Below are positions 1 through 64,000 of a stretch of DNA of 64,000 bases, piece by piece. The stretch covers positions 3,968,001 to 4,032,000 of the forward strand of contig NZ_CP065230.1 of assembly GCF_015767635.1 (NCBI RefSeq). Direction: 5' to 3'. Positions within the stretch are counted from its first letter, which is position 1, and every line of letters starts with the position of its first letter. A model generated the notes under the pieces. The model had not been told where the DNA came from and searched no databases. It saw only the letters and a program-made list of their open reading frames with translations. The position numbers were made by a program, and so were the translations under genes. The stretch comes from Halomonas sp. A40-4 (GTDB lineage Bacteria; Pseudomonadota; Gammaproteobacteria; Pseudomonadales; Halomonadaceae).

Positions 1-485
1 ACACTTTCGATAGATACGTCCCTGGTATGCAGCTTGCCCGGCGTATGGGCAAAGACGGCGATCGGGTAGACACCCTCGAAGTCATCCTGCATATGCGTTG
101 TCGCAAACTCATGGGCCGCCATGCTGGTGGCTTCCCCGGTGGTGGGCAGGAAGGGCTGGTCGAATGCCTCCGACTCGGGAAAGCGATTCGGCGTATAGCT
201 CAACAAGGTCCAGGCAATGTCGACGACCCCGTCCTTGGCCTGATCGTAAAGGGAGGGGGCCGACCCGCCCAGCTGCATGGCAGGGAATATTTCGACGTTG
301 ATGGCCCCGTCGGACTGCGCTTCGATTCGCTGTGCCCAGGGTTCCAGATACTCGGTCTGCACGGGGGTGGAAGGGGCGGCAAAGTGGTGCAGGCGCAGGG
401 TCACGGTGTCTTGGGCGTGGCCACCCGCGCTGATGAGCATGCCGCTGATCAACGCGAGGCTGGCGAGTGTGGGTTTTATTGTCAT
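1..485 (-). CDS. TRAP transporter substrate-binding protein DctP (partial, C-terminus outside window)
   Basis: Periplasmic solute-binding protein of a TRAP transporter. About 161 residues are visible and the gene runs off the left edge. It begins with a typical Sec signal peptide (MTIKPTLASLALISGML, then an AxA-like site near GGHAQD) and continues with the DctP-fold pattern (TLRLHHFAAP, VEIFPAMQLGG). AAGGAG precedes the ATG. It is last in a minus-strand run dctQ-dctM-ech-vdh-dctP, so it most likely serves the dctQM pair at 3025-4943. The context suggests a hydroxycinnamate such as ferulate or coumarate as ligand; that is inference. The sequence resembles the binding protein at 13466-14488. 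Confidence 0.85.
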   Translation of the reverse strand, partial: MTIKPTLASLALISGMLISAGGHAQDTVTLRLHHFAAPSTPVQTEYLEPWAQRIEAQSDGAINVEIFPAMQLGGSAPSLYDQAKDGVVDIAWTLLSYTPNRFPESEAFDQPFLPTTGEATSMAAHEFATTHMQDDFEGVYPIAVFAHTPGKLHTRDVSIES

Positions 486-542
486 TGTAATGGACTCCTT
501 ATTGACGTCGCTTGCTTGCAGGACATGGTGTCCTGCACTTAG

Positions 543-1991
543 CTAAATAGGGTAATGACGCGGACCAAGCTGCATGGTCATCCAGCGCAAGTCGGTGAAT
601 TCCTCGATCCCGGCCTTGCCGCCGAAGCGTCCATAGCCGCTCGATTTGACGCCGCCAAAGGGCATCTGCGGCTCATCGTGCACGGTGGGTGCATTGATAT
701 GGCAAATACCCGATTCAATTCGTTGGGCAAACTGCATCGCCCGGGCGGTGTCGCGGCTGAAAACGGCGGCGGAAAGGCCGTATTCGCTATCGTTCGCCAC
801 GCGCAGAGCGTCTTCCTCATCCTTGACGCGCATCAGCGCCACTACCGGGCCAAACGACTCTTCGCCATACAGACGCATCGCCTGGGTGACCCCATCGACC
901 ACGGTCGGCTGCATGATGACGCCTTCGGCCTTGCCGCCGCAGGCGAGGCGCGCGCCGTGCTGCCGGGCGTCGTCGATCAGGGCATTAAGTTTCTCGCCCG
1001 ATTCGCGATTGATCAGCGTCCCCAGCGCATTGCCTTCTTCTTTCGGGTCACCCGCGAGCAGTGTTTCTGCCTTGCGAGCCAGTTTTTCGACGAAGGCATC
1101 GGCGACCGCATCCACCACGATCAGCCGCTCGGTGGACATGCAGATCTGCCCCTGATTGAAGAAGGCGCCAAAGGCAGCGGCCTCCACGGCGGCATCCAGG
1201 TCGGCATCTTCCAGTACCACGAACGGCGCCTTGCCGCCCAGTTCCAGCAGGACCGGCTTGAGATGGCGCGCCGCCTTTTCGGCAATGATCCGCCCCACCT
1301 CGGTCGAGCCGGTGAAATTGATACGCCGCACGGCTTGATGCTCGATCAGCGCATCGACGACCTCGGCGGCCTGCGGGGGCGCATTGGTCACCACATTAAC
1401 GATGCCATCGCCCAGGCCCGCCTCGACCAGCACTTCCCCGATCAGATGGTGGGTCGCAGGGCACTGTTCGGAGGCCTTGAGGACGACCGTATTGCCGCAC
1501 GCCAGCGGTGTGGCGATGGCACGGGTACCCAGAATGATGGGCGCGTTCCAGGGCGCAATGCCCACCACCACGCCGCAGGGCACGCGCACGCCCATCGCCA
1601 GGTTGTCGGGCACGTTGGACGGGATGACCTCGCCATTCACTTGCGTGGTCAGCGACGCGGCCTCGCGCAGGATGCTGGCGGCCACCATGACGTTAAAGCC
1701 TGCCCAGCCTGGCGTGGCGCCGGTTTCCTCCACCATCCGTTCGATGAAATCGGCTTGGCGTGCCTCCATGGCGTCGGCCGCCTTGAGCAGCTTGGCGCGC
1801 CTTTCGCCGGGCCCCGTTCTTGACCAGGCAGGGAAGGCGTTCGCGGCGGCGTCTGCGGCCCGCGCCGCATCGGCGGCAGAGGCCGCCGCCGCCTGGGTGA
1901 CGACATCACCGGTCAGCGGATTGGCCCGCGTAAAGTTCGCGCTTTGTTCAGCGGCACACCGCTCACCGCCAATTAACAGTTCAAGATCCAT
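543..1991 (-). CDS. vdh: aldehyde dehydrogenase, probable vanillin dehydrogenase
   Basis: NAD(P)-dependent aldehyde dehydrogenase of 482 residues. The family signatures are all present: PWNAP with Asn149, LKASE with Lys172, the general base Glu250 in ELGGKAP, and the catalytic Cys284 in GQICMS. ATG is preceded by GAGAGG. It lies 40 bases after ech in the same direction, which is the usual order for ferulate catabolism. The assigned role is oxidation of vanillin (or 4-hydroxybenzaldehyde) released by Ech to vanillate, which VanAB encoded nearby can demethylate. Membership of the superfamily is certain. The vanillin specificity rests on gene context and similarity to the benzaldehyde/salicylaldehyde-type branch. 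Confidence 0.9.
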   Translation of the reverse strand: MDLELLIGGERCAAEQSANFTRANPLTGDVVTQAAAASAADAARAADAAANAFPAWSRTGPGERRAKLLKAADAMEARQADFIERMVEETGATPGWAGFNVMVAASILREAASLTTQVNGEVIPSNVPDNLAMGVRVPCGVVVGIAPWNAPIILGTRAIATPLACGNTVVLKASEQCPATHHLIGEVLVEAGLGDGIVNVVTNAPPQAAEVVDALIEHQAVRRINFTGSTEVGRIIAEKAARHLKPVLLELGGKAPFVVLEDADLDAAVEAAAFGAFFNQGQICMSTERLIVVDAVADAFVEKLARKAETLLAGDPKEEGNALGTLINRESGEKLNALIDDARQHGARLACGGKAEGVIMQPTVVDGVTQAMRLYGEESFGPVVALMRVKDEEDALRVANDSEYGLSAAVFSRDTARAMQFAQRIESGICHINAPTVHDEPQMPFGGVKSSGYGRFGGKAGIEEFTDLRWMTMQLGPRHYPI

Positions 1992-2031
1992 GGCAACCTC
2001 TCGTTTACTTCATTGTCGGTTGTTGTCGGGG

Positions 2032-2862
2032 TTAACGGTGATAACTCTCAAGTCCCGGCTTGATGCTCTTTTCGTCGAGGAACTGCTTCAGCCCTTGCTC
2101 ACGCCCCTGTTCCGGATCGAGCTGCTGCGCCTGGTCAAGCTTGGCGTAGAGGTACTCTTCATTCTGCTCCCAGGTCAGTTCGCGGCACATCTTGAAGCCG
2201 ATCTTGGCCGCACGCATCACCACCGGATTCTTGTCACGCAGCGTGGTCGCCAGCTCCCGGGTGGCGTCACGCAGTTCGGCCAGCGGCACACTTTTATTCA
2301 CCAGCCCCATCTTGGCCGCCTCGGGCCCGGTAAACGTTTCCCCGGTCATGATGTAGTAGAGCGCTTCACGGTGACCCACGGTATCGGCCATGGCCTTGCT
2401 GACCAGATTGCCCGGAGGAATGCCCCAATTGATTTCCGAGAGGCCGAACACCGACTCATCGGCGGCAATCGCCAGGTCGCAGGCCACCAGCGGCGAGAAG
2501 GCCCCGCCAAAGCACCAGCCATTGACCATGGCGATGGTGGGCTTGGCGTAGTGGCGCAGCAGCTTCCACTGCCAGGTAGAGGCGTCGCGGCGCACCTTGA
2601 CCTGCACGATCTCGGGGCTGGCGTCGATCTCGCGAAAGTACTCCTTGAGATCCATACCGGCGGAAAAGGATTCGCCCTCGCCACTCAGTACCAGTACGTG
2701 GGCCTCTTGATCCAGCTCGATGGTCTCCAGCACATCGATCATTTCACGGTTGAGCGTCGGGCTCATGGCGTTGCGCTTTTCAGGGCGATTCAACGTCACC
2801 CAGGCAATCCCCTCTTCGACGTTAACCTTCACGGTTTGCCAGCGATCTTGGTAGTTACTCAT
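2032..2862 (-). CDS. ech: feruloyl-CoA hydratase/lyase (hydroxycinnamoyl-CoA hydratase-lyase)
   Basis: Crotonase-fold enzyme of 276 residues, the same length as the characterised Pseudomonas fluorescens HCHL. It hydrates feruloyl-CoA (or p-coumaroyl-/caffeoyl-CoA) and cleaves the product to acetyl-CoA and vanillin (or the matching benzaldehyde). Ser123 in GGAFSP and Glu143 in LSEINWG fall at the positions known to be functional in HCHL. The oxyanion-hole segment SAGMDLKEYF is at about 67-76. GAGGAG stands upstream of the ATG. The gene sits between dctM and vdh, so import, chain cleavage and aldehyde oxidation are in one operon; the CoA ligase fcs is on the opposite strand. Confidence 0.95.
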   Translation of the reverse strand: MSNYQDRWQTVKVNVEEGIAWVTLNRPEKRNAMSPTLNREMIDVLETIELDQEAHVLVLSGEGESFSAGMDLKEYFREIDASPEIVQVKVRRDASTWQWKLLRHYAKPTIAMVNGWCFGGAFSPLVACDLAIAADESVFGLSEINWGIPPGNLVSKAMADTVGHREALYYIMTGETFTGPEAAKMGLVNKSVPLAELRDATRELATTLRDKNPVVMRAAKIGFKMCRELTWEQNEEYLYAKLDQAQQLDPEQGREQGLKQFLDEKSIKPGLESYHR

Positions 2863-2909
2863 CTCTTGCTCCTCGGATTTATCGAACGACTTACAACGTT
2901 ACTTATCAA

Positions 2910-2943
2910 AAACGATCGTTTAACAATTTGTTCAGCGCTGAAC
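2910..2943. repeat. two perfect palindromes in the dctM-ech gap
   Basis: The 162-base gap between dctM and ech holds two perfect palindromes: AAACGATCGTTT (2910-2921) and GTTCAGCGCTGAAC (2930-2943). The second could fold as a hairpin that tunes downstream expression, or either could bind a dimeric regulator. Neither matches the TAGTT-N3-AACTA motif found at the promoters of this region. No other feature is visible in the gap. Confidence 0.4.
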
Positions 2944-3024
2944 TTCTCGATTAGCTATCTCCTCGCCATCAAGTGGGCGTTAATCTTGGCTGGATCGCGA
3001 CGTGGTTCATGTCTTACCTCTGGC

Positions 3025-4344
3025 TCAGTTGATCAAGTAGACGAAGCCAAGCGTGATGGCGGGGAAGAGCACCAGCAGAATGATGCGGATCAGGTCAGCG
3101 ACCAGGAAAGGCAGGATGCCTTTAAAGGTTTCCGTCAAGGGAATGCGCGGCGCCATGGAGTGGATGATGAAGATGTTCAGCCCCACCGGCGGCGTGATCA
3201 TGCCAACCTCGACGACCACCAGCGCCAGGATACCGAACCAGATCGCCACATCCGTGGCGGGCAAGCCGAAGTCCATACCCATGATGATGGGCAGAAAGAT
3301 GGGCACGGTGAGCAATATCATCGACAGGCTGTCCATGAAGCAGCCGAGCACCAGATAACATAACAAGATGCCGGCCAGCACCACCCAGGGACTGATCTCG
3401 AGGCCTACGATCCAGCCAGCCGTGATTTGCGGCAGTTGAGTCAGGGCAAGGAAGCTGTTGAAAACGCTGGCACCGAGCACGATGAAGAAGATCATTGCCG
3501 AGGTAACGGCAGTGTCGAGCACGCAGTCGCGCAGCCCGCTCCAGCGCAGCCCGCCGCGGGTCATCGCCAGAATCCCCGTGGCAACCGCGCCTACGGCTGC
3601 CGCTTCGGTGGGGGTAAAGACACCGGTATAGATGCCCCCGATGACCACGATAAAAATGGCGGCACCAGGCCATACTTCCAGCAGCGAGCGCCAACGCTCT
3701 CCCCGGGATGCTTTCGCCTTATTCGGCGCACTACTCGGGAAGAGCCGCACGTATAGCGAGATGGCCAGCATATAGCTGAATACCGCCAGCAGCCCCGGCA
3801 CCAAGGCGGCAGCAAACATTTCGTTAATATTCTGTTCAGCCAGAATCGCATAGATGACCAGCACCACAGAGGGGGGAATCAGGATCCCGAGCGTGCCACC
3901 CGCCGCTAGCGCACCGGTCGCCAGGCTACCGCGATATCCCTGGCGCTCCATTTCAGGCAGTGCCACCTGTGTCATGGTCGCCGCTGTGGCCAGCGAAGAG
4001 CCGCAAATGGCGCCAAAAGCGCCGCAGGCGCCAATCGTGGACATCGCCAGCCCACCGCGACGGTGCCCCAGCCAATCGTTGGCGGCCTGAAACATGGCCC
4101 GGGAAAGCCCGGCTCTCGCCGCAAACTGCCCCATGAGCAGGAAAAGCGGAATGATGGATAGCGTATGACTGGAAAAGTGTTCGTAAGGGAGCGTCTTCAA
4201 GCCATTCAAGATGCCCATCGGCCCGGTGATGAGCATCATGCCTAGCGCACCAACGACCAGCATGGCCAAGCCAATCGGAATACGTGAAGCCATCATGAAC
4301 AGCAGGACAATAAAACCACCTGCGCCCAGGGTAAGCGGTGTCAT
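3025..4344 (-). CDS. dctM: TRAP transporter large permease subunit DctM
   Basis: Large membrane subunit of a TRAP transporter, 439 residues, with about 12-13 hydrophobic helices and the family segments GSSLATAATMTQVALPEM and GVFTPTEAAAVGA. The ATG at 4344 overlaps the dctQ stop by one base (TGATG) and has AGGAG upstream; an open frame extends further upstream but has no need to be used. It works with DctQ and the DctP at the left edge in sodium-driven uptake. Its place just before ech and vdh points to a hydroxycinnamate-type aromatic acid as substrate. TRAP systems for coumarate-type acids are known in other bacteria, but the exact ligand here is inferred. Confidence 0.93.
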   Translation of the reverse strand: MTPLTLGAGGFIVLLFMMASRIPIGLAMLVVGALGMMLITGPMGILNGLKTLPYEHFSSHTLSIIPLFLLMGQFAARAGLSRAMFQAANDWLGHRRGGLAMSTIGACGAFGAICGSSLATAATMTQVALPEMERQGYRGSLATGALAAGGTLGILIPPSVVLVIYAILAEQNINEMFAAALVPGLLAVFSYMLAISLYVRLFPSSAPNKAKASRGERWRSLLEVWPGAAIFIVVIGGIYTGVFTPTEAAAVGAVATGILAMTRGGLRWSGLRDCVLDTAVTSAMIFFIVLGASVFNSFLALTQLPQITAGWIVGLEISPWVVLAGILLCYLVLGCFMDSLSMILLTVPIFLPIIMGMDFGLPATDVAIWFGILALVVVEVGMITPPVGLNIFIIHSMAPRIPLTETFKGILPFLVADLIRIILLVLFPAITLGFVYLIN

Positions 4345-4943
4345 CACAGGTCTCCTTGGTCGGCACTGTCTTGCATCGGGGCCTGTAACCTGGGCTCGTA
4401 CGCTAACGCATCGGTGGCGCGACACAGGCAAACCGCCGTCAACAATGCCAGGCCCACGATGCCACCGATGTACCCCCACCAGAGCGGTATATCCAGCAGC
4501 ATGCTGGTTTCCAGGTAGCGACGCTTATCCAGCAAGCCGTGATAGAGGCGCCAGGTCATCACGCCCGAGACCACCAGAAAGAGGGTCTCGGCGACAACGG
4601 CGAGCCCGCGCTGAATAATGGTCGGCGCATGCATCACCACCAGATCCACCGTGACGTGACCGCCGCGCAGATGGCAGTAGGGCAGGAACAGGAACACCGC
4701 GATGGCCGTCCCCATCTCCACCAACTCGTAATTCCCCGTTATAGGGCCCATCCAGTCCAGTAAAGACAGATCGCTAAGGACAGGCGCGCTTGCCAGCCAC
4801 CGACCCAGGATGCTGACGACGGTGATGAGCGCGAGCGCCGCCACCAGCAGGCCACCGCTTATCGCGGCAACCCGACAGAGCGTCTCGAGGCTGCGGCGCA
4901 TCAGTCCAGTGCCGGTTTTCGGTACCGTCGCTAAGCTGCTCAT
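4344..4943 (-). CDS. dctQ: TRAP transporter small permease subunit DctQ
   Basis: Small membrane subunit of a tripartite TRAP transporter, 199 residues. Four hydrophobic segments are visible at about 28-50, 75-95, 115-130 and 157-178, with the family-type segment PYCHLRGGHVTVDLV after the second. It is first in the minus-strand operon dctQ-dctM-ech-vdh-dctP and is translationally coupled to dctM by a one-base overlap. The ribosome site is weak (AAAGAGA). The promoter region to its right (4944-5144) contains a TAGTT-N3-AACTA repeat that also occurs upstream of fcs, so the two divergent units are probably controlled by the same MarR protein. Confidence 0.92.
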   Translation of the reverse strand: MSSLATVPKTGTGLMRRSLETLCRVAAISGGLLVAALALITVVSILGRWLASAPVLSDLSLLDWMGPITGNYELVEMGTAIAVFLFLPYCHLRGGHVTVDLVVMHAPTIIQRGLAVVAETLFLVVSGVMTWRLYHGLLDKRRYLETSMLLDIPLWWGYIGGIVGLALLTAVCLCRATDALAYEPRLQAPMQDSADQGDL

Positions 4944-5073
4944 TGTCTTGTCTCTTTGTTATATGAATTCGCCGTCTGGCGTGGCGCATGGCATCGTTTC
5001 TTGTTTGGTCAGGACGCCACCCTGGATGCGGAAACTCCCATGACATGCACAACCGGGATCGCCGACACCAAAC

Positions 5074-5086
5074 TAGTTACCAACTA
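5074..5086. promoter_or_regulatory. putative MarR operator, dctQ promoter side
   Basis: Inverted repeat TAGTT-ACC-AACTA, directly followed by TAAG. On the minus strand it overlaps a TATAGT sequence that could be the -10 of the dctQ operon. The same repeat with a different spacer occurs at 5718-5730 on the other side of the marR gene. The pairing supports a shared operator; no binding data are available. Confidence 0.55.
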
Positions 5087-5144
5087 TAAGTAATTTTCTT
5101 TTAGACAGCATGCAAGCAGCGTTATTAAAAATACGACTAAAGAA

Positions 5145-5648
5145 TTATTCGTCGGCGGTGTCCGGCGCATAGATTTTTACCAGCAGAGACAGCAATTGAC
5201 GCCGCTCAATCTCACTAAGTGATTGAGTTGCCTGAATATCGCTTTGTTCAGCCAACGCTTTCAGCTGCTCGGTCAACGCCTCGCCCTTTTTGCTGAGGAA
5301 AATCCCGTGGGAGCGCTTATCACGCTTGCAGCGTACCCGCAACGCCAGCCCTCTTTCCTCCAGGTGATTGATAAGACTAACGATTCTGGGCGGATCAATG
5401 TCCAGTATCTTGGCGAGGTTCGTTTGAGTTATCCCCGGATACCCTTCAATCACTACCAGCGAAGAGAACTGGGCCGGACGTATTTCATACGCCTGCATGG
5501 CTTCGTTGAAATGCTTGAAAACCGTCAGCTGGGCTCTTCTCAAGGCATAACCCAGGCGGTTTTCAAGCTCCAGTCCAGCAACAGACGTCGGCTCTTTATC
5601 ATCGGGCTCGACCTGGTGAACAGATGCGCTCTTCTTGGATATGGTCAT
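5145..5648 (-). CDS. MarR family transcriptional regulator of hydroxycinnamate catabolism
   Basis: Winged-helix MarR-type regulator, 167 residues from the ATG at 5648 (a TTG 39 bases upstream is possible but has no ribosome site). The HTH region is around ITQTNLAKILDIDPPRIVSLINHLEERGL, and the wing around RDKRSHGIFLSKKGEAL. It lies between the dctQM-ech-vdh operon and fcs. MarR repressors in this position (FerR, CouR and HcaR types) are known to be released by the hydroxycinnamoyl-CoA thioester. The two inverted repeats on either side of the gene fit that model. Ligand and target are inferred; family membership is clear. Confidence 0.85.
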   Translation of the reverse strand: MTISKKSASVHQVEPDDKEPTSVAGLELENRLGYALRRAQLTVFKHFNEAMQAYEIRPAQFSSLVVIEGYPGITQTNLAKILDIDPPRIVSLINHLEERGLALRVRCKRDKRSHGIFLSKKGEALTEQLKALAEQSDIQATQSLSEIERRQLLSLLVKIYAPDTADE

Positions 5649-5710
5649 GAAAATAATTCCCGTCTCGAGTGAGTTAGATACAACCAAGGTCTTATACTGG
5701 CATCCTAGCC

Positions 5711-5730
5711 AACTATCTAGTTAACAACTA
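5711..5730. promoter_or_regulatory. putative MarR operator, fcs/marR promoter side
   Basis: Overlapping half sites: AACTA-TC-TAGTT and TAGTT-AAC-AACTA share the central TAGTT (5718-5722). The second arrangement matches the site at 5074-5086. The cluster lies 64 bases before the fcs start and 63 bases before the marR start, so it could control both. It is followed by TATAAC, a possible -10 for fcs. Confidence 0.55.
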
Positions 5731-5793
5731 TAACTATATGCGCCAGCATGACAGCACACAATAAAACCAAGAGTTTTCGCTATGGAGCCACGA

Positions 5794-7602
5794 ATGTCAC
5801 CCCCCTCCCCCCCGTCGCCCAGCCACTCGCAACACGCTCAAGAACATCGACTGCACGGTGGCGACGTACCTGACTACCCCCGCGCCATGACCCAACGCCT
5901 CGCACACTGGGCCAGTGAAACACCGCAGCAAACGTTTCTGGCGGAGCGAGTGGATGGACCGCAGAAGTGGCGAACGCTGACGTTTGGCGATGCGATGGCC
6001 CGGGTGACCTGCCTGGCACAGGCATTGCTCGATCACGGCTTGTCAGCGGAACGTCCGCTGATGGTGCTATCTGGCAATAGCATTGACCATGCCCTGCTCG
6101 CCTGTGCCGCCATGCATGTCGGCATTCCCTACGTGCCGGTCTCGCCTTCTTACGCGCTGCTGTCCGAAGACTTCGTCAAGCTGCAGCATGTGATGGCGCT
6201 GGTGACACCGGGCATGGTTTTTGTCGATGACGAGTCGCGCTTTAGCCAGGCGCTGGCGGTCGTTTGCGACGACAACATTACCTGCGTGGCCAGCGCGCCA
6301 GCTCAACGGTCCCTGGCGCTCGCGTCACTCGCCGCGACACCGGCAAGCGCCGCAGTTGACGCCGCCCACGTCTGCGTAACGCCTGACAGTGTCGCCAAGT
6401 TACTGTTTACCTCAGGATCGACGGGCATGCCCAAGGCGGTGATTAACACCCACCGCATGCTGTGCAGCAATCAAGCCATGCTGACGAAGCGACTGGGCTT
6501 TCTGGAGCAGCGCAAACCCGTGCTGGTCGACTGGCTGCCCTGGCACCATACCTTCGGCGGCAATACCATTCTGGGAATGGCGATTCACAACGGCGGCACT
6601 TTATACATTGATGACGGCAACCCCACGGCCCAGGGAGTTCGTCGTACCGCCGAGAACCTGCGCGAGGTTTCACCCACGTTTTATTGCAACGTCCCCAAGG
6701 GGTTCGAGGCGCTGGTCGAACACTTACGCGACGACGACACGCTGTGCGCCGCCTTCTTCCGCCACCTGGAAATGATGCACTTCGGCGGCGCCGTGCTGCC
6801 CGGGCATGTGCGAACCGCCCTGGAAACCCTGGGACGACAGAGCCGTGGCGCCCCTGTGCCCATGTTAAGCGGCCTGGGCTCCACGGAAGCGTGCCTGGCC
6901 TTCTGCACCGACGACCCTGGCGACATACCGGGGCTGATAGGCGAGCCCGTTCCCGGCATGACGCTCAAGCTGGTGGCCACGGACGATAAATGGGAAGCGC
7001 GTCTCAAGGGCCTCAACGTCACGCCGGGCTACTGGCGGGATGCCCAGCGGACGCACGAGGCGTTTGACGACGAAGGGTTCTACTGCACCGGCGACGCCAT
7101 GCGCCTGCTTGACCCCGACCACCCGGAGCGGGGGCTGCTGTTCGACGGTCGACTCAGCGAGAACTTCAAGCTGGTCACCGGCACCTGGGTCAATGTGGGC
7201 ACGCTACGCCTGCACCTTGTCGAGCACTTTGCTCCCCTGGTACAGGACATCGTGGTGGTTGGCGAAGGGCGCGACTACCTCACCGGATTCGTCGTCTTGA
7301 ATCTGCCAGCCTGCCAACAGCACCTTGGCCTGGCAAGCGCTTCCCTCGAGGCGATCGCCACGAACCCCGAGCTGCACCAATGGTTCGCCGAACGCCTGGC
7401 CGCGCATGGTCACGGCCAGTCAAGCTCCATGCGGCTGGATCGCCTGCTCCTGCTGGATCAGCCACTCTCCGCCGATCAGGGCGAAGTCACCGACAAAGGG
7501 TCGGTGAATCAGCGGCTGGTTCGCGAGCGCTACCCGAATCTTGTGGCCTGCCTTTACGCCGAGCCGCCTCGGGATCCACGCATTGTGCTGCCCGCCAGTT
7601 GA
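5794..7602 (+). CDS. fcs: feruloyl-CoA synthetase
   Basis: ATP-dependent CoA ligase of the acyl-adenylate-forming superfamily, 602 residues. The adenylate motif TSGSTGMPK is at about 206-214, the GLGSTEA segment (A5-type) near 365, and YCTGDA further on. It activates ferulate, coumarate or caffeate to the CoA thioester used by Ech. I chose the ATG at 5794 because GGAG lies 8 bases before it; another in-frame ATG is at 5782 without a clear ribosome site. The N-terminus is rich in Pro/Ser ([10 protein letters not shown]). It is divergent from the marR gene and followed by a thiolase in the same direction, as in Pseudomonas ferulate loci. Confidence 0.92.
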
Positions 7603-7686
7603 GCACCTAGACACCGATACCCCGTCACTCAGGGGAGCACATGACCCGCTCGAGGCTGCTCCCGATACCACGTTGGGAGCATGCTC

Positions 7687-8922
7687 ATGACACGCGGCCA
7701 CTACGCGGCCTTTGAAGACATCCACCTGGTTGCCGCCTTGCGCACGCCGTTTACCGACCTGAACGGTGCGTTAGGCGACATCTCACCCACCGACCTTGGC
7801 ATCAAGGTGGCCCGGGAGGTTCTGGCCGCAAGCGGCACGTCACCCACAGACGTGGATTCCGTCATCGCAGGCTCAGTGGCACAAGCCAGTGTCGACGCCT
7901 ACTTACTCCCCCGCCATATTGGGCTGTATGCGGGGGTGCCTCAGGAGGTACCTGCCCTGCATACGCAACGCGTCTGCGGCACCGGGTTTGAACTGCTGAA
8001 ACAGGCCGCGGAACAGATTGCCCTTGGCCAGGCCACACGCGTGCTGTGTGTCGGCACGGAATCCATGACCCGCAACCCGATTGTCGCCTATACGCACCGA
8101 GGAGGCTTCAAACTGGGTGAACAGGTGGCCTTCAAGGACTTCCTGTGGGAAGCGCTCATGGATCCGGCGCCTGGTGTATCCATGATTCAGACCGCCGATA
8201 CGCTGGCGCAGCGCTATGCCATCACCCGTGAGCAGGTAGACGTCTATGCCGAGCGCAGCTTCGCCCGCGCGGTCGACGCCCAGGCGCAAGGGATTTTCTC
8301 TGCGGAGATCGTAGCGGTTGGCAACGAAACCTTCTCCCTGCCTGGCTATTATGACAGGGGCATACGCCTACCCCGCAAGATCAACCGCGTGGACCAGGAT
8401 ACGCATATCCGGCCTTCGCCTTGGAGCGTATTGAACCCGTTACCGCCGGTATACGACGACGGCGTACAAACCGCAGGCAACAGCGCCGCCGTTGTCGATG
8501 GTGCCGCAGCGGCGCTGGTGATGGCGGGCTCGCACATGGGCACGCCACCTCTGGCACGCCTGTGCGCCACCGCCGTGGTCGGCGTAGCCCCCGAGCTCAT
8601 GGGTATCGGGCCCGCCCCCGCCATTCGGCTGCTGCTGGAACGCAGTGGCCTCACGCTCGACGATATTGACCGCCTTGAGATCAATGAGGCTCAGGGTGCA
8701 CAGGTGCTTGCCGTCGCCCGCGAGCTGGATCTCGACCTCACCAAGCTCAACGTCCATGGCGGTGCCATCGCCATTGGCCATCCGTTGGCCGCGACCGGCC
8801 TGCGTCTCGCGATGACGCTCGCTCGCCAGCTCAAACGCGATGGGATGCGCTATGGCATCGCCGCCGCCTGCATCGGGGGAGGACAAGGGATAGCCATACT
8901 GCTCGAGCACACGCCCGAATAA
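7687..8922 (+). CDS. thiolase family protein (ferulate-locus beta-ketothiolase type)
   Basis: Thiolase of 411 residues. Nucleophilic Cys in QRVCGTGFE (residue 97), the His loop GGAIAIGHPLAATG and the second Cys in CIGGGQG are all present. The usual NEAFAAQ signature reads NEAQGAQ here, which may alter the acyl pocket. ATG at 7687 is preceded by GGGAG at 7 bases; an ATG two codons earlier is too close to it. A thiolase (aat) beside fcs is known from ferulate loci of Pseudomonas. There it is thought to serve the beta-oxidative route, or has no essential role because Ech is a lyase. The substrate is not determinable from sequence. Confidence 0.85.
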   Translation: MTRGHYAAFEDIHLVAALRTPFTDLNGALGDISPTDLGIKVAREVLAASGTSPTDVDSVIAGSVAQASVDAYLLPRHIGLYAGVPQEVPALHTQRVCGTGFELLKQAAEQIALGQATRVLCVGTESMTRNPIVAYTHRGGFKLGEQVAFKDFLWEALMDPAPGVSMIQTADTLAQRYAITREQVDVYAERSFARAVDAQAQGIFSAEIVAVGNETFSLPGYYDRGIRLPRKINRVDQDTHIRPSPWSVLNPLPPVYDDGVQTAGNSAAVVDGAAAALVMAGSHMGTPPLARLCATAVVGVAPELMGIGPAPAIRLLLERSGLTLDDIDRLEINEAQGAQVLAVARELDLDLTKLNVHGGAIAIGHPLAATGLRLAMTLARQLKRDGMRYGIAAACIGGGQGIAILLEHTPE

Positions 8923-9000
8923 GCCTTGGGCTCACGGCGACCATCAAGCGACTGAGCGGCTGCGTAGCAAAGCCTTCCCGCTGGCCCTGCACACATGCAC

Positions 9001-9023
9001 AAAAAAGCTGGCAAAGCGCCAGC
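9001..9023 (-). terminator. intrinsic terminator of the porin gene
   Basis: On the minus strand GCTGGC-GCTTT-GCCAGC is followed by six T. It lies 65 bases after the porin stop and points in the porin direction. Confidence 0.8.
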
Positions 9024-9087
9024 CCAAAACGTGATCAAAACAGCGGTACATCACTGACACCTTCACATCACTGCAAAGCGTAAATCG

Positions 9088-10281
9088 CTAGAACTGGAAG
9101 GTGGCACTTGCCTGCAGTCGGCTTGCATCATTGGCATCACCGTTCACCTGCTCGATATCGGCATGCTGGTATTCGAGACCGACCGCCATGCGTTCGGTGA
9201 CGTCCCAGATGACGTTGGCAAACGCGTAGTCAAGGGTTTCGAAATGATCGCCATAGCCAGACGGCAAATCCTGCTCCAGGCGCGAAACGCCGGCGGAACT
9301 GAACCAGCTGTCCGTCCAGTAATGATTGAGCGACAGACCAAATGCCTGGGTCTCGATCGTTTCGATGTCAGTACCCTCCACATAAACGTCCGGGGCATTA
9401 CGGTGACCCACATTACCGGGATTCCCCATATAGTTACCGATGCCCTCGCCGAAGGTAGCGCTGCCCCGCAAGCTGGTCGTCGAGCTGAAGGGCATATTGA
9501 ACTGCGCCTGAATCCCATAGCCAGTGGCGTCGTCATCGATGGTGTTGGTGATGTTATTGGTCGACAGTTGACGCGCGATCCCCGACAGGGCAAACAGGCG
9601 CTTGTATTCATAGCGCAGCGTCAAGTCGGGCAGTTGGCTCTCGCCATCGGCAACGTCGGCGTCATTGCGAGCAATGACGGTGGTGGGATTTTCCAGGGCA
9701 GCCGAAAACGTACCGTCGCCCACCGGCTGCGTATAGCGTAACTGCGCCTGCCGCTCGAAGGCGTAGCCCTTGGGGTCGCCTAACGCCAGCGTACGCGTAC
9801 CGCCCACAAAGCTCATGAAGTTTGACCATGTCTGCCCGGCTAGAAAGCCATTGAGCTCCCCGTAGGCATGGCGCAGGCCAAATTTGCCGTCGGGGACAAA
9901 GTGCCCCTCGAAGTAAGTCGATAGACGCCCATAGTCGGTTTGGGTCTGCGTACGAAAATTCAGGCGTGACTCATAGGCCGTAAAGCTGGTGCGACCATCG
10001 GTCTTGTTGCCCGGATTCATGACCGCGTAAGGGTTGGTCGATGTGCCCAGGTCGTAATCGAAGTCGTAAAAAGCATCAAGCTTGACGTACCCGCCGAAGG
10101 CGATATCTGTTTGCGTGCCGGGAATATTGATCGTCGACCGATGGTTCCAGGGCGGGCCTACGCGGCTTGGCTCACCGGTTACCACGGGTTCCCCTGCTTC
10201 CACTACGTCAAAGGCATGGGCCTGAGCAGCAAAAGCACAGGGTGTCAGAAGGGCGCATGCAACAAAACGGTTCATTTTCAT
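9088..10281 (-). CDS. DcaP-like outer membrane porin
   Basis: Outer-membrane beta-barrel protein of 397 residues. A signal peptide (MKMNRFVACALLTPCAFAAQAHA) is followed by the DcaP-type start of the barrel (INIPGTQTDIAFGGYVKLDAFYDFD). The last residue is Phe in ATFQF, the recognition signal for barrel insertion. DcaP porins form trimers that pass dicarboxylic and other acidic solutes. Position between the ferulate thiolase and vanR suggests it admits aromatic acids such as vanillate, which is inference. It has its own terminator at 9001-9023. The ribosome site is weak (AGAGAT before the ATG). Confidence 0.85.
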   Translation of the reverse strand: MKMNRFVACALLTPCAFAAQAHAFDVVEAGEPVVTGEPSRVGPPWNHRSTINIPGTQTDIAFGGYVKLDAFYDFDYDLGTSTNPYAVMNPGNKTDGRTSFTAYESRLNFRTQTQTDYGRLSTYFEGHFVPDGKFGLRHAYGELNGFLAGQTWSNFMSFVGGTRTLALGDPKGYAFERQAQLRYTQPVGDGTFSAALENPTTVIARNDADVADGESQLPDLTLRYEYKRLFALSGIARQLSTNNITNTIDDDATGYGIQAQFNMPFSSTTSLRGSATFGEGIGNYMGNPGNVGHRNAPDVYVEGTDIETIETQAFGLSLNHYWTDSWFSSAGVSRLEQDLPSGYGDHFETLDYAFANVIWDVTERMAVGLEYQHADIEQVNGDANDASRLQASATFQF

Positions 10282-10363
10282 TGTTGATCTCTGCTTTTAG
10301 TGTCGAGTCTAATTGTATTTGTTCTCAATGCGAACGCTGATCCGCATTACGTACTAAAGCTGC

Positions 10364-10397
10364 AAAAAAAACCTCCACCTGTCAATTAAGGCGGAGG
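10364..10397 (-). terminator. intrinsic terminator of vanR
   Basis: Minus strand: a stem CCTCC-A-CCT with AGG-C-GGAGG around an 8-base loop, followed by eight T. It lies about 100 bases after the vanR stop. The stretch between stop and hairpin (10398-10496) is AT-rich without any recognisable gene. Confidence 0.75.
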
Positions 10398-10496
10398 TCT
10401 TATCTGATTGAGATAACCCAAACTATTGATTAAATAGAATTTTAAATATTTTATACTTTGGTTTAATTACACATTAAAACTAAATAACTCTTCGCT

Positions 10497-11174
10497 TCAG
10501 GGGTTATCAGCCAGCAGCTCGGGATAACGCAGCCCAATCAGCGCGTGCTCACGCATCAACATTTCCGCACGGGCACCTTCCCCTGACTTAAGCGACTGAA
10601 ATATAAGCTCATGATGAAACTGGGCCAGCTGCAGTTTCTTGAACTCTCGCGCCAAATCCTCGCTATCGATAATGATGGAGTCGGCGGCAGCAAAAGGAAG
10701 ATGGTTATTTCGCGAAATGGCATCGGCCACCACACGGCTATCGGCAGCCCCCACAATGCTGCCATGGAAGTGTGAATTGATATCGCTCCATTGATTGATA
10801 TCGGTTTCCAAAAGGTACCCTTTATCCAGTAGCTGCCTGCCTTTTTGGATCCAAAAACCCAGTGACTCGGCCACATCTTGCGGCATGCCCCGCTCCGCCA
10901 GGCGTCGGGCGGCCAGCCCCTCCAACACCCCGCGGACCTCAACGGCGCAGTGAACATCGGCCTGGGTAAACTCACGCACCATGAATCCCCGCTTGCCCGC
11001 ACGCTGGAGCAATCCCTCCTGCTCCAGCGTGCGAAACGCCAGGCGCACCGGCGTTCTTGAAACACCGAACTGCTCGGCTACCGCCTCTTCCCCAAGACGC
11101 TCTCCTGGGTGGTAGTGGCCCGCACCTATCAGCTTGCGGAGCCGACTGACCAGGCTTTTATCGTTGTCACTCAT
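10497..11174 (-). CDS. vanR: GntR (FCD) family regulator VanR
   Basis: Transcriptional regulator of 225 residues with an N-terminal winged helix (LGEEAVAEQFGVSRTPVRLAFRTLEQEGLL, about 27-56) and an all-helical FCD ligand domain. It is divergent from vanA with a 150-base spacer. GntR-type VanR proteins repress vanAB until vanillate binds. The known operator of the Caulobacter protein is the palindrome ATTGGATCCAAT, and a 10-of-12 match lies at the vanA promoter here (11267-11278). A perfect 16-base palindrome with the same core lies inside this gene (10842-10857). The identity as VanR rests on family, context and operator together. Confidence 0.88.
   Translation of the reverse strand: MSDNDKSLVSRLRKLIGAGHYHPGERLGEEAVAEQFGVSRTPVRLAFRTLEQEGLLQRAGKRGFMVREFTQADVHCAVEVRGVLEGLAARRLAERGMPQDVAESLGFWIQKGRQLLDKGYLLETDINQWSDINSHFHGSIVGAADSRVVADAISRNNHLPFAAADSIIIDSEDLAREFKKLQLAQFHHELIFQSLKSGEGARAEMLMREHALIGLRYPELLADNP
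10842..10857. repeat. perfect 16-base palindrome inside vanR with VanR-operator core
   Basis: TTTTTGGATCCAAAAA lies within the vanR coding region, where it encodes part of GFWIQKG. Its inner 12 bases match the known VanR operator at 10 of 12 positions. It might be a secondary binding site for autorepression, or a coincidence of codons. Confidence 0.45.
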
Positions 11175-11237
11175 GTGGTTTTTCTCTCATATCAACAAGA
11201 TTTAGCGGTGAACCAGCGCACGCTACGAAAGTATAGG

Positions 11238-11278
11238 TTGACGGTAAAAACCCTTCTAGCCTTTACTCTGGATCCAAT
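11238..11278 (+). promoter_or_regulatory. vanA promoter with VanR-type operator
   Basis: TTGACG (11238-11243) is a good -35. The -10 is weak (CTTTAC, 17 bases on). TCTGGATCCAAT at 11267-11278 matches the palindromic VanR operator ATTGGATCCAAT at 10 of 12 positions and covers the expected transcription start, so bound VanR would block initiation. The vanA start codon is 47 bases downstream. Confidence 0.65.
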
Positions 11279-11324
11279 AACAATGATTCAAATACCCATC
11301 AACAATACCAAGAAGGAGTTGACC

Positions 11325-12392
11325 GTGACACAACAAGCCCCCTATCCAATGAACACATGGTACGTCGCCTGCACCCCTGATGAGCTTACCGACAAGCCGC
11401 TCGGGCGAACTATTTGCAATAAGCAACTAGTTTTCTTCCGCGGCGATGAAGGTCGCGTTGCTGCCGTGGAGGACTTCTGTCCTCATCGCGGCGCTCCACT
11501 CTCACTGGGCTTTGTCCGTGATGGCAAGCTGGTGTGCGGTTACCACGGCCTCGAGATGAACTGCAGCGGCAAATGCGACAGCATGCCCGGTCAGCGGGTT
11601 CGCGGCTTTCCAAGCAACCGCGCCTATCCCGTTGAAGAACGTCATGGCTTTATCTGGATCTGGCCGGGCGACCCCGAAAAGGCTGACGCCGACCTGATTC
11701 CCGAGCTGCACTGGGCCAATAATCCCGACTGGGCTTATGGCGGCGGCCTTTACCATATTCAGTGTGAATATCGCCTGATGATCGACAACCTCATGGACCT
11801 TACCCATGAGACCTATGTGCATGCCTCCAGCATTGGCCAACCCGAGATAGAAGAGGCGGCGCCGGACACAACGGTAAACGGCGATGAAGTGGTCACCAGC
11901 CGTGAAATGGAAAACATACCCGCGCCGCCTTTCTGGCAGGCCGCCCTCAAGGGGAACGGGCTGGCTGACGATGTGCCCGTAGACCGCTGGCAGATCTGCC
12001 GCTTTACCCCACCCAGCCATGTGTTAATCGACGTCGGCGTAGCCCACGCAGGCAATGGCGGGGCCAACGCACCGGCCAATGTCAAAGCCTCAAGTATCGT
12101 GGTCGACTTTATCACCCCGGAGACCGATACCTCTATCTGGTACTTCTGGGGCATGGCCCGCAACTTCAAGCCGGAAGACCAAGCGCTTACCGATAAGATT
12201 CGCGAGGGTCAGGGCAAGATCTTCGAAGAGGATCTTGAGATGCTCGAGGCACAGCAGCGCAACCTGCTGCTCTACCCCGACCGCCAACTGCTGAAACTCA
12301 ATATTGACGGTGGGGGCGTACAGGCGCGCCGCATTATTGATCGCATCTTAAAAGAGGAGCAGGCCGAGCAACCCCAGGAGGCAACGGCATGA
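11325..12392 (+). CDS. vanA: vanillate O-demethylase oxygenase subunit
   Basis: Rieske non-heme iron oxygenase, 355 residues from a GTG start with AAGGAG six bases upstream. The Rieske [2Fe-2S] ligands are Cys52-x-His54 and Cys71-x2-His74 (FCPHRGAPLS, VCGYHG). The mononuclear iron site is in DNLMDLTHETYVH, with His161 and His166. The enzyme removes the methyl group of vanillate as formaldehyde, giving protocatechuate. The stop overlaps the vanB start (ATGA), so the two subunits are translationally coupled. Although the frame is open well upstream of this start, residues before MTQQAPYPMNTWY do not belong to the family. Confidence 0.95.
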   Translation: MTQQAPYPMNTWYVACTPDELTDKPLGRTICNKQLVFFRGDEGRVAAVEDFCPHRGAPLSLGFVRDGKLVCGYHGLEMNCSGKCDSMPGQRVRGFPSNRAYPVEERHGFIWIWPGDPEKADADLIPELHWANNPDWAYGGGLYHIQCEYRLMIDNLMDLTHETYVHASSIGQPEIEEAAPDTTVNGDEVVTSREMENIPAPPFWQAALKGNGLADDVPVDRWQICRFTPPSHVLIDVGVAHAGNGGANAPANVKASSIVVDFITPETDTSIWYFWGMARNFKPEDQALTDKIREGQGKIFEEDLEMLEAQQRNLLLYPDRQLLKLNIDGGGVQARRIIDRILKEEQAEQPQEATA

Positions 12393-13357
12393 GCCACCCC
12401 TCTCTATCGCTTATTGTCGAGGTAAAAGCTCGCCATGAGGAGGCGCTGGGCATCGCCACCTTCGAGCTTGCCGACCCGCATGGCCGTCCGCTTCCGCCCT
12501 TCAGCGCAGGCGCCCATATCGACGTGCAGGTCAAGGAGGGCGTGATACGACAGTACTCGCTGTGCAATCACTCGGAGGAGCGGGATCGCTACTTGATCGG
12601 CGTATTGCGAGACGAAGCCTCCCGTGGAGGCTCCGTCGCCATGCACGATGAGATAAAAGAGGGTGACTTCCTGCTCATCAGCGCCCCTAAAAACCACTTC
12701 CCGCTCAAGCCAGCTAAGCGAACGTATCTGCTGGCGGGCGGGATTGGCATCACCCCGTTGCTGTGCATGGCAGAACGGCTGGCGCGCACCGAGACAGACT
12801 TCGCGCTGCACTACTGTGCACGCTCCGCCGAGCGCATGGCCTTTCGCGAGCGTATCGAGGCATCAAGTTTTGCCGATAAAGCGCACTTCTACCTGGACGA
12901 TGACACTGCGTCCCCAGCCCTCGACCTGGAAAAACTGCTCGGTGAGCCAGACGCTGATGCCCAGGTCTATGTCTGCGGCCCGGGCGGCTTTATCGACGCC
13001 GTCATCTCGACGGGTAAACGGTGTGGCTGGCCAGACGAGCAGCTGCACACCGAGTACTTTGCCGGTGCGGAGACCGCCTCAGAAGACGACGGCAGCTTCG
13101 AGGTACGCATTGCCAGCAGCGGCGCGGCCTTTACCGTCCCCGCCGATAAAACCGTCCACCAGGTGCTGGCTGAAAATGGCATCGAGATCATGGTGTCCTG
13201 CGAGCAGGGGGTCTGCGGCACCTGCCTGACCGGTGTGCTTGAAGGCGAACCCGACCACCGGGATCTATACCTGGAGGACGATGAACACGCGGCCAACGAT
13301 CAGTTCACACCCTGTTGCTCCAGAGCCAAGAGCAAAACGCTTGTGCTGGATCTCTAA
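12389..13357 (+). CDS. vanB: vanillate O-demethylase reductase subunit
   Basis: Class IA ferredoxin-type reductase of 322 residues that passes electrons from NAD(P)H to VanA. Domains in order: FMN-binding barrel with RQYSL (54-58), nucleotide-binding domain with AGGIGITP (116-123) and CGPGGF (196-201), and a C-terminal plant-type [2Fe-2S] domain with Cys271, Cys276, Cys279 and Cys309. The start overlaps the vanA stop by four bases. A 12-base tandem repeat begins 13 bases after its stop, followed by a TRAP binding-protein gene that is probably in the same operon. Confidence 0.95.
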   Translation: MSHPSLSLIVEVKARHEEALGIATFELADPHGRPLPPFSAGAHIDVQVKEGVIRQYSLCNHSEERDRYLIGVLRDEASRGGSVAMHDEIKEGDFLLISAPKNHFPLKPAKRTYLLAGGIGITPLLCMAERLARTETDFALHYCARSAERMAFRERIEASSFADKAHFYLDDDTASPALDLEKLLGEPDADAQVYVCGPGGFIDAVISTGKRCGWPDEQLHTEYFAGAETASEDDGSFEVRIASSGAAFTVPADKTVHQVLAENGIEIMVSCEQGVCGTCLTGVLEGEPDHRDLYLEDDEHAANDQFTPCCSRAKSKTLVLDL

Positions 13358-13370
13358 GCCACCATAAAAG

Positions 13371-13430
13371 CCGTCTCAAGAACCGTCTCAAGAACCGTCT
13401 CAAAAACCATCTCAAGAACAATCACAAAAA
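13371..13430 (+). repeat. 12-base tandem repeat, five units
   Basis: Five head-to-tail units of CCGTCTCAAGAA, which become less exact from left to right: two identical, then CCGTCTCAAAAA, CCATCTCAAGAA and CAATCACAAAAA. They fill the space between vanB and the dctP gene. The number of units may vary between strains by slippage and change the vanB-dctP spacing. Confidence 0.8.
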
Positions 13431-13465
13431 CGTACTCCCGTTGACTAGATATGAGGATAACGACA

Positions 13466-14488
13466 ATGAAAAAACAGTCCCGCCACCTGGCCAAGGCAAC
13501 TCTGTTTGGCGTACTCGCCGCGTCACTTGCCGCCTCCACCGTGGAGGCCAGTACCACCCTCAGAGTGGCACACGTCTGGCCGGGCGGCTCCATGATCGAC
13601 CGCGAGCTGTTTCAGGCCTGGGCGGAAAGCGTCGAAGAGGCTTCCGACGGTCAGTTGAGCGTGGAAATTTTCCCCAGCCAGACCCTCGCCAAGTCTGACA
13701 AGACCTATGAAAGCGCCGTGATGGGCATCGCTGATATTGGCGCTTCCGCCCAAGGGTACACGGCAGGCCGCTTTCCTCTGACCCAGGTGGTTGAGCTGCC
13801 GGGGGTATCATCAAGTGCCCGCCAGGGTGCCTGTATTCTTCAATCACTTTACGACCAAGGCCACTTTGAGGAGGAGTACGCCGACACGCGCCCTCTGTTC
13901 CTGTTCACGACCGGCCCAGGTTATCTGCATACCAAGGATCAACGGATTGAAACACCGGCAGACCTTGAGGGGCTTCGCTTACGCCGCCCTACGCCGGTGG
14001 TGGGTGATATGTTCGAACGCCTGGGCGCCCAGGCGGTGGGTATGCCAGCGCCAGATGTGTTTACCGCCATGCAGCGTGGCGTCGTCGACGGCCTCAGCTT
14101 CAACTGGGAAGGCATGAAGACCTTCCGGCTGAACGAACTGGCGCAGTACCATACCGAAGTTCCCCTGTATGACCTTTCGCTGTTCGCCACCATGAGCCAG
14201 CGCAGCTACGACCGCCTGCCAGCTGATTTGCAGCAGGTGATCGATGACCACAGCGGGTTGGAGTGGTCGCTTCGCGCGGCGGAAGTTTACGACGAGATGA
14301 TACGCCAAGGGCGCGAAGAAGCCGTCGAGGCAGGGCATGAGTTCGTCGTCATCGACGACGCGCTGGAAGACCCTGAATGGGGCCCGGTGCTGCAGCAAAC
14401 CATTGATAACTACCTGGAAGACATTGGCGGCGCTGCCAACGACATCTACAACGCCGCAATGGAGTTAAAGCAAAGCTGCTCTGCGTAA
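13466..14488 (+). CDS. TRAP transporter substrate-binding protein DctP, no membrane partner adjacent
   Basis: Periplasmic TRAP binding protein, 340 residues, with a signal peptide (MKKQSRHLAKATLFGVL, cleavage probably after VEA) and the family Arg in LEGLRLR (Arg173) that holds the ligand carboxylate. GAGGAT lies before the ATG at 13466; an earlier in-frame ATG at 13451 has none. No dctQ or dctM is next to it. It follows vanA-vanB in the same direction, so vanillate or a related methoxybenzoate is the likely ligand. It would need to use a DctQM pair encoded elsewhere, for example 3025-4943. It resembles the truncated DctP at the window start. Confidence 0.9.
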   Translation: MKKQSRHLAKATLFGVLAASLAASTVEASTTLRVAHVWPGGSMIDRELFQAWAESVEEASDGQLSVEIFPSQTLAKSDKTYESAVMGIADIGASAQGYTAGRFPLTQVVELPGVSSSARQGACILQSLYDQGHFEEEYADTRPLFLFTTGPGYLHTKDQRIETPADLEGLRLRRPTPVVGDMFERLGAQAVGMPAPDVFTAMQRGVVDGLSFNWEGMKTFRLNELAQYHTEVPLYDLSLFATMSQRSYDRLPADLQQVIDDHSGLEWSLRAAEVYDEMIRQGREEAVEAGHEFVVIDDALEDPEWGPVLQQTIDNYLEDIGGAANDIYNAAMELKQSCSA

Positions 14489-14529
14489 CGTAACAATAGA
14501 GGGCGTCTTCCTTATTTCCAGACTGAAAA

Positions 14530-14549
14530 GGGCAGCCATTTGGCTGCCC
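14530..14549. terminator. bidirectional terminator hairpin between dctP and pcaG
   Basis: Perfect 8-base stem GGGCAGCC-ATTT-GGCTGCCC between two converging genes. On the minus strand it is followed by TTTT, so it should end the pca operon; it can serve the plus strand as well. Confidence 0.7.
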
Positions 14550-14577
14550 TCATCGTTGCATGCACCTCAGGCATGTA

Positions 14578-15222
14578 TCAAAAATCAAAAAATACCGTCT
14601 CGCCTTCGCCCTGCAGGCGGATATCAAAGCGATAACGCACCTTGCCGTCCACCTCTTCGCGCCTGGCGATCAGGGTCTGGCGGCGCGTCGGCGATTCGAT
14701 ACGCGTAAGCACCGGGCACTGGGCGTTCGCTTCAACCTCATCATCGAAGTAAAGCCGTGTTTGCAGGTGAATATTGACCCCCCGGGCAAAGACCGCCAGG
14801 TTAATGTGCGGCGCCATCAGTTGCCCGCTGGGGTGTTTCACCGCGCCGGGCTTGATGGTGGTCAGCGACCACTCGCTGCCGTGATCAAAGGTGGTAGCGG
14901 TCCGGCCGAAGCTGTTGAACGGCTTGCCGAGGTCGTAATCGGTCTGGTAGTTGCCGTTGGCATCGGCCTGCCAGGCTTCTAGAAACGCATCGCGCACCAA
15001 GTCGCCATTGCCGTCGATCACGTTGCCCACGATCTCGATAGGCTCACCCTCGGCGTCGGGCTTGGCCATCTCGTTCCAGACCTCTTCATCCCGAACGGGG
15101 TTGCCGGCTGCGGCGAGCGCCAGACCAATATGCACATAGGGGCCGGCGGTTTGCGACGCCGTTTCGCGCAGCATCAGCTCGCTGGCTGGCTGGGTGTTGG
15201 GTTGAATAGCGGGTTGTTGCAT
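14578..15222 (-). CDS. pcaG: protocatechuate 3,4-dioxygenase alpha subunit
   Basis: Alpha subunit of the ring-opening dioxygenase, 214 residues. The start at 15222 is chosen because GGGGGA precedes the ATG and the open frame before it overlaps pcaH. SQTAGPYVHIGL (24-35) and the later segment LMAPHINLAVFARGVNIHLQTRLYF are typical. Like other alpha subunits it lacks the complete iron ligand set, which is in PcaH. The pair converts protocatechuate to 3-carboxy-cis,cis-muconate. It is last in the operon pcaI-J-F-DC-H-G, 16 bases after pcaH. Confidence 0.94.
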   Translation of the reverse strand: MQQPAIQPNTQPASELMLRETASQTAGPYVHIGLALAAAGNPVRDEEVWNEMAKPDAEGEPIEIVGNVIDGNGDLVRDAFLEAWQADANGNYQTDYDLGKPFNSFGRTATTFDHGSEWSLTTIKPGAVKHPSGQLMAPHINLAVFARGVNIHLQTRLYFDDEVEANAQCPVLTRIESPTRRQTLIARREEVDGKVRYRFDIRLQGEGETVFFDF

Positions 15223-15238
15223 GATGATCCCCCTGGCC

Positions 15239-15961
15239 TTACTGGTTTTCGAAGTAGGTTTGCAGCTCGCCGCGCACCACGATGTCAAAGCGGTAGGCCA
15301 GGCAGTCCATCGGTTTACTGTGCGCCATATCGAGTCGGCCGATCATGGTGTCCACTGCCTCAGGATCGCTGAGCGTATGCACAATGGGGCAAAGCGGAAT
15401 CAGCGGATCACCTTCAAAATACATCTGCGTAATCAAACGAGTAGAGATTGAAGGCCCGGTCACCGAGACATGGATATGGGCCGGGCGCCAGCTATTCACA
15501 TCGTTGGGCCAGGGATAGGGGCCGGGCTTGATGGTGCGGAAACGGTACCCCCCCTGATCGTCGGTCAAGCAGCGCCCGACACCGCCGAAATGGGGATCCA
15601 AAGGCGCCAGATAGGCGTCCTTTTTATGCCGATAGCGGCCGCCGGCATTGGCCTGCCACATCTCGACCAGGGTATGCGGTACGGGCTTGCCGAACTGATC
15701 GACGACGCGACCATGCATGATGATCCGCTCCCCCTGGGGCAGCCCCTCCCCCTGGGAAAAGTTCATCAGCAGGTCGTTATCGTGGGGCCCCATGCGCAGA
15801 TGGCTGAAATCGGGGCCAGTCAATTCAGACACGGTGGGTTGCTGCATGCTCACCAGCGCCTGCTGCGGCGAGCGTGGCACCGAGGTTTTATAGCCCGGGG
15901 CGTAGGCAGGCGGATGCCAATCTCGGTCACGTGCTACAAAGCGTTTGTTGTCGTGGCTCAT
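15239..15961 (-). CDS. pcaH: protocatechuate 3,4-dioxygenase beta subunit
   Basis: Iron-carrying beta subunit, 240 residues. The ferric ligands can be placed: Tyr110 (GGRYRHK), Tyr149 ([10 protein letters not shown]), His162 and His164 (RPAHIHVSV), which parallels Tyr108, Tyr147, His160 and His162 of the Pseudomonas putida enzyme. ATG at 15961 has GAGAGG upstream; a GTG one codon earlier is an alternative. The intradiol cleavage product goes to PcaB, encoded upstream at 20201-21538. Confidence 0.95.
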
Positions 15962-15994
15962 CACCCTTACCTCTCGTTCGTTAACATGTCTCGC

Positions 15995-17191
15995 CTATTC
16001 ACCCCAACCCAACTCTTTAGCGAGGGCAAAGGCGTGATTGGCGGCTGGCACGCCGCCGTAAATCGCCACGTGCATCAGCACCTGGCGCAGCTCCGCCTCC
16101 GTTAGGCCAATACGCTGGGCGGTTTTCAAGTGCAGTGTGAGCTCTTCGCGCCCTAGCGCGGCAAGAATCCCGGTGGTGATCATGCTGCGCTCACGGCGGG
16201 TTAAATCATCGTTGCTCCACAGCTCGCCCCAGGCCAGGCGGGTAATCATCTGCTGGAAGGGGGCATCCAGGCTGTTCGCATTGGCGGTGGAGCGCTCAAC
16301 GTGTGCGTCGCCCAACACCTGCTTGCGGGTTTCCAGGCCGGTCGCGTACGCCACGCCGTGGTTGGCCACGTCGCCCAGATCCGTTGCCAGCACCCCGAGG
16401 AGCTTTTGCGCGAACAGCGTCGGGGCTTCTACCGAGGGTACATGGCCGACACTGTCAAAAATCTCCAGCGGTGCGTCATCGAGCTCTGCCGCCAGGGCTT
16501 CCAGCGTCGCGGGCGGCGTGGCCAGATCTTCGCTTCCGCCAAACAGCTGTACTTTGACCTTATTAGGAACGACCTTATGAAGGGCGCTCTTACCCGAGAG
16601 CTTTCCAGTGAACGTATCGCGGCCAAGCATCTCACACAGCTGAGCGTAGGACTCATCGTCGCCACGGCCCATCTGGGTGCACCAGCCCGCTTTCAGCGCC
16701 GGGCTTGCCTCAAACGCCTTTGGCGCAAACCAGCGCGGCACGATTTCCTCAGACATCGACGCCAGGCCCTCCTGGCGCACGCGGCCTGCACGGGTGTTCC
16801 ACAGTTCCGGGTTGCCGATCACCGCCCCGGTGTTAGTCAGCGTCGCGGAGAGCAGGCGGTCGCCATGCGCAGCAATCAACTGCTGGCCGACGACACCGCC
16901 AATGGAGGTACCGGCAAAGTGAAAGCGCTCAGCGCCCGCCAGCTCTGCCAATGCCAGCGCCTCAGCGGCTAAATCAGCGGGCGTGATCTGCTCGCCGCTG
17001 ACCGCCTGGCTGGCACCGTGGCCGGGGAGATCCCAGGTCAGCACCCGGTAGCGGGGCAGCAGCGCGTGAATCACGTCGTCCCAAACCGACTGGCTCATGC
17101 CCAGCGGGTGCGCCAGCACAACCAGCGGGTTTACGTCTGCGCCGAGCAGCCGGTACGCGACGCTGCGGCCATTGATGCTATGAAATGCCAT
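15995..17191 (-). CDS. pcaDC: fused 3-oxoadipate enol-lactonase / 4-carboxymuconolactone decarboxylase
   Basis: Bifunctional protein of 398 residues. Residues 1 to about 262 are an alpha/beta hydrolase (enol-lactonase, PcaD) with the nucleophile Ser96 in GTSIGG and the catalytic His in VGHVPS. Residues about 270-398 are a carboxymuconolactone decarboxylase (PcaC) domain with GVPAANHAF near the end. The fusion joins consecutive steps: decarboxylation of the lactone formed by PcaB, then hydrolysis to 3-oxoadipate. In many Pseudomonas strains the two are separate genes; fused forms (PcaL/PcaDC) are known in several other bacteria. GGAGA precedes the ATG. It is 11 bases after pcaF. Confidence 0.94.
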   Translation of the reverse strand: MAFHSINGRSVAYRLLGADVNPLVVLAHPLGMSQSVWDDVIHALLPRYRVLTWDLPGHGASQAVSGEQITPADLAAEALALAELAGAERFHFAGTSIGGVVGQQLIAAHGDRLLSATLTNTGAVIGNPELWNTRAGRVRQEGLASMSEEIVPRWFAPKAFEASPALKAGWCTQMGRGDDESYAQLCEMLGRDTFTGKLSGKSALHKVVPNKVKVQLFGGSEDLATPPATLEALAAELDDAPLEIFDSVGHVPSVEAPTLFAQKLLGVLATDLGDVANHGVAYATGLETRKQVLGDAHVERSTANANSLDAPFQQMITRLAWGELWSNDDLTRRERSMITTGILAALGREELTLHLKTAQRIGLTEAELRQVLMHVAIYGGVPAANHAFALAKELGWGE

Positions 17192-17202
17192 GACGGTCTC
17201 CG

Positions 17203-18420
17203 TTAAACGCGTTCAATCAACGTCGCGATACCCTGACCCACGCCCACGCACATGGTGCACAGCGCATAGCGCTTGCCGCTGTTTTGCAGCTCATGGGCGG
17301 CGGTCAGCAATAGGCGGGCTCCGGACATGCCCAGCGGGTGCCCCAGGGCAATCGCGCCGCCGTTCGGGTTGACGCGAGGATCATCGTCTGCCAGCCCCAG
17401 GTCGCGCATACACGCCAGTGCCTGGGCGGCAAAGGCTTCGTTGAGTTCGATAATATCGATGTCATCGAGGCGTACACCGGTGCGTTCCAGCAGCCGGTTG
17501 ACGGCTGGGACCGGCCCGTAGCCCATGATGCGCGGCTCGACGCCTGCCGTGGCCATGCCGATGATTCTAGCCATCGGGGCAAGGCCGTGCTGTTTGACCG
17601 CCGCGCCGCTGGCCACCAGCATGGCGGCGGCGCCGTCGTTGACGCCCGAGGCGTTACCCGCCGTGACACTGCCTCCCTCGCGGAAGGGCGTGGGCAGGCC
17701 AGCGAGTTTCTCGAGGGTGGTTTCCCGCAGGTGCTCGTCCTGATCGAAGATCAGCGGTTCCTGCTTGCGGCGGGGGATCTCGATGGCGGTAATTTCCTGC
17801 GCGAAACGTCCGCCCTGTTGTGCCGCGGCGGCTTTCTGCTGGGAGCGCAGCGCAAAGGCGTCCTGGTCTTCCCGGGAAATGTCGAACTGCTCGGCGACGT
17901 TCTCGGCGGTCTCCGGCATGGACTCGACGCCGAAGGCGTTCTTCATCAGCGGGTTGATGAAGCGCCAGCCGATGGTGGTGTCTTCAATCTTCTGTCCTCG
18001 GGCAAAGGCGCTATCGGCCTTGCCCATGACGTAGGGCGCGCGGGACATGGACTCCACGCCGCCTGCCAGCGCCAGCCCCATCTCACCGGCTTTAATGGCG
18101 CGAAACGCGGTACCGACCGCGTCCATCCCCGAGCCGCACAGGCGGTTCATGGTGGTACCGGGCACCGAGGCAGGAATGCCCGCCAGCAGCGACGACATCC
18201 GCGCCACGTTGCGGTTATCTTCACCGGCCTGGTTGGCGCAGCCCATGAAGACTTCTTCGATCGCTGCGGGATCGAGAGTCGGCGCTTCCGCCAGTACGGC
18301 CTTGAAAATCGTCGCGGCAAAATCATCCGGGCGCACGCTGGCAAGCGTACCGCCAAAGCGACCGACAGCCGTACGACGCGGGTGACAGAGATAGACGTCG
18401 TTCATTTCGACATTGCTCAT
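17203..18420 (-). CDS. pcaF: 3-oxoadipyl-CoA thiolase
   Basis: Thiolase of 405 residues with all catalytic groups: Cys95 ([10 protein letters not shown]), [23 protein letters not shown] and the second Cys in CVGVGQG. It cleaves 3-oxoadipyl-CoA to succinyl-CoA and acetyl-CoA, the last step of the pathway. AAGGAG lies before the ATG at 18420; the frame is open upstream but that part overlaps pcaJ. It follows pcaJ by 10 bases. Its intact NEAFAAQ contrasts with NEAQGAQ in the thiolase at 7687-8922, so the two are not duplicates. Confidence 0.95.
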
Positions 18421-18430
18421 GACAAGCTCC

Positions 18431-19204
18431 TTATTCGCCCCCGTGGGCCCGCTCGGTGCGTGCTTTGAGCTCACGCAAGATCTCAAGCTCGTTGTCGCTG
18501 GGTTCTGGCGTGCTTGCGAGCTGTTCGGCAAAGCGCACTTCCCAGCCGGTGGCGTCAATCACGTCTTCACGGCTGACGCCTGGGTGCAGTGACACCACGA
18601 CCAGCTCGTTGGTGGCCGGGTCGGGTTTCATCACGCACAGGTCGGTGATGACGCGGGTGGGGCCTTTACCGATATTGGGCACGTTGTCGCGCCCCTTGCC
18701 GTCGCGGCCAAAGCCTAGGGTGGTGACAAAGTCGACATCTTTCACAAAGGCGCGCTTGGAGTGCTTCAGGGTGATAAAGACTTCACCGGCGTTGGTGGCG
18801 ATTTCCGGCGCGCCGCCACCGCCCGGCAGGCGTACCTTGGGCGCTTTGTAATCGCCGATCAACGTCGTGTTGAGGTTTGCAAAGCGGTCGATCTGCGCGG
18901 TGCCCAAAAAGCCCACGTCGACTTTGCCGCCCTGTAGCCAGTAGCGGAACATCTCCGGTACCGCCACGGTGGTCAGCGCCGATTCGCACAGCTCGCCATC
19001 GCCAATAGATAACGGCAGAATATCGGGCTTGGTCTGCAGCGTGCCGGATTCGTAGATCAGCACCACATCGGGGGCATGGGTCAGCCGTGCCAGGTTGGCG
19101 GCTTCCGAGGGCAGACCGATGCCCACAAAGCAGGTCATGCCGTTTTCCAGCGCCCGTGCGGCGGTCACCGACATCATTTCAGAAGAGGTATATTCGAGAC
19201 TCAT
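18431..19204 (-). CDS. pcaJ: 3-oxoadipate CoA-transferase subunit B
   Basis: Beta subunit of the succinyl-CoA:3-oxoadipate CoA-transferase, 257 residues. The segment [14 protein letters not shown] carries the Glu expected to form the CoA thioester in family I transferases, and [11 protein letters not shown] is the nearby glycine-rich strand. Start at 19204 overlaps the pcaI stop by four bases (ATGA) and has GGGGAG upstream. It works as a heteromer with PcaI. Confidence 0.94.
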
Positions 19205-20022
19205 TTGCTGTTCTCCCCTACACTGTAAACGTTGTCGTCGAGCCAACGGGTGAAGGTGTCACGATCGCGAGCGATGGCATCCCACTCTTTATAGAAGCGG
19301 TTGCTGCGGCCGTAATAGCCGTGGGTGTAGGAGGGCAGCGCGCCTTTCTCGGCGACAGCAATAGCGCTGATGGCCCAGCCAGGAATCACGCAGGCATTGG
19401 GGTGTGCATCAAGGTCATCGACGATCTCTTCCACCGTGACGATGCTGTGCGTGGCCGCCAGTACCGCCTCCTTCTGGACGCCGACAATGCCTTCCACCAG
19501 CACATTGCCCTGCCGATCCGCCCGCTGGGCGTGGATGATCGACACATCCGGGCGCACCGACGGCACGGCGGCCAGGCGCTCCCCGGTAAACGGGCACTCG
19601 ATGAACTTGATCTGGTCGTTGACGCTGGGCAGCTCGCTGCCGATGTAGCCGCGAAAAACCGCCAGCGGCAATCCCGCCGCGCCTGCCTCAAAGGCGCAGG
19701 CCATGGCGGCGTGGCTATGCTCCAGAATCTCGACCTTATGCGGCCAGCCTTTCTCGACCGCATCGCGCAGGCGGTGCAGCGAGCCCACGCCGGGGTTGCC
19801 GCCCCAGGAGAAGATCACCTTTTTGGCGCAGCCTGCGCCAATCAACTGATCGTAGATGATATCGGGGGTCATGCGGATCAGCGTCAGGTCACGCTTTTCC
19901 TGGCGGATGACTTCGTGGCCCGCCGCAAAAGGAATCAGATGGGTAAAGCCTTCCATGGCCACGGTGGCGCCGTCTTCGACGAAGCGCGCTACCGCGTCAT
20001 GCAGGCTGAGAAACTCGGCCAT
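19201..20022 (-). CDS. pcaI: 3-oxoadipate CoA-transferase subunit A
   Basis: Alpha subunit of the 3-oxoadipate CoA-transferase, 273 residues, with the early glycine-rich segment VAMEGFTHLIPFAAGHEV and FSWGGNPGVGSL typical of this branch. AAGAGG precedes the ATG. It is first of the operon pcaI-J-F-DC-H-G. Its promoter region (20023-20200) holds an inverted repeat GTTCG-N5-CGAAC plus a further half site, about 50 bases before the start, which is likely bound by the IclR-type regulator at 29891-30685. Confidence 0.94.
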   Translation of the reverse strand: MAEFLSLHDAVARFVEDGATVAMEGFTHLIPFAAGHEVIRQEKRDLTLIRMTPDIIYDQLIGAGCAKKVIFSWGGNPGVGSLHRLRDAVEKGWPHKVEILEHSHAAMACAFEAGAAGLPLAVFRGYIGSELPSVNDQIKFIECPFTGERLAAVPSVRPDVSIIHAQRADRQGNVLVEGIVGVQKEAVLAATHSIVTVEEIVDDLDAHPNACVIPGWAISAIAVAEKGALPSYTHGYYGRSNRFYKEWDAIARDRDTFTRWLDDNVYSVGENSK

Positions 20023-20064
20023 GATGGGTGCCTCTTAGCTGGACATTACTGACTCATCGGTAAT

Positions 20065-20100
20065 TGTTCGTTAGGCGAACATAGATTCTTCATACGAACA
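20065..20100. promoter_or_regulatory. putative IclR (PcaR/PcaU-type) operator at pcaI
   Basis: TGTTCG-TTAGG-CGAACA (20065-20081) is a perfect 6-base inverted repeat. A further direct copy CGAACA lies at 20095-20100. PcaU and PobR of Acinetobacter bind a palindrome plus a third direct half site, so the layout fits the family. It lies about 50 bases before pcaI. Confidence 0.65.
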
Positions 20101-20200
20101 AGTTACTGCCGAATGCTCATTGGGTCAAACCCGGCGGCACCCACCAACCGCGCGCCCGGATCCATCGTCCCGTCCACAGCCGAACTTAACGCTTTGTTTT

Positions 20201-21538
20201 TCAATGCGCTGACGAGGACGCGAGCCATTTCCTGGTGCGCATGACCTGGGCGGCGCTGCTACCAAGGTATAAAGCGGGGTCGCAGGCTTCACGCAGCGCA
20301 TCGGGATTAACGGCCCCTTTCACATCAGGATGCTCGGCCAGTACCTCTGAATAGGGGCGTGCTTCCCGGCGTGAAGTTTCAGCTGCTTCCGCGCTGATCG
20401 CTTTGGCTTGCTCCACGCCCAGCGTGGGAGCCAGCAGCCGCGCCACCGGCTCGGCCATGATGCCGCCGCCGGTTGCCGCGAGGTTGCGGTGCATGTTGGC
20501 AGGGTTCACCTCCAACCCTTCAAGCAACACCGCCACTTGCTCCAGTGCGCCTTCGACCAGCAGCGCGCTCTCGGTAAGCGGCGCCCACTCCGCATGCCAT
20601 TCGCCTAGTCCCCGCTCAAGCGGTTGGGCAGTGGCGTTGACCAACACACTGGTATGACCATGCACTTGCCGCGCCGCGCCGCGAATCAGCGCGCTGCGTA
20701 CCGGATTCCGCTTGTGGGGCATCGAGGATGACTCCCCCATCCCCGGCGCAGTAGGTTCCGCGACTTCGCCGACCTCGGTCTGGGTGAGCAGCGACACATC
20801 CAGGGCGATTTTCTCGGCTGCCCCGGCGACTGCATCCAGCGCCGTGCCAAGGGCATGGATCGGGTAGCGATCGGTATGCCAGGGCAACACCGGCACCGCC
20901 AGGCCTAGCCGCCCGGCCAAGGCGTCCATCCACTCAAGCCCGAGGGTATCCCACCCCGAGTGAACGCCGACCGCCCCACCCAACTGCACGGGAAGCTCGA
21001 CGGCGAATAAACGGCGGCGCGCCTGCTCCAGACCGATAGCCCAGTGAGCCACCTTCACCCCGAAGGTCATCGGCAGCGCCTGCTGCATCAGGGTGCGCCC
21101 CACCATGGGCGTGTCGATGTGTGCCTCCATCAGCGCCAGCGCGGCCGAACGACAGCGCAAGAGCAACTCATCGAGTGCTGCCAGGCGTGGCTTGAGCAGC
21201 AGCATCAGCGCGGAGTCGACTACGTCCTGGCTGGTCGCCCCCTGATGCCAGTAGCGCTTGAGATCATCGGTGAGCAGCGCACGGCCCTGCTTGACGAAGG
21301 GAATCGCCGCGTTGCCGCCGCTGGCAATGCCTTGGGCAATCTCTGAGGCATCAAGGTCGGCACGCGCAAGCTGTTCTCGCATTTGCTGGCTCACGCCATG
21401 CGGGATGGCGCCACTGGCTTCCTGAACCTCGGCCAGGGCCAACTCAACGGTCAGCATGGCGCGAACCATGGCGTCGTCGTCACATTCAGCGACGGCGCGC
21501 TGGCTCATGAAGGGGTGCTTTAAAAATCCGGCCGGCAT
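20201..21538 (-). CDS. pcaB: 3-carboxy-cis,cis-muconate cycloisomerase
   Basis: Fumarase/aspartase-superfamily enzyme of 445 residues that lactonises 3-carboxymuconate to 4-carboxymuconolactone. Signature GESSSMPHKRNP is at about 268-279, and GATSQDVVDSA at 100-110. The ATG at 21538 has AGGAGG ten bases upstream; a TTG three codons earlier is too close to that site. The gene precedes pcaI by 178 bases, and each has its own copy of the IclR operator motif, so it is probably a separate transcription unit within the same regulon. Confidence 0.94.
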   Translation of the reverse strand: MPAGFLKHPFMSQRAVAECDDDAMVRAMLTVELALAEVQEASGAIPHGVSQQMREQLARADLDASEIAQGIASGGNAAIPFVKQGRALLTDDLKRYWHQGATSQDVVDSALMLLLKPRLAALDELLLRCRSAALALMEAHIDTPMVGRTLMQQALPMTFGVKVAHWAIGLEQARRRLFAVELPVQLGGAVGVHSGWDTLGLEWMDALAGRLGLAVPVLPWHTDRYPIHALGTALDAVAGAAEKIALDVSLLTQTEVGEVAEPTAPGMGESSSMPHKRNPVRSALIRGAARQVHGHTSVLVNATAQPLERGLGEWHAEWAPLTESALLVEGALEQVAVLLEGLEVNPANMHRNLAATGGGIMAEPVARLLAPTLGVEQAKAISAEAAETSRREARPYSEVLAEHPDVKGAVNPDALREACDPALYLGSSAAQVMRTRKWLASSSAH

Positions 21539-21624
21539 GGGCGTCAAGCCTCCTGTTAGCGTTGTTCAGAACCCGCGGCACCGTTCACAAAGTCACGACT
21601 CGGCAGGAACGAATTTGCACAGAT

Positions 21625-21639
21625 GTTCGCGATTCGAAC
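21625..21639. promoter_or_regulatory. putative IclR operator at pcaB
   Basis: GTTCG-CGATT-CGAAC, the same inverted repeat as at pcaI and at the regulator gene, about 87 bases before pcaB. The rest of the 180-base gap to the TetR gene shows no gene. Confidence 0.6.
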
Positions 21640-21718
21640 TATACGCTAAATAGGCAGACGCTAACTTGCAATCACTGACGTGCCCGCCATCGTCATGATC
21701 GGTGACCTACGTCATCGA

Positions 21719-22396
21719 TCAGGGCGCTTCCCGGTCGACCCGTACGTAGCGCAGCACCATATCGGTAACGTGGTCTTCCAGTTTCTGCTGGTTCTCCGGC
21801 GCCGTCTGCTGCCAGTCAAAAATACGCGAGAAGGTGTGCTGGTTTGAGACATTGAAGAATGACAGCGCGCTGATCAGCCAGTGCAGCTCCCTCGGGTCCA
21901 GACCCTCGCGAAAACAGCCCGTTGCAACACCCCGCGAATAGACATCACCAAGCACATCAATCACACCTGCGTTGAGCGACTGAATCAGTTCGGACTGCGC
22001 CAGAAACCGGCCGTGGTGAATATTTTCGATCATCACCAGGCGAATAAAGTCAGGATTCTTGGCGTGATGGCAGAACGTGAACCTCACCAGTCGACAGAGC
22101 GCCTCGAGCGGGGCCAGGTGATCCAGATCAAGCTCGGCTTCCTGCAGGCGCACCTTCTGGTAGGCGGCCTCCAGCGTGTGCAGGTAGAGCGTCTCTTTAT
22201 CGCTGAAATAATAATAAATCATGCGCTTGGAGGCGCGGGTCTTCTCGGCGATTTCATCGATCCGCGCCCCCGAAAGGCCCTTTTCGGAAAATTCACGGGT
22301 GGCTACCGCGAGGATATCGGCGCGCACGGATTCGGGGTCATTCTTGCGCCGACGCCGTGTGTCTCTAGGGCTGGCCGTAGCCGAAGTCGCTGTCAT
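21719..22396 (-). CDS. TetR family transcriptional regulator, divergent from the shikimate/quinate operon
   Basis: TetR-type regulator of 225 residues. The N-terminal HTH (ILAVATREFSEKGLSGARIDEIAEKTRASKRMIYYYFSDKETLYLH, in parts) is standard. A basic stretch (DTRRRRKNDP) precedes it. The C-terminal part is the ligand domain and carries no recognisable signature. It is divergent from dctP-dctQ-dctM-quiC-aroE, so that operon is the likely target, with a shikimate-pathway acid as possible inducer. The intergenic region contains GTAC-N6-GTAC (22457-22470). Target and ligand are inferred. Confidence 0.85.
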   Translation of the reverse strand: MTATSATASPRDTRRRRKNDPESVRADILAVATREFSEKGLSGARIDEIAEKTRASKRMIYYYFSDKETLYLHTLEAAYQKVRLQEAELDLDHLAPLEALCRLVRFTFCHHAKNPDFIRLVMIENIHHGRFLAQSELIQSLNAGVIDVLGDVYSRGVATGCFREGLDPRELHWLISALSFFNVSNQHTFSRIFDWQQTAPENQQKLEDHVTDMVLRYVRVDREAP

Positions 22397-22446
22397 GGAG
22401 CATGCCTTTTATTGTCGTGGTCGTCTTTCGTCTAGTATGCCACAGC

Positions 22447-22475
22447 TTGACTGAACGTACCATTTCGTACATTGT
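22447..22475 (+). promoter_or_regulatory. probable dctP promoter with TetR-type inverted repeat
   Basis: TTGACT (22447-22452) may be a -35. GTAC-CATTTC-GTAC (22457-22470) lies immediately downstream, where a TetR repressor bound between -35 and -10 would block transcription. The -10 is unclear (TACATT or CATTGT). Outer TGAAC and GTTCA flank the repeat. Confidence 0.4.
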
Positions 22476-22564
22476 TCAAAAGGACAGAATGAATTGGCCT
22501 GGCACGCCTTTGCTCAAGGCTTTTTCACTCCCCATGACAACGGCCCGACAAGAGGACAACAACA

Positions 22565-23605
22565 ATGTCTTTACCACTCGCTACCACCAACGTGTCCATG
22601 AAACGCACGCTGACCGCTGCCATCGCCACTGCCACGCTCATCGGCGCGGCGCATGCCTCCGCACAGACGCTGCGCTTTGCCCACGTGGACCCGGACGACT
22701 GGACGACCTCGAAAAAAGGCGCCGCCGGGCAGGTGTTCAAAAACCTGGTGGAAGCCGAAACCGACCTTACCGTGGAGCTTTACCCCGCGGGCTCGCTGGG
22801 CGGTGAGACCGAGCTGATTGAAGGTACTCAGGATGGCACCATCACCATCTCAATGGTTTCCGGCGCCTACGCCAATTTCTGCGAAGCCGTCGCCGTTACC
22901 GATATTCCTTATACCTTCCCGTCTGCGCCGGTGGCCTGGGAAGTGATGGATGGCGAATTCGGCACCGCCCTGGCCGAGCACTGCCTGGAAGAGACCGGCC
23001 TGCGTACGCTGGCCTACGGCGAGACGGGCTTTCGCCACTTCACCAACTCCGTGCGTCCGATCCACTCACCGGAAGATATGGAAGGCCTGAAATTCCGCGT
23101 GCAAACCATTCCGCTCTATCAGGAAATGGTAGAGGGACTGGGCGCTGAACCGCAGGGTATCGCCTGGGGTGAGGTGCCGACGGCGCTTGCCACCGGCGTG
23201 GTCGACGGCCAGGAGAATCCTATCTCGGTGATTTACGGCAACAATTTCTACGAGTTTCAGGATTACCTCACGCTGGACCGCCACGTCTACGGCGTGGATC
23301 ACATCCTGATCAACGATGAGATTTTCCAGTCGCTTAGCGAAGAAGAACAGGCCGCCGTGAAGCGCGCCGCTGTGGTCGCCGGCACTACCGGCCGTGCCAT
23401 TCAGCAGTTCAACTCGGCAGAGGGTATCGCCAAGCTGGAAGCCGAGGGCATGGAAATCACCCAGCCCACTGCCGAGCAGATGGAGGCCTTCCGCGAAGCG
23501 GCTCAGCCACCGGTTCAGGCATATCTGCGCGATGAGCTGGGTGATGATGCCGAGTGGATCGAGCGTCTTTCTTCCGCCGTGGAAGATGCAGCCGCACGCT
23601 TCTAA
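22565..23605 (+). CDS. dctP: TRAP transporter substrate-binding protein DctP (shikimate/quinate locus)
   Basis: Periplasmic binding protein of 346 residues with a signal peptide ending near AHASAQ and the ligand-binding Arg178 in MEGLKFRVQ. AGAGG precedes the ATG; a later ATG (22598) gives a shorter signal peptide but lacks a ribosome site. It heads a plus-strand operon with dctQ, dctM, quiC and an aroE-type gene. The neighbours use 3-dehydroshikimate, so the cargo is probably shikimate, quinate or dehydroshikimate. A strong hairpin after the stop may keep this subunit at higher level than the membrane subunits. Confidence 0.92.
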   Translation: MSLPLATTNVSMKRTLTAAIATATLIGAAHASAQTLRFAHVDPDDWTTSKKGAAGQVFKNLVEAETDLTVELYPAGSLGGETELIEGTQDGTITISMVSGAYANFCEAVAVTDIPYTFPSAPVAWEVMDGEFGTALAEHCLEETGLRTLAYGETGFRHFTNSVRPIHSPEDMEGLKFRVQTIPLYQEMVEGLGAEPQGIAWGEVPTALATGVVDGQENPISVIYGNNFYEFQDYLTLDRHVYGVDHILINDEIFQSLSEEEQAAVKRAAVVAGTTGRAIQQFNSAEGIAKLEAEGMEITQPTAEQMEAFREAAQPPVQAYLRDELGDDAEWIERLSSAVEDAAARF

Positions 23606-23628
23606 CCCCCGCTTGACCAAAGCGCTTT

Positions 23629-23656
23629 GCGGGTGGGCCCTGAAGGGTCCACCCGC
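23629..23656 (+). promoter_or_regulatory. intercistronic stem-loop between dctP and dctQ
   Basis: GCGGGTGG and CCACCCGC form a perfect 8-base stem around a 12-base loop that can pair further (CCT with AGG). There is no T run. Such hairpins often protect the 3' end of binding-protein mRNA and lower expression of downstream permease genes. Confidence 0.6.
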
Positions 23657-23693
23657 GGCCCTGCGTACCTGACTAACGATCGAAGGTGCTTTC

Positions 23694-24191
23694 ATGTCTC
23701 ATCTTCTTGCCCGGCTACATCGTGGCCTGATCCTGTTCAATGGCAGCCTGGCCGGGCTTGCCATGATCCTGATTTTTCTACTGGTCGCAGGCAATGCCTT
23801 TGCGCGCTATACCGTCGGTGCTTCCATTACCTGGGGAGAAGACACCGCCATCTACCTGATGATCTATGGCCTGATGTTCGGCATGTCCTGGGCCTACCTG
23901 CAGGACAGGCACATCGGCTTTGACCTGATTCGCCGCCTGCTGCCGCCGCGCTGGGTGCGCTGGCAGGCCGTCGCCGTCGACCTGGCGGTACTGGTGATCG
24001 GCATCGGCCTGACGATGTCGGCGGTTGAGTTCATCGCTTCCCGAGGTGGGCGTACATCGTCGAGCACCGGGATGCCGATGTGGCTCTTTCAAGCCTCCAT
24101 GTTGGTTGGCGGCGGGCTGCTCAGTGTCTCTGCCCTGGTAATGGGCGCACGCCGTTTGACCAGGCACGCCGATGAGGAGGCAGCATCGTGA
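23694..24191 (+). CDS. dctQ: TRAP transporter small permease subunit DctQ (shikimate/quinate locus)
   Basis: Small integral membrane subunit, 165 residues, with four hydrophobic helices. The segment ITWGEDTAIYLMIYGLMFG and the following WAYLQDRHIGFDLI are typical of DctQ. AAGGTG precedes the ATG. Its stop overlaps the dctM GTG start, so the two are translationally coupled. It forms the membrane complex with DctM and receives ligand from the DctP encoded just upstream. Confidence 0.92.
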   Translation: MSHLLARLHRGLILFNGSLAGLAMILIFLLVAGNAFARYTVGASITWGEDTAIYLMIYGLMFGMSWAYLQDRHIGFDLIRRLLPPRWVRWQAVAVDLAVLVIGIGLTMSAVEFIASRGGRTSSSTGMPMWLFQASMLVGGGLLSVSALVMGARRLTRHADEEAAS

Positions 24192-25453
24192 TATTTATAT
24201 TGCTCTTGGCTCTCATCCTGCTTGGGGTGCCGTTTGCCTTTGCCATCCTCGGCACGCTGACGGTGCTGATGGGTACCGGTGACTTGCCTTACCACATCCG
24301 TATCGTCGCGCAGCAGTTCTTCGGCGGTATGGAGTCTTTCCCGCTACTGGCGATACCGCTGTTCATTCTGGCCGGCGAGCTGATGAACGAAGCGGGCATT
24401 ACACACCGCATTATCAACCTGGCCACTGCCATTGTCGGCCGTCTGAAAGCGGGACTGGCGCACGTCAACATCTGGGCGTCGGTGATTTTTGCCGGCCTCT
24501 CGGGGTCAGCAATTGCCGACACCTCGGCGCTGGGGCGGGTCTTCGTCCCCGCGATGGAGAAAGAAGGCTACCCCCGCGATTTCTCCGCTGCACTCACAGC
24601 GGCCTCGTCGGTGATCGGCCCGATTATTCCGCCGAGCATTCCGGTCATCATCTATGCGCTTACGGTGTCGGGTGTCTCGGTACCGGGGCTGTTTTTGGCG
24701 GGTATCGTACCCGGGCTATTGCTGGCGCTGGGCCTTTCCATCTACGTCTACTTTTTCGCCGGCGACCTGGGCGCCACTCGTTCAGAACAGCCGTCACGCC
24801 GCCATGCGTTCCTCCACGGACTGCTGCCCGCGCTCATGCCGGTGTTTGTGGTCGGGTCGATTCTCGCTGGTATCGTCACGCCCACCGAGGCGGCGGCCTT
24901 TGCCGTGGTGTACGCGCTGATTCTGGGTGTGATGCTCTACCGCAATATCAAGCTGGTGGATCTGCCCGGCATCTTCGCCCGTGCCATGCGTGACAGCGCG
25001 GTGATCATGGTCATCATGGGCGCCGTCGCGGCGGCCAACTGGGTGCTCACCTTCGAACGCGTGCCCAACATGCTCACCGAGTGGGCGCTGATGAGCATCG
25101 ACACCCAATGGACCTTCCTGATCGCCGTCATACTGCTACTGCTGGTGGTGGGACTGTTTCTGGAAGGCATCGCCGCCATTCTGGTGCTGGTGCCGATTCT
25201 GCACCCCATTGCCATGGCACTGGGTATCGACCCGCTGCACTTCGGCATCGTGGTGATCTTCAACCTGATGATGGGCCTGATCACACCCCCCATGGGGCTC
25301 TGCCTGTTTGTGGCCGACTCAGTTTCGGGGGTAGGGATGGGCCCCATTATCCGGCGCATTCTGCCCATGCTGGCCGTGCAGTTCCTGATCCTGCTGCTGA
25401 TTACCTTCGTGCCCGAGCTGGTCACCTTCCTGCCGCGCCTGGCGGGCTACTGA
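24188..25453 (+). CDS. dctM: TRAP transporter large permease subunit DctM (shikimate/quinate locus)
   Basis: Large membrane subunit, 421 residues, GTG start with GAGGAGG upstream and a four-base overlap with dctQ. Family segments: GLSGSAIADTSALGRVFVPAMEKEGY, IIPPSIPVIIYAL and IVTPTEAAAFAVVYAL (given in part). About a dozen helices. It follows the DctM pattern more classically than the copy at 3025-4344. The spacing to quiC is 28 bases, placing uptake and the first committed enzyme in one operon. Confidence 0.93.
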   Translation: MIFILLLALILLGVPFAFAILGTLTVLMGTGDLPYHIRIVAQQFFGGMESFPLLAIPLFILAGELMNEAGITHRIINLATAIVGRLKAGLAHVNIWASVIFAGLSGSAIADTSALGRVFVPAMEKEGYPRDFSAALTAASSVIGPIIPPSIPVIIYALTVSGVSVPGLFLAGIVPGLLLALGLSIYVYFFAGDLGATRSEQPSRRHAFLHGLLPALMPVFVVGSILAGIVTPTEAAAFAVVYALILGVMLYRNIKLVDLPGIFARAMRDSAVIMVIMGAVAAANWVLTFERVPNMLTEWALMSIDTQWTFLIAVILLLLVVGLFLEGIAAILVLVPILHPIAMALGIDPLHFGIVVIFNLMMGLITPPMGLCLFVADSVSGVGMGPIIRRILPMLAVQFLILLLITFVPELVTFLPRLAGY

Positions 25454-25481
25454 TGTTCATCAATCAAAGGAGCGTGATGCC

Positions 25482-27368
25482 ATGTACTCATCCATCGCCA
25501 CGGTTTGCCTGAGCGGCTCGCTGGAAGAGAAGGTCGACGCCATTGCCCAGGCCGGCTTCGAGGGGCTTGAGCTGTTTGAAAACGACCTCACAGCGTTTCC
25601 CGGCACGCCGCGAGAAGCGGGCGAGCTGATTCGTGCCCGCGGGCTCAAGCTGGTCACCCTGCAGCCGTTTCGCGACTTTGAAGGTCTCCAGGGGCGCGCG
25701 CGGGAGCGGGCGTTTGACCGCGCCGAGCACAAGTTTGACCTGATGGAAGAACTCGGCACGGACCTGTTGATGGTATGCAGTACCGTTCATCCCGATTCGC
25801 TACCGGGCTTGAGCCGCGCCGCCGACGACTTCCATGCGCTGGGCGAGCGTGCTGCGCGACGTAATCTGCGCGTGGCTTATGAAGCACTGGCCTGGGGCCG
25901 GCACATTCACGACTACCGCGACAGCTGGGAAGTGGTGCGCCGCGCCGCGCACCCCAATGTCGGCCTGGTGCTGGATACCTTCCATATCTTCTCGCGCCAG
26001 ACCGAGCTTGGCACCGTCGGCCGTATTCCGGGGGATCGCATCTTCCTGGTACAGACCGCCGATGCGCCGCGTCTCTCCATGGATCACCTGTCGTGGAGCC
26101 GCCACTATCGCTGCTTCCCCGGCCAGGGTGAGCTACAGATGGATAAGTTCATGGCCATGCTGGAAGAGACCCGCTACGACGGCCCGCTCTCCCACGAGAT
26201 CTTCAACGATGTGTTCCGCATGGGCCACAGCGACCAGACGGCCCGGGACGGGCTGCGTTCCTACAACCTGCTGCGCAGCATGCAGGCCGACAGCGGGATT
26301 CCCGCACCACAGCCGATCGAGTCGGTCGCCTTTCTGGAGATCGCCGTCGAGCCTGACGATCTAGCCTCGCTACGCGAGCTGCTTACCGCGCTGGGCATGG
26401 CCTGCGTGGGCCGTCACCACTCGCTTAACGCCGAACGCTGGGCGGCGGGTGACGTTAATCTGGTGCTCAACACCGAAGCGAGCTTCACCGGCCGTGTACC
26501 AGGTCGTGATGCCTCCGCTGTCACCGCCATCGGCTTGCGCGTGGGCAACGCCTACGAAGCGTTCAAGCGGGCAGACAAGCTTGGCTACGACATTGTCGAG
26601 CCTGAAGAAGTGGGCGCCAGCCACCGCATGAGCGCGCTGCGCAATGTGGATGGCAGCCTCTCCTATATCATCGACGACTCGCAGCTTAGCCGCACCTGGG
26701 ACCGCGAGTTCCCTGTCGATGTACAGCCGGTTCCTCAGGGGTCGCTGGTGGATATCGACCATATCAGCGTGGCGCTCTCCTACCACGACTACCTCTCGCT
26801 GATGCTGCAGTACCGCGCTATTTTCCAGCTGGCACCAACGCCCTCCTTCGATGTCACCGACCCCCGCGGCCTGATCCAGAGCCAGGTGCTGCAGAACCAT
26901 AACGGCCGCTTTCGCCTGGCGCTTAACGCCAGCGCCTCGCCGGATACTGCCAGCAACCGCTTCGTCCGCCAGTACGGCGGCTCGGGGATCCATCACGTCG
27001 CCCTGCGCACAAGCTCCATGCGTGAAACCAGCGCAGCGCTCCAGCAGGCAGGCACGCCGGTACTGCCGATTCCGGGTAACTACTACCGTGACCTGGCCGC
27101 GCGGTTCGACCTGCCGGCGCAAACTCTTGAGTGGATGAAGGATCATCATATCCTCTTTGACCAGGACAACGACGGCGACTTTCATCAGCTGTATACCCAG
27201 CCCGGCCGTCAGGCGTTCTTCTTCGAACTGGTGCAGCGTGAGGGATATCAGGGGCTCGGCGCGCCGAATGCCTTTGTGCGCGTCACCGCGCAGCAGCGCC
27301 TGGAAGCGGAAATTGACGGCATTGCCCAAGACACAGCAGACCACACGTCGGGAGACCCCCAAGCATGA
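25482..27368 (+). CDS. quiC: 3-dehydroshikimate dehydratase fused to an HPPD-like domain
   Basis: Enzyme of 628 residues converting 3-dehydroshikimate to protocatechuate. The N-terminal half (1 to about 280) is a TIM barrel with metal ligands Glu134 (YEALAWG), Asp165 (LDTFHIF), Gln191 (LVQTADAP) and Glu239 (SHEIFND), the same positions as reported for Pseudomonas putida QuiC1. The C-terminal half (about 290-620) is a double vicinal-oxygen-chelate module like 4-hydroxyphenylpyruvate dioxygenase, with DIDHISVAL and IHHVALRT repeats. This fused form is an established QuiC subclass. GGAG precedes the ATG; the stop overlaps the next gene by four bases. Confidence 0.94.
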   Translation: MYSSIATVCLSGSLEEKVDAIAQAGFEGLELFENDLTAFPGTPREAGELIRARGLKLVTLQPFRDFEGLQGRARERAFDRAEHKFDLMEELGTDLLMVCSTVHPDSLPGLSRAADDFHALGERAARRNLRVAYEALAWGRHIHDYRDSWEVVRRAAHPNVGLVLDTFHIFSRQTELGTVGRIPGDRIFLVQTADAPRLSMDHLSWSRHYRCFPGQGELQMDKFMAMLEETRYDGPLSHEIFNDVFRMGHSDQTARDGLRSYNLLRSMQADSGIPAPQPIESVAFLEIAVEPDDLASLRELLTALGMACVGRHHSLNAERWAAGDVNLVLNTEASFTGRVPGRDASAVTAIGLRVGNAYEAFKRADKLGYDIVEPEEVGASHRMSALRNVDGSLSYIIDDSQLSRTWDREFPVDVQPVPQGSLVDIDHISVALSYHDYLSLMLQYRAIFQLAPTPSFDVTDPRGLIQSQVLQNHNGRFRLALNASASPDTASNRFVRQYGGSGIHHVALRTSSMRETSAALQQAGTPVLPIPGNYYRDLAARFDLPAQTLEWMKDHHILFDQDNDGDFHQLYTQPGRQAFFFELVQREGYQGLGAPNAFVRVTAQQRLEAEIDGIAQDTADHTSGDPQA

Positions 27369-28243
27369 TCAAACTCGGACTGGTAGGCGAGGGCATTGCC
27401 AAATCGCAATCCCCGGATTTGCATGAGCGCCTGGGTGCGTCACTGGGCGAGCCGGTACGCTACGACCTGGTCGATAGCCGGGGCGTCGAGGATTTTGACT
27501 TTCCCGATGCCATACACACCTTGCGCGCTGAGGGCTACCGGGGCACCAACGTGACCTTCCCGTTCAAGGAAAAAGCCGCGAAGCTTGCCGATATTCGCGG
27601 CGAGGGCGTGCGCCGGGTCGGCACCGCCAATACGCTACTTTTCGATGAAGGCGGCCTGCGCGCTGAAAACACCGACTACACCGGCTTCATCAGCGCCTAC
27701 CGCCACTCGTTCGGCGATCAGCCCGCAGGCGATGTGCTATTGATCGGTGCCGGGGGGGTCGGCCGTGCGGTGGCCTGCGCGCTGGGTGAACTCGCGGTCA
27801 GCTGTATCCACATTCTTGAGCATGACAGCGCCCGGGCAGAAAACCTCAGCCGTGACCTCAACGCCATGGGTATTCACGCGACGTGCATCACGTCAGCGCA
27901 GGTACCGCAGGCACTGCCCCATTGGCAGGGCGTGGTCAACTGCTCGCCGATTGGCCATATCAACCACCCCGGCTGCCCCATCGATACCGCCGGGCTGGGC
28001 GTGCAGCACTGGGTTTTTGATGCGGTGTACATCCCCGCCCATACCGAGCTGTTGAATGCCGCCTATCAGGCTGGCGCCAAAACGCTTTCCGGCGTTGATC
28101 TGTTCGTGTTTCAGGGCGTGGATGCCTTTCGTTTCTTCACTGCCGGGCGTATCCCCGCCAACCAGATCGACCCGCATGTGATACCGCTGCGTACACACTA
28201 TATAGAGCAGCTTGTCGCTTCCTCTGCTCACTCCATACCATGA
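27365..28243 (+). CDS. shikimate/quinate dehydrogenase of AroE family, probable catabolic form
   Basis: AroE-family dehydrogenase, 292 residues. Substrate residues are intact: SQSP (14-17), NVTFPFK with Lys68, ENTDYTG with Asp104. The nucleotide loop GAGGVGRA is followed by HILEHDSARAE where biosynthetic AroE has a NADP-binding NRT-type segment; the acidic residues point to NAD, as in catabolic quinate/shikimate dehydrogenases. It overlaps quiC (ATGA) and would feed dehydroshikimate (or dehydroquinate, then AroQ) to QuiC. A separate biosynthetic aroE elsewhere in the genome is expected but not visible. Quinate versus shikimate preference cannot be told. Confidence 0.9.
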   Translation: MIKLGLVGEGIAKSQSPDLHERLGASLGEPVRYDLVDSRGVEDFDFPDAIHTLRAEGYRGTNVTFPFKEKAAKLADIRGEGVRRVGTANTLLFDEGGLRAENTDYTGFISAYRHSFGDQPAGDVLLIGAGGVGRAVACALGELAVSCIHILEHDSARAENLSRDLNAMGIHATCITSAQVPQALPHWQGVVNCSPIGHINHPGCPIDTAGLGVQHWVFDAVYIPAHTELLNAAYQAGAKTLSGVDLFVFQGVDAFRFFTAGRIPANQIDPHVIPLRTHYIEQLVASSAHSIP

Positions 28244-28253
28244 AGCGCCAGCG

Positions 28254-28279
28254 AAATAGCGTACAATTATTCGCTATTT
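28254..28279. promoter_or_regulatory. 8-base inverted repeat upstream of the AEC transporter
   Basis: AAATAGCG-N10-CGCTATTT in the 66-base gap between the aroE-type gene and the AEC gene. The spacer contains TACAAT, a possible -10, so an operator is plausible. It has no T run and does not resemble an intrinsic terminator. Confidence 0.45.
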
Positions 28280-28309
28280 GAACCTGCCTTCATGCGTCAA
28301 GGGGCTGCC

Positions 28310-29260
28310 ATGCTCGCGATACTGGGAATCACCACCCCCATATTCCTGCTGATTGGCGTAGGCTACGCAGCGAGATGGAGCGGCATTATCCAGCGCGAGC
28401 AGCTGCAGGGAGTGGGCGTATTCGTGCTCTACTGCTCGCTACCGGCGCTCGTGATTCGTGCGTTAACCCAGCAGCCTCTGGAAGAGATACTTAGGCTCGA
28501 CTACCTGATCGCTTACGGCTTGAGCTCCATCGTCGTTTTCAGCGCAGGGTTGTGGCTTTGCTACCGGCTCCAGCGCCAACCGCTCAACGTCAGCGCCATG
28601 CAGGCACTGGGTATGGCCGCGGCCAATAGCGGTTTCGTTGGCTACCCGGTGGCCGCCATGGTCATCGGCTCACCCGCCGCGGTGCTCTTGGCACTGAATA
28701 TGCTGATTGAAAATCTTCTGATTATTCCGGCAGCACTGATCCTTGCTGAAATGGGCAACCAACACGGCGCCAGCCCGTGGCAAACCGCTCGGCAGACGGC
28801 GCTGAACCTGGCCAAAAACCCGGTATTGATCGGCCTCTCGGTAGGCATATTGATCGCGCTAACCGGACTGGTCATTCCCACTCCCATTGATAAAGCGATC
28901 AATATGCTCGCTGAAGCGGCAGGGCCTGCAGCGCTGTTTGTGATTGGTGGGTCGCTGTTTGGGCTTCACGTTAAGGGCATGGTGCGCGACGTGGGCCAAA
29001 TTGTGATCGGCAAACTTATCCTTCATCCCCTGGCAGTATTGATGGCGTTTCTTCTGATCCCCGATATCGAGCCAATTTACGTTGCCGGTGCGCTGCTGTT
29101 CGCCGCCGCGCCGATGATCAGCATTTATCCACTCTTCGGTCAGCGCTACGGTCTCGGTGGCATCAGCGCCACCGCCATGCTGGTGGCGACGGTGGCGTCC
29201 TTCTTTACGCTTAGCTTGATCATCGGGGGGATGACACTTGCGGGATTGCTCGCCGTGTAG
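28310..29260 (+). CDS. AEC (auxin efflux carrier) family transporter
   Basis: Membrane protein of 316 residues with about ten hydrophobic helices and a central soluble loop, as in AEC carriers. The ATG at 28310 is preceded by AAGGGG; another ATG six codons earlier has no ribosome site. The family includes malate and malonate carriers and many of unknown cargo. It lies after the shikimate/quinate operon with its own inverted repeat upstream, so a role in moving an aromatic-pathway organic acid is possible but unproven. Its stop is 11 bases from the end of the converging aroQ, with no terminator between them. Confidence 0.85.
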   Translation: MLAILGITTPIFLLIGVGYAARWSGIIQREQLQGVGVFVLYCSLPALVIRALTQQPLEEILRLDYLIAYGLSSIVVFSAGLWLCYRLQRQPLNVSAMQALGMAAANSGFVGYPVAAMVIGSPAAVLLALNMLIENLLIIPAALILAEMGNQHGASPWQTARQTALNLAKNPVLIGLSVGILIALTGLVIPTPIDKAINMLAEAAGPAALFVIGGSLFGLHVKGMVRDVGQIVIGKLILHPLAVLMAFLLIPDIEPIYVAGALLFAAAPMISIYPLFGQRYGLGGISATAMLVATVASFFTLSLIIGGMTLAGLLAV

Positions 29261-29271
29261 GGCGACAACGC

Positions 29272-29715
29272 TTAATCGTTTGCTGCCAGAATAGCGTCGA
29301 GCGCTGCTTGATAGCCCTGGGTGCCAAGGCCCGCAATGACCCCATCGGCACGCAGCGAGACATAGGAATGATGCCGAAAGCTTTCACGCTGATGGACATT
29401 GGAGATGTGCACCTCGATCACCTTGCCTTCAAAGGCATTGAGCGCATCCAGGATAGCAACGGACGTATGGGTATAGGCAGCCGGGTTGATGATGATGGCC
29501 AGGGTTCCATCGAGACGTGCCGCATGAATCGCGTCGATCAGTTCGCCTTCATGATTGCTCTGGAAACAGTTGATTTCCCAGCCCGCCATTATCGCGGTCT
29601 TGCGCAAAGCGTTGTTCACATCTTCAAGCGTTTCATACCCGTACACATCGGGCTGACGAACCCCTAGAAGGTTCAGGTTGGGGCCATGAAGTACCGTTAC
29701 TTTTGGCTGACTCAT
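29272..29715 (-). CDS. aroQ: 3-dehydroquinate dehydratase, type II
   Basis: Type II dehydroquinase of 147 residues, interconverting 3-dehydroquinate and 3-dehydroshikimate. Signatures: HGPNLNLLG (10-18), the catalytic loop RQPDVYG with Arg20 and Tyr25, [16 protein letters not shown] and FRHHSY. GAGAGG precedes the ATG. Its location between the quinate/shikimate operon and the pca regulator suggests a catabolic copy that links quinate to QuiC. The same enzyme could serve biosynthesis, and nothing in the sequence separates the two roles. Divergent from the IclR gene. Confidence 0.93.
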
Positions 29716-29824
29716 TGATTGATATCCTCTCAGCGCTGGGTCGTCATCATGTGTAAGCTAGGTGCATCATTATAACGTGTTATCAATGCATCGTAATGAG
29801 CTGAAAGTACACAAAAATGCGCAT

Positions 29825-29854
29825 TTGTTCGTTATTCGAACAGCGTGTTATATT
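29825..29854 (+). promoter_or_regulatory. IclR gene promoter with putative auto-operator
   Basis: TGTTCG-TTATT-CGAACA (29826-29842), the same inverted repeat as at pcaI and pcaB. TATATT at 29849-29854 could be the -10 and TTGTTC (29825-29830) the -35, so the repeat overlaps the -35. This arrangement fits autorepression by the IclR protein encoded downstream. Confidence 0.6.
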
Positions 29855-29890
29855 GCTCAGTTAAATCCCTCTAAATGGCCTATCGACCCC

Positions 29891-30685
29891 ATGGACGCAA
29901 CGGCTCAGGAAGACAAACTAGATCCCGATGACCGCGATTTTGTCACCGCGCTTGCCAGCGGCCTGGATGTCATCCTGGCGTTTGACGATGCGCACCCGCG
30001 GATGACATTGAGCGAAGTGGCCTCGCGCACCGGCATGAATCGCGCCAAGGCACGACGCTTTCTACTGACGCTGCACGCGTTGGGCTACGTACGCAAGCAG
30101 CAGCGCTATTTCGAGCTGGCGCCGCGCGTGCTGCAGCTTGGCTATGCCTTTTTGTCGGCCAATGACTACCGCAGCGTCATTCAGCAGTATCTGGAAGATA
30201 TTACTCAGGAAAGCGGTGAGTCCTCTTCGCTTGCCGTCCTGGATGGCGACGATATCACCTACGTCGCCCGCTCTGCCGCCCCGCATCGCCTGATGGGCAT
30301 TACCCTGTCGGTGGGCACACGGCTACCCGCCGCGCATACGTCGATGGGTCGGGTTTTGCTTGCTCAGCTTCCCGACGCCGAACTCGACGCCTACCTCGAA
30401 CGGCTGACGTTAACCCGCTACACCGACAAGACCATTACCCAAAAAGACGACCTCAAGCAGTGCATTGGCAAGGTGCGTGAGCAAGGCTACGCCATTGCCG
30501 ATCAGGAGCTCGATCCGGGCCTGCGGTCATTGGCCGTGCCCGCCTTCGATGCCAACGACAAACTCCTGGGCGCCATCAACATCAGCACCAATGCCGCTCG
30601 GGTCGACCTTGAAACGCTGATGGAACGACACTTACCGCTGCTACTGGAAAAAGCCCGGCTCATTCGCACCACCATTTCCAGTTAA
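29891..30685 (+). CDS. IclR family regulator of the beta-ketoadipate pathway (PcaR/PcaU type)
   Basis: IclR-type regulator of 264 residues. The N-terminal winged helix is around MTLSEVASRTGMNRAKARRFLLTLHALGYV; the C-terminal ligand domain includes GTRLPAAHTSMGRVLLAQL and QELDPGLRSLAVPAFD. I start at the ATG at 29891, which gives the usual family length; the ribosome site is poor. The open frame extends upstream through the promoter. PcaR and PcaU activate pca genes with beta-ketoadipate or protocatechuate as inducer, and the shared operator motif at pcaI, pcaB and this gene supports that role. The 3' end overlaps the converging DUF1338 gene by 45 bases. Confidence 0.88.
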   Translation: MDATAQEDKLDPDDRDFVTALASGLDVILAFDDAHPRMTLSEVASRTGMNRAKARRFLLTLHALGYVRKQQRYFELAPRVLQLGYAFLSANDYRSVIQQYLEDITQESGESSSLAVLDGDDITYVARSAAPHRLMGITLSVGTRLPAAHTSMGRVLLAQLPDAELDAYLERLTLTRYTDKTITQKDDLKQCIGKVREQGYAIADQELDPGLRSLAVPAFDANDKLLGAINISTNAARVDLETLMERHLPLLLEKARLIRTTISS

Positions 30686-32029
30686 CTGCGCCAGCGCCTG
30701 ATCGAGCGATGCCTGCTGGCGCTTGGCGTAGAGGGCGACTTCATCGGTGACCGGCACGCCGAGCGCCTGCTCGAATTGCTGCTGGTTGGCATCCTGAGCG
30801 TAGCCGCTTTGGCCGTTGTCACCCAGGTTCGACTGGAAAATGCCCGCCGCGCTAACCGGCAGAAAGTCCTCATAGGTCATCGGCGTGGCGGTCAGCGCGC
30901 CTTGCGCCAATAACCGTTCCACGTCACCTTCATCGACCGGCGCCGCCACTTGCGCACCGGGTATCGCGTGGTAGTGGAAAAACGCCAATCCTTCGCGCCG
31001 CAGCGTTGCTTCGTCATCCGGAAAGGCCTCAAACACCGCCGCCAAGCGGGCCTGGTGGGCGGCGTTTTCCGCCTCCGCAGCCTGTTTCGCCTCGCCAAGC
31101 AAGCGGTCGTACAGCGCACGGCCTGTGTGGGTGAGCGCGATGCCGCGCTGCTCGATTTCGCCAAAGCGCGCCGTGTGGTGTCCCTGGGCGGCATCGGCAA
31201 ACGCAATCGGCTCTTCCAGGGCCTTGAAGCTGGTCTGGCGCAGCAGAATAGGGCACCGACGGCGCGGTGGCCCTTCGATAATCGCCTTGGGGTCGATGCC
31301 TACCTGTGGCATGCGCCGCTGCACTTCATCGATTTCCAGGGTGCGCGGGGTCAGGTGGTTGATATGCGGCCCCTTGAAGCACACTACATCGGCAATCAGG
31401 CGGTGCTCCTGCTGTAGGCGCTGATAGGTGACCAGGTCGACCGTGGCCTGGTCGTGCCAGCGAAATGTTTCCAGCGCCTGATCGACAAACTGCGCCGCCT
31501 GATCGGCAGTCAGCCCGCCCTGGCGCTCGAAGGTTTCAATCAACGCCTCGGCCTGCGGGGTCACGATACGCCGTGCATCCAGAATCTCGCGAGCCTGCTG
31601 ACGCAGCTCGGTATCCTCGATCAGTTCCAGGCGCAGCAGCGACGTGAAAATCCGAAAGGGATTGCGCGACAGCGCTGCATCGTCGACCGGGCGGAACGCC
31701 GTGGAGTGAACCGGCACGCCGGCAGGTGCCAGATCGTAGTAGCCGACGGGCAGCATGCCCATCACCGCGAACATGCGCCGCAGCAGCGCGAGCTCCTCGG
31801 GCGTGCCGACGCGAATCGCCCCGTGACGCTCCACGTCAAGGCGCTCCAGAGCATTATTGGCGGCGAGCGTCTCACGCAGCGCCGGCGACGCCGCCAGCAC
31901 CTCTTCATTAACCGCCGCGACCAACGACAGCAGGGCACTGTATTGAGGCACTTCCTGCTGGTACATGGCCGACATGGCCTTGGAAAATTGGTCGCGAATA
32001 TCATCGCTGCTGACGTGCGCTGCGCTCAT
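30641..32029 (-). CDS. DUF1338 / 2-oxoadipate dioxygenase-decarboxylase family protein (HglS/YdcJ type)
   Basis: VOC-fold protein of 462 residues in the DUF1338 family. Its characterised member HglS converts 2-oxoadipate to 2-hydroxyglutarate in lysine catabolism using a ferrous ion. A likely metal His is His69 (DVERHGAIR), close to His70 of HglS, and further candidates are in FKGPHINHLT and FGEIEQRG. The ATG at 32029 has AAGGAG six bases upstream; an ATG six codons earlier is less likely. It converges with and overlaps the pca regulator by 45 bases. A role in lysine rather than aromatic catabolism is the default reading. Confidence 0.85.
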   Translation of the reverse strand: MSAAHVSSDDIRDQFSKAMSAMYQQEVPQYSALLSLVAAVNEEVLAASPALRETLAANNALERLDVERHGAIRVGTPEELALLRRMFAVMGMLPVGYYDLAPAGVPVHSTAFRPVDDAALSRNPFRIFTSLLRLELIEDTELRQQAREILDARRIVTPQAEALIETFERQGGLTADQAAQFVDQALETFRWHDQATVDLVTYQRLQQEHRLIADVVCFKGPHINHLTPRTLEIDEVQRRMPQVGIDPKAIIEGPPRRRCPILLRQTSFKALEEPIAFADAAQGHHTARFGEIEQRGIALTHTGRALYDRLLGEAKQAAEAENAAHQARLAAVFEAFPDDEATLRREGLAFFHYHAIPGAQVAAPVDEGDVERLLAQGALTATPMTYEDFLPVSAAGIFQSNLGDNGQSGYAQDANQQQFEQALGVPVTDEVALYAKRQQASLDQALAQLTGNGGANEPGFFQ

Positions 32030-32217
32030 CGTGCGCTCCTTGATCATAAAGCCTGGATAGATAGTAACGCGCCTGTTACGCCGACAATTGCATATTTTCT
32101 TCCCTTAGCTTCATCAAAATACCACCCGCACCTGCCAGGCGCTCCAACTAGCATTGGCAGCGTCACTTGTCCGGCTGTTACATTAATGGCCATATTTCTT
32201 GAGGTTAACGCCACACC

Positions 32218-33072
32218 ATGACGTGCCCGCTCTATATCGGCTTGCCCATGTGGTCCAATCAGGATTGGTCGGGCACGCTCTATCCGCGTTACGCCAAAAC
32301 CGACCTGCTCAGCGATTATGCGGCGGTGTTTTCCAGCGTCGAGGGCAATACCACGTTTTACAGCGGTGCGCCCAAACCGGAAACAGTCGCGGGCTGGGCA
32401 CGCCAGGCGCCTGCCCATTTTCGTTTTTGCTTCAAACTCCCTGCAAGTGTTACCCACGATCAGCGCCTGACACGCCTGGACGAGGCCTGGGCCTTTTTAG
32501 ATGCCCTCGCCCCACTTCACGACCGATTGGGGCCCACCATGGTCCAGTTGCCTCGCGATTTTGGCCCTGATGAACTACCCCGGTTGGAAACCTTGCTGGC
32601 AGGCTGGCCCACGCATTTACCCTGCGCGGTTGAAGTGCGTCACCATGACTTTTTCCACAAGGGCGCGGCCGAGAAGGCCCTTAACCGGTTGTTGATAACT
32701 TATCGGGCAAACCGTGTGATGCTCGATGTGCGCCCGCTGTTCTCGACCCCGGCAAATGACCACCCAGGCCTGGCCCACGCCCAGCAAGAAAAGCCGAAAC
32801 TCCCATTACACGTGCTTTCAACAGCGAATCATCCTGTCATTCGCTTTATTGGCCATGTTGACAAAGCCATTAATATTGACTATTTCAGTGCCTGGAAGTC
32901 ACGCCTAGCCCTGTGGATAAATCAGGGGAAAACCCCTTTCTTATTTGTGCATACCGCGGATAATCGGGAGTCCCCGATGCTCGCCCGCATGTTCTATAAC
33001 GACCTTCAAAATATGACGGCACTACCGCCGCTTGGTCCGTTTGCCAATGAAAAGCAGAGCCAACTGTTTTAA
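32218..33072 (+). CDS. DUF72 domain-containing protein (YecE-like)
   Basis: TIM-barrel-like DUF72 protein of 284 residues. The typical segments are YIGLPMWSNQDWSGTLYP at the start, VEGNTTFYSGAP, and RFCFKLPASVTHD (each given in part). The molecular function of DUF72 is not established. GAGG lies about 14 bases before the ATG, somewhat far. It stands alone between the DUF1338 gene (divergent) and an NSS transporter. The short gap after it contains no terminator that I can see. Confidence 0.85.
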   Translation: MTCPLYIGLPMWSNQDWSGTLYPRYAKTDLLSDYAAVFSSVEGNTTFYSGAPKPETVAGWARQAPAHFRFCFKLPASVTHDQRLTRLDEAWAFLDALAPLHDRLGPTMVQLPRDFGPDELPRLETLLAGWPTHLPCAVEVRHHDFFHKGAAEKALNRLLITYRANRVMLDVRPLFSTPANDHPGLAHAQQEKPKLPLHVLSTANHPVIRFIGHVDKAINIDYFSAWKSRLALWINQGKTPFLFVHTADNRESPMLARMFYNDLQNMTALPPLGPFANEKQSQLF

Positions 33073-33133
33073 CCTGGTTTTTTAGCGGTGCTGACTGGCA
33101 TGCAGGTCACTGATCGGATAAATTGCGCATACT

Positions 33134-33177
33134 TTCGAAAAACGACGCTGGCAATCTTCTGTCAGTCCTTTTTCGAA
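33134..33177. repeat. inverted repeat upstream of the NSS transporter
   Basis: TTCGAAAAA (33134-33142) and TTTTTCGAA (33169-33177) are perfect inverted copies 26 bases apart, 58 bases before the transporter start. They could be paired operator half sites or a weak hairpin; nothing else is visible in the gap. Confidence 0.35.
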
Positions 33178-33234
33178 TAACGGTGCAACGCGCCGACAAC
33201 GACTTATTACAATCAATTAATCAACAGGTGATGT

Positions 33235-34578
33235 ATGGCAAAACTTGCACATGCACAGTGGTCATCGAAAATGGCCTTTGTGCTGGCAGCCGCCGGCTCG
33301 GCAGTAGGCCTGGGTAATATTTGGCGCTTCTCATATCTGGTCGGCGAAAGCGGTGGTGCGGCCTTCGTGCTGGTCTACCTTGCCTGCGTGGCATTGGTCG
33401 GCGTGCCCATTCTACTTTCCGAGTGGATGATCGGCCGACGCGGGCAGAAAAATCCCATCGACAGCATGAAAGAATTGGCCAGCCAAAGCGGCAAGTCCAA
33501 GGGATGGGCGCTGGTGGGTATCAGCGGTGTCCTGGCAGGCTTCCTGATCCTGTCGTTCTATAGCGTGATTGGCGGCTGGTCGCTCAACTATACGCTGAGT
33601 TCAGTGATTGGCACCTTCAGCGGTCAGAATGCCGACAGCATTGGCGCGATCTTTAATGGCATGCTGGCCAGCCCCGGCACGCTACTGCTCTGGCACAGCG
33701 CCTTTATGCTGCTGGTCATCGGCATCGTGGCCCGCGGCGTGACCAAAGGGCTTGAGAGCGCCGTGCGCTCGCTGATGCCCGCGCTGGTCATTTTAATGCT
33801 GATTCTGGTGGGTTATGGGATGACCACCGGCCACTTCGGCGAAACCCTGGCGTTCATGTTCAGTCCGGACTGGAGTGCGCTGAATGGCGGTGTGGTGCTG
33901 GCCGCCATGGGCCAGGCGTTCTTCACGCTGTCGTTGGGCATGGGCATCATGATGGCCTACGGCTCCTACCTGGGCGAAGACGTCAACCTGCTGAGCACAG
34001 CGCGCACGGTCATCATTATTGATACCGCCATTGCGTTGCTGGCCGGTTTGGCCATTTTCCCCATCGTGTTTGCCAATGGCTTGAGCGCTGGCGAAGGGCC
34101 GGGGCTGATCTTCGTTACCCTGCCTATTGCGTTCGGCAACATGACCGGCGGTGTCATTCTGGGGCTGATGTTCTTCCTGTTGCTGACCTTTGCCGCGCTG
34201 ACCTCGGCAATTTCGTTGCTCGAACCCACTGTGGAGATGCTTGAAGAACGCACCTCGCTGTCACGGGTCCCCGCGACGCTGGTCAGCGGTATTGTGGTTT
34301 GGCTATTGGGTGTCGCAGCGCTGCTGTCGTTCAACCTGTGGTCGGATGTCTTGTTCTTCGGGCTGAATATCTTCGACTTGCTTGACACCTTCACCGCGAA
34401 GATTCTGCTGCCGCTCACCGGCCTCGGTGCCGTCGTGTTTGTCGCGTGGCGCCTGGATCGCAAGAGCGTCGAGCAGGAGCTGGCGCTGTCCGGCACAGGG
34501 CTCAGCGTGTGGAACATCATCGCGCGCTTTATCGCGCCGATTGGCGTTATTGTGGTGTTCCTCGCGGGTATCCTTTAA
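33235..34578 (+). CDS. sodium-dependent transporter of the NSS (SNF) family
   Basis: Membrane symporter of 447 residues with about 11 helices. The hallmark GSAVGLGNIWRFSY of helix 1, which lines the sodium and substrate sites, is at residues 21-34. Eleven-helix bacterial NSS proteins such as MhsT carry amino acids. AGGTG precedes the ATG. The cargo cannot be read from sequence; an amino acid is most likely. A perfect hairpin follows the gene at 34590-34614. Confidence 0.9.
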   Translation: MAKLAHAQWSSKMAFVLAAAGSAVGLGNIWRFSYLVGESGGAAFVLVYLACVALVGVPILLSEWMIGRRGQKNPIDSMKELASQSGKSKGWALVGISGVLAGFLILSFYSVIGGWSLNYTLSSVIGTFSGQNADSIGAIFNGMLASPGTLLLWHSAFMLLVIGIVARGVTKGLESAVRSLMPALVILMLILVGYGMTTGHFGETLAFMFSPDWSALNGGVVLAAMGQAFFTLSLGMGIMMAYGSYLGEDVNLLSTARTVIIIDTAIALLAGLAIFPIVFANGLSAGEGPGLIFVTLPIAFGNMTGGVILGLMFFLLLTFAALTSAISLLEPTVEMLEERTSLSRVPATLVSGIVVWLLGVAALLSFNLWSDVLFFGLNIFDLLDTFTAKILLPLTGLGAVVFVAWRLDRKSVEQELALSGTGLSVWNIIARFIAPIGVIVVFLAGIL

Positions 34579-34589
34579 GTCGGGTCAAG

Positions 34590-34614
34590 TTGGCTCTGCG
34601 CTTAGCAGAGCCAA
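34590..34614 (+). terminator. hairpin after the NSS transporter gene
   Basis: Perfect 10-base stem TTGGCTCTGC-GCTTA-GCAGAGCCAA starting 12 bases after the stop. It has no T run, so termination may be partial. Confidence 0.55.
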
Positions 34615-34693
34615 ACGCCCATGACCGTGCTTTATACGGCGAGACTCACGTCAAGCATCGCCGTTGAGCACCTCTCCTGGTGAAATTAGCTTC

Positions 34694-34912
34694 TCAGTGC
34701 AGTTCGCTCTCTTGCCGTTCGTCTTCGTCCGGTAAGGGAGCAATATCCCGCGATAACGCTTGAAATTCCCGATGCAGTTCGATTCCCCGCCGTGCTCGTA
34801 GGTTGCGTTGCGCGGCACTACGCCGACGCTGGACATGTTCATCCACTTCCATGCTCATGAAGATATCGAGCAATTCGCTCTTGACCGAGGTGATGCGTTC
34901 GACATTACGCAT
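34694..34912 (-). CDS. small protein of unknown function, 72 residues
   Basis: Reading frame of 72 residues with a clear ribosome site (GGAGG, nine bases before ATG), which argues for a real gene. The protein is charged, has no signal peptide or membrane helix, and ends in an acidic tail (PLPDEDERQESELH). The central part RRRSAAQRNLRARRGIELHREF is strongly basic and probably helical. I do not recognise a family. It converges with the NSS transporter and is divergent from the RpiR-type regulator. Confidence 0.6.
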   Translation of the reverse strand: MRNVERITSVKSELLDIFMSMEVDEHVQRRRSAAQRNLRARRGIELHREFQALSRDIAPLPDEDERQESELH

Positions 34913-35125
34913 GATCGACGTTCCTCCAGGTGAATATGCCTACGTCCACCTGCATCCGTGACGACTGATAGATGATGCAGTGCGGCACTTCAGTTTTTAC
35001 TATAACCTACTTGACAAAATGATGACCACTTAGAAAAAAGAACCGCCTAACGTCACCCCAACGGTGGCCGCATGCTTTGCTTGCCCATATAGTGAGCTAC
35101 TCGGCTTTATTTTAAGGAGCTAAAC

Positions 35126-35980
35126 GTGAGTCGCGCCCTGTTCGATGAAATGAGACGCCGCATGGAGCACTTTCGCCGCTCCGAGCAGAAAGTGGCGCGG
35201 TTTGTACTGCGTAATCCCGAGGAAGTCATCCATATGCGGATCGTCGACCTTGCCACCGAGGCAAAGGTCAGCGAGCCCACCGTGGTGCGCTTCTGCCGCG
35301 CTCTGGGCTGCAATGGCTTCCAGGACTTTAAACTCCAGCTCGCCCAGATGCTGGCCACCGGCAGCCAGTTTGCCCAGTTCTCGATGAACGATAGCGATTC
35401 CGTCGCCGAGTTCTCGCACAGCATTTTCGATTCGACGGTGGGCACCTTGCTATCGGTACGGGATCGCCTGGATAACGATGCCCTGGGCCGCGCGGTCAAT
35501 GCTCTGGCGATGGCCAATCGGGTCGAGTTTTACGGTTTCGGCGCGTCAGGGGCCGTGGCTTTCGACGCCCAGCACAAATTTTTCCGTTTGCAGATTTCCA
35601 CCTCCGCCTATGCCGACCCCCACATGCAGAACATGTCCGCGGTGACGCTAAAGGAAGGCGATGTGGTGGTAGCGATTTCGCAAACCGGGCGCACCAAGGC
35701 GCTGGTCGCCAGCGTCCGCCTGGCCCGGGAGGCGGGTGCAACGGTGATTGGCCTGTGCCCCAGCGACTCACCGCTGGCAGAAGAGGTGACACTGCCGCTG
35801 TATATCGATGTGCACGAAGACACCGAAATCTACACGCCAATGAGTTCGCGCATCGCCCATCTGGTACTGGTCGACGTGCTGGCAGTGGGCGTCGCCAAGA
35901 CCCGTGGCCCGAAACTCGCCGAGCAGCTCAAGTCGGTGAAGAAGAGCCTTAACTCACTGCGTTTCCCGGAAGACTCGTGA
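35126..35980 (+). CDS. RpiR family regulator, HexR-like
   Basis: Regulator of 284 residues, GTG start with AAGGAG upstream. The N-terminal RpiR HTH (IVDLATEAKVSEPTVVRFCRALG) is followed by a SIS sugar-phosphate domain with GFGASGAVAFDAQHKF and ISQTGRTKAL. It closely follows the pattern of HexR, the repressor of Entner-Doudoroff genes that senses 2-keto-3-deoxy-6-phosphogluconate. Here no sugar gene is adjacent (uvrD follows), so its targets lie elsewhere and the HexR assignment is tentative. Confidence 0.82.
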   Translation: MSRALFDEMRRRMEHFRRSEQKVARFVLRNPEEVIHMRIVDLATEAKVSEPTVVRFCRALGCNGFQDFKLQLAQMLATGSQFAQFSMNDSDSVAEFSHSIFDSTVGTLLSVRDRLDNDALGRAVNALAMANRVEFYGFGASGAVAFDAQHKFFRLQISTSAYADPHMQNMSAVTLKEGDVVVAISQTGRTKALVASVRLAREAGATVIGLCPSDSPLAEEVTLPLYIDVHEDTEIYTPMSSRIAHLVLVDVLAVGVAKTRGPKLAEQLKSVKKSLNSLRFPEDS

Positions 35981-36045
35981 ACGCCAAGTTATCGTTGTGG
36001 CTGTGCTAAACTGACGGCCCATTTTTCGACCCGGCAGCGGCTTAT

Positions 36046-38244
36046 ATGGACGACGTCACGGCGATACTCGATCAGCTTAACTCCGACCAGCGCGAAGCGG
36101 TCAGCGCCCCTCAAGGCAATCTGTTGGTACTGGCGGGTGCCGGCTCGGGCAAAACCCGCGTGCTGGTGCACCGCATTGCCTGGCTGATGCAGGCCGAGGG
36201 CCTGTCCCCCTATGCGCTGCTGGCCGTGACCTTTACCAACAAGGCCGCGCGAGAAATGCGCACCCGTCTGGAAGCGCTGCTGGGGCTGTCGTTGCGCCAT
36301 GTCTGGGTGGGCACCTTCCACTCGATCTCCCATCGCCTGCTGCGCACCCACTGGCAGGATGCGCGGCTGCCACAGCACTTTCAGATCATTGACGCCGACG
36401 ACCAGCTACGGCTTGTAAAACGCCTGCTGAAAGACTACTCCATCGACGACGAACGCTACCCGCCCCGCCAGGTACAGCATTTCATTTCCGGCTGTAAGGA
36501 AGAAGGCCTACGCCCGCATCAGGTCAACGTGGACGGCGATGCCTATATGGGGCAGATGGTCGAGCTCTACGAACGCTACCAGTTGACCTGTGAACGCGGC
36601 GGGCTGGTCGATTTCGGCGAGCTCCTGCTCAGAAGCCTTGAACTGCTGCGCGACAACCCCGCACTGCTGGCCCATTACCGCGAGCGCTTCGGCCACCTGC
36701 TGGTCGACGAATTTCAGGACACCAACACGCTCCAGTACGCCTGGCTGAAGCTGCTCACCGGCATGCAGACGCCAATGACCGTGGTCGGCGACGACGACCA
36801 GTCGATCTACGGCTGGCGCGGGGCCAAGGTCGAAAACATCCGCCGTTTCGAGCAGGAGTTCCCCCAGACGCACACAGTCCGCCTTGAGCAGAACTACCGC
36901 TCCACCAGCGCGATTCTCGATGCGGCCAACGCCTTGATCAGCCACAACAGCGAACGCATGGGCAAACAGCTGTGGACCGACGGCGTCGAGGGTGACCCTA
37001 TATCCGTCTACGCAGGTTTTAACGACCTCGAAGAAGCGCGCTTTATCGTCGACACCATCAAGGAAAAAGTCGATGAAGGCCTCAACCGCCGCGATATGGC
37101 GATTCTCTACCGTTCCAACGCGCAATCGCGTCTGCTGGAAGAGACGTTGATCCGCCAGGGAATGCCCTACCGTATCTACGGCGGCCACCGCTTCTACGAA
37201 CGGCTGGAAATCAAGAACGCCCTGGCCTACCTGCGACTATTGCTCAACCGCGACGACGACGCTTCTCTGGAAAGGGTGATCAACGTGCCGACGCGGGGCA
37301 TTGGCACCCGTACGGTGGAAATCGTTCGCCTGCGCGCCCGCGAGCAAAACATCCCGCTGTGGCAGGCACTGCACGACGCGATTCACGACGGCACGCTGAA
37401 AGGCCGCGCGGGCAACGCGGTGCAGGCCTTTGCCAACCTGATCGAGCAGTTGGATAACGACGCCTCCGGGCTCCCACTGCACGAGATCATCGACCACGTA
37501 ACCGCCCACACGGGCCTGATCGAACACCACAAGAGCGAACGTGGCGAGAAAGGCCAGGCGCGGGTGGAAAACCTCGAGGAGCTGGTCAACGCCGCGCGGG
37601 CCTTCACCCACGGCGATGCCTTTGAAACCCCGGAAGCCGGCGAAGGCATGGCGGCACTGGAGGCGTTCCTGTCAGAAGCCGCCCTCAATGCCGGGGATCA
37701 CGAGGCCGAAGAGTTCGAGGACAGCGTGCAGCTGATGACGCTGCACTCGGCGAAGGGCCTGGAATTCCCCGTGGTATTTATTGCGGGCGTCGAAGAAGGC
37801 CTGTTCCCCCACAAGATGTCACTGGAGGAGCCGGGAAGGCTCGAGGAAGAACGTCGCCTGTGTTACGTCGGCGTGACCCGCGCGATGCAGAAACTTTACC
37901 TCACCCACGCCGAAACCCGCCGCCTGCATGGCAAAGAGGTGTTTCCACGCCCGTCGCGCTTTCTGCGCGAACTGCCGCCGCACCTGCTCGAAGAAGTGCG
38001 CCTCCGCGGACATATTTCCCGCCCGGTCACCGCCTCGCGCACGTCCTTCGCACAACAAAGTGTCGAGGCCAGCGACGACCTGCCCAGCCTGCATGTTGGC
38101 CAGGGGGTAGAACACCCGGTCTTCGGTGAAGGGATAATCCTTAACGCGGAAGGTGAAGGCGCCCGCGCCCGGGTCCAGGTCAGCTTTGAAGGCGAGGGTG
38201 TTAAATGGCTGGTGTTAGGTTTCGCCAAGCTGACACCGCTTTAA
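36046..38244 (+). CDS. uvrD: DNA helicase II UvrD
   Basis: Superfamily 1A helicase of 732 residues unwinding DNA 3' to 5' in nucleotide excision and mismatch repair. Walker A is AGAGSGKT (30-37), motif II VDEFQDTN at about 221-228, motif III GDDDQSIYGWRGA, motif V/VI QLMTLHSAKGLEFPVVF and YVGVTRA. The C-terminal Tudor-like tail (HPVFGEGIILN) is typical of UvrD rather than Rep. No good LexA box was seen upstream. The ribosome site is weak. Confidence 0.95.
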   Translation: MDDVTAILDQLNSDQREAVSAPQGNLLVLAGAGSGKTRVLVHRIAWLMQAEGLSPYALLAVTFTNKAAREMRTRLEALLGLSLRHVWVGTFHSISHRLLRTHWQDARLPQHFQIIDADDQLRLVKRLLKDYSIDDERYPPRQVQHFISGCKEEGLRPHQVNVDGDAYMGQMVELYERYQLTCERGGLVDFGELLLRSLELLRDNPALLAHYRERFGHLLVDEFQDTNTLQYAWLKLLTGMQTPMTVVGDDDQSIYGWRGAKVENIRRFEQEFPQTHTVRLEQNYRSTSAILDAANALISHNSERMGKQLWTDGVEGDPISVYAGFNDLEEARFIVDTIKEKVDEGLNRRDMAILYRSNAQSRLLEETLIRQGMPYRIYGGHRFYERLEIKNALAYLRLLLNRDDDASLERVINVPTRGIGTRTVEIVRLRAREQNIPLWQALHDAIHDGTLKGRAGNAVQAFANLIEQLDNDASGLPLHEIIDHVTAHTGLIEHHKSERGEKGQARVENLEELVNAARAFTHGDAFETPEAGEGMAALEAFLSEAALNAGDHEAEEFEDSVQLMTLHSAKGLEFPVVFIAGVEEGLFPHKMSLEEPGRLEEERRLCYVGVTRAMQKLYLTHAETRRLHGKEVFPRPSRFLRELPPHLLEEVRLRGHISRPVTASRTSFAQQSVEASDDLPSLHVGQGVEHPVFGEGIILNAEGEGARARVQVSFEGEGVKWLVLGFAKLTPL

Positions 38245-38309
38245 ACGACTCGCGACGCATTACTGACGCATCTTTGCGTGCGCGCACCGACTGCCCCACA
38301 GAGAACCTT

Positions 38310-38789
38310 ATGAAACAACGCTTGAAACGCCTCTTTCCCGAAGTGTGCAACGGCTGGTCAGCCTTGAGCGGCTACCACCGTTTTGAACGCATCATCTCGT
38401 TGATACTGACCCTGGCCATCGCCGGGGCCGTGCTGGTTGCCATGTACTACCTGGTCATTCACGTAGTCCAGCTGTTATTCATTCAAAGCCGTGACCCCTT
38501 TGACTACCGCGTGTTTCAAGCGCTATTCGACATGATTCTTACCGTGCTGATTGCCATGGAGTTCAACAACTCCATTGTACGGACGATGACCAGTGGCAAA
38601 GGCTTTATCCATGTCGAGATTGTCGTGCTGATTGCCATCATGGCACTGGTGCGCAAGTTCATGGTGCTGGACATGGAAACCATCGATCCCTGGCAGATTG
38701 CCTCGCTGGCCGCGGCAGTGCTGGCGCTTGGGGGCTGCTACTGGCTGGTTCGCCATGCCAACCGCATGAAAGATGCCAGCGACGATTGA
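38310..38789 (+). CDS. PsiE family (phosphate-starvation-inducible) membrane protein
   Basis: Membrane protein of 159 residues with four hydrophobic helices and the PsiE-type segment IAMEFNNSIVRTM followed by HVEIVVLIAIMALVRKFMV. The start at 38310 has AGAGA upstream; the open frame before it overlaps the uvrD end. In E. coli psiE is induced by phosphate starvation, though its function is unknown. No clear Pho box is visible in the 65-base gap before it. Its presence 2 kb from the pst operon may be coincidental. Confidence 0.85.
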   Translation: MKQRLKRLFPEVCNGWSALSGYHRFERIISLILTLAIAGAVLVAMYYLVIHVVQLLFIQSRDPFDYRVFQALFDMILTVLIAMEFNNSIVRTMTSGKGFIHVEIVVLIAIMALVRKFMVLDMETIDPWQIASLAAAVLALGGCYWLVRHANRMKDASDD

Positions 38790-38896
38790 TCGGAAAACTT
38801 GCGGGCAAAATTCGCCCTCACGCATACTGACGGGCGGAATCGGTGCCCGTGCGCCCCATAAAAAATAGCAACATTACGTTTGGAGTCTTGCTCATC

Positions 38897-39991
38897 ATGC
38901 AACGCCGTCACTTTCTCAAAACCGCCAGCCTTGGCGTCGCAGGGGCCGCCGCCGCCCCTTTCGTGTCCACCTCCCAGGCCCACGCCAACGAAACCTACAA
39001 CTGGGACATGGTCACCTCCTGGCCGAAAAACTTTCCTGCGCTAGGCACCGGTGCCAATGACTTCGCCCGTCGGGTGGAGCAGCTTTCCAACGGCCGCATG
39101 ACAATTACCGTCCACGGCGCGGGCGAGTTGGTACCTGCGCTTGAAGTCTTCGATGCTGTGGCGGCGGGCACTGCGGAAATGGGCCACTCGGCGTCATATT
39201 ACTGGCGTGGAAAAGTCGCCGCTTCGCAGTTTTTCACGGCCGTGCCCTTCGGCATGACCACCACCGAAATGAACGCCTGGCTTTACCACGGTGATGGCCA
39301 GGCGCTGTGGGATGAGATTTACGCTCAGCACAACCTGAAGCCCTTTGCTGTCGGCAATACCGGGCCGCAAATGGCGGGCTGGTTCAAGAAAGAGATCAAC
39401 TCGCTGGACGATATGCAGGGCCTCAAGCTGCGCTTGCCGGGACTAGCTGGTGAAGCCATGAACGGCATCGGCGTGAGCACCGTCAACATGCCGGGGTCGG
39501 AGATCTTCACCTCGCTGCAAACCGGCGTACTGGATGCCGCCGACTGGGTCGGCCCCTATAACGACCTGGCCTTCGGCTTGCATCAGGTGGCGGACTACTA
39601 CTACACCTCGGTGTGGAATGAGCCAACAGCCGCGCTTGAGGGCACCATCAATCTCGACGCCTGGAACGCGCTGCCCGACGACCTGAAAGCCGTCGTCACC
39701 GAAGCCGCACGCGCCTCAAATCTGGCGATGTACAGCGAGTTTGCCTTTCGTAACGCCCAGGCCCTGGAAGCCCTGGTGGACGAACACGATGTACAGTTAC
39801 GCACCTTCCCCGAGGAGGTCATGGCGGCGCTCTATGAAAGCTCTCAGAAAGCCATCCAGCGTCAGGTCGAAGACGACGAAGCATCGCGCCGGGTGTATGA
39901 GTCCTATTCGGCGTTCCAGAAAATCGTCCGTCCCTTCAGCGATGTTGGCGAATACGCCTATTTGAAAAGCCGTGATAACGTAGGTTCATAG
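38897..39991 (+). CDS. TRAP transporter substrate-binding protein with Tat signal, no adjacent partners
   Basis: TRAP binding protein of 364 residues. Unlike the other DctP proteins here it begins with a twin-arginine signal (MQRRHFLKTASLGVAGAAA), so it is probably exported folded by Tat. YNWDMVTSWPKNFPALGTG and the Arg in LKLRLPGLAGEA are typical of the DctP/MctP-like subfamily that binds 2-keto or branched organic acids. No dctQM gene is adjacent. The start at 38897 has GGAG upstream. A bidirectional terminator follows at 40015-40040. The ligand is unknown. Confidence 0.9.
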   Translation: MQRRHFLKTASLGVAGAAAAPFVSTSQAHANETYNWDMVTSWPKNFPALGTGANDFARRVEQLSNGRMTITVHGAGELVPALEVFDAVAAGTAEMGHSASYYWRGKVAASQFFTAVPFGMTTTEMNAWLYHGDGQALWDEIYAQHNLKPFAVGNTGPQMAGWFKKEINSLDDMQGLKLRLPGLAGEAMNGIGVSTVNMPGSEIFTSLQTGVLDAADWVGPYNDLAFGLHQVADYYYTSVWNEPTAALEGTINLDAWNALPDDLKAVVTEAARASNLAMYSEFAFRNAQALEALVDEHDVQLRTFPEEVMAALYESSQKAIQRQVEDDEASRRVYESYSAFQKIVRPFSDVGEYAYLKSRDNVGS

Positions 39992-40014
39992 GCGTTTAGA
40001 TCGCAGACAGGCAT

Positions 40015-40040
40015 AAAGGGCGCTGACTCAAGCGCCCTTT
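40015..40040. terminator. bidirectional terminator between dctP and the thioesterase gene
   Basis: AAAGGGCGC and GCGCCCTTT form a perfect 9-base stem with an 8-base loop between two converging genes. A-rich and T-rich ends make it usable in both directions. Confidence 0.75.
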
Positions 40041-40080
40041 ATGTTTAGAGTCATGTTTCTAGAGTCGCTATAGGGCCTGT

Positions 40081-40494
40081 TTAGTCATGCACCGCGCGGA
40101 TGCGGCCATTGTCGTCCAGCGCCACCATCACAAAGCGTGCCTCGGTCACCTTTTGGCGCTCGTCCAGATGCTGTTCGTGTAGGGCACGTACCCACACCTC
40201 CACATCGATCTTCATCGAGCTATGCCCCACCTCTTGAAGCTGGGTGTACACGCTCACCATCGACCCGACCCGCACCGGGCTTAAAAAATCCATTGCCTCA
40301 ATGGCCACGGTGGCGGTTCGCCCGCCGGCTTCACGGCCAGCCGCCAGCTCGGCCGCCTGATCCATCTGGTTCACCAGCCATCCGCCGGAAATGTCACCGT
40401 AAACATTGGTATCCTGGCGCGAAGCCAGTAATTTGAGGGTCAATTGCCCTTGGGGGGCAGGCACATCGTCCAAATCGGTATCCAGCAGTGTCAT
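40081..40494 (-). CDS. acyl-CoA thioesterase, YciA-like hot-dog fold
   Basis: Hot-dog thioesterase of 137 residues. NVYGDISGGWLVNQMD (30-45) holds the catalytic Asp34 and the central helix; ATVAIEAMDFLSPV is the typical following strand. YciA-type enzymes hydrolyse a wide range of acyl-CoA esters. It is a single gene, divergent from pstS with a 106-base gap. The ribosome site is weak. Confidence 0.88.
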   Translation of the reverse strand: MTLLDTDLDDVPAPQGQLTLKLLASRQDTNVYGDISGGWLVNQMDQAAELAAGREAGGRTATVAIEAMDFLSPVRVGSMVSVYTQLQEVGHSSMKIDVEVWVRALHEQHLDERQKVTEARFVMVALDDNGRIRAVHD

Positions 40495-40600
40495 GTGTCG
40501 GTCGCTTTGTCGGTTTATTATTGTGAAAATCAGGTCGCCATCTGAGGCGCGCCTTGCTGCATTGCAATAAATAACGAGTTAATCACAAGAGAGCTTCCGA

Positions 40601-41557
40601 TTGAATAGTAACGGTTTCGCTTTTCGCATGAAATATCGCGCGGCACTGGGCCTGGCCTGGCTGCTCTTGAGTTTGCCGCTTGTCGGCTGGGCACAGCCCC
40701 AGCAGCCTTCCGTGAGCGGCACCCTGGGCGCCGTTGGCTCGGACACCATGGCCGGATTGATGCTGCGCTGGGGCGAAGCGCTTACCACTCAATATCCGGA
40801 AATCAACGTGCAATTTCAAGCCAGCGGCTCTGCCAGCGCACCGCCGGCTTTGTTGGCGGGCACTACCCGCATCGGCCCCATGTCCCGGCGCATGACCCAC
40901 GAGGAACGCAACGCTTTTATCGAGCGTTATGGCTACCCACCGCTGGAACTGCGCGTGGCACGCGATGCGCTTATCGTGATTGTACATCGTCACAACCCAC
41001 TGTCGGCGATCTCACGTCAGGACGTGGATGCGGTTTTTTCGACCACCCAGGCCTGTGGTGGCGAACAATCGATCGCTCGCTGGGAAACATTGACCCAGGA
41101 CGCGACGGCGCCAAGCGGTCGCATCGCCTTGCACGGACGGAATATGGCCTCGGGCACCTACGGCCTGTTTCGTCAACGCGCGCTGTGCGACGGTGAGTTC
41201 CGCCCCGATATCAGCGAGTACATGGGCGCATCGGCGGTCGTCGCGGCCGTAGGCGAGTCCTACAGAGCAATGGGCTATTCTGGTCATAACCACTTGACGC
41301 CATCGGTAAAGGCACTCTCACTGACCACTACGCAGGGTAACGCCGTGCCGCCCAGCGAAACCGCCATTCAAAGCGGCGACTATCCGCTTTCCCGCTACCT
41401 GTATATCTACGTCAACCTGCCGCCTGACGAATCGCTACCTGCCGCCGAGCGGGCGTTTCTGGATCTCATCATGTCGACTGAAGGTCAGAAAATTACCCGG
41501 GCGTCGGGTTTCGTTCCCCTGCCCCTGGACGATCTGGAGGCTCAGCGGGCATGGTAG
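40601..41557 (+). CDS. pstS: phosphate ABC transporter substrate-binding protein, PstS-like
   Basis: Periplasmic phosphate-binding protein of 318 residues if the TTG at 40601 is used (GAGAG eight bases upstream). The ATG at 40628 is the alternative and gives a cleaner signal peptide (MKYRAALGLAWLLLSLPLVGWA) but has no ribosome site. GSDTMAGLMLRWGE and ASGSASAPPALLAGTTRIGPMSR form the phosphate-binding loops. It is first in pstS-pstC-pstA-pstB-phoU. No Pho box is evident before it; the nearest is after it at 41565-41582. Confidence 0.9.
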   Translation: MNSNGFAFRMKYRAALGLAWLLLSLPLVGWAQPQQPSVSGTLGAVGSDTMAGLMLRWGEALTTQYPEINVQFQASGSASAPPALLAGTTRIGPMSRRMTHEERNAFIERYGYPPLELRVARDALIVIVHRHNPLSAISRQDVDAVFSTTQACGGEQSIARWETLTQDATAPSGRIALHGRNMASGTYGLFRQRALCDGEFRPDISEYMGASAVVAAVGESYRAMGYSGHNHLTPSVKALSLTTTQGNAVPPSETAIQSGDYPLSRYLYIYVNLPPDESLPAAERAFLDLIMSTEGQKITRASGFVPLPLDDLEAQRAW

Positions 41558-41564
41558 CCGGAAT

Positions 41565-41582
41565 CTGTCATTTAATTGTCAC
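41565..41582 (+). promoter_or_regulatory. Pho box between pstS and pstC
   Basis: CTGTCAT-TTAA-TTGTCAC: two PhoB half sites of seven bases separated by an AT-rich four-base spacer, the canonical layout, with a weaker continuation (GTCACGT). It lies 94 bases before pstC and seven bases after the pstS stop, so pstC-pstA-pstB-phoU may have their own PhoB-activated promoter. Confidence 0.75.
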
Positions 41583-41609
41583 ATTGGTCACGTAACGTAA
41601 GGAGCATGC

Positions 41610-41651
41610 ATGTACCCCCAAACGCTGACCCTACCGCTGACTTGCCCATGA
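41610..41651 (+). CDS. putative short leader peptide upstream of pstC
   Basis: A 13-codon frame (MYPQTLTLPLTCP) starts five bases after AAGGAG (41599-41604). Its stop overlaps an ATG (41648) of a second frame, also open from 41606, that ends in a TGA overlapping the pstC ATG. pstC itself has no ribosome site, so its translation may depend on ribosomes finishing one of these short frames. Whether the peptide itself matters is unknown. Confidence 0.4.
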   Translation: MYPQTLTLPLTCP

Positions 41652-41658
41652 TAGTCAA

Positions 41659-42771
41659 ATGACTCGCGCTCGGCTCTTTCATCAGCCGCTTCGCCACTTG
41701 CAGGACCGCATCGCCACCGGACTCATCACCGCCGGTGGTATCGGTGTGTTGCTGGCGATATTGGGTATTGGGGTATTTTTGGTCTGGGAAGCAGCCCCCT
41801 TGTTGCTGGATGGCGACAACGCCTCGCTTGCCATGCTCTCGCCGCTGGCGTGGGGAACGCTGAAAGCCGCCCTGATGGCATTACTGTTTGCGTTGCCGCT
41901 CGCACTGGGGGCGGCCGCCTATTCAGCGTTTTTCATGTCGACCCGACTACGCAGCCGCATCAAACCAACCCTGGAAATGATGGAAGCCATCCCTGGGGTG
42001 GTCATCGGCTTTATCGCCGGTATGCTGCTCGCCCCCTGGGTCGAGCGCCACTTGGCCAGCACCCTGGTGGTCATCGTCTGGCTGCCGCTTAGTGCCGGGC
42101 TCGCCGGTCTGGTCTGGCACCTGGCAAGCCGCCGCTGGCAGCGTCGTCTGCCGCTTTCGTGGGCAGCTCTGTGGCTGATTCCGTGGCTCATTGTCATGTT
42201 CATCCTCGCCCTGTGGTTAACGCCACTGGTGGAGCAGACCTTTTGGGATGGCGACCTTCGCCAGCATCTTTATGCCGTGTTTGGACTCGATTACGTCACC
42301 CGTAATGCCCTGATTGTCGGCCTGGCAATGGGCTTCGCCGTGATTCCCAGCGTCTATTCGCTGGCCGAAGATGCGCTCACCGAGGTGCCTCGCCCGCTGA
42401 TGGAAGGCGCTCAGGCGCTCGGCGCCAGCCGCTGGCAAGCGGTCGTTAAAGTCGCGCTTTCCGCAGCTGGGCCGGGGCTGTTTTCAGCCATCATGATCGG
42501 CGCAGGCCGAGCGGTGGGGGAAACCATGATCGTACTGATGGCCAGCAGCAATACGGCGCTGCTTAGCGCCAGTCCCTTCGAAGGCATGCGTACCATGGCC
42601 GCCGCTATCGCCATTGAGCTGCCCGAAGCCACTGCGGGGAGTACTCCATATCGCATGCTGGTGCTCGCAGCCCTGTTGCTGTTCCTGTTCACCTTTTTAG
42701 TCAACACCCTGGCCGAGCTGGTTCGCCAACGGCTGCGCCGTCGCTACCAGCGACTGGGGGGGGCTTCGTGA
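41659..42771 (+). CDS. pstC: phosphate ABC transporter permease PstC
   Basis: Inner-membrane permease subunit of the high-affinity phosphate transporter, 370 residues. Several helices and the ABC-permease EAA loop (MEGAQALGASRWQAVVKVAL, about 252-271) are visible. A TGA 21 bases upstream in the same frame fixes the start at 41659, which has no ribosome site of its own but overlaps the end of a short upstream frame. The stop overlaps the pstA start (GTGA). Confidence 0.93.
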   Translation: MTRARLFHQPLRHLQDRIATGLITAGGIGVLLAILGIGVFLVWEAAPLLLDGDNASLAMLSPLAWGTLKAALMALLFALPLALGAAAYSAFFMSTRLRSRIKPTLEMMEAIPGVVIGFIAGMLLAPWVERHLASTLVVIVWLPLSAGLAGLVWHLASRRWQRRLPLSWAALWLIPWLIVMFILALWLTPLVEQTFWDGDLRQHLYAVFGLDYVTRNALIVGLAMGFAVIPSVYSLAEDALTEVPRPLMEGAQALGASRWQAVVKVALSAAGPGLFSAIMIGAGRAVGETMIVLMASSNTALLSASPFEGMRTMAAAIAIELPEATAGSTPYRMLVLAALLLFLFTFLVNTLAELVRQRLRRRYQRLGGAS

Positions 42772-44165
42772 AGTGGCTGAAAAGTGCCGTACAGCAGGGC
42801 ATCTGGCCGTGGCTGTGCGCGGGCTGTGTAGCCCTCTCCTTGCTCATGCTGGGCGCCTTGCTGGCGTTACTGCTGACACGTGGCCTGGGCCATTTCTGGC
42901 CGGCAACACTGGATGAAATCACCCTGCACAATGGCGATGTGGTGGCAGGCGAGGCAGTCCGCGATATGCCGCTTCCCAACCGGGCAGGTAGCGAACGCCT
43001 CTACTTTACGGGCAATCGTGACATCGACGACGCCCGCTGGCGCTGGGTGGCGATTGACACCATTGCACAACAGACCCAGCCCGCGGCACTGCTGCGTCTG
43101 AAACGGCGCACCTGGGGCGACTTTATCGGCTATCTGGAAGCCATTGAGGTAAACGGCGAGCGCTTTAGCGGCCATACTGCCCTGCAGCAAGCAAAGCAGG
43201 CGCTCCAGCTGTCCGCGCCCGAGCGCGCTCGCTATCAGCTCACCTTGCGTACGCCCCAGGGGCAAACCCTGCGCCAGCCGCTTGCCACCGTGCTGAGCAT
43301 TGAAGCGCCCAATGCCATGCACGTTGGCCAAAAAGTGCAGCGCTGGGCAACGGACGTCTGGCAGTTTTTAAGCCAGGGACCGCGTGCCGCCAATACCGAT
43401 GGGGGGGTGTGGCCGGCTATTTTCGGTACCATGCTGATGGTGATTCTAATGTCGGTGATCGTCACGCCTTTTGGCGTGCTGGCCGCCATCTATCTCAATG
43501 AGATTGCCCATCAGGGACCCCTCACCCGCCTGGTACGCATAGGCGTCCGCAATCTCGCGGGGGTACCGTCCATTGTCTACGGTGTCTTCGGCCTGGGGGT
43601 CTTTGTTTATGGCATCGGCGGTTCGCTGGATACGTGGTTCTTTGACGACGCGCTGCCGTCCCCCACCTTTGGTACCGGTGGCCTGTTATGGGCATCGCTG
43701 ACCCTCGCCCTGCTGACGCTGCCGGTGGTGATTGTCGCCACCGAAGAGGGACTGGCGCGCATTCCCGACGCCCAGCGTGAAGGGGCGGTGGCTCTGGGCG
43801 CCACGCGATTTGAAATGTTGAAGCGTATCGTACTGCCCATGGCCACTCCCGCTATGTTGACCGGCGTCATTTTGGCCGTGGCGCGAGCGGCCGGTGAAGT
43901 TGCGCCTCTGATGCTGGTGGGTGTCGCCAGGCTCGCGCCACAAATGCCCCTCGACGGTGAATTTCCCTACTTACACCTGGAACGCAAGTTTATGCATCTT
44001 GGCTATCATCTGTTTGACACCGCCTTTCACGGCGAGGATGTCCAGGCAGCGATCCCGTTGGTCTATGCCACGGCCCTGTTATTAGTGCTGATTGTGCTGG
44101 TGCTTAACCTAACTGCCATATTATTGCGTCATCATCTACGTCGTCAGCGAGGAAGCGAATGCTAA
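42768..44165 (+). CDS. pstA: phosphate ABC transporter permease PstA
   Basis: Second permease subunit, 465 residues, GTG start overlapping the pstC stop. It is longer than E. coli PstA (about 300). An N-terminal helix is followed by a periplasmic region of about 170 residues, then the permease core with the EAA-like segment [20 protein letters not shown]. Long PstA forms of this kind occur in Pseudomonas and relatives. The end overlaps the pstB start by seven bases, so the operon is tightly coupled. Confidence 0.93.
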
Positions 44166-44974
44166 CATCCCGACACGTCGATCAGGCCACGCAGGCCCCC
44201 GTGACGCATTTCCCAGCGGATCAGTGCTGTCTGGAGATTGACCAGTTCAGCCTGGCCTACGCAGGGAAACCGGCTTTGCAACGGCTAACGCTGCAGGTCC
44301 CGCGCCACCGGGTCACGGCCTTTATCGGCCCTTCCGGGTGTGGCAAATCGACTTTTTTGAGAGCAATCAATCGCTTGCATGACCTTAATGAGTCGGTCAG
44401 CCACAGCGGTGAGATCAGCCTTGAAGGACATAATATTCATGCGCCGGAAATGAACGTCACAGAGCTGCGCCGTCGGGTGGGTATGGTGTTCCAGACCCCT
44501 AACCCCTTTCCGATGTCGATCTACGAAAATGTCGCCTTTGGTCTGCGCTTGCAGAAACGGCTCGCCAAGCGCCAACGGGATGACATCATCGAGTGGGCGC
44601 TCACCTCGGCAGCCCTGTGGGATGAAGTCAAGGACCGCTTGCATCGCTCTGCCTGGCAGCTGTCAGGCGGGCAACAGCAGCGCCTGGTCATCGCGCGGAC
44701 GCTGGCGGTGCAGCCCGACGTGCTGCTGCTTGACGAGCCCGCATCGGCGCTTGACCCGATTTCGACCCTCAAGATAGAAGAGTTGATTCGAAATCTGAAA
44801 TCTCAGCTAACGTTAGTGTTGGTGACTCACAATATGCAGCAGGCGGCCCGTGTGTCTGATTACACTGCCTTCCTGCAACAGGGTGAGCTTGTAGAGTACG
44901 GACCCACCGACCACGTTTTCACTAATCCTCGTCTACAACGAACCGAAAACTATATAACCGGCCGTATGGCTTAG
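44159..44974 (+). CDS. pstB: phosphate ABC transporter ATP-binding protein PstB
   Basis: ATPase of the phosphate transporter, 271 residues. Walker [10 protein letters not shown] (57-65), Q-loop in [18 protein letters not shown], signature LSGGQQQR, Walker [14 protein letters not shown] and the switch His in VTHNMQQA. It overlaps pstA by seven bases. [16 protein letters not shown] is characteristic of PstB among ABC ATPases. Confidence 0.96.
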
Positions 44975-45002
44975 GTTGACGCAACCCCGTTAGGAGGGCT
45001 CC

Positions 45003-45731
45003 ATGGACATTACCAGCGATACTCACAGCCAGCATATCTCGCGCCAATTCAATCATGAGTTGGAAGAACTCAAGACCCACCTGATGGCCATGGGCGGCAT
45101 GGTGGAAAAACAGGTCCAGGACGCCGTCTTCGCGCTCCTGGAAAGTGACTCGCGGCTGGCCGAGAAAGTCCGCGACAACGACCGTCAGGTCAATGACCTG
45201 CAACTGCAGATTGATGACGAGTGCACGCGTATTCTCGCGCGTCGTCAGCCGGCCGCTTCGGATTTGCGCCTGGTGCTCGCCGTCATCCGTGCTACCTCTG
45301 ACCTGGAACGGATCGGCGATGAAGCCAGCAAGATCGCCCGCAATGCGCTCAGCCTGAGCGAGAGCAGCAATCCCCTTCGCGGGCTGGTGGAAGTGCGCCA
45401 TATCAGCGAGCACGTGCGTAAAATGTTGCGCGATTCGCTGACTGCCTTTGCCCGCTTCGACACCGAACTGGCCATGCAGGTCGTGCGTGAGGATGAGTTT
45501 GTCGATAGTGAATACGGCAGCGCCATGCGTTCCTTGATGACCTTCATGATGGAAGATTCGCGCTCGATCACCTCGGTACTCAGCATCATGTGGGTGCTGC
45601 GCGCACTGGAGCGGGTAGGTGACCACGCCAACAACCTGGCCGAGCACGTCGTCTACCTCGTCAAGGGGCTGGATATCCGCCATACCGACCCTGAGACACT
45701 GGACCAGCAGGCAGCACCGAAAAAGTCTTGA
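45003..45731 (+). CDS. phoU: phosphate signalling protein PhoU
   Basis: PhoU of 242 residues, two three-helix bundles with the repeated metal-binding pattern (ATSDLERIGDEASKIA and RALERVGDHANNLAEHV). It links PstSCAB to PhoR and keeps the Pho regulon off when phosphate is plentiful. GGAGG lies before the ATG. It ends the operon, followed by a strong terminator. Confidence 0.95.
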   Translation: MDITSDTHSQHISRQFNHELEELKTHLMAMGGMVEKQVQDAVFALLESDSRLAEKVRDNDRQVNDLQLQIDDECTRILARRQPAASDLRLVLAVIRATSDLERIGDEASKIARNALSLSESSNPLRGLVEVRHISEHVRKMLRDSLTAFARFDTELAMQVVREDEFVDSEYGSAMRSLMTFMMEDSRSITSVLSIMWVLRALERVGDHANNLAEHVVYLVKGLDIRHTDPETLDQQAAPKKS

Positions 45732-45757
45732 CCTGCCCCCTGATTCCTCATGCAATA

Positions 45758-45789
45758 CGCCCTGGCTGCACGGCAGCCAGGGCGTTGTC
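45758..45789 (+). terminator. intrinsic terminator of the pst-phoU operon
   Basis: Perfect 12-base stem CGCCCTGGCTGC-ACG-GCAGCCAGGGCG followed by TTGTC, 27 bases after the phoU stop. Confidence 0.75.
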
Positions 45790-45813
45790 ATTATCGAGGA
45801 GTCACACGTTTTC

Positions 45814-46548
45814 ATGCTGGATGCATTCACTGCCATCAGCCGAGGCACACGTTGTGTCTATAAGCCTGGGCTAAGGCGTTATGTCTTTTTACCCATCCTG
45901 GTCAATCTGCTGGTCTACGTCAGCATGTTCAGCTTTGTGATAAACCGCTTTGAGGGCTGGTTGGCGCATTGGATGAGTATGGTGCCCAGTTGGCTGGACT
46001 GGCTGTCGTGGCTTATCTGGCCCCTTTTCGTGCTTAGCCTGTTGGTCGTGGTGTTTTTTACCTTCACGCTGGTGACCAGCTTGATTGCGGCACCGTTTTA
46101 CGGCTTCTTGGCCGCTAAAGTTGAAGTTCAGGTCACCGGGCATGAGCCTCTGGATGATCGGGGGCTGGTCAAAACGACCATTGATGCGCTGGGCCGCGAA
46201 ATGGTCAAGCTGGGTTATATCCTGCCCCGTGCCGTACTGCTGTTCGTGATTGGCTGGATTCCAGGTCTTAACCTGTTGGCACCCCTGCTATGGGCGCTGT
46301 TTTCCGCCTGGGTGATGGCCATCACCTATCTGGATTACCCGATGGATAACAACAAGGTAGCGTTTCGCGATATGCGCGGTCGCCTATCGGCTCGCTGGTG
46401 GCAAAGCTTAAGCTACGGCGGTCTGGTCACGCTATTGACGTGGATCCCCCTGGCCAACCTGTTTTTGATTCCCGGTGCCGTGGCCGGGGCGGTGCTGATG
46501 TGGGATTACCATTATCGCCATGCCCGGTCGGTGACCAAGCGTTCTTGA
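45814..46548 (+). CDS. cysZ: CysZ-type (EI24 family) membrane protein, probable sulfate permease
   Basis: Membrane protein of 244 residues, close to E. coli CysZ in length, with four to six helices and the family segments LVTSLIAAPFYGFLAAKVE and FSAWVMAITYLDYPMDNNK. CysZ carries sulfate across the inner membrane for cysteine synthesis. The start at 45814 has GAGGAG 11 bases upstream; the open frame further upstream runs through the phoU terminator and is not used. No cysteine genes are nearby. Confidence 0.88.
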   Translation: MLDAFTAISRGTRCVYKPGLRRYVFLPILVNLLVYVSMFSFVINRFEGWLAHWMSMVPSWLDWLSWLIWPLFVLSLLVVVFFTFTLVTSLIAAPFYGFLAAKVEVQVTGHEPLDDRGLVKTTIDALGREMVKLGYILPRAVLLFVIGWIPGLNLLAPLLWALFSAWVMAITYLDYPMDNNKVAFRDMRGRLSARWWQSLSYGGLVTLLTWIPLANLFLIPGAVAGAVLMWDYHYRHARSVTKRS

Positions 46549-46611
46549 CGTATGCGCAAGGCCAGTATACAGAGGCTGAAAGAAGGGAAAGCTGACGTTG
46601 TTAAAAGGCTG

Positions 46612-46643
46612 ACAAAAACAAGACCCCGCCAAGGCGGGGTCTT
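46612..46643 (-). terminator. strong intrinsic terminator of the candidate small RNA
   Basis: Minus strand: AAGACCCCGC-CTTG-GCGGGGTCTT followed by GTTTTTG. The T run is on the minus-strand side only, so it ends a leftward transcript and not cysZ. Confidence 0.85.
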
Positions 46644-46824
46644 CGACAGTGATCATTTTAGGCGGTGGTGCTTACCAGCTTCCAATCCTTTTGCGGGACT
46701 CCAACCGTGGACGTTACCCTGACTGGCAGTGTGACCGCCTTCTAGACTCATCCAATGAATCTTGAATCATCCCTGCTAATGCAGAACATCCTTGCTCGGC
46801 ATTGGGCTACTGTCTAAGCGTAGT
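46612..46824 (-). ncRNA. candidate Csr/Rsm-type small regulatory RNA
   Basis: The minus strand shows an RNA-like segment of roughly 210 bases ending in a strong terminator, with no usable reading frame. It has six GGA triplets. Two sit in hairpin loops: AGATTCA-TTGGA-TGAGTCT (46744-46762, a seven-pair stem with one GU) and GAGC-AAGGAT-GTTC. A seven-base helix AGGCGGT/ACCGCCT closes an inner domain. GGA in hairpin loops is the hallmark of RNAs that titrate CsrA/RsmA. The 5' end is uncertain; a TGTAAG half site like part of a GacA box lies upstream at 46871-46876. Another kind of structured RNA is possible. Confidence 0.45.
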
Positions 46825-46853
46825 TACTTTTCTTTGTTTCGTAAAGAAAAGTA
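46825..46853. repeat. perfect 11-base inverted repeat near the small RNA 5' end
   Basis: TACTTTTCTTT-GTTTCGT-AAAGAAAAGTA. It lies where the promoter or the first bases of the small RNA would be. It may be a hairpin, a regulator site or a member of a dispersed repeat family; only one copy is in this window. Confidence 0.55.
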
Positions 46854-47021
46854 TCAACAGTTTTCTGCATCTTACAGTGACAGATACTGTCTTGCCTATA
46901 GAAGAGCATCCTCTATGCCAGCTTTTCGCTATTTCACTTATTAGCCATTAATAACAATGAGTTAAATTACATTCACTATGCCAATTGATCGCCAGGAGGT
47001 GTCATTTGGATACGCTGGATA

Positions 47022-47063
47022 TGTGTCGCAATGGCACATGTGACGCCGTTACTCAGCGACACA
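47022..47063. repeat. inverted repeat directly after the phoR stop
   Basis: TGTGTCGC (47022-47029) and GCGACACA (47056-47063), perfect inverted copies around a 26-base loop with an inner CACATGTG palindrome. It begins six bases after phoR and may stabilise or end the phoBR mRNA; there is no T run. Confidence 0.45.
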
Positions 47064-47068
47064 GCCAG

Positions 47069-48391
47069 CTATGTAACCGAGGAGACACTACGCGGGGGCG
47101 TGGAAGGCGTGCTAAGGCGGGCCGCCGGGAAAACACAGCGGAAACGGGCACCTTCACCCGGATGCGAGTCGATTTGCAACTGAGCATCGTGGCGCAACAG
47201 CACATGCTTAACAATCGCAAGGCCCAGCCCGGTGCCCCCGGTAGCGGTACTGCGGCCTTTATCGACGCGATAAAACCGTTCGGTGAGGCGGGGAATGTGC
47301 ACAGGGTCTATCCCTTCACCATCGTCACACACTTCGATACAGGCACCTTGGCCAAACGCTTTCCAGCACAGCGTAATCTCGCTGCCAGCAGACGTATAGC
47401 GCACCGCATTGAAAGCCAGATTAGAAATGGCACTGCGGATTTCCTGCTCGCTGCCCACCAACTGCGCGGGGTAGTCGCCTTCAATGGTGAGCGTGTGCTG
47501 ATGCTCGGAAAGCGCCAGCGCATCGGCCCCGACACTGTTTAGCAGGGACGTCACGTCCATTGGCTGATGATCCTGTCCGCCCTGATCAATTTCCAATCGC
47601 GACAGCAGCAACAGGTCGTTGACCAGATTTTGCATGCGCTGTGTCTGAGCCTGCATCTGCCCAATGCTGCGCCCCAATCGGGGTGGAAGCTGGTCCGCCA
47701 TTTCGCCATAGGTTTCGAGATAGCCCGATAACACGGTTAACGGTGTGCGCAGCTCATGGGAGACGTTGGCAACGAAGTCGCGGCGCATCTGCTCTAGCTG
47801 ATGCAAGCGCGTAATATCGCGCGCCATGACCAGGCGCTCGTCGTCACCATAAAGGGTAATCTGGTACTGCAAAATGCGACGCTCATCGATCGGCGACGTG
47901 AGCGTCAGCGGCTCACTGTAGTCGCGGGCGTTGAAATAGCTGATGAACCGCGGGTCGCGAAGCAGATTGGTAATATGTTGTCCACGGTCGTGAGCGGTTT
48001 GTAGCCCCAGCATATTGCTGGCAGCGCTGTTCCACCACTCCAGGTCGCCGTGACGGTCGAGCATCACCACGCTATCGCGCATGGCTTCCGAGGATTCTTG
48101 AATGCGGGCAAGCGTCGAGCGGAGACGGCCCTGGGTAATCCGTTGGCTTTTCTGATATCGGTACAAACGATCAAACAATTCGCCCCACAGTCCTCCTGCG
48201 GCCGGCGGTTCATCCTGCGGGCGTTGCGTCAGCCAGCGGTAAGCGGCGCGCAATTGCCGCAAGTGGTAGACCAGACACATCGCGAAGCCACCGGCCAACC
48301 CCAGGCCCGGCAGGCCAAGTAGCCATCCCAGGCAGATGCCGAGTGCCGCCCAACCTAGCAAACGCCAAAGCTCACGGCTCCACAAACGCAC
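47069..48391 (-). CDS. phoR: phosphate regulon sensor histidine kinase PhoR
   Basis: Membrane-anchored sensor kinase of 440 residues. Two close helices near the N-terminus (about 10-45) without a large periplasmic domain are usual for PhoR. A PAS domain follows (about 95-195), then HisKA with phosphorylated His212 in NVSHELRTPL, and a HATPase domain (NAVRYTSAGSE, DDGEGID, GGTGLGLAIVKH). The start is a GTG two bases after the phoB stop with little ribosome site, so translation is probably coupled to phoB. Confidence 0.94.
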   Translation of the reverse strand: MRLWSRELWRLLGWAALGICLGWLLGLPGLGLAGGFAMCLVYHLRQLRAAYRWLTQRPQDEPPAAGGLWGELFDRLYRYQKSQRITQGRLRSTLARIQESSEAMRDSVVMLDRHGDLEWWNSAASNMLGLQTAHDRGQHITNLLRDPRFISYFNARDYSEPLTLTSPIDERRILQYQITLYGDDERLVMARDITRLHQLEQMRRDFVANVSHELRTPLTVLSGYLETYGEMADQLPPRLGRSIGQMQAQTQRMQNLVNDLLLLSRLEIDQGGQDHQPMDVTSLLNSVGADALALSEHQHTLTIEGDYPAQLVGSEQEIRSAISNLAFNAVRYTSAGSEITLCWKAFGQGACIEVCDDGEGIDPVHIPRLTERFYRVDKGRSTATGGTGLGLAIVKHVLLRHDAQLQIDSHPGEGARFRCVFPAARLSTPSTPPRSVSSVT

Positions 48392-48393
48392 GG

Positions 48394-49083
48394 TTAAGCT
48401 CGAGCGGAGAAGCGGTAGCCCGTACCGCGTACCGTTTGGATCAAGTTCTGATGTCCGTCGCCCAGGGCTTTGCGTAGCCGACGAATATGAACATCCACAG
48501 TGCGCTCTTCCACGTACACATTACCGCCCCACACCTGGTCGAGTAACTGGCTACGTGTGTAGGCCCTTTCCTGATGGGTCATGAAGAATTGCAACAGCCG
48601 GTATTCGGTCGGCCCCATATCCAGCGCTTTACCGTAGGCACTTACCCGGTGGCCCACCGGATCAAGCAGCAACCCATTAATTTCGATGGGATCTTCCACG
48701 CCACGTGGGGTCGCACGACGCAGCACGGCCTTGAGGCGTGCCACGAGTTCACGGGGCGAAAACGGCTTGGTGATATAATCGTCGGCCCCCGCTTCAAGCC
48801 CCTGTATCTTATTGTCTTCTTCACCCTTGGCGGTGAGCATGATGATCGGCAGTTCGGCGGTGGTTTCCTCGCGCTTGAGGCGCCGAGCCAACTCGATGCC
48901 GCTGGTACCGGGCATCATCCAGTCGAGCAATAGCAGGTCAGGCTGATGATCAACGACCATGGCGTGGGCATCCTGAGCGTTGTCCGCTTCAAGAACACGG
49001 TAGTCGGCCATTTCCAGCGCCACCGCGATCATCTCGCGAATGGATGCTTCATCATCGACGATCAAGACGGTCTTGGCGGTCAT
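48394..49083 (-). CDS. phoB: phosphate regulon response regulator PhoB
   Basis: OmpR-type response regulator, 229 residues. The receiver domain has the acidic pair in VDDE and the phosphorylated Asp54 ([10 protein letters not shown]), with Lys in MLTAKGEE. The winged-helix domain ends with [17 protein letters not shown] and [13 protein letters not shown] lies before the ATG. Two Pho boxes lie 37-87 bases upstream, so it probably activates itself. Confidence 0.96.
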
Positions 49084-49119
49084 TCCAGAGCCTCACGGTG
49101 TCCGATAGAAAGTAATCCA

Positions 49120-49137
49120 GTGACAGGTACATGACGA
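49120..49137 (-). promoter_or_regulatory. Pho box proximal to phoB
   Basis: Read on the minus strand: TCGTCAT-GTAC-CTGTCAC, two PhoB half sites in the usual 11-base period, 37 bases before the phoB start. Confidence 0.65.
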
Positions 49138-49152
49138 TCACACCATGACTTG

Positions 49153-49170
49153 ATGACAATTCTATGACAT
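49153..49170 (-). promoter_or_regulatory. Pho box distal to phoB, overlapping the ubiA end
   Basis: Read on the minus strand: ATGTCAT-AGAA-TTGTCAT, an almost ideal Pho box. It stays in the same 11-base phase as the proximal box, 22 bases further on, and covers the last codons of ubiA. Confidence 0.75.
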
Positions 49171-50070
49171 TGACAGAGATTCGCCAGCCGTTGGCCACCA
49201 ACTCAGCGCAATACCGGCAAACACCAGCAGGCCCGACCAGTGATTATTCAGAAACGCCTGAAAACAGGCATCCCGCTCACGGTGACGGATCAAGCGCTGC
49301 TGGTGAATAAACGTCGCCGCCATCCCCGCCAGGCCGAGCCAGAAAAAACCGCCCAGCCCGAGGCGCGCGCCCACCCAGGCCAGCAATGCCAGCGTGGCCA
49401 GCTGAAGCAGCCCGATCACCAGCCGGTCGGCATTACCCAGCAACACGGCCGTCGATTTAATGCCAATCTTGATATCGTCGTCACGATCAACCATGGCGTA
49501 CTGGGTATCATAGCCAACCGTCCACAGCACATTGGCAAAGAACAGCAGCCATGCCTCTACCGGCACATGGCCAAGGACCGCACCGAACGCCATCGGAATC
49601 GCCCAGGAAAACGCCGCCCCTAGCACTACCTGGGGAAAATGCGTGTAGCGCTTCATGAACGGGTAGATAAACGCCAATACCACGCCGCCCACCGACAGCA
49701 ACACGGTAAACCAATTGGTCAACAGCACCAGCATGAAGGCCGCCGTCACCAGCCCGATAAACAGCAGTTGGGCCTCGGTTTCACTGATCCGCCCGGTAGC
49801 CAGCGGGCGCTGTCGGGTACGTTTGACGTGGCCATCGACGTGACGATCGGCATAATCATTGACCACGCAGCCCGCTGCGCGCATGACGTATACCCCGGCG
49901 ATAAAGATGAGCAGTACGTTGCGCCCGGGTACCCCTTCGCCGGCGACCCATAAGGCCCACAGCGTTGGCCACATCAGCAGCCAGGTACCGATCGGCCGAT
50001 CCAGACGCATCAGCTGTATAAAATCCGCCAGCCGACTCAACCCGGTTGGCCGTAATAAAGAACGATCCAT
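49162..50070 (-). CDS. ubiA: 4-hydroxybenzoate octaprenyltransferase
   Basis: Polytopic prenyltransferase of 302 residues that attaches the isoprenoid chain to 4-hydroxybenzoate in ubiquinone synthesis. The two Asp-rich motifs are [15 protein letters not shown] and [21 protein letters not shown] precedes the ATG at 50070; an ATG five codons earlier lacks one. It follows ubiC by 35 bases in the same direction, so product passes from UbiC to UbiA. Note that 4-hydroxybenzoate also belongs to the aromatic chemistry of the left half, but this gene is biosynthetic. Confidence 0.95.
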
Positions 50071-50105
50071 GCTTACCTCACCCATCCAAGAGACGCAGCG
50101 TTAGC

Positions 50106-50675
50106 CTAGCGCGAAGGCAGCGCAAGATCATCCGCCATGGTCGATAAAAAGTATTCCTGTACCAGCAGCGATAACCCGCCGTGCTGACAGCCGTGCTGAA
50201 ATACCGAGCGGCGCCCCCACAGGCTGCTGGCATCGCCAGGGAAGGTAAAACCAGGCGCATGACGCGTGGCGTACAGCGGGCCACGCACCAGGTCCGGCTG
50301 GCGAAACAGCCAGCTGCCCAATGAACGCTCACCCAGGTTTTCCAGACACTGGCCTCTGAGCGCCTTGAGGGGAGCCACCGAACGCGCCACTACCCATGGT
50401 GTTTCATCCACACACAGGGCGACCTCCCGGCGCCACGCATAGCGCCGGGCGGCCATACCCAGCGCCAGGGCCTCATGCGGGTGTGGAAAGCCAACCCCCT
50501 GGCGTAACAGACGCACGCGGAAAGGCCGCTCGCCCCCTGCGGACACAATACGCGCCGTGAGTGAGTCCGTGGAGGCAACCCATTGCCACCACGGCGCGCT
50601 CATCGCCGGACGCAGCGCTCTAATGGGACGCCAACATGGCAAGTCAGGGGCAGTTTCAACACAGTGACGCGACAC
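50106..50675 (-). CDS. ubiC: chorismate--pyruvate lyase
   Basis: Chorismate lyase of 189 residues releasing 4-hydroxybenzoate and pyruvate, first step of ubiquinone synthesis. GTG start with GGAGG upstream. The segments FRVRLLRQGVGFPHPHEA and WVVARSVAPL carry the conserved Arg and the active-site lining of UbiC, and RRSVFQHG with LLVQEYFL is near the end. It heads the pair ubiC-ubiA and is divergent from the reductase gene at 50760. Confidence 0.92.
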   Translation of the reverse strand: MSRHCVETAPDLPCWRPIRALRPAMSAPWWQWVASTDSLTARIVSAGGERPFRVRLLRQGVGFPHPHEALALGMAARRYAWRREVALCVDETPWVVARSVAPLKALRGQCLENLGERSLGSWLFRQPDLVRGPLYATRHAPGFTFPGDASSLWGRRSVFQHGCQHGGLSLLVQEYFLSTMADDLALPSR

Positions 50676-50759
50676 CAGAGCCTCCAGGCAATTAAACGAT
50701 CACCTAGTGTAACATGTGGGCTTTACAGGCTTTTGTCCCACTGACCACTGGATACCCGG

Positions 50760-51929
50760 ATGCCCTCATCACACGCTGAGCTCGTTATCGTTGGCACTGG
50801 CATGGCGGGCGTTGGTCTTGCCCGTGCGCTGCGCCGCAAAGGCGATACGCGCACCCTGCACTTGATCAGCGCCGATAGCGGCGACGATTATACCAAACCA
50901 CTGCTGTCTACCGGCTTCGCCAAACGCCTCCCGCCCGAAAAGCTCGCACAGCGCAACGCCGCGGCGCTTGCCGAATCACTTGACGCTCGAGTGATCACCC
51001 ACACCCCTGTCCGCCAGATTGACGTGGCTAACCGCTCGCTGCGGCTGGAAGATGACCAAGCGCTTGGCTACGACCGCCTGGTGTTAGCCACCGGCGCCGA
51101 GCCAAGGGTGCCCATGGCGATACCCGATTCCGTCAAAGCGCATTGCTTTACCGTCAACGATCTTGACGACTATCGCCGTTTTCATCATGCGCTGGGGACA
51201 GCGCCTGCTCGCGTGGCGGTGATCGGCGCAGGCCTCGTCGGCTGCGAGTTTGCCAATGATCTGCACGCGGGCGGTCATGACGTCACCGTTATTGCCCCCG
51301 ATGCCACACCGCTTTCCCGCTTGCTGCCTGGCCCCCTGGGCCGAGCACTCGGCAAGGCGTTTGTTGACGCAGGCATCCACCTTGCCCTGGGCAGAACCAT
51401 CAAGACCATGGCCCTTAATGATGACCCCGGCGTGACGCTGACGCTGGATAACGACGACACGTTCAACGTCGATGTCATCTTGATGGCGACGGGGTTGACC
51501 CCGCGTACCGCTCTGGCTGAGACAGCAGGGCTCACGGTTTCCGCCAGCGGTATTCTGGTGAACCGGCAACTGCGCACCTCTCACCCGGATATCGATGCGC
51601 TGGGCGACGTTGCCTGCGTCGACGGCATCAACGCCATGTACGTTCAGCCCCTGCAAGCCAGCGCCCAGGCGCTCGCCGCCACCCTGGTCGGCACACCCAC
51701 ACAGGTCAGCTTCGGGGCCTGGCCGGTGATCGTCAAAACGCCCCTGCTACCGGTGGTTGCCTACCCACCGGTCGAGGCCCCTGAACGTTGGCGGATCGAA
51801 GGCGAAGGCGGTGATATGACGGCAATCGCTGAAGATAAAGACAGACGTTTGATTGGTTTTGCATTGACAGGCAACTGCGTGAGAAGGAAAGTGGAGCTTT
51901 CCAGAGCAGCCCCTACGCTGCTAGGCTGA
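50760..51929 (+). CDS. FAD/NAD-dependent oxidoreductase, rubredoxin reductase type
   Basis: Flavoprotein disulfide-reductase-fold enzyme of 389 residues. FAD-binding VIVGTGMAGVGLARALR (9-25), NAD-binding VAVIGAGLVGCEFANDL and the second FAD segment IDALGDVACVDG are clear. It resembles rubredoxin-NAD reductases such as Pseudomonas RubB, which also sits near ubiC in some genomes with rubredoxin genes. No rubredoxin gene is present here. No good ribosome site precedes the ATG. Confidence 0.85.
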   Translation: MPSSHAELVIVGTGMAGVGLARALRRKGDTRTLHLISADSGDDYTKPLLSTGFAKRLPPEKLAQRNAAALAESLDARVITHTPVRQIDVANRSLRLEDDQALGYDRLVLATGAEPRVPMAIPDSVKAHCFTVNDLDDYRRFHHALGTAPARVAVIGAGLVGCEFANDLHAGGHDVTVIAPDATPLSRLLPGPLGRALGKAFVDAGIHLALGRTIKTMALNDDPGVTLTLDNDDTFNVDVILMATGLTPRTALAETAGLTVSASGILVNRQLRTSHPDIDALGDVACVDGINAMYVQPLQASAQALAATLVGTPTQVSFGAWPVIVKTPLLPVVAYPPVEAPERWRIEGEGGDMTAIAEDKDRRLIGFALTGNCVRRKVELSRAAPTLLG

Positions 51930-52037
51930 ATTCCGCGGCGCTCGCGGCTTGGCTGAAACGACGGCCGCGCCTACAGTGTCCTTACCAACAACACGACAGT
52001 GTATCTTGCACGATCATTAAACAAAGGGAGTTTCCTT

Positions 52038-52310
52038 ATGCGTAAACCTGAACTTGCAGCCGCCATTGCGGAAAATGCTGATCTGTCCAAAGATAAAGCG
52101 GGCCAAGTCCTCAACGTCATCCTTGATGAAATTACCAACAGCGTGTCCAAAGGCGAAGACGTTGCCCTGATCGGTTTTGGCACCTTTACCGTCCGCGAAC
52201 GCGCTGCGCGTACCGGCAAAAACCCACAGACCGGTGCGCCGCTGCAGATTCCGGCCAGCAAAAATGTCGCCTTCAAGCCGGGTAAAGCGCTCAAGGACGC
52301 TGTTTCCTGA
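52038..52310 (+). CDS. hupB: HU family DNA-binding protein
   Basis: Nucleoid protein of 90 residues with the HU fold: the signature IGFGTFTVRERAARTGKNPQTG (in part) in the DNA-gripping arm and the typical start MRKPELAAAIAENADLS. AAAGGGAG precedes the ATG at 52038; the frame is open slightly upstream. It is closer to HU beta than to IHF. The next gene begins on its stop (TGATG). Confidence 0.93.
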   Translation: MRKPELAAAIAENADLSKDKAGQVLNVILDEITNSVSKGEDVALIGFGTFTVRERAARTGKNPQTGAPLQIPASKNVAFKPGKALKDAVS

Positions 52311-52666
52311 TGAAGCTCAAACTGACGCTGTGGCTATTGGGCTTCTTGCTCAAACGTGCCCTGCGCCGCAAGCCGCGCTTTCGCGAACAGCTGGAACGCA
52401 TGCGCGGCCTGGACTGGGGCATTGCCACAGAAGATTTGAGTACTGCCCGTTACTACCGGATGACGCCAACCAGCGTTACCAGTGGTAAAGGGTTGCCGGT
52501 CGACCTGGACCTTGAACTGCGCTTTCGCGACGACGAGGCCGCTTTACGCATCCTCAAGAAGCCCACGCAGCAAGCCTTCCTCGACGGCATGATCAACGGC
52601 GAGGTCCGCCTGGTAGGCGACTCTGCCGATATGAACAAGCTACAGAAACTGCTCAAGCATTTGTAG
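52310..52666 (+). CDS. small SCP2-like protein
   Basis: Protein of 118 residues beginning with a hydrophobic/basic helix (KLTLWLLGFLLKRALRRK) and followed by an SCP2-like fold (LDLELRFRDDEAALRILKK, FLDGMINGEVRLVGD). SCP2 modules bind lipids, and some help ubiquinone synthesis. The ATG overlaps the hupB stop by one base, so translation may be coupled to that of HU. The role is unknown. The following 202 bases show no gene. Confidence 0.65.
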   Translation: MKLKLTLWLLGFLLKRALRRKPRFREQLERMRGLDWGIATEDLSTARYYRMTPTSVTSGKGLPVDLDLELRFRDDEAALRILKKPTQQAFLDGMINGEVRLVGDSADMNKLQKLLKHL

Positions 52667-52868
52667 TTTGCGGCCCCGACAGCACTGCTAGCGCTCGAGG
52701 GGCCAGTCACGTCACCCTGTCCGGATACCGCCGGTGACTCGCCCACCCCGCTGCTAGGTTACCCCCTCGCCGGTCACTGATAGATCAGCGTTGCAGACAG
52801 GCGCTACCCAAACCCTCTATACTATGGTCTCGACTAAAGTCTAATAAAAGCGACCACCAAGAGACCCT

Positions 52869-55067
52869 ATGCCCATTGCATTACCGCTGCGCCGCCTCTG
52901 GACGCTGGATAAGTTCGCCTACAGCGTGCGCGTGTTTATCGCCTTCAGCGGTGCGCTACTGCTCAGCGCGCTGCTGGGCGATGTCGCCTTGGTCATCCCG
53001 CTGTTTCTGGGCATTATCGCCTGCGCACTGTCGGAAACCGACGACAGCTGGGAGGGCCGCTTCCAGGCCCTGCTGGTCACACTTGCCTGCTTTGCCTCGG
53101 CGTCGTTCATCGTGCAGTGGCTGTTCCCGTGGCCGTGGCTGTTTGCCCTGGGGCTGGCGATTTCGACGTTTACTCTGATCATGCTCGGGGCCATTGGCCA
53201 ACGCTACGCCACCATCGCCTCGGGTACGCTGATTCTGTCGATCTATTCGATGATCAACATTGAACAGCATGGCGGGGTGGATGAAGACGTCGCCTACCGC
53301 CAGCTTCTGCTCCTGGCGGGTGCTGCCTGGTACGGCGTCATTTCGGTCATCTGGTGCGCGCTTTTTTCGCGCCAGCCGGTCAAGCAGAGCATGGCGAGGG
53401 TATACAAGGCACTGGGCGAATTTCTGATCTTGAAGTCGGCCTTGTTCGAGCCGGTCCGGGGTGTGGATGTCGAAGCCCGCCGCGTGGCGCTGGCACGCCA
53501 GAACGGTAAGGTCGTTACCGCGCTTAATCAGGCCAAGGAGATGATCTTTCGCCGCCTGGAAGGCCAGCGGGGTGACCAGAAGCTCAACCGGTATCTACGC
53601 ATCTACTTTATCGCCCAGGATATCCACGAACGGGCAAGCTCAACCCACTACCCGTATAGCGCCCTGACCGATGCGTTCTTTCACCATGACGTGCTATTTC
53701 GCTGCCAGCGGCTGCTCGATCAACAGGGTCGTGCCTGCCGTCAGTTAGCCAAGTCGCTGCTGCTCAACCGCCCGTTCGGCCACGAACAGAGCGAACAGGC
53801 ACTGGCCGACTTGCGCGCCTCGATCGATAACCTGGGCGACCAAGGGAAACCCGAGTGGCAACCGCTTATGCGCCCGCTCAACGCCCTGGCGGATAACCTG
53901 ACCACCCTGGAAGCGCAGATTGCCAGCGCCCACAATCCGGATACCGGCAGCGAACGCCGTGACAGTGCGCTTTACGACCGCTCACCCTCTAGCCTGCTGG
54001 AAGCCTGGAGACGAGTGCGGCTCAACTTTACCCTGGGCTCGCCCACCTTTCGCCACGCCGTCAGGCTGAGTACCGCGCTCGTGGCAGGCTATGGGCTACT
54101 GCACTGGCTTGATCCGGAGCAGGGCTTCTGGATCCTCTTGACCACGCTGTTTGTCTGCCGACCCAACTTTGCCACCACACGACGGTTTCTTTCTCAGCGG
54201 ATCATCGGCACGGTGTTGGGGTTAGTCGTCGGCTGGGCATCCATCAGCCTGTTTCCCCACCCGCTGGTGCAAAGCATGATCGCGGTGGCGGCGGGGGTGT
54301 CGTTTTTTGCCAATCGTGAAAAGCACTACGTGATCGCCACCGCCTCGATCACCCTGCTGGTGCTGTGTAGTTTCAATCAGGTAGGTGACGGCTTCGATCT
54401 TATCTGGCCGCGCCTGTTCGATACGCTGATTGGCGCCCTGATAGCCGGCCTGGCGGTGTTCTTTATTCTGCCCGATTGGCAAGGGCGCCGGCTTAACCGT
54501 GAGGCTGCACATGCGCTGACCAACCATCGCCGCTACCTGGAAGAAATCATTCACCAGTACGAAGAAGGCAAGCAGGACGATTTAGCGTATCGCCTGGCAC
54601 GACGCAATGCGCATAATGCCGATGCGGCGTTGTCCACGCTGCTGACCAATATGCTTCACGAGCCGGGGCATTACCGTAAGCAGGATGCCGACAACGGGCT
54701 GCGCTTTCTGGTGCTTTCCAACACCCTGCTGAGCCACCTTTCGGCCCTCGGCGCCCATCGCCACCAGCTAGCCGACGACGAGGACGACAGTGCGTCCGTG
54801 CCCGCCGCCAAGCGCATGTGCGAACTGCTCGACCAACTCGCCGAGCAGCTACAAAACCGCCAGCCAATAACCCCGCTGTCGGCCCAGGCCGAGGCGCTGA
54901 TCGCGCAGCTCGATGAGCAAGGCCCGCCCAAAGAGGAAAACGCCGTCACACGTTACCGGCCGATCCAGAGCCAACTGCGCCTGATTGCGAACCAGTTGGC
55001 ACCGCTGAGCGACGCGGCGAGTCGTCTTATCAGCACTAACGGAACTGACGACCCTGGCTTGAGTTAA
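52869..55067 (+). CDS. yccS: YccS/FUSC family membrane protein
   Basis: Inner-membrane protein of 732 residues. Two blocks of about six helices each (roughly 20-165 and 395-540) are separated by a cytoplasmic region, with a long helical tail, as in YccS. The family is related to aromatic acid exporters of the AaeB type (FUSC), but the transport role of YccS is unproven. AGAGA precedes the ATG. Its stop overlaps the end of the converging recG by four bases. Confidence 0.88.
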   Translation: MPIALPLRRLWTLDKFAYSVRVFIAFSGALLLSALLGDVALVIPLFLGIIACALSETDDSWEGRFQALLVTLACFASASFIVQWLFPWPWLFALGLAISTFTLIMLGAIGQRYATIASGTLILSIYSMINIEQHGGVDEDVAYRQLLLLAGAAWYGVISVIWCALFSRQPVKQSMARVYKALGEFLILKSALFEPVRGVDVEARRVALARQNGKVVTALNQAKEMIFRRLEGQRGDQKLNRYLRIYFIAQDIHERASSTHYPYSALTDAFFHHDVLFRCQRLLDQQGRACRQLAKSLLLNRPFGHEQSEQALADLRASIDNLGDQGKPEWQPLMRPLNALADNLTTLEAQIASAHNPDTGSERRDSALYDRSPSSLLEAWRRVRLNFTLGSPTFRHAVRLSTALVAGYGLLHWLDPEQGFWILLTTLFVCRPNFATTRRFLSQRIIGTVLGLVVGWASISLFPHPLVQSMIAVAAGVSFFANREKHYVIATASITLLVLCSFNQVGDGFDLIWPRLFDTLIGALIAGLAVFFILPDWQGRRLNREAAHALTNHRRYLEEIIHQYEEGKQDDLAYRLARRNAHNADAALSTLLTNMLHEPGHYRKQDADNGLRFLVLSNTLLSHLSALGAHRHQLADDEDDSASVPAAKRMCELLDQLAEQLQNRQPITPLSAQAEALIAQLDEQGPPKEENAVTRYRPIQSQLRLIANQLAPLSDAASRLISTNGTDDPGLS

Positions 55068-57142
55068 ACCTGCCCATAGCGCCCGGCGGCTTCGCCCAGC
55101 CAGCGGCGCACCAGCACGGTGGTGATGTCCTTGTTGCCTTGCAGCGCCTGGGCCAGCGCCGTGACCTGGTCCAGCAGGTCAGCATCGCGTTCCAGATCGG
55201 CAATTTTCATCTGCGCCAGGCCGGTCTGGCGGGTGCCGAGGACTTCGCCGGGGCCACGAATTTCCAGGTCTTTCTCGGCGATGCGGAAACCATCGGTGGT
55301 TTCGCGCATCACCGCCAAACGCTGACGGGAGGTTTTGGACAGCGGCGGGTGGTAAAGCAGCACGCAGAAACTCTCGGTACTGCCGCGCCCCACGCGGCCG
55401 CGCAGCTGGTGCAACTGGGAAAGCCCCAGGCGTTCGGGGTTTTCGATAATCATCAGGCTGGCGTTGGGGACGTCCACGCCCACCTCGATCACGGTCGTGG
55501 CGACCAGAAGGTCCAGCTCGCCTTCTTTAAACGCCGCCATCACCTCGGCTTTTTCGCTGGACTTCATGCGCCCGTGCACCAGGCCAATGGCAAGCTCCGG
55601 CAGCGCCTCGGTAAGCTCGTCGCGGGTGACTTCCGCCGCCTGGCACTGCAGCGCTTCGGACTCTTCGATCAGTGTGCACACCCAGTAGGCCTGGCGGCCT
55701 TCGCTGCAGGCGCGCCGGATACGCTCGACCACTTCCGGGCGGCGCTCGTCGGAGACCACCACGGTCTTTACCGGCGTGCGGCCGGGAGGCAGTTCGTCGA
55801 TCACCGAGACATCCAGGTCCGCGTAGGCACTCATGGCCAGCGTGCGGGGAATGGGCGTGGCGGTCATGATCAACTGATGCGGCGTCAGCCCCCCCGCTTC
55901 GCCTTTTTCACGCAGCGCCAGGCGCTGGTGCACGCCAAAACGGTGCTGCTCGTCGATAATCGCCAGCCCCAGGCATTGGAAATGCACATCGTCCTGAAAC
56001 AGCGCATGGGTGCCCACCACCATGCGCGCACGGCCATCGGCAATCGCCGCCTTGGTATCCAGCCGCGCTTTGCCTTTGAGCTTGCCCGCCAGCCAGGCCA
56101 CTTCGATGCCCAGTGGCTCAAACCAGGCTTTAAACGAGCGGTAGTGCTGCTCGGCGAGGATTTCGGTGGGTGCCATGATCGCCGCCTGGCAGTTCCCTGC
56201 CAACGCCGACAACGCCGCCATGGCGGCGACCACGGTCTTGCCCGAGCCCACATCGCCTTGTACCAATCGCAACATGGGGGCAGGACGGGCAAGGTCCAGA
56301 GCAATTTCTTCCAGCACCCGCCCCTGGGCACCCGTCAGAGCGAAAGGCAGTTGGGCAAGAAAACGCGCCTGAAGGCTTCGCCCGGAAGGTAACTCAGGGG
56401 CGCCATCTGACTGAATGCGCAAACGTACCTCACGCAGGCTTAGCTGGTGAGCCAACAGCTCTTCCAACGCCAGACGCCGCGTCGCCGGGTGCTGGCCGTG
56501 GGTGAGTTGCTCCAGGTCGGCATCCGGCGGCGGCTGGTGGAGAAGCTTCAGGCTGGCGTGCAGTCCGGGTAGCTGAAAGCGCTGGCGCAGGGCGTCGGGA
56601 ATAACGTCGGGCAGCGCCTCGGGCTGATTTTCCAGCAGTCCCAGCGCCTGCTGGGTCAACGCGCGCAGGCGCGTTTGATGCAACCCTTCGGTGGTGGGAT
56701 AAATCGGCGTAAAGTACTCGTCGACCGGCGTTTCGCTGCCACCGCTCAGCCTATATTCGGGGTGATAGATTTCCAGCCCCGTCGCCCCAGCGCGCGCTTC
56801 GCCAAAAGCTCGTACGGTGGCCCCGGGCCTAAGTTGTTGCTGCTGGGCGGGGGAGAAATGAAAAAAACGCAGGCTTAAAATGCCGCTATTATCGCGCAGC
56901 CTCACCAGCAGGCTGCGTCGGCGCCCTTTGACCACATCGCAGGCGGTGACCTCGCCCTCGATGACCGCCTCGCTGCCCGCGCGTAGCTCGCCGATAGGTG
57001 TCAGCCGGGTGCGGTCCTGATAGCGCAATGGCAAATGAAACAGCAAGTCGCTGACCTGCTCGATCCCCAGGCGGCCGAGCTTCAGCGCCAGTGCTTCACC
57101 AACGCCTTTAAGGGCGGTGACCGGTGCCGAAAGCGCCGTCAT
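55064..57142 (-). CDS. recG: ATP-dependent DNA helicase RecG
   Basis: Replication-fork-reversal helicase of 692 residues. N-terminal wedge/OB domain (about 1-150), Walker A QGDVGSGKT, motif II DEQHRFGV, and the C-terminal motifs VATTVIEVGVDVPNAS and QLRGRVGRG. The start at 57142 overlaps the oxyR stop (ATGA) and lacks its own ribosome site, so it depends on oxyR translation. The oxyR-recG order is common in Pseudomonas and relatives. Confidence 0.95.
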   Translation of the reverse strand: MTALSAPVTALKGVGEALALKLGRLGIEQVSDLLFHLPLRYQDRTRLTPIGELRAGSEAVIEGEVTACDVVKGRRRSLLVRLRDNSGILSLRFFHFSPAQQQQLRPGATVRAFGEARAGATGLEIYHPEYRLSGGSETPVDEYFTPIYPTTEGLHQTRLRALTQQALGLLENQPEALPDVIPDALRQRFQLPGLHASLKLLHQPPPDADLEQLTHGQHPATRRLALEELLAHQLSLREVRLRIQSDGAPELPSGRSLQARFLAQLPFALTGAQGRVLEEIALDLARPAPMLRLVQGDVGSGKTVVAAMAALSALAGNCQAAIMAPTEILAEQHYRSFKAWFEPLGIEVAWLAGKLKGKARLDTKAAIADGRARMVVGTHALFQDDVHFQCLGLAIIDEQHRFGVHQRLALREKGEAGGLTPHQLIMTATPIPRTLAMSAYADLDVSVIDELPPGRTPVKTVVVSDERRPEVVERIRRACSEGRQAYWVCTLIEESEALQCQAAEVTRDELTEALPELAIGLVHGRMKSSEKAEVMAAFKEGELDLLVATTVIEVGVDVPNASLMIIENPERLGLSQLHQLRGRVGRGSTESFCVLLYHPPLSKTSRQRLAVMRETTDGFRIAEKDLEIRGPGEVLGTRQTGLAQMKIADLERDADLLDQVTALAQALQGNKDITTVLVRRWLGEAAGRYGQV

Positions 57143-58068
57143 GAGGCAACCGTCGACGCCTGGGTTGGCTGACGACAATGATTGATGGCGTTGATCAACG
57201 CATCAATGGCTTTGGGGCGCGGAAAGCTGGCCCGCCAGGCAATCGCGACCGTTCGCGAAGGCGCGGGGCTGACAAAGGGGCGACTGACCAGCATGGCGTT
57301 TTCATACTGGTCGGTACCCAGCGCCGACTGAGGCAGTACGGTGATGCCCAGCTTGGAAGCCACCATATGCCGGATTGTCTCCAGCGAGCCACCTTCGGCG
57401 ATAAGCGTGTTATCGGGGTTATTGAGCTTTTGCGTGATCGCGGGACAGGCTTCCAACAACTGGTCGCGGAAGCAGTGGCCCTCGCCCAGCAGCAATAGGC
57501 GCTCTTCCAATAGCTCTTCTTTATGGATCGCCTTCCGCGCTTCCCAGCGATGCTTGGCAGGCAGCAGGACTTCAAAGGTTTCATCGTAAATCGGCTTGGT
57601 CACCACGTCGGTCTCGGTGAACGGCAACGCCACGATGATGACATCCAGCTCACCGCTGCGCAGCTTGGTGCGTAGCCCGCCAGTCAACCCTTCTTCAATA
57701 TACAGGGGCATTTGCGGCGCAGCCTTGGCAAGCTCAGGTACCAGGTGCGGGAACAGATAGGGGCCGATGGTGTAAATGGCCCCGATCCGCAGTGGATTGG
57801 CAAGCTGGTCTTTACCCGCACTGGCCATATCAAAGATAAGGCTACTCTGCTCAAGCACACGCTGTGCCTGGGCAATGATCTTTTCACCTAACGGCGTTAC
57901 CTGGACCGTCGCCTTGGAACGCTCGAACAACGGCGTTTCCAGTTCATCCTCGAGCTTTTTGACAGCCACCGACAAGGTGGGTTGGGAAACATGGCAGCGC
58001 TCGGCGGCACGGCCAAAGTGGCGCTCCTGGGCAAGGGTTACGATGTAGCGAAGTTCTGTTAAAGTCAT
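57139..58068 (-). CDS. oxyR: LysR family peroxide sensor OxyR
   Basis: LysR-type regulator of 309 residues from the ATG at 58068. The N-terminal HTH is in HFGRAAERCHVSQPTLSVAVKKLE. The redox pair is exactly placed: Cys199 (GEGHCFRDQ) and Cys208 (LLEACPA), the same positions as in E. coli OxyR. This distinguishes it from other LysR proteins and supports activation by hydrogen peroxide. It is divergent from the epimerase gene and coupled to recG downstream. Confidence 0.95.
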   Translation of the reverse strand: MTLTELRYIVTLAQERHFGRAAERCHVSQPTLSVAVKKLEDELETPLFERSKATVQVTPLGEKIIAQAQRVLEQSSLIFDMASAGKDQLANPLRIGAIYTIGPYLFPHLVPELAKAAPQMPLYIEEGLTGGLRTKLRSGELDVIIVALPFTETDVVTKPIYDETFEVLLPAKHRWEARKAIHKEELLEERLLLLGEGHCFRDQLLEACPAITQKLNNPDNTLIAEGGSLETIRHMVASKLGITVLPQSALGTDQYENAMLVSRPFVSPAPSRTVAIAWRASFPRPKAIDALINAINHCRQPTQASTVAS

Positions 58069-58250
58069 AGTGGTGCCAGTGGCATCCTCTCGTAGCAGCT
58101 TGTGACTAGCGATCGCGACAGTTAGCGGGTAGGCAACGGACAAACAAGCCCTGCTGACGATGTCGTCTCTACGATTGCTTCTATATATAAGGAATTGTAG
58201 ATCAGGGACCTTGTATCTAATAGGGATTATTTATCAACAGGAGCGAGCAA

Positions 58251-59132
58251 GTGACGCTAACCGTACTGATTATTGGCTGTGGCGATATCGGCATAACGCT
58301 CGGTCGCGAACTGCTTAGCGAAGGACATCGCGTGATTGGGGTTCGTCGCCATGTCGATGCTCTACAAGATACCGGTATCGAGCCCTTGGCACTGGATCTC
58401 AATGAGCTCGAAGACGCCGACGCCAAGGCACTCCCCGAGGCGGATTACGTCATTTACACGGTAAGCGCCGACCACTTTGAAGAAAGTGCCTACCAGAGTG
58501 CTTACCCCGAGGGCTTGAAGCGGGTATTGAGCGTCATGGAACAACACGCCACACCGCCCCGCCGCGTGTTTTTCGTGTCGTCGACCAGCGTCTACGGCCA
58601 GCAGGAAGGCGAGGTGGTCAACGAGGAAAGCCCAACCGAACCGACAAGCTTCTCCGGCACCCTGATGTGCGAAGCCGAGCAGGCGCTTATCAACCACCCG
58701 CTACCCGGCACCGTGGTGCGTTTTTCAGGCATCTACGGTCCTGGCCGCGACCGGCTTATCCACCAGGTCGCCGAAGGCCGGATCGCCGCGGTCACCCCGG
58801 TGATCTATTCCAACCGCATTCACCGCGACGACTGTACCGGCATTCTGGCCCATCTGATTCACTGCCAGGAAAACAGCCAGCCATTGGCGGACCTCTATCT
58901 GGGCAGCGATTGCGAACCGGTCACGATGCACAACGTGATGGACTGGATTGCCCAGCAACTCAAAGTCACGTCCACGGACACGATGCAATCGCCGCTGCGT
59001 CGTCGCACCAGCAAGCGTTGCGATAACCGGCGTATCCTGGAAACCGGGTATCAATTCCGCTACCCAACGTTCCGCGAGGGCTACGCTCAGGTATTGAAAA
59101 AAGGTGGCTTCTGGCGCGTGCAAAAGGCTTAA
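58251..59132 (+). CDS. NAD-dependent epimerase/dehydratase family protein, YeeZ-like
   Basis: Short-chain-dehydrogenase-type protein of 293 residues, GTG start with AGGAG upstream. The nucleotide loop IIGCGDIGITLG (4-15) and FFVSSTSVYGQ are typical; the usual YxxxK catalytic pair is not clearly present, as in YeeZ. The substrate is unknown. A good terminator follows it. Confidence 0.8.
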   Translation: MTLTVLIIGCGDIGITLGRELLSEGHRVIGVRRHVDALQDTGIEPLALDLNELEDADAKALPEADYVIYTVSADHFEESAYQSAYPEGLKRVLSVMEQHATPPRRVFFVSSTSVYGQQEGEVVNEESPTEPTSFSGTLMCEAEQALINHPLPGTVVRFSGIYGPGRDRLIHQVAEGRIAAVTPVIYSNRIHRDDCTGILAHLIHCQENSQPLADLYLGSDCEPVTMHNVMDWIAQQLKVTSTDTMQSPLRRRTSKRCDNRRILETGYQFRYPTFREGYAQVLKKGGFWRVQKA

Positions 59133-59152
59133 CCGTCCGCCACATGCTCACA

Positions 59153-59196
59153 ACACTGCCATGAGTCTCCAGCTTGCTCATGGCAGGTGTTTTTTC
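59153..59196 (+). terminator. intrinsic terminator of the YeeZ-like gene
   Basis: CTGCCATGAG and CTCATGGCAG form a perfect 10-base stem with an 11-base loop, followed by GTGTTTTTT. Confidence 0.85.
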
Positions 59197-59200
59197 TGCC

Positions 59201-59590
59201 TTAATCGCCAATGACCATGACGGCTTCGGCTTCCACCTGGCTCCCCTTCGGCAGCGCTTTTACCCCTACCGCGGCGCGGGCCGGGAACGGCATGTCGAAA
59301 AACTCTTCCATCACCTTGTTCACGATCGCAAAGTTATCCAGCTCGACCAGGTACAGGTTCAGTTTGACGATATCGCCAAGCGTCCCGGCAGCTTCTTCGC
59401 AGACCGCCTGAAGGTTGGTAAATACTTGACGAGCCTGCATTTCAAAATCGTCTGACACGATTTCCATGGTGGCCGGATCCAGCGGAATCTGGCCCGACAG
59501 GTACACGGTATTGCCTGCTTTAACCGCCTGAGAGTAAGGGCCGATAGCGGCGGGGGCTTTCTCGGTGTTGATAACAGCTTTGTTGCTCAT
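59201..59590 (-). CDS. ridA: RidA family enamine/imine deaminase
   Basis: RidA of 129 residues, which hydrolyses reactive enamines such as 2-aminoacrylate made by PLP enzymes. The signatures AIGPYSQAVKAG, VYLSGQIPLDP and the catalytic Arg in FPARAAVGVKALPKG are intact. AAGGAG lies 11 bases before the ATG. It follows spoT by 98 bases in the same direction, a common arrangement. Confidence 0.95.
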   Translation of the reverse strand: MSNKAVINTEKAPAAIGPYSQAVKAGNTVYLSGQIPLDPATMEIVSDDFEMQARQVFTNLQAVCEEAAGTLGDIVKLNLYLVELDNFAIVNKVMEEFFDMPFPARAAVGVKALPKGSQVEAEAVMVIGD

Positions 59591-59688
59591 TGGATGTCAT
59601 GCTCCTTGGTGCACTCAACGTTGATCATGGTGGTCTCGCCATCGCTAACGCTGCCAGCCTTGGGCCAGCAGGTTGCCACAGCGGGCAC

Positions 59689-61818
59689 TTAATTGGCCAT
59701 GCGGGTTATTTTGCTGACGTTAGGCAGGTTGCGAATACGTTTCATGATGCGGGCAAGGTGAACGCGACCCTTTACCGAAAGCGTGAGGTTCACAGTGGCA
59801 AGGCGCGCATCGCGCTCTTCAATCCCGATGCGCTCGATGTTGGCATCCGCATCGGTGACCAGCCCGGCGAGTTGCGCCACGATCCCTCGGCGACTTTCGA
59901 TTTCAATGCGCAGGACAACCGGGAAGTCTTCGTCGATGTTCTCTGACCATTCCAGCGCAAAGACTTTGTCAGGGTCGTCTCTGTCCAGCAGGTTTTTACA
60001 TTCAGACCGGTGAACCACAAGCCCTTTACCCATCGAAAGATGGCCAATAATGCTATCACCGGGCAGCGGGTGACAGCAGCGGGCAAAGTTAATCACCATG
60101 CCCTCGCTGCCGCTTATCACCACCGCCTTTTGGCTGGTGCCCTCATTGATCAGCTCGTTGGGATGGCCGTCCGCCACATCCACCAGCCGTCGTGCCACGA
60201 CGTGGGCAACGCGGTTGCCAAGGCCCAACGACTCCAGTAGCGCTTCTTCTGACGCCACGTCGAGTTGCTCGAAGGCGCGGTTTAATACCGTCGATTCCAG
60301 CTCTTCCAGGCTGGTATTGAAGGGGGCCAGTGCCTTGTTCAGCAACCGCCGCCCGAGCATCACCGCTTCGGTATGCCGCTGATGCTTGAGGGCATGACGA
60401 ATGGCCGAGCGCGCCTTGGCCGTGGTGACGAAGTTCAGCCACGCCAGATTGGGGCGCGCCCCCGGCGCCGTGATAATTTCCAGCGTCTGGCCGCTCTCCA
60501 GACGCGTGGAAAGCGGCGCCAGATGGCGATCAATACGGCAGGCGATACAGTGGTTGCCGATATCGGTATGCACCGTATAGGCGAAGTCGATCACCGTAGC
60601 GCCCTGGGGCAGCTCCATGATATCGCCCTTGGGGGTAAACACGTAGATATCGTCGGGAAACAGATCGTTTTTGACGTGCTCGATAAACTCCAGGGAATCC
60701 CCGGCGTGGCGCTGCATCTCCAGAAGCCCTTTCACCCAGGCGCGGGCGCGGGCGTGGCTGCCTTCGGCGATCGGGTGCGAGGTTTGCCCGGCTTTATACA
60801 ACCAGTGGGCGGCAATGCCGTTATTGGCCATGGCCTCCATTTCGCGGGTGCGAATCTGCACCTCTATCGGCATCCCCCGCGCGCCAAACAGGGTGGTATG
60901 CAGACTCTGGTAGCCGTTGGCCTTGGGAATCGCGATGTAGTCCTTGAACCTGCCCGGCACCGGCTTATATAGGTTATGCACCACACCCAGAATGCGGTAG
61001 CAGCTGGCCACATCGTCGGTAATGATGCGAAAACCGAACACATCCATGATTTCGACAAAGGGTTTGCGCTGGTCGCGCATCTTGCGATAAATCGACAACA
61101 GATGCTTTTGGCGGCCGACGACCGTACCGCTCAAGCCTTCGTCGTCGACGCTTTGTTGCAGCGTCGCCTGGACTTCCCGCATGGCACTGCGCCGATGCCC
61201 ACGCGCTTTGGAAACAGCGCGCTTGATACGCTCCGAACGCATCGGATGAATCGCCTGAAAGGACAGGTCCTCGAGCTCGACGCGGATGGTGTTGATGCCT
61301 AACCGCCCGGCGATGCGGGCATAGATTTCCAGGGTTTCGCGGGCGATGCGGCGCTTTTTATCGGGACGCAGCGCGCCCAGGGTGCGCATGTTATGCAGCC
61401 GGTCGGCGAGCTTGACGATAATCACGCGGATATCCCGGGACATCGCCAGGACCATCTTCTGGAAGTTTTCCGCCTGGGCGACGGCTTTATCCTCGAAGGT
61501 GATCTGGGTCAGCTTGGAAACCCCGTCGACCAGTTCTGCCACCGGCTCACCGAACTGGGCGCCTAGGGCTTGTTTCGACACCCCGGTATCTTCAATGACA
61601 TCGTGCAGCATGGCGGCCATCAGGCTTTGATGGTCCATGTGCATGTTCGCCAGGATGTTGGCCACCGCCAGCGGATGGGTAACGTAAGGTTCACCGGAGC
61701 GACGCCGCTGGCCATCGTGGGCCTGTTCAGCGTAATAAAAGGCGCGTTTGACCTGTTGGATCTCGTCGGGGGGTAAGTAGCCGCCGAGTCGGTCGGCCAG
61801 GTCATCAATGGTAAACAT
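59689..61818 (-). CDS. spoT: bifunctional (p)ppGpp synthetase/hydrolase SpoT
   Basis: Stringent-response enzyme of 709 residues. The HD hydrolase domain has YVTHPLAVANIL with His48 and the HD pair at 72-73 (LHDVIEDTG). The synthetase domain has VEIMDVFGFRIITDD and KANGYQSLHTT. A TGS domain (about 390-450, VFTPKGDIMELPQGAT) and a C-terminal ACT domain follow. An intact HD site identifies SpoT rather than RelA. GAGG precedes the ATG. It lies in the order gmk, rpoZ, spoT, ridA. Confidence 0.96.
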   Translation of the reverse strand: MFTIDDLADRLGGYLPPDEIQQVKRAFYYAEQAHDGQRRRSGEPYVTHPLAVANILANMHMDHQSLMAAMLHDVIEDTGVSKQALGAQFGEPVAELVDGVSKLTQITFEDKAVAQAENFQKMVLAMSRDIRVIIVKLADRLHNMRTLGALRPDKKRRIARETLEIYARIAGRLGINTIRVELEDLSFQAIHPMRSERIKRAVSKARGHRRSAMREVQATLQQSVDDEGLSGTVVGRQKHLLSIYRKMRDQRKPFVEIMDVFGFRIITDDVASCYRILGVVHNLYKPVPGRFKDYIAIPKANGYQSLHTTLFGARGMPIEVQIRTREMEAMANNGIAAHWLYKAGQTSHPIAEGSHARARAWVKGLLEMQRHAGDSLEFIEHVKNDLFPDDIYVFTPKGDIMELPQGATVIDFAYTVHTDIGNHCIACRIDRHLAPLSTRLESGQTLEIITAPGARPNLAWLNFVTTAKARSAIRHALKHQRHTEAVMLGRRLLNKALAPFNTSLEELESTVLNRAFEQLDVASEEALLESLGLGNRVAHVVARRLVDVADGHPNELINEGTSQKAVVISGSEGMVINFARCCHPLPGDSIIGHLSMGKGLVVHRSECKNLLDRDDPDKVFALEWSENIDEDFPVVLRIEIESRRGIVAQLAGLVTDADANIERIGIEERDARLATVNLTLSVKGRVHLARIMKRIRNLPNVSKITRMAN

Positions 61819-61846
61819 TCACCGCGCCTCTAATCGGTCGTGAATC

Positions 61847-62107
61847 CTATTCGTCGATTTGTGCGCTGGGAGCCATTGCTGGACGAGCGCGAACAGGTGC
61901 TTCAACCGGTTCGTCCAGTACCGTGTGATCGACCAGACCCGCTGCGATTTCACGCAGCGCCATGACCGTGGGCTTGTCGTTTTCCCAGGGTAACTGTGAG
62001 TCACGGGTGCCCCGCGCCAGCTGACGGGCACGCTGGGTGGAAATCATCACGAGCTTGAAACGGTTTTCTACATGATCAAGACAATCTTCAACGGTGACGC
62101 GAGCCAT
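61847..62107 (-). CDS. rpoZ: RNA polymerase omega subunit
   Basis: Omega subunit, 86 residues, with the typical start [19 protein letters not shown] and [11 protein letters not shown], then the [10 protein letters not shown] segment. It helps assemble RNA polymerase and forms part of a ppGpp site, which suits its place next to spoT. GGAAGG lies before the ATG. Confidence 0.96.
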
Positions 62108-62198
62108 GGGGTGCCTTCCTGTAATAACGATGCTGAATCGCGTCCGAGAGAGATCAAACGGGCCGATCCAGCTAAAGAGGGTAGTAGAACCGTGTAGA

Positions 62199-62831
62199 TT
62201 ACTCGACGCCGGGCGCCTGTGACAAGAGCGTTGCCAGCAAGGGCGCGTGGCGTTCGCTCATTAACGGGCGCGCCAGGCGGCGGCTAATGACCAGCGACTG
62301 CAATTCCTGCAGGGCAGTGGTGAAGTCATCGTTGACTACCAGGTAGTCGTATTCGTCGTAGTGCGACATTTCGCTGATCGCATCACGCATGCGTCGCGCA
62401 ATGATGGCGTGCTCATCGGTTCCACGGCTGGCCAGGCGACGCTCCAGCTCGCTGCGCGACGGTGGCAGGACAAAAATCGACACGGCCTCGGGCATTTGTT
62501 CGCGCACCTGGCGCGCGCCCTGCCAGTCGATTTCGAGAATCACGTCCTGGCCGGCATCAAGTACCGTTTGGACGGCCAGGCGCGAGGTACCGTAATAATT
62601 ATCGAAAACCTTGGCGTACTCAAAAAACTCGCCACGCGCAATCATCGCCTCAAAGGTTGCCGCATCGGTGAAGTGGTAATTCACACCATCGACCTCCCCC
62701 TCGCGCTTGGCCCGGGTGGTGTGCGATACCGACACCTGAATGCCATCGAGGCTTTCGATCAGCTCGCGCACCAGGCTGGTTTTACCCGCCCCCGATGGGG
62801 CAGAAACGATAAACAGTGTACCTTGGGACAT
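62199..62831 (-). CDS. gmk: guanylate kinase
   Basis: Guanylate kinase of 210 residues phosphorylating GMP to GDP. P-loop [10 protein letters not shown] (10-19), the GMP-binding [18 protein letters not shown], and [14 protein letters not shown]. The start at 62831 has GGGAAG upstream; the frame is open 12 codons further. It heads the gmk-rpoZ-spoT-ridA run. Confidence 0.96.
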
Positions 62832-62947
62832 ACGCGCTTCCCTTGTTGGCGAGGTAAACTCATGCAATTAGAGCAGTGTAGAAAAGGGTCGCAGTATCGC
62901 ACACCCGTCGCGACGACTGTAGCGTTTCGCAGAACAGGGAGGTCACG

Positions 62948-63643
62948 ATGCGAAGTAGCTGGCTGATACTGGCACTGATCGCGTTAGCCGTTGCCCTGCA
63001 AAAGGGCGTCATCGACATTCCCCGCCACTGGTCACCCTGGGCACCGCTATACGTCGACGACCCGATAACACCGGTCACGTCGCTAAAACTGAGCCGCCTG
63101 GAACATGACCGTGACGGCTGCCTGGCCGCACTGGACAGCGTGCCGGATGATGCGCTGCACTATTCCCCTCTGGCCGACTACACCCCCGTCGATAGCTGCC
63201 CGCTTGAGAACGTGGTGCGCCTTGAAGCCAGCAGCGTCGCCTTCAACCAATCGTTTGTAGCCAGCTGCCCCTTGGCGCTTGCCTGGGTAATGTTCGAGCG
63301 CCACGCGCTGCAACCCAGCGCCGAGACCCTTCTCGGCACCCGGGTACGCCAAGTCGACCATGTGGGAAGTTTTGCCTGCCGCAATGTGTACGGTCGCGAA
63401 AGCGGACGGCGCAGCGAACACGCCACCGCCGAGGCGCTTGACGTGACCGGCTTTCACCTCGCCAACGGTGAGCGCATTACCCTGCTTGAGGACTGGGGCA
63501 ACGATGGGCCAGCGGGAGCGTTTCTGCGCGACATACGCGACGATGCCTGCGACTTTTTCGGCAACACCCTGGGCCCCGACTACAACGCCGCCCACGCCGA
63601 CCACTTTCATTTCGGGATGCGCGGCTTTCGCCTCTGCCGTTAG
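62948..63643 (+). CDS. extensin-like family protein
   Basis: Protein of 231 residues with an N-terminal signal or anchor helix (SSWLILALIALAVAL) and an extensin-like C-terminal domain. The motifs RRSEHATAEALDVTGF and AAHADHFHFGM carry His and Asp residues laid out as in zinc LAS-type peptidases, so a cell-wall cleaving role is conceivable but not shown. Several Cys residues suggest disulfides outside the cytoplasm. GGGAGG lies before the ATG. It converges on the MFS gene with a four-base overlap. Confidence 0.8.
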   Translation: MRSSWLILALIALAVALQKGVIDIPRHWSPWAPLYVDDPITPVTSLKLSRLEHDRDGCLAALDSVPDDALHYSPLADYTPVDSCPLENVVRLEASSVAFNQSFVASCPLALAWVMFERHALQPSAETLLGTRVRQVDHVGSFACRNVYGRESGRRSEHATAEALDVTGFHLANGERITLLEDWGNDGPAGAFLRDIRDDACDFFGNTLGPDYNAAHADHFHFGMRGFRLCR

Positions 63644-64000
63644 GTGGCGTCCGCCATGCGGGCCGGGGGATAACGTTTCTCCAGCCAGCGCCCGGCGGCA
63701 AACAGCACGAGCCCGCACAGCGCCAACCCGGTTCCCACCAGGCCGGTGCTCGACCAGTTGAAGCCCGCGCTGATGACAAGCCCGGCAAGCCAGGCCCCCA
63801 GCGCATTGGCACCGTTGAAGGCCGCGTGATTGAGCGATGCCGCCATGGTTTGGGCATCCTCGGCGACATCCATCAAACGGGTTTGCAGCGAAGGCGCCAG
63901 CGCCATGCTGGTGCCCACCAGCCCCACAAACAGCAGCCCCGACCAGACATTATTCGCCGCGAAGTAAAATAGCCCCTGGATCACCGCACACCACAGCAGA
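63640..64000 (-). CDS. MFS transporter (partial, N-terminus outside window)
   Basis: C-terminal 119 or so residues of a major facilitator transporter; the gene continues past the right edge. Three hydrophobic helices are visible, with AAFNGANALGAWLAGLVI, the pattern of the sugar/drug efflux (AraJ-like) branch. The last residues are RYPPARMADAT. Substrate unknown. Confidence 0.8.
   Translation of the reverse strand, partial: LLWCAVIQGLFYFAANNVWSGLLFVGLVGTSMALAPSLQTRLMDVAEDAQTMAASLNHAAFNGANALGAWLAGLVISAGFNWSSTGLVGTGLALCGLVLFAAGRWLEKRYPPARMADAT

Follow-up and report, generated by a model that had tools for sequence, protein, structure and literature searches.

Genomic setting and predicted transcript

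In the 64,000-nt stretch analysed here (the window), which comes from the 4.15-Mb, single-contig genome of Halomonas sp. A40-4, pstB, phoU and a cysZ-like gene on the plus strand are followed by a 520-bp gap and then by phoR, phoB and ubiA on the minus strand (gene names are from reading of the translations). Does the minus strand of this gap, which adjoins the phosphate-sensor gene phoR, encode an RNA in its own right, and what might such an RNA do? The initial annotation had described a structured, non-coding segment that ends in a one-directional terminator, and both parts of this description hold: the segment has a fold z-score of -3.0 against shuffles, no minus-strand ORF of at least 60 aa occurs between phoR and the terminator, and a T run accompanies the terminator stem (46643..46620) in the minus orientation only. 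The interval from phoR to the element showed no terminator. From the promoter geometry, transcription is predicted to start at about 46894 on the minus strand. Conservation, structure, motif enrichment, conservation of the promoter and enhancer motifs and absence of the ORF were all computed, and the features are as follows.

46606..46894, minus strand: predicted RNA of about 290 nt, from the start given by promoter geometry to just beyond the terminator's T run; fold z-score -3.06
46613..46643, minus strand: intrinsic terminator with T run, a stem of 10 pairs followed by GTTTTTGT; covaries in relatives
46660..46740, minus strand: conserved core with outer helix AGGCGGU/ACCGCCU, inner helix GCCAGU/GCUGGU, GGG/CCC, UCCA/UGGA and single-stranded GCAAAAGGAUUGGAAG
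46744..46762, minus strand: SL4, GGA hairpin AGAUUCA(UUGGA)UGAGUCU
46767..46775, minus strand: third GGA site CAGGGAUGA at the SL3 position, weakly paired in the window copy
46784..46797, minus strand: SL2, GGA hairpin GAGCA(AGGA)UGUUC; the homologous helix covaries
46825..46853, minus strand: SL0, 11-pair A/U-rich hairpin UACUUUUCUUU-ACGAAAC-AAAGAAAAGUA, found in the window's clade
46905..46920, minus strand: putative sigma-54 (RpoN) promoter TGGCATAGAGGATGCT, a TGGCAC-type -24/-12 match with GG-N10-GC
47021..47040, minus strand: enhancer-like upstream site CATGTGCCATTGCGACACAT, an imperfect dyad TGTGYC-N5-GRCACA with conserved CATGTGYCA

We interpret this element as probably an independent small RNA some 290 nt long, a CsrA decoy of the Csr/Rsm type under RpoN control. 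Two other readings of the gap were dropped. A cis-acting leader was rejected because the downstream cysZ is convergent, and a 32-aa minus-strand ORF (46751..46653) was dismissed by eye as a hidden small gene because relatives have stop codons right after its start.

GGA hairpins and conserved core

The initial annotation had likened the segment to CsrB/RsmZ-type RNAs, on account of six GGA triplets, two of them in hairpin loops. The count is correct for the minus strand, and the two loops belong to the hairpins at 46797..46784 and 46762..46744. Compared with shuffles, the excess is marginal both for the six triplets (3.4 expected, p 0.055) and for the two in loops (0.37 expected, p 0.035); the GGA signal from the window sequence alone is only modestly above chance. 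Among 43 non-redundant homologues, the means are 7.05 for GGA (4.0 in shuffles), 3.95 for ANGGA (1.3) and 2.63 for hairpin-loop GGA (0.5), with z values that are inflated because the sequences are related. When all 64 trinucleotides were ranked by enrichment in predicted hairpin loops, with GGA not preselected, AGG and GGA came out on top, followed by GAT and AAG; read together, these spell AAGGAT, the CsrA motif.

The 5' half of the homologues consists of hairpins with A-x-GGA-type loops. RNAalifold on alignment A1 overlooked them because MAFFT displaces loops that differ in length, and they were assessed by helix counts and per-sequence hairpins. The SL2 helix is paired in 85.6% of cells in 39 sequences, with 23 double-change cells, and a GGA-loop hairpin stands at the SL4 position in 39 of 39 homologues. 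GGAT at the SL3 position is likewise invariant (39/39), and in several relatives it lies in a hairpin such as AGGCAAGGAUGCCU. SL1 takes forms including CGCUC(AGGAGC)GAGCG and CGCCC(AGGAGC)GGGCG. In the window copy, no more than two GGA occupy good hairpin loops; SL1 lacks its GGA, and the SL4 loop reads UUGGA instead of AAGGA. The SL0 stem is mostly retained, with an altered loop, in loci L002-L008.

The core and the terminator are supported by covariation. In 39 distinct homologues, their 28 pairs are formed in 94.4% of cells, against 35-52% for slid controls, and 15 of the 28 have changes on both sides; within the terminator stem of the relatives, double changes affect six of eight pairs. 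The core pairs GGG/CCC and UCCA/UGGA never or almost never vary and are therefore uninformative on pairing in this set; L129, a divergent homologue, shows a compensatory change to ACCA/UGGU, and its inner helix is recoded. Relatives thus conserve the GGA loops and carry compensatory changes in the core helices, the terminator stem and the GGA hairpins, so that the likeness to CsrB/RsmZ survives the conservation check proposed in the initial annotation. Together with the synteny, the GGA-loop hairpin present in all aligned homologues, the presence of csrA and the lack of an Rfam match, this upholds the CsrB/RsmZ-like profile.

The most conserved part of the element is the core at 46724..46677, a nearly invariant 48-nt stretch with invariant unpaired segments; the single-stranded GCAAAAGGAUUGGAAG contains two invariant GGA. 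Since the core, and not the GGA hairpins, is conserved most, it may serve a separate job. The main rival to the decoy reading is accordingly a base-pairing small RNA of the Hfq type, in which the invariant core would be the seed and the GGA motifs incidental or secondary. Its unpaired invariant stretches would suit such a seed and the U tail of the terminator could bind Hfq, but this reading would explain neither the top rank of AGG and GGA among loop trinucleotides nor the covariation of stems with AAGGAU loops. We regard this alternative as unlikely as a replacement for the decoy reading, although a base-pairing role of the core could coexist with it.

Distribution and origin of the RNA

Of the 82 genomes of the genus, 62 gave BLAST matches to the element (a few of them to the terminator alone), and the covariance model R1 detected it in 69. 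The same model gave no match in 193 family genomes outside the genus; the element is therefore no component of Csr systems in general. Among the fetched loci in which both neighbours could be located, the element always sits between phoR and cysZ and shares the strand of phoR. Where cysZ was detected downstream of phoR in the other genera examined, the distance is usually 30-180 bp, with nothing between the two genes. Several species have two tandem copies, of which the second has fewer GGA hairpins; in loci L031, L046, L062, L063 and L065 the second copy keeps the core and SL4, and SL2 is swapped for a GGA-free hairpin.

In most species the order is sigma-54 promoter, small secreted-protein gene, RNA and terminator. 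By this arrangement, the RNA in most relatives is the predicted 3' UTR of an mRNA that is driven by sigma-54 and encodes a small, acidic protein for secretion. The ORF is absent, with promoter and RNA kept, from the window's clade (eight species), L031/L032, L058 and L129. On the PhoR tree these ORF-less loci fall in separate places, and L031, L032 and L058 are nested among ORF-bearing loci. Between the promoter and the RNA, L031 has an apparent remnant of the last codons of the ORF, as an internal deletion would leave, which suggests loss by such a deletion. For the window's clade and L129, either loss of the ORF or its original absence fits equally. In the ORF-less lineages, promoter and RNA have outlasted the protein, a pattern suggestive of selection on the RNA.

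Could the element be a mere 3' UTR, either of phoR by read-through or of the small secreted-protein gene of the relatives, with a structure that protects or ends the mRNA? The missing terminator after phoR and the position of the element directly behind the small ORF in most relatives agree with this, but the element is served by a conserved sigma-54 promoter of its own, and several lineages retain it without the ORF. We give this explanation still less credit than the base-pairing one, and an origin as a 3' UTR is in any case compatible with a decoy function. Tentatively, and with confidence a little short of even, we propose that the 3' UTR of the small secreted-protein mRNA became a CsrA sponge and then, by ORF loss in several lineages including the window's, a stand-alone small RNA, a genus-specific element that would link an RpoN signal to the Csr system. 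ORF-less loci beside ORF-bearing ones would then be a natural record of the passage from mRNA 3' UTR to small RNA.

Promoter and upstream site

The sigma-54 promoter pattern (TGGCAY-N6-TGCW) occurs at a fixed place relative to the transcription unit in nearly every locus. CATGTGYCA is present in 57 of 58 phoR-linked loci and, in all but a few, begins 108-121 bp upstream of the -24 element. Across the family, the combination of CATGTGYCA and the sigma-54 promoter pattern was found in 94 of 275 genomes, and a control with the reversed pattern was almost empty. The genome of strain A40-4 encodes one RpoN and eight full-length Sigma54_activat proteins, so that there are eight candidate activators, including NtrC and one PrsR-like protein below cut-off. 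The latter, an enhancer-binding protein with an unusual N-terminal domain (G000:C1:4103259-4103759, L199), scores 376 bits with TIGR02915 against a cut-off of 502.6, and only analogy makes it a candidate activator. Two more matches to sigma-54-like promoters lie in the window at 6014-6029 and 28689-28704 (both plus strand), three matches being found against 1.16 expected by chance. A sigma-70-like promoter, TTTACA-N17-TACGCT, was considered by eye and discarded because, in relatives, TACGCT forms the 5' strand of a GGA hairpin that covaries.

A TGTAAG half site had been taken as a hint of upstream GacA-type control. The half site is real (46876..46871), but it is located within the predicted transcript, has no partner half and shows no conservation; it is the sigma-54 promoter that is conserved. 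No conserved GacA box (TGTAAG-N5..7-CTTACA) was found upstream, and neither the window's locus nor most relatives have a match of at least 9/12. In addition, neither the window nor nine relatives gave a match over cut-off to any Rfam family, and CsrB (RF00018), RsmY (RF00195) and PrrB_RsmZ (RF00166) had no match over the gathering cut-off genome-wide. The low-threshold Rfam matches (rnk leader, RsmY) were weak, mostly accounted for by the terminator, and were set aside. A classical GacA-controlled homologue of RsmZ or CsrB would be in keeping with the encoded GacA/UvrY and the GGA hairpins, but the lack of a conserved TGTAAG-N6-CTTACA upstream and the sub-threshold Rfam scores here and in relatives make it highly improbable. 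A chance structure without function, which the weak GGA excess of the single sequence might have allowed, is refuted by the genus-wide conservation and the covariation and has next to no probability.

Proposed function and comparison with known systems

The genome encodes CsrA and a UvrY/SirA/GacA response regulator. With GGA in loops and single strands, no coding capacity, its own terminator and csrA in the genome, assignment of the RNA to the Csr/Rsm functional class is supported at the level of sequence. For the decoy reading we infer transcription, CsrA binding, titration and the inducing signal as follows. The sigma-54 promoter at 46920..46905 (minus strand) would drive an RNA of about 290 nt and would require an enhancer-binding protein, which probably acts at the CATGTGCCA site (47040..47032, minus strand); the transcript would end at the terminator at 46643..46620. 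The GGA-loop hairpins of the 5' half and the two single-stranded GGA of the core would offer several sites, and the RNA could therefore bind several dimers of CsrA. Activity of RpoN and its activator would let the RNA accumulate and sequester CsrA, and CsrA-controlled mRNAs would be freed. The action would resemble that of CsrB or RsmZ, but the response would be to an RpoN signal and not directly to GacA.

The predicted RNA shares with CsrB/CsrC and RsmY/RsmZ the GGA-loop hairpins, the non-coding nature, the intrinsic terminator and the presence of CsrA and GacA/UvrY in the genome. In contrast to them, it has no Rfam match over cut-off, has a long core that covaries and includes a nearly invariant stretch of 48 nt, has a sigma-54 promoter instead of a GacA box, and occupies a 3' UTR position in most relatives. 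CrcZ and CrcY of Pseudomonas are decoy RNAs driven by sigma-54 and CbrB, and the CA motifs of CrcZ titrate Hfq/Crc. The RNA proposed here would be similar as a sequestering RNA with a sigma-54 promoter; however, its repeated motif is GGA and not CA, which points to CsrA.

Predictions exist of small RNAs with RpoN sites for Pseudomonas syringae and of GGA RNAs derived from 3' UTRs for Vibrio fischeri (PMC5568370). Since RpoN-linked and 3' UTR-derived RsmA-binding RNAs were thus already predicted, these ideas are not new; however, those RNAs are from other genera, Halomonas being unmentioned, and the present family joins both features in one conserved family. The RNA family and the evidence for it appear to be new. 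A review table of 2020 lists GacS/GacA and CsrA for Halomonas and enters the CsrA-antagonising small RNA as unknown (PMC7366521), and no Csr-type RNA described in Halomonas was found in the literature searched. The element is a concrete candidate, with exact coordinates, for the CsrA-antagonising RNA of Halomonas/Vreelandella. In the relative Halomonas bluephagenesis, a bioplastic production host, sigma-54 and nitrogen state affect PHB (PMC13101641), which would make a link from RpoN to Csr both testable and useful.

An apparent sigma-54 set of small exported proteins in the family

In other genera, the CATGTGYCA/sigma-54 pattern lies upstream of genes for small acidic lipoproteins and secreted proteins. 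From this family-wide pattern, sigma-54 appears to govern a regulon of small, acidic, exported proteins in the family, apparently undescribed, to which the RNA would belong. At loci L156-L185 and L186-L193, the predicted promoters precede small acidic lipoproteins or secreted proteins of the MMSK..LKK.GVLGVSFGL.ASPLA type. A Pfam search with three of these proteins (one shortened, one partial) gave no convincing family. The genome of strain A40-4 has a second unit of this kind (L186; G000:C1:3427503-3427637, minus strand), which encodes a small acidic secreted protein and has a terminator but no GGA RNA; the relatives L188-L190 have one GGA hairpin ahead of the terminator. In two loci of other genera, L158 and L169, the GGA-loop hairpins GGCCACACAGGGATGTGGCC and CCCGATCAGGATGGTCGGG lie between two small exported-protein genes and are possibly CsrA sites in those mRNAs.
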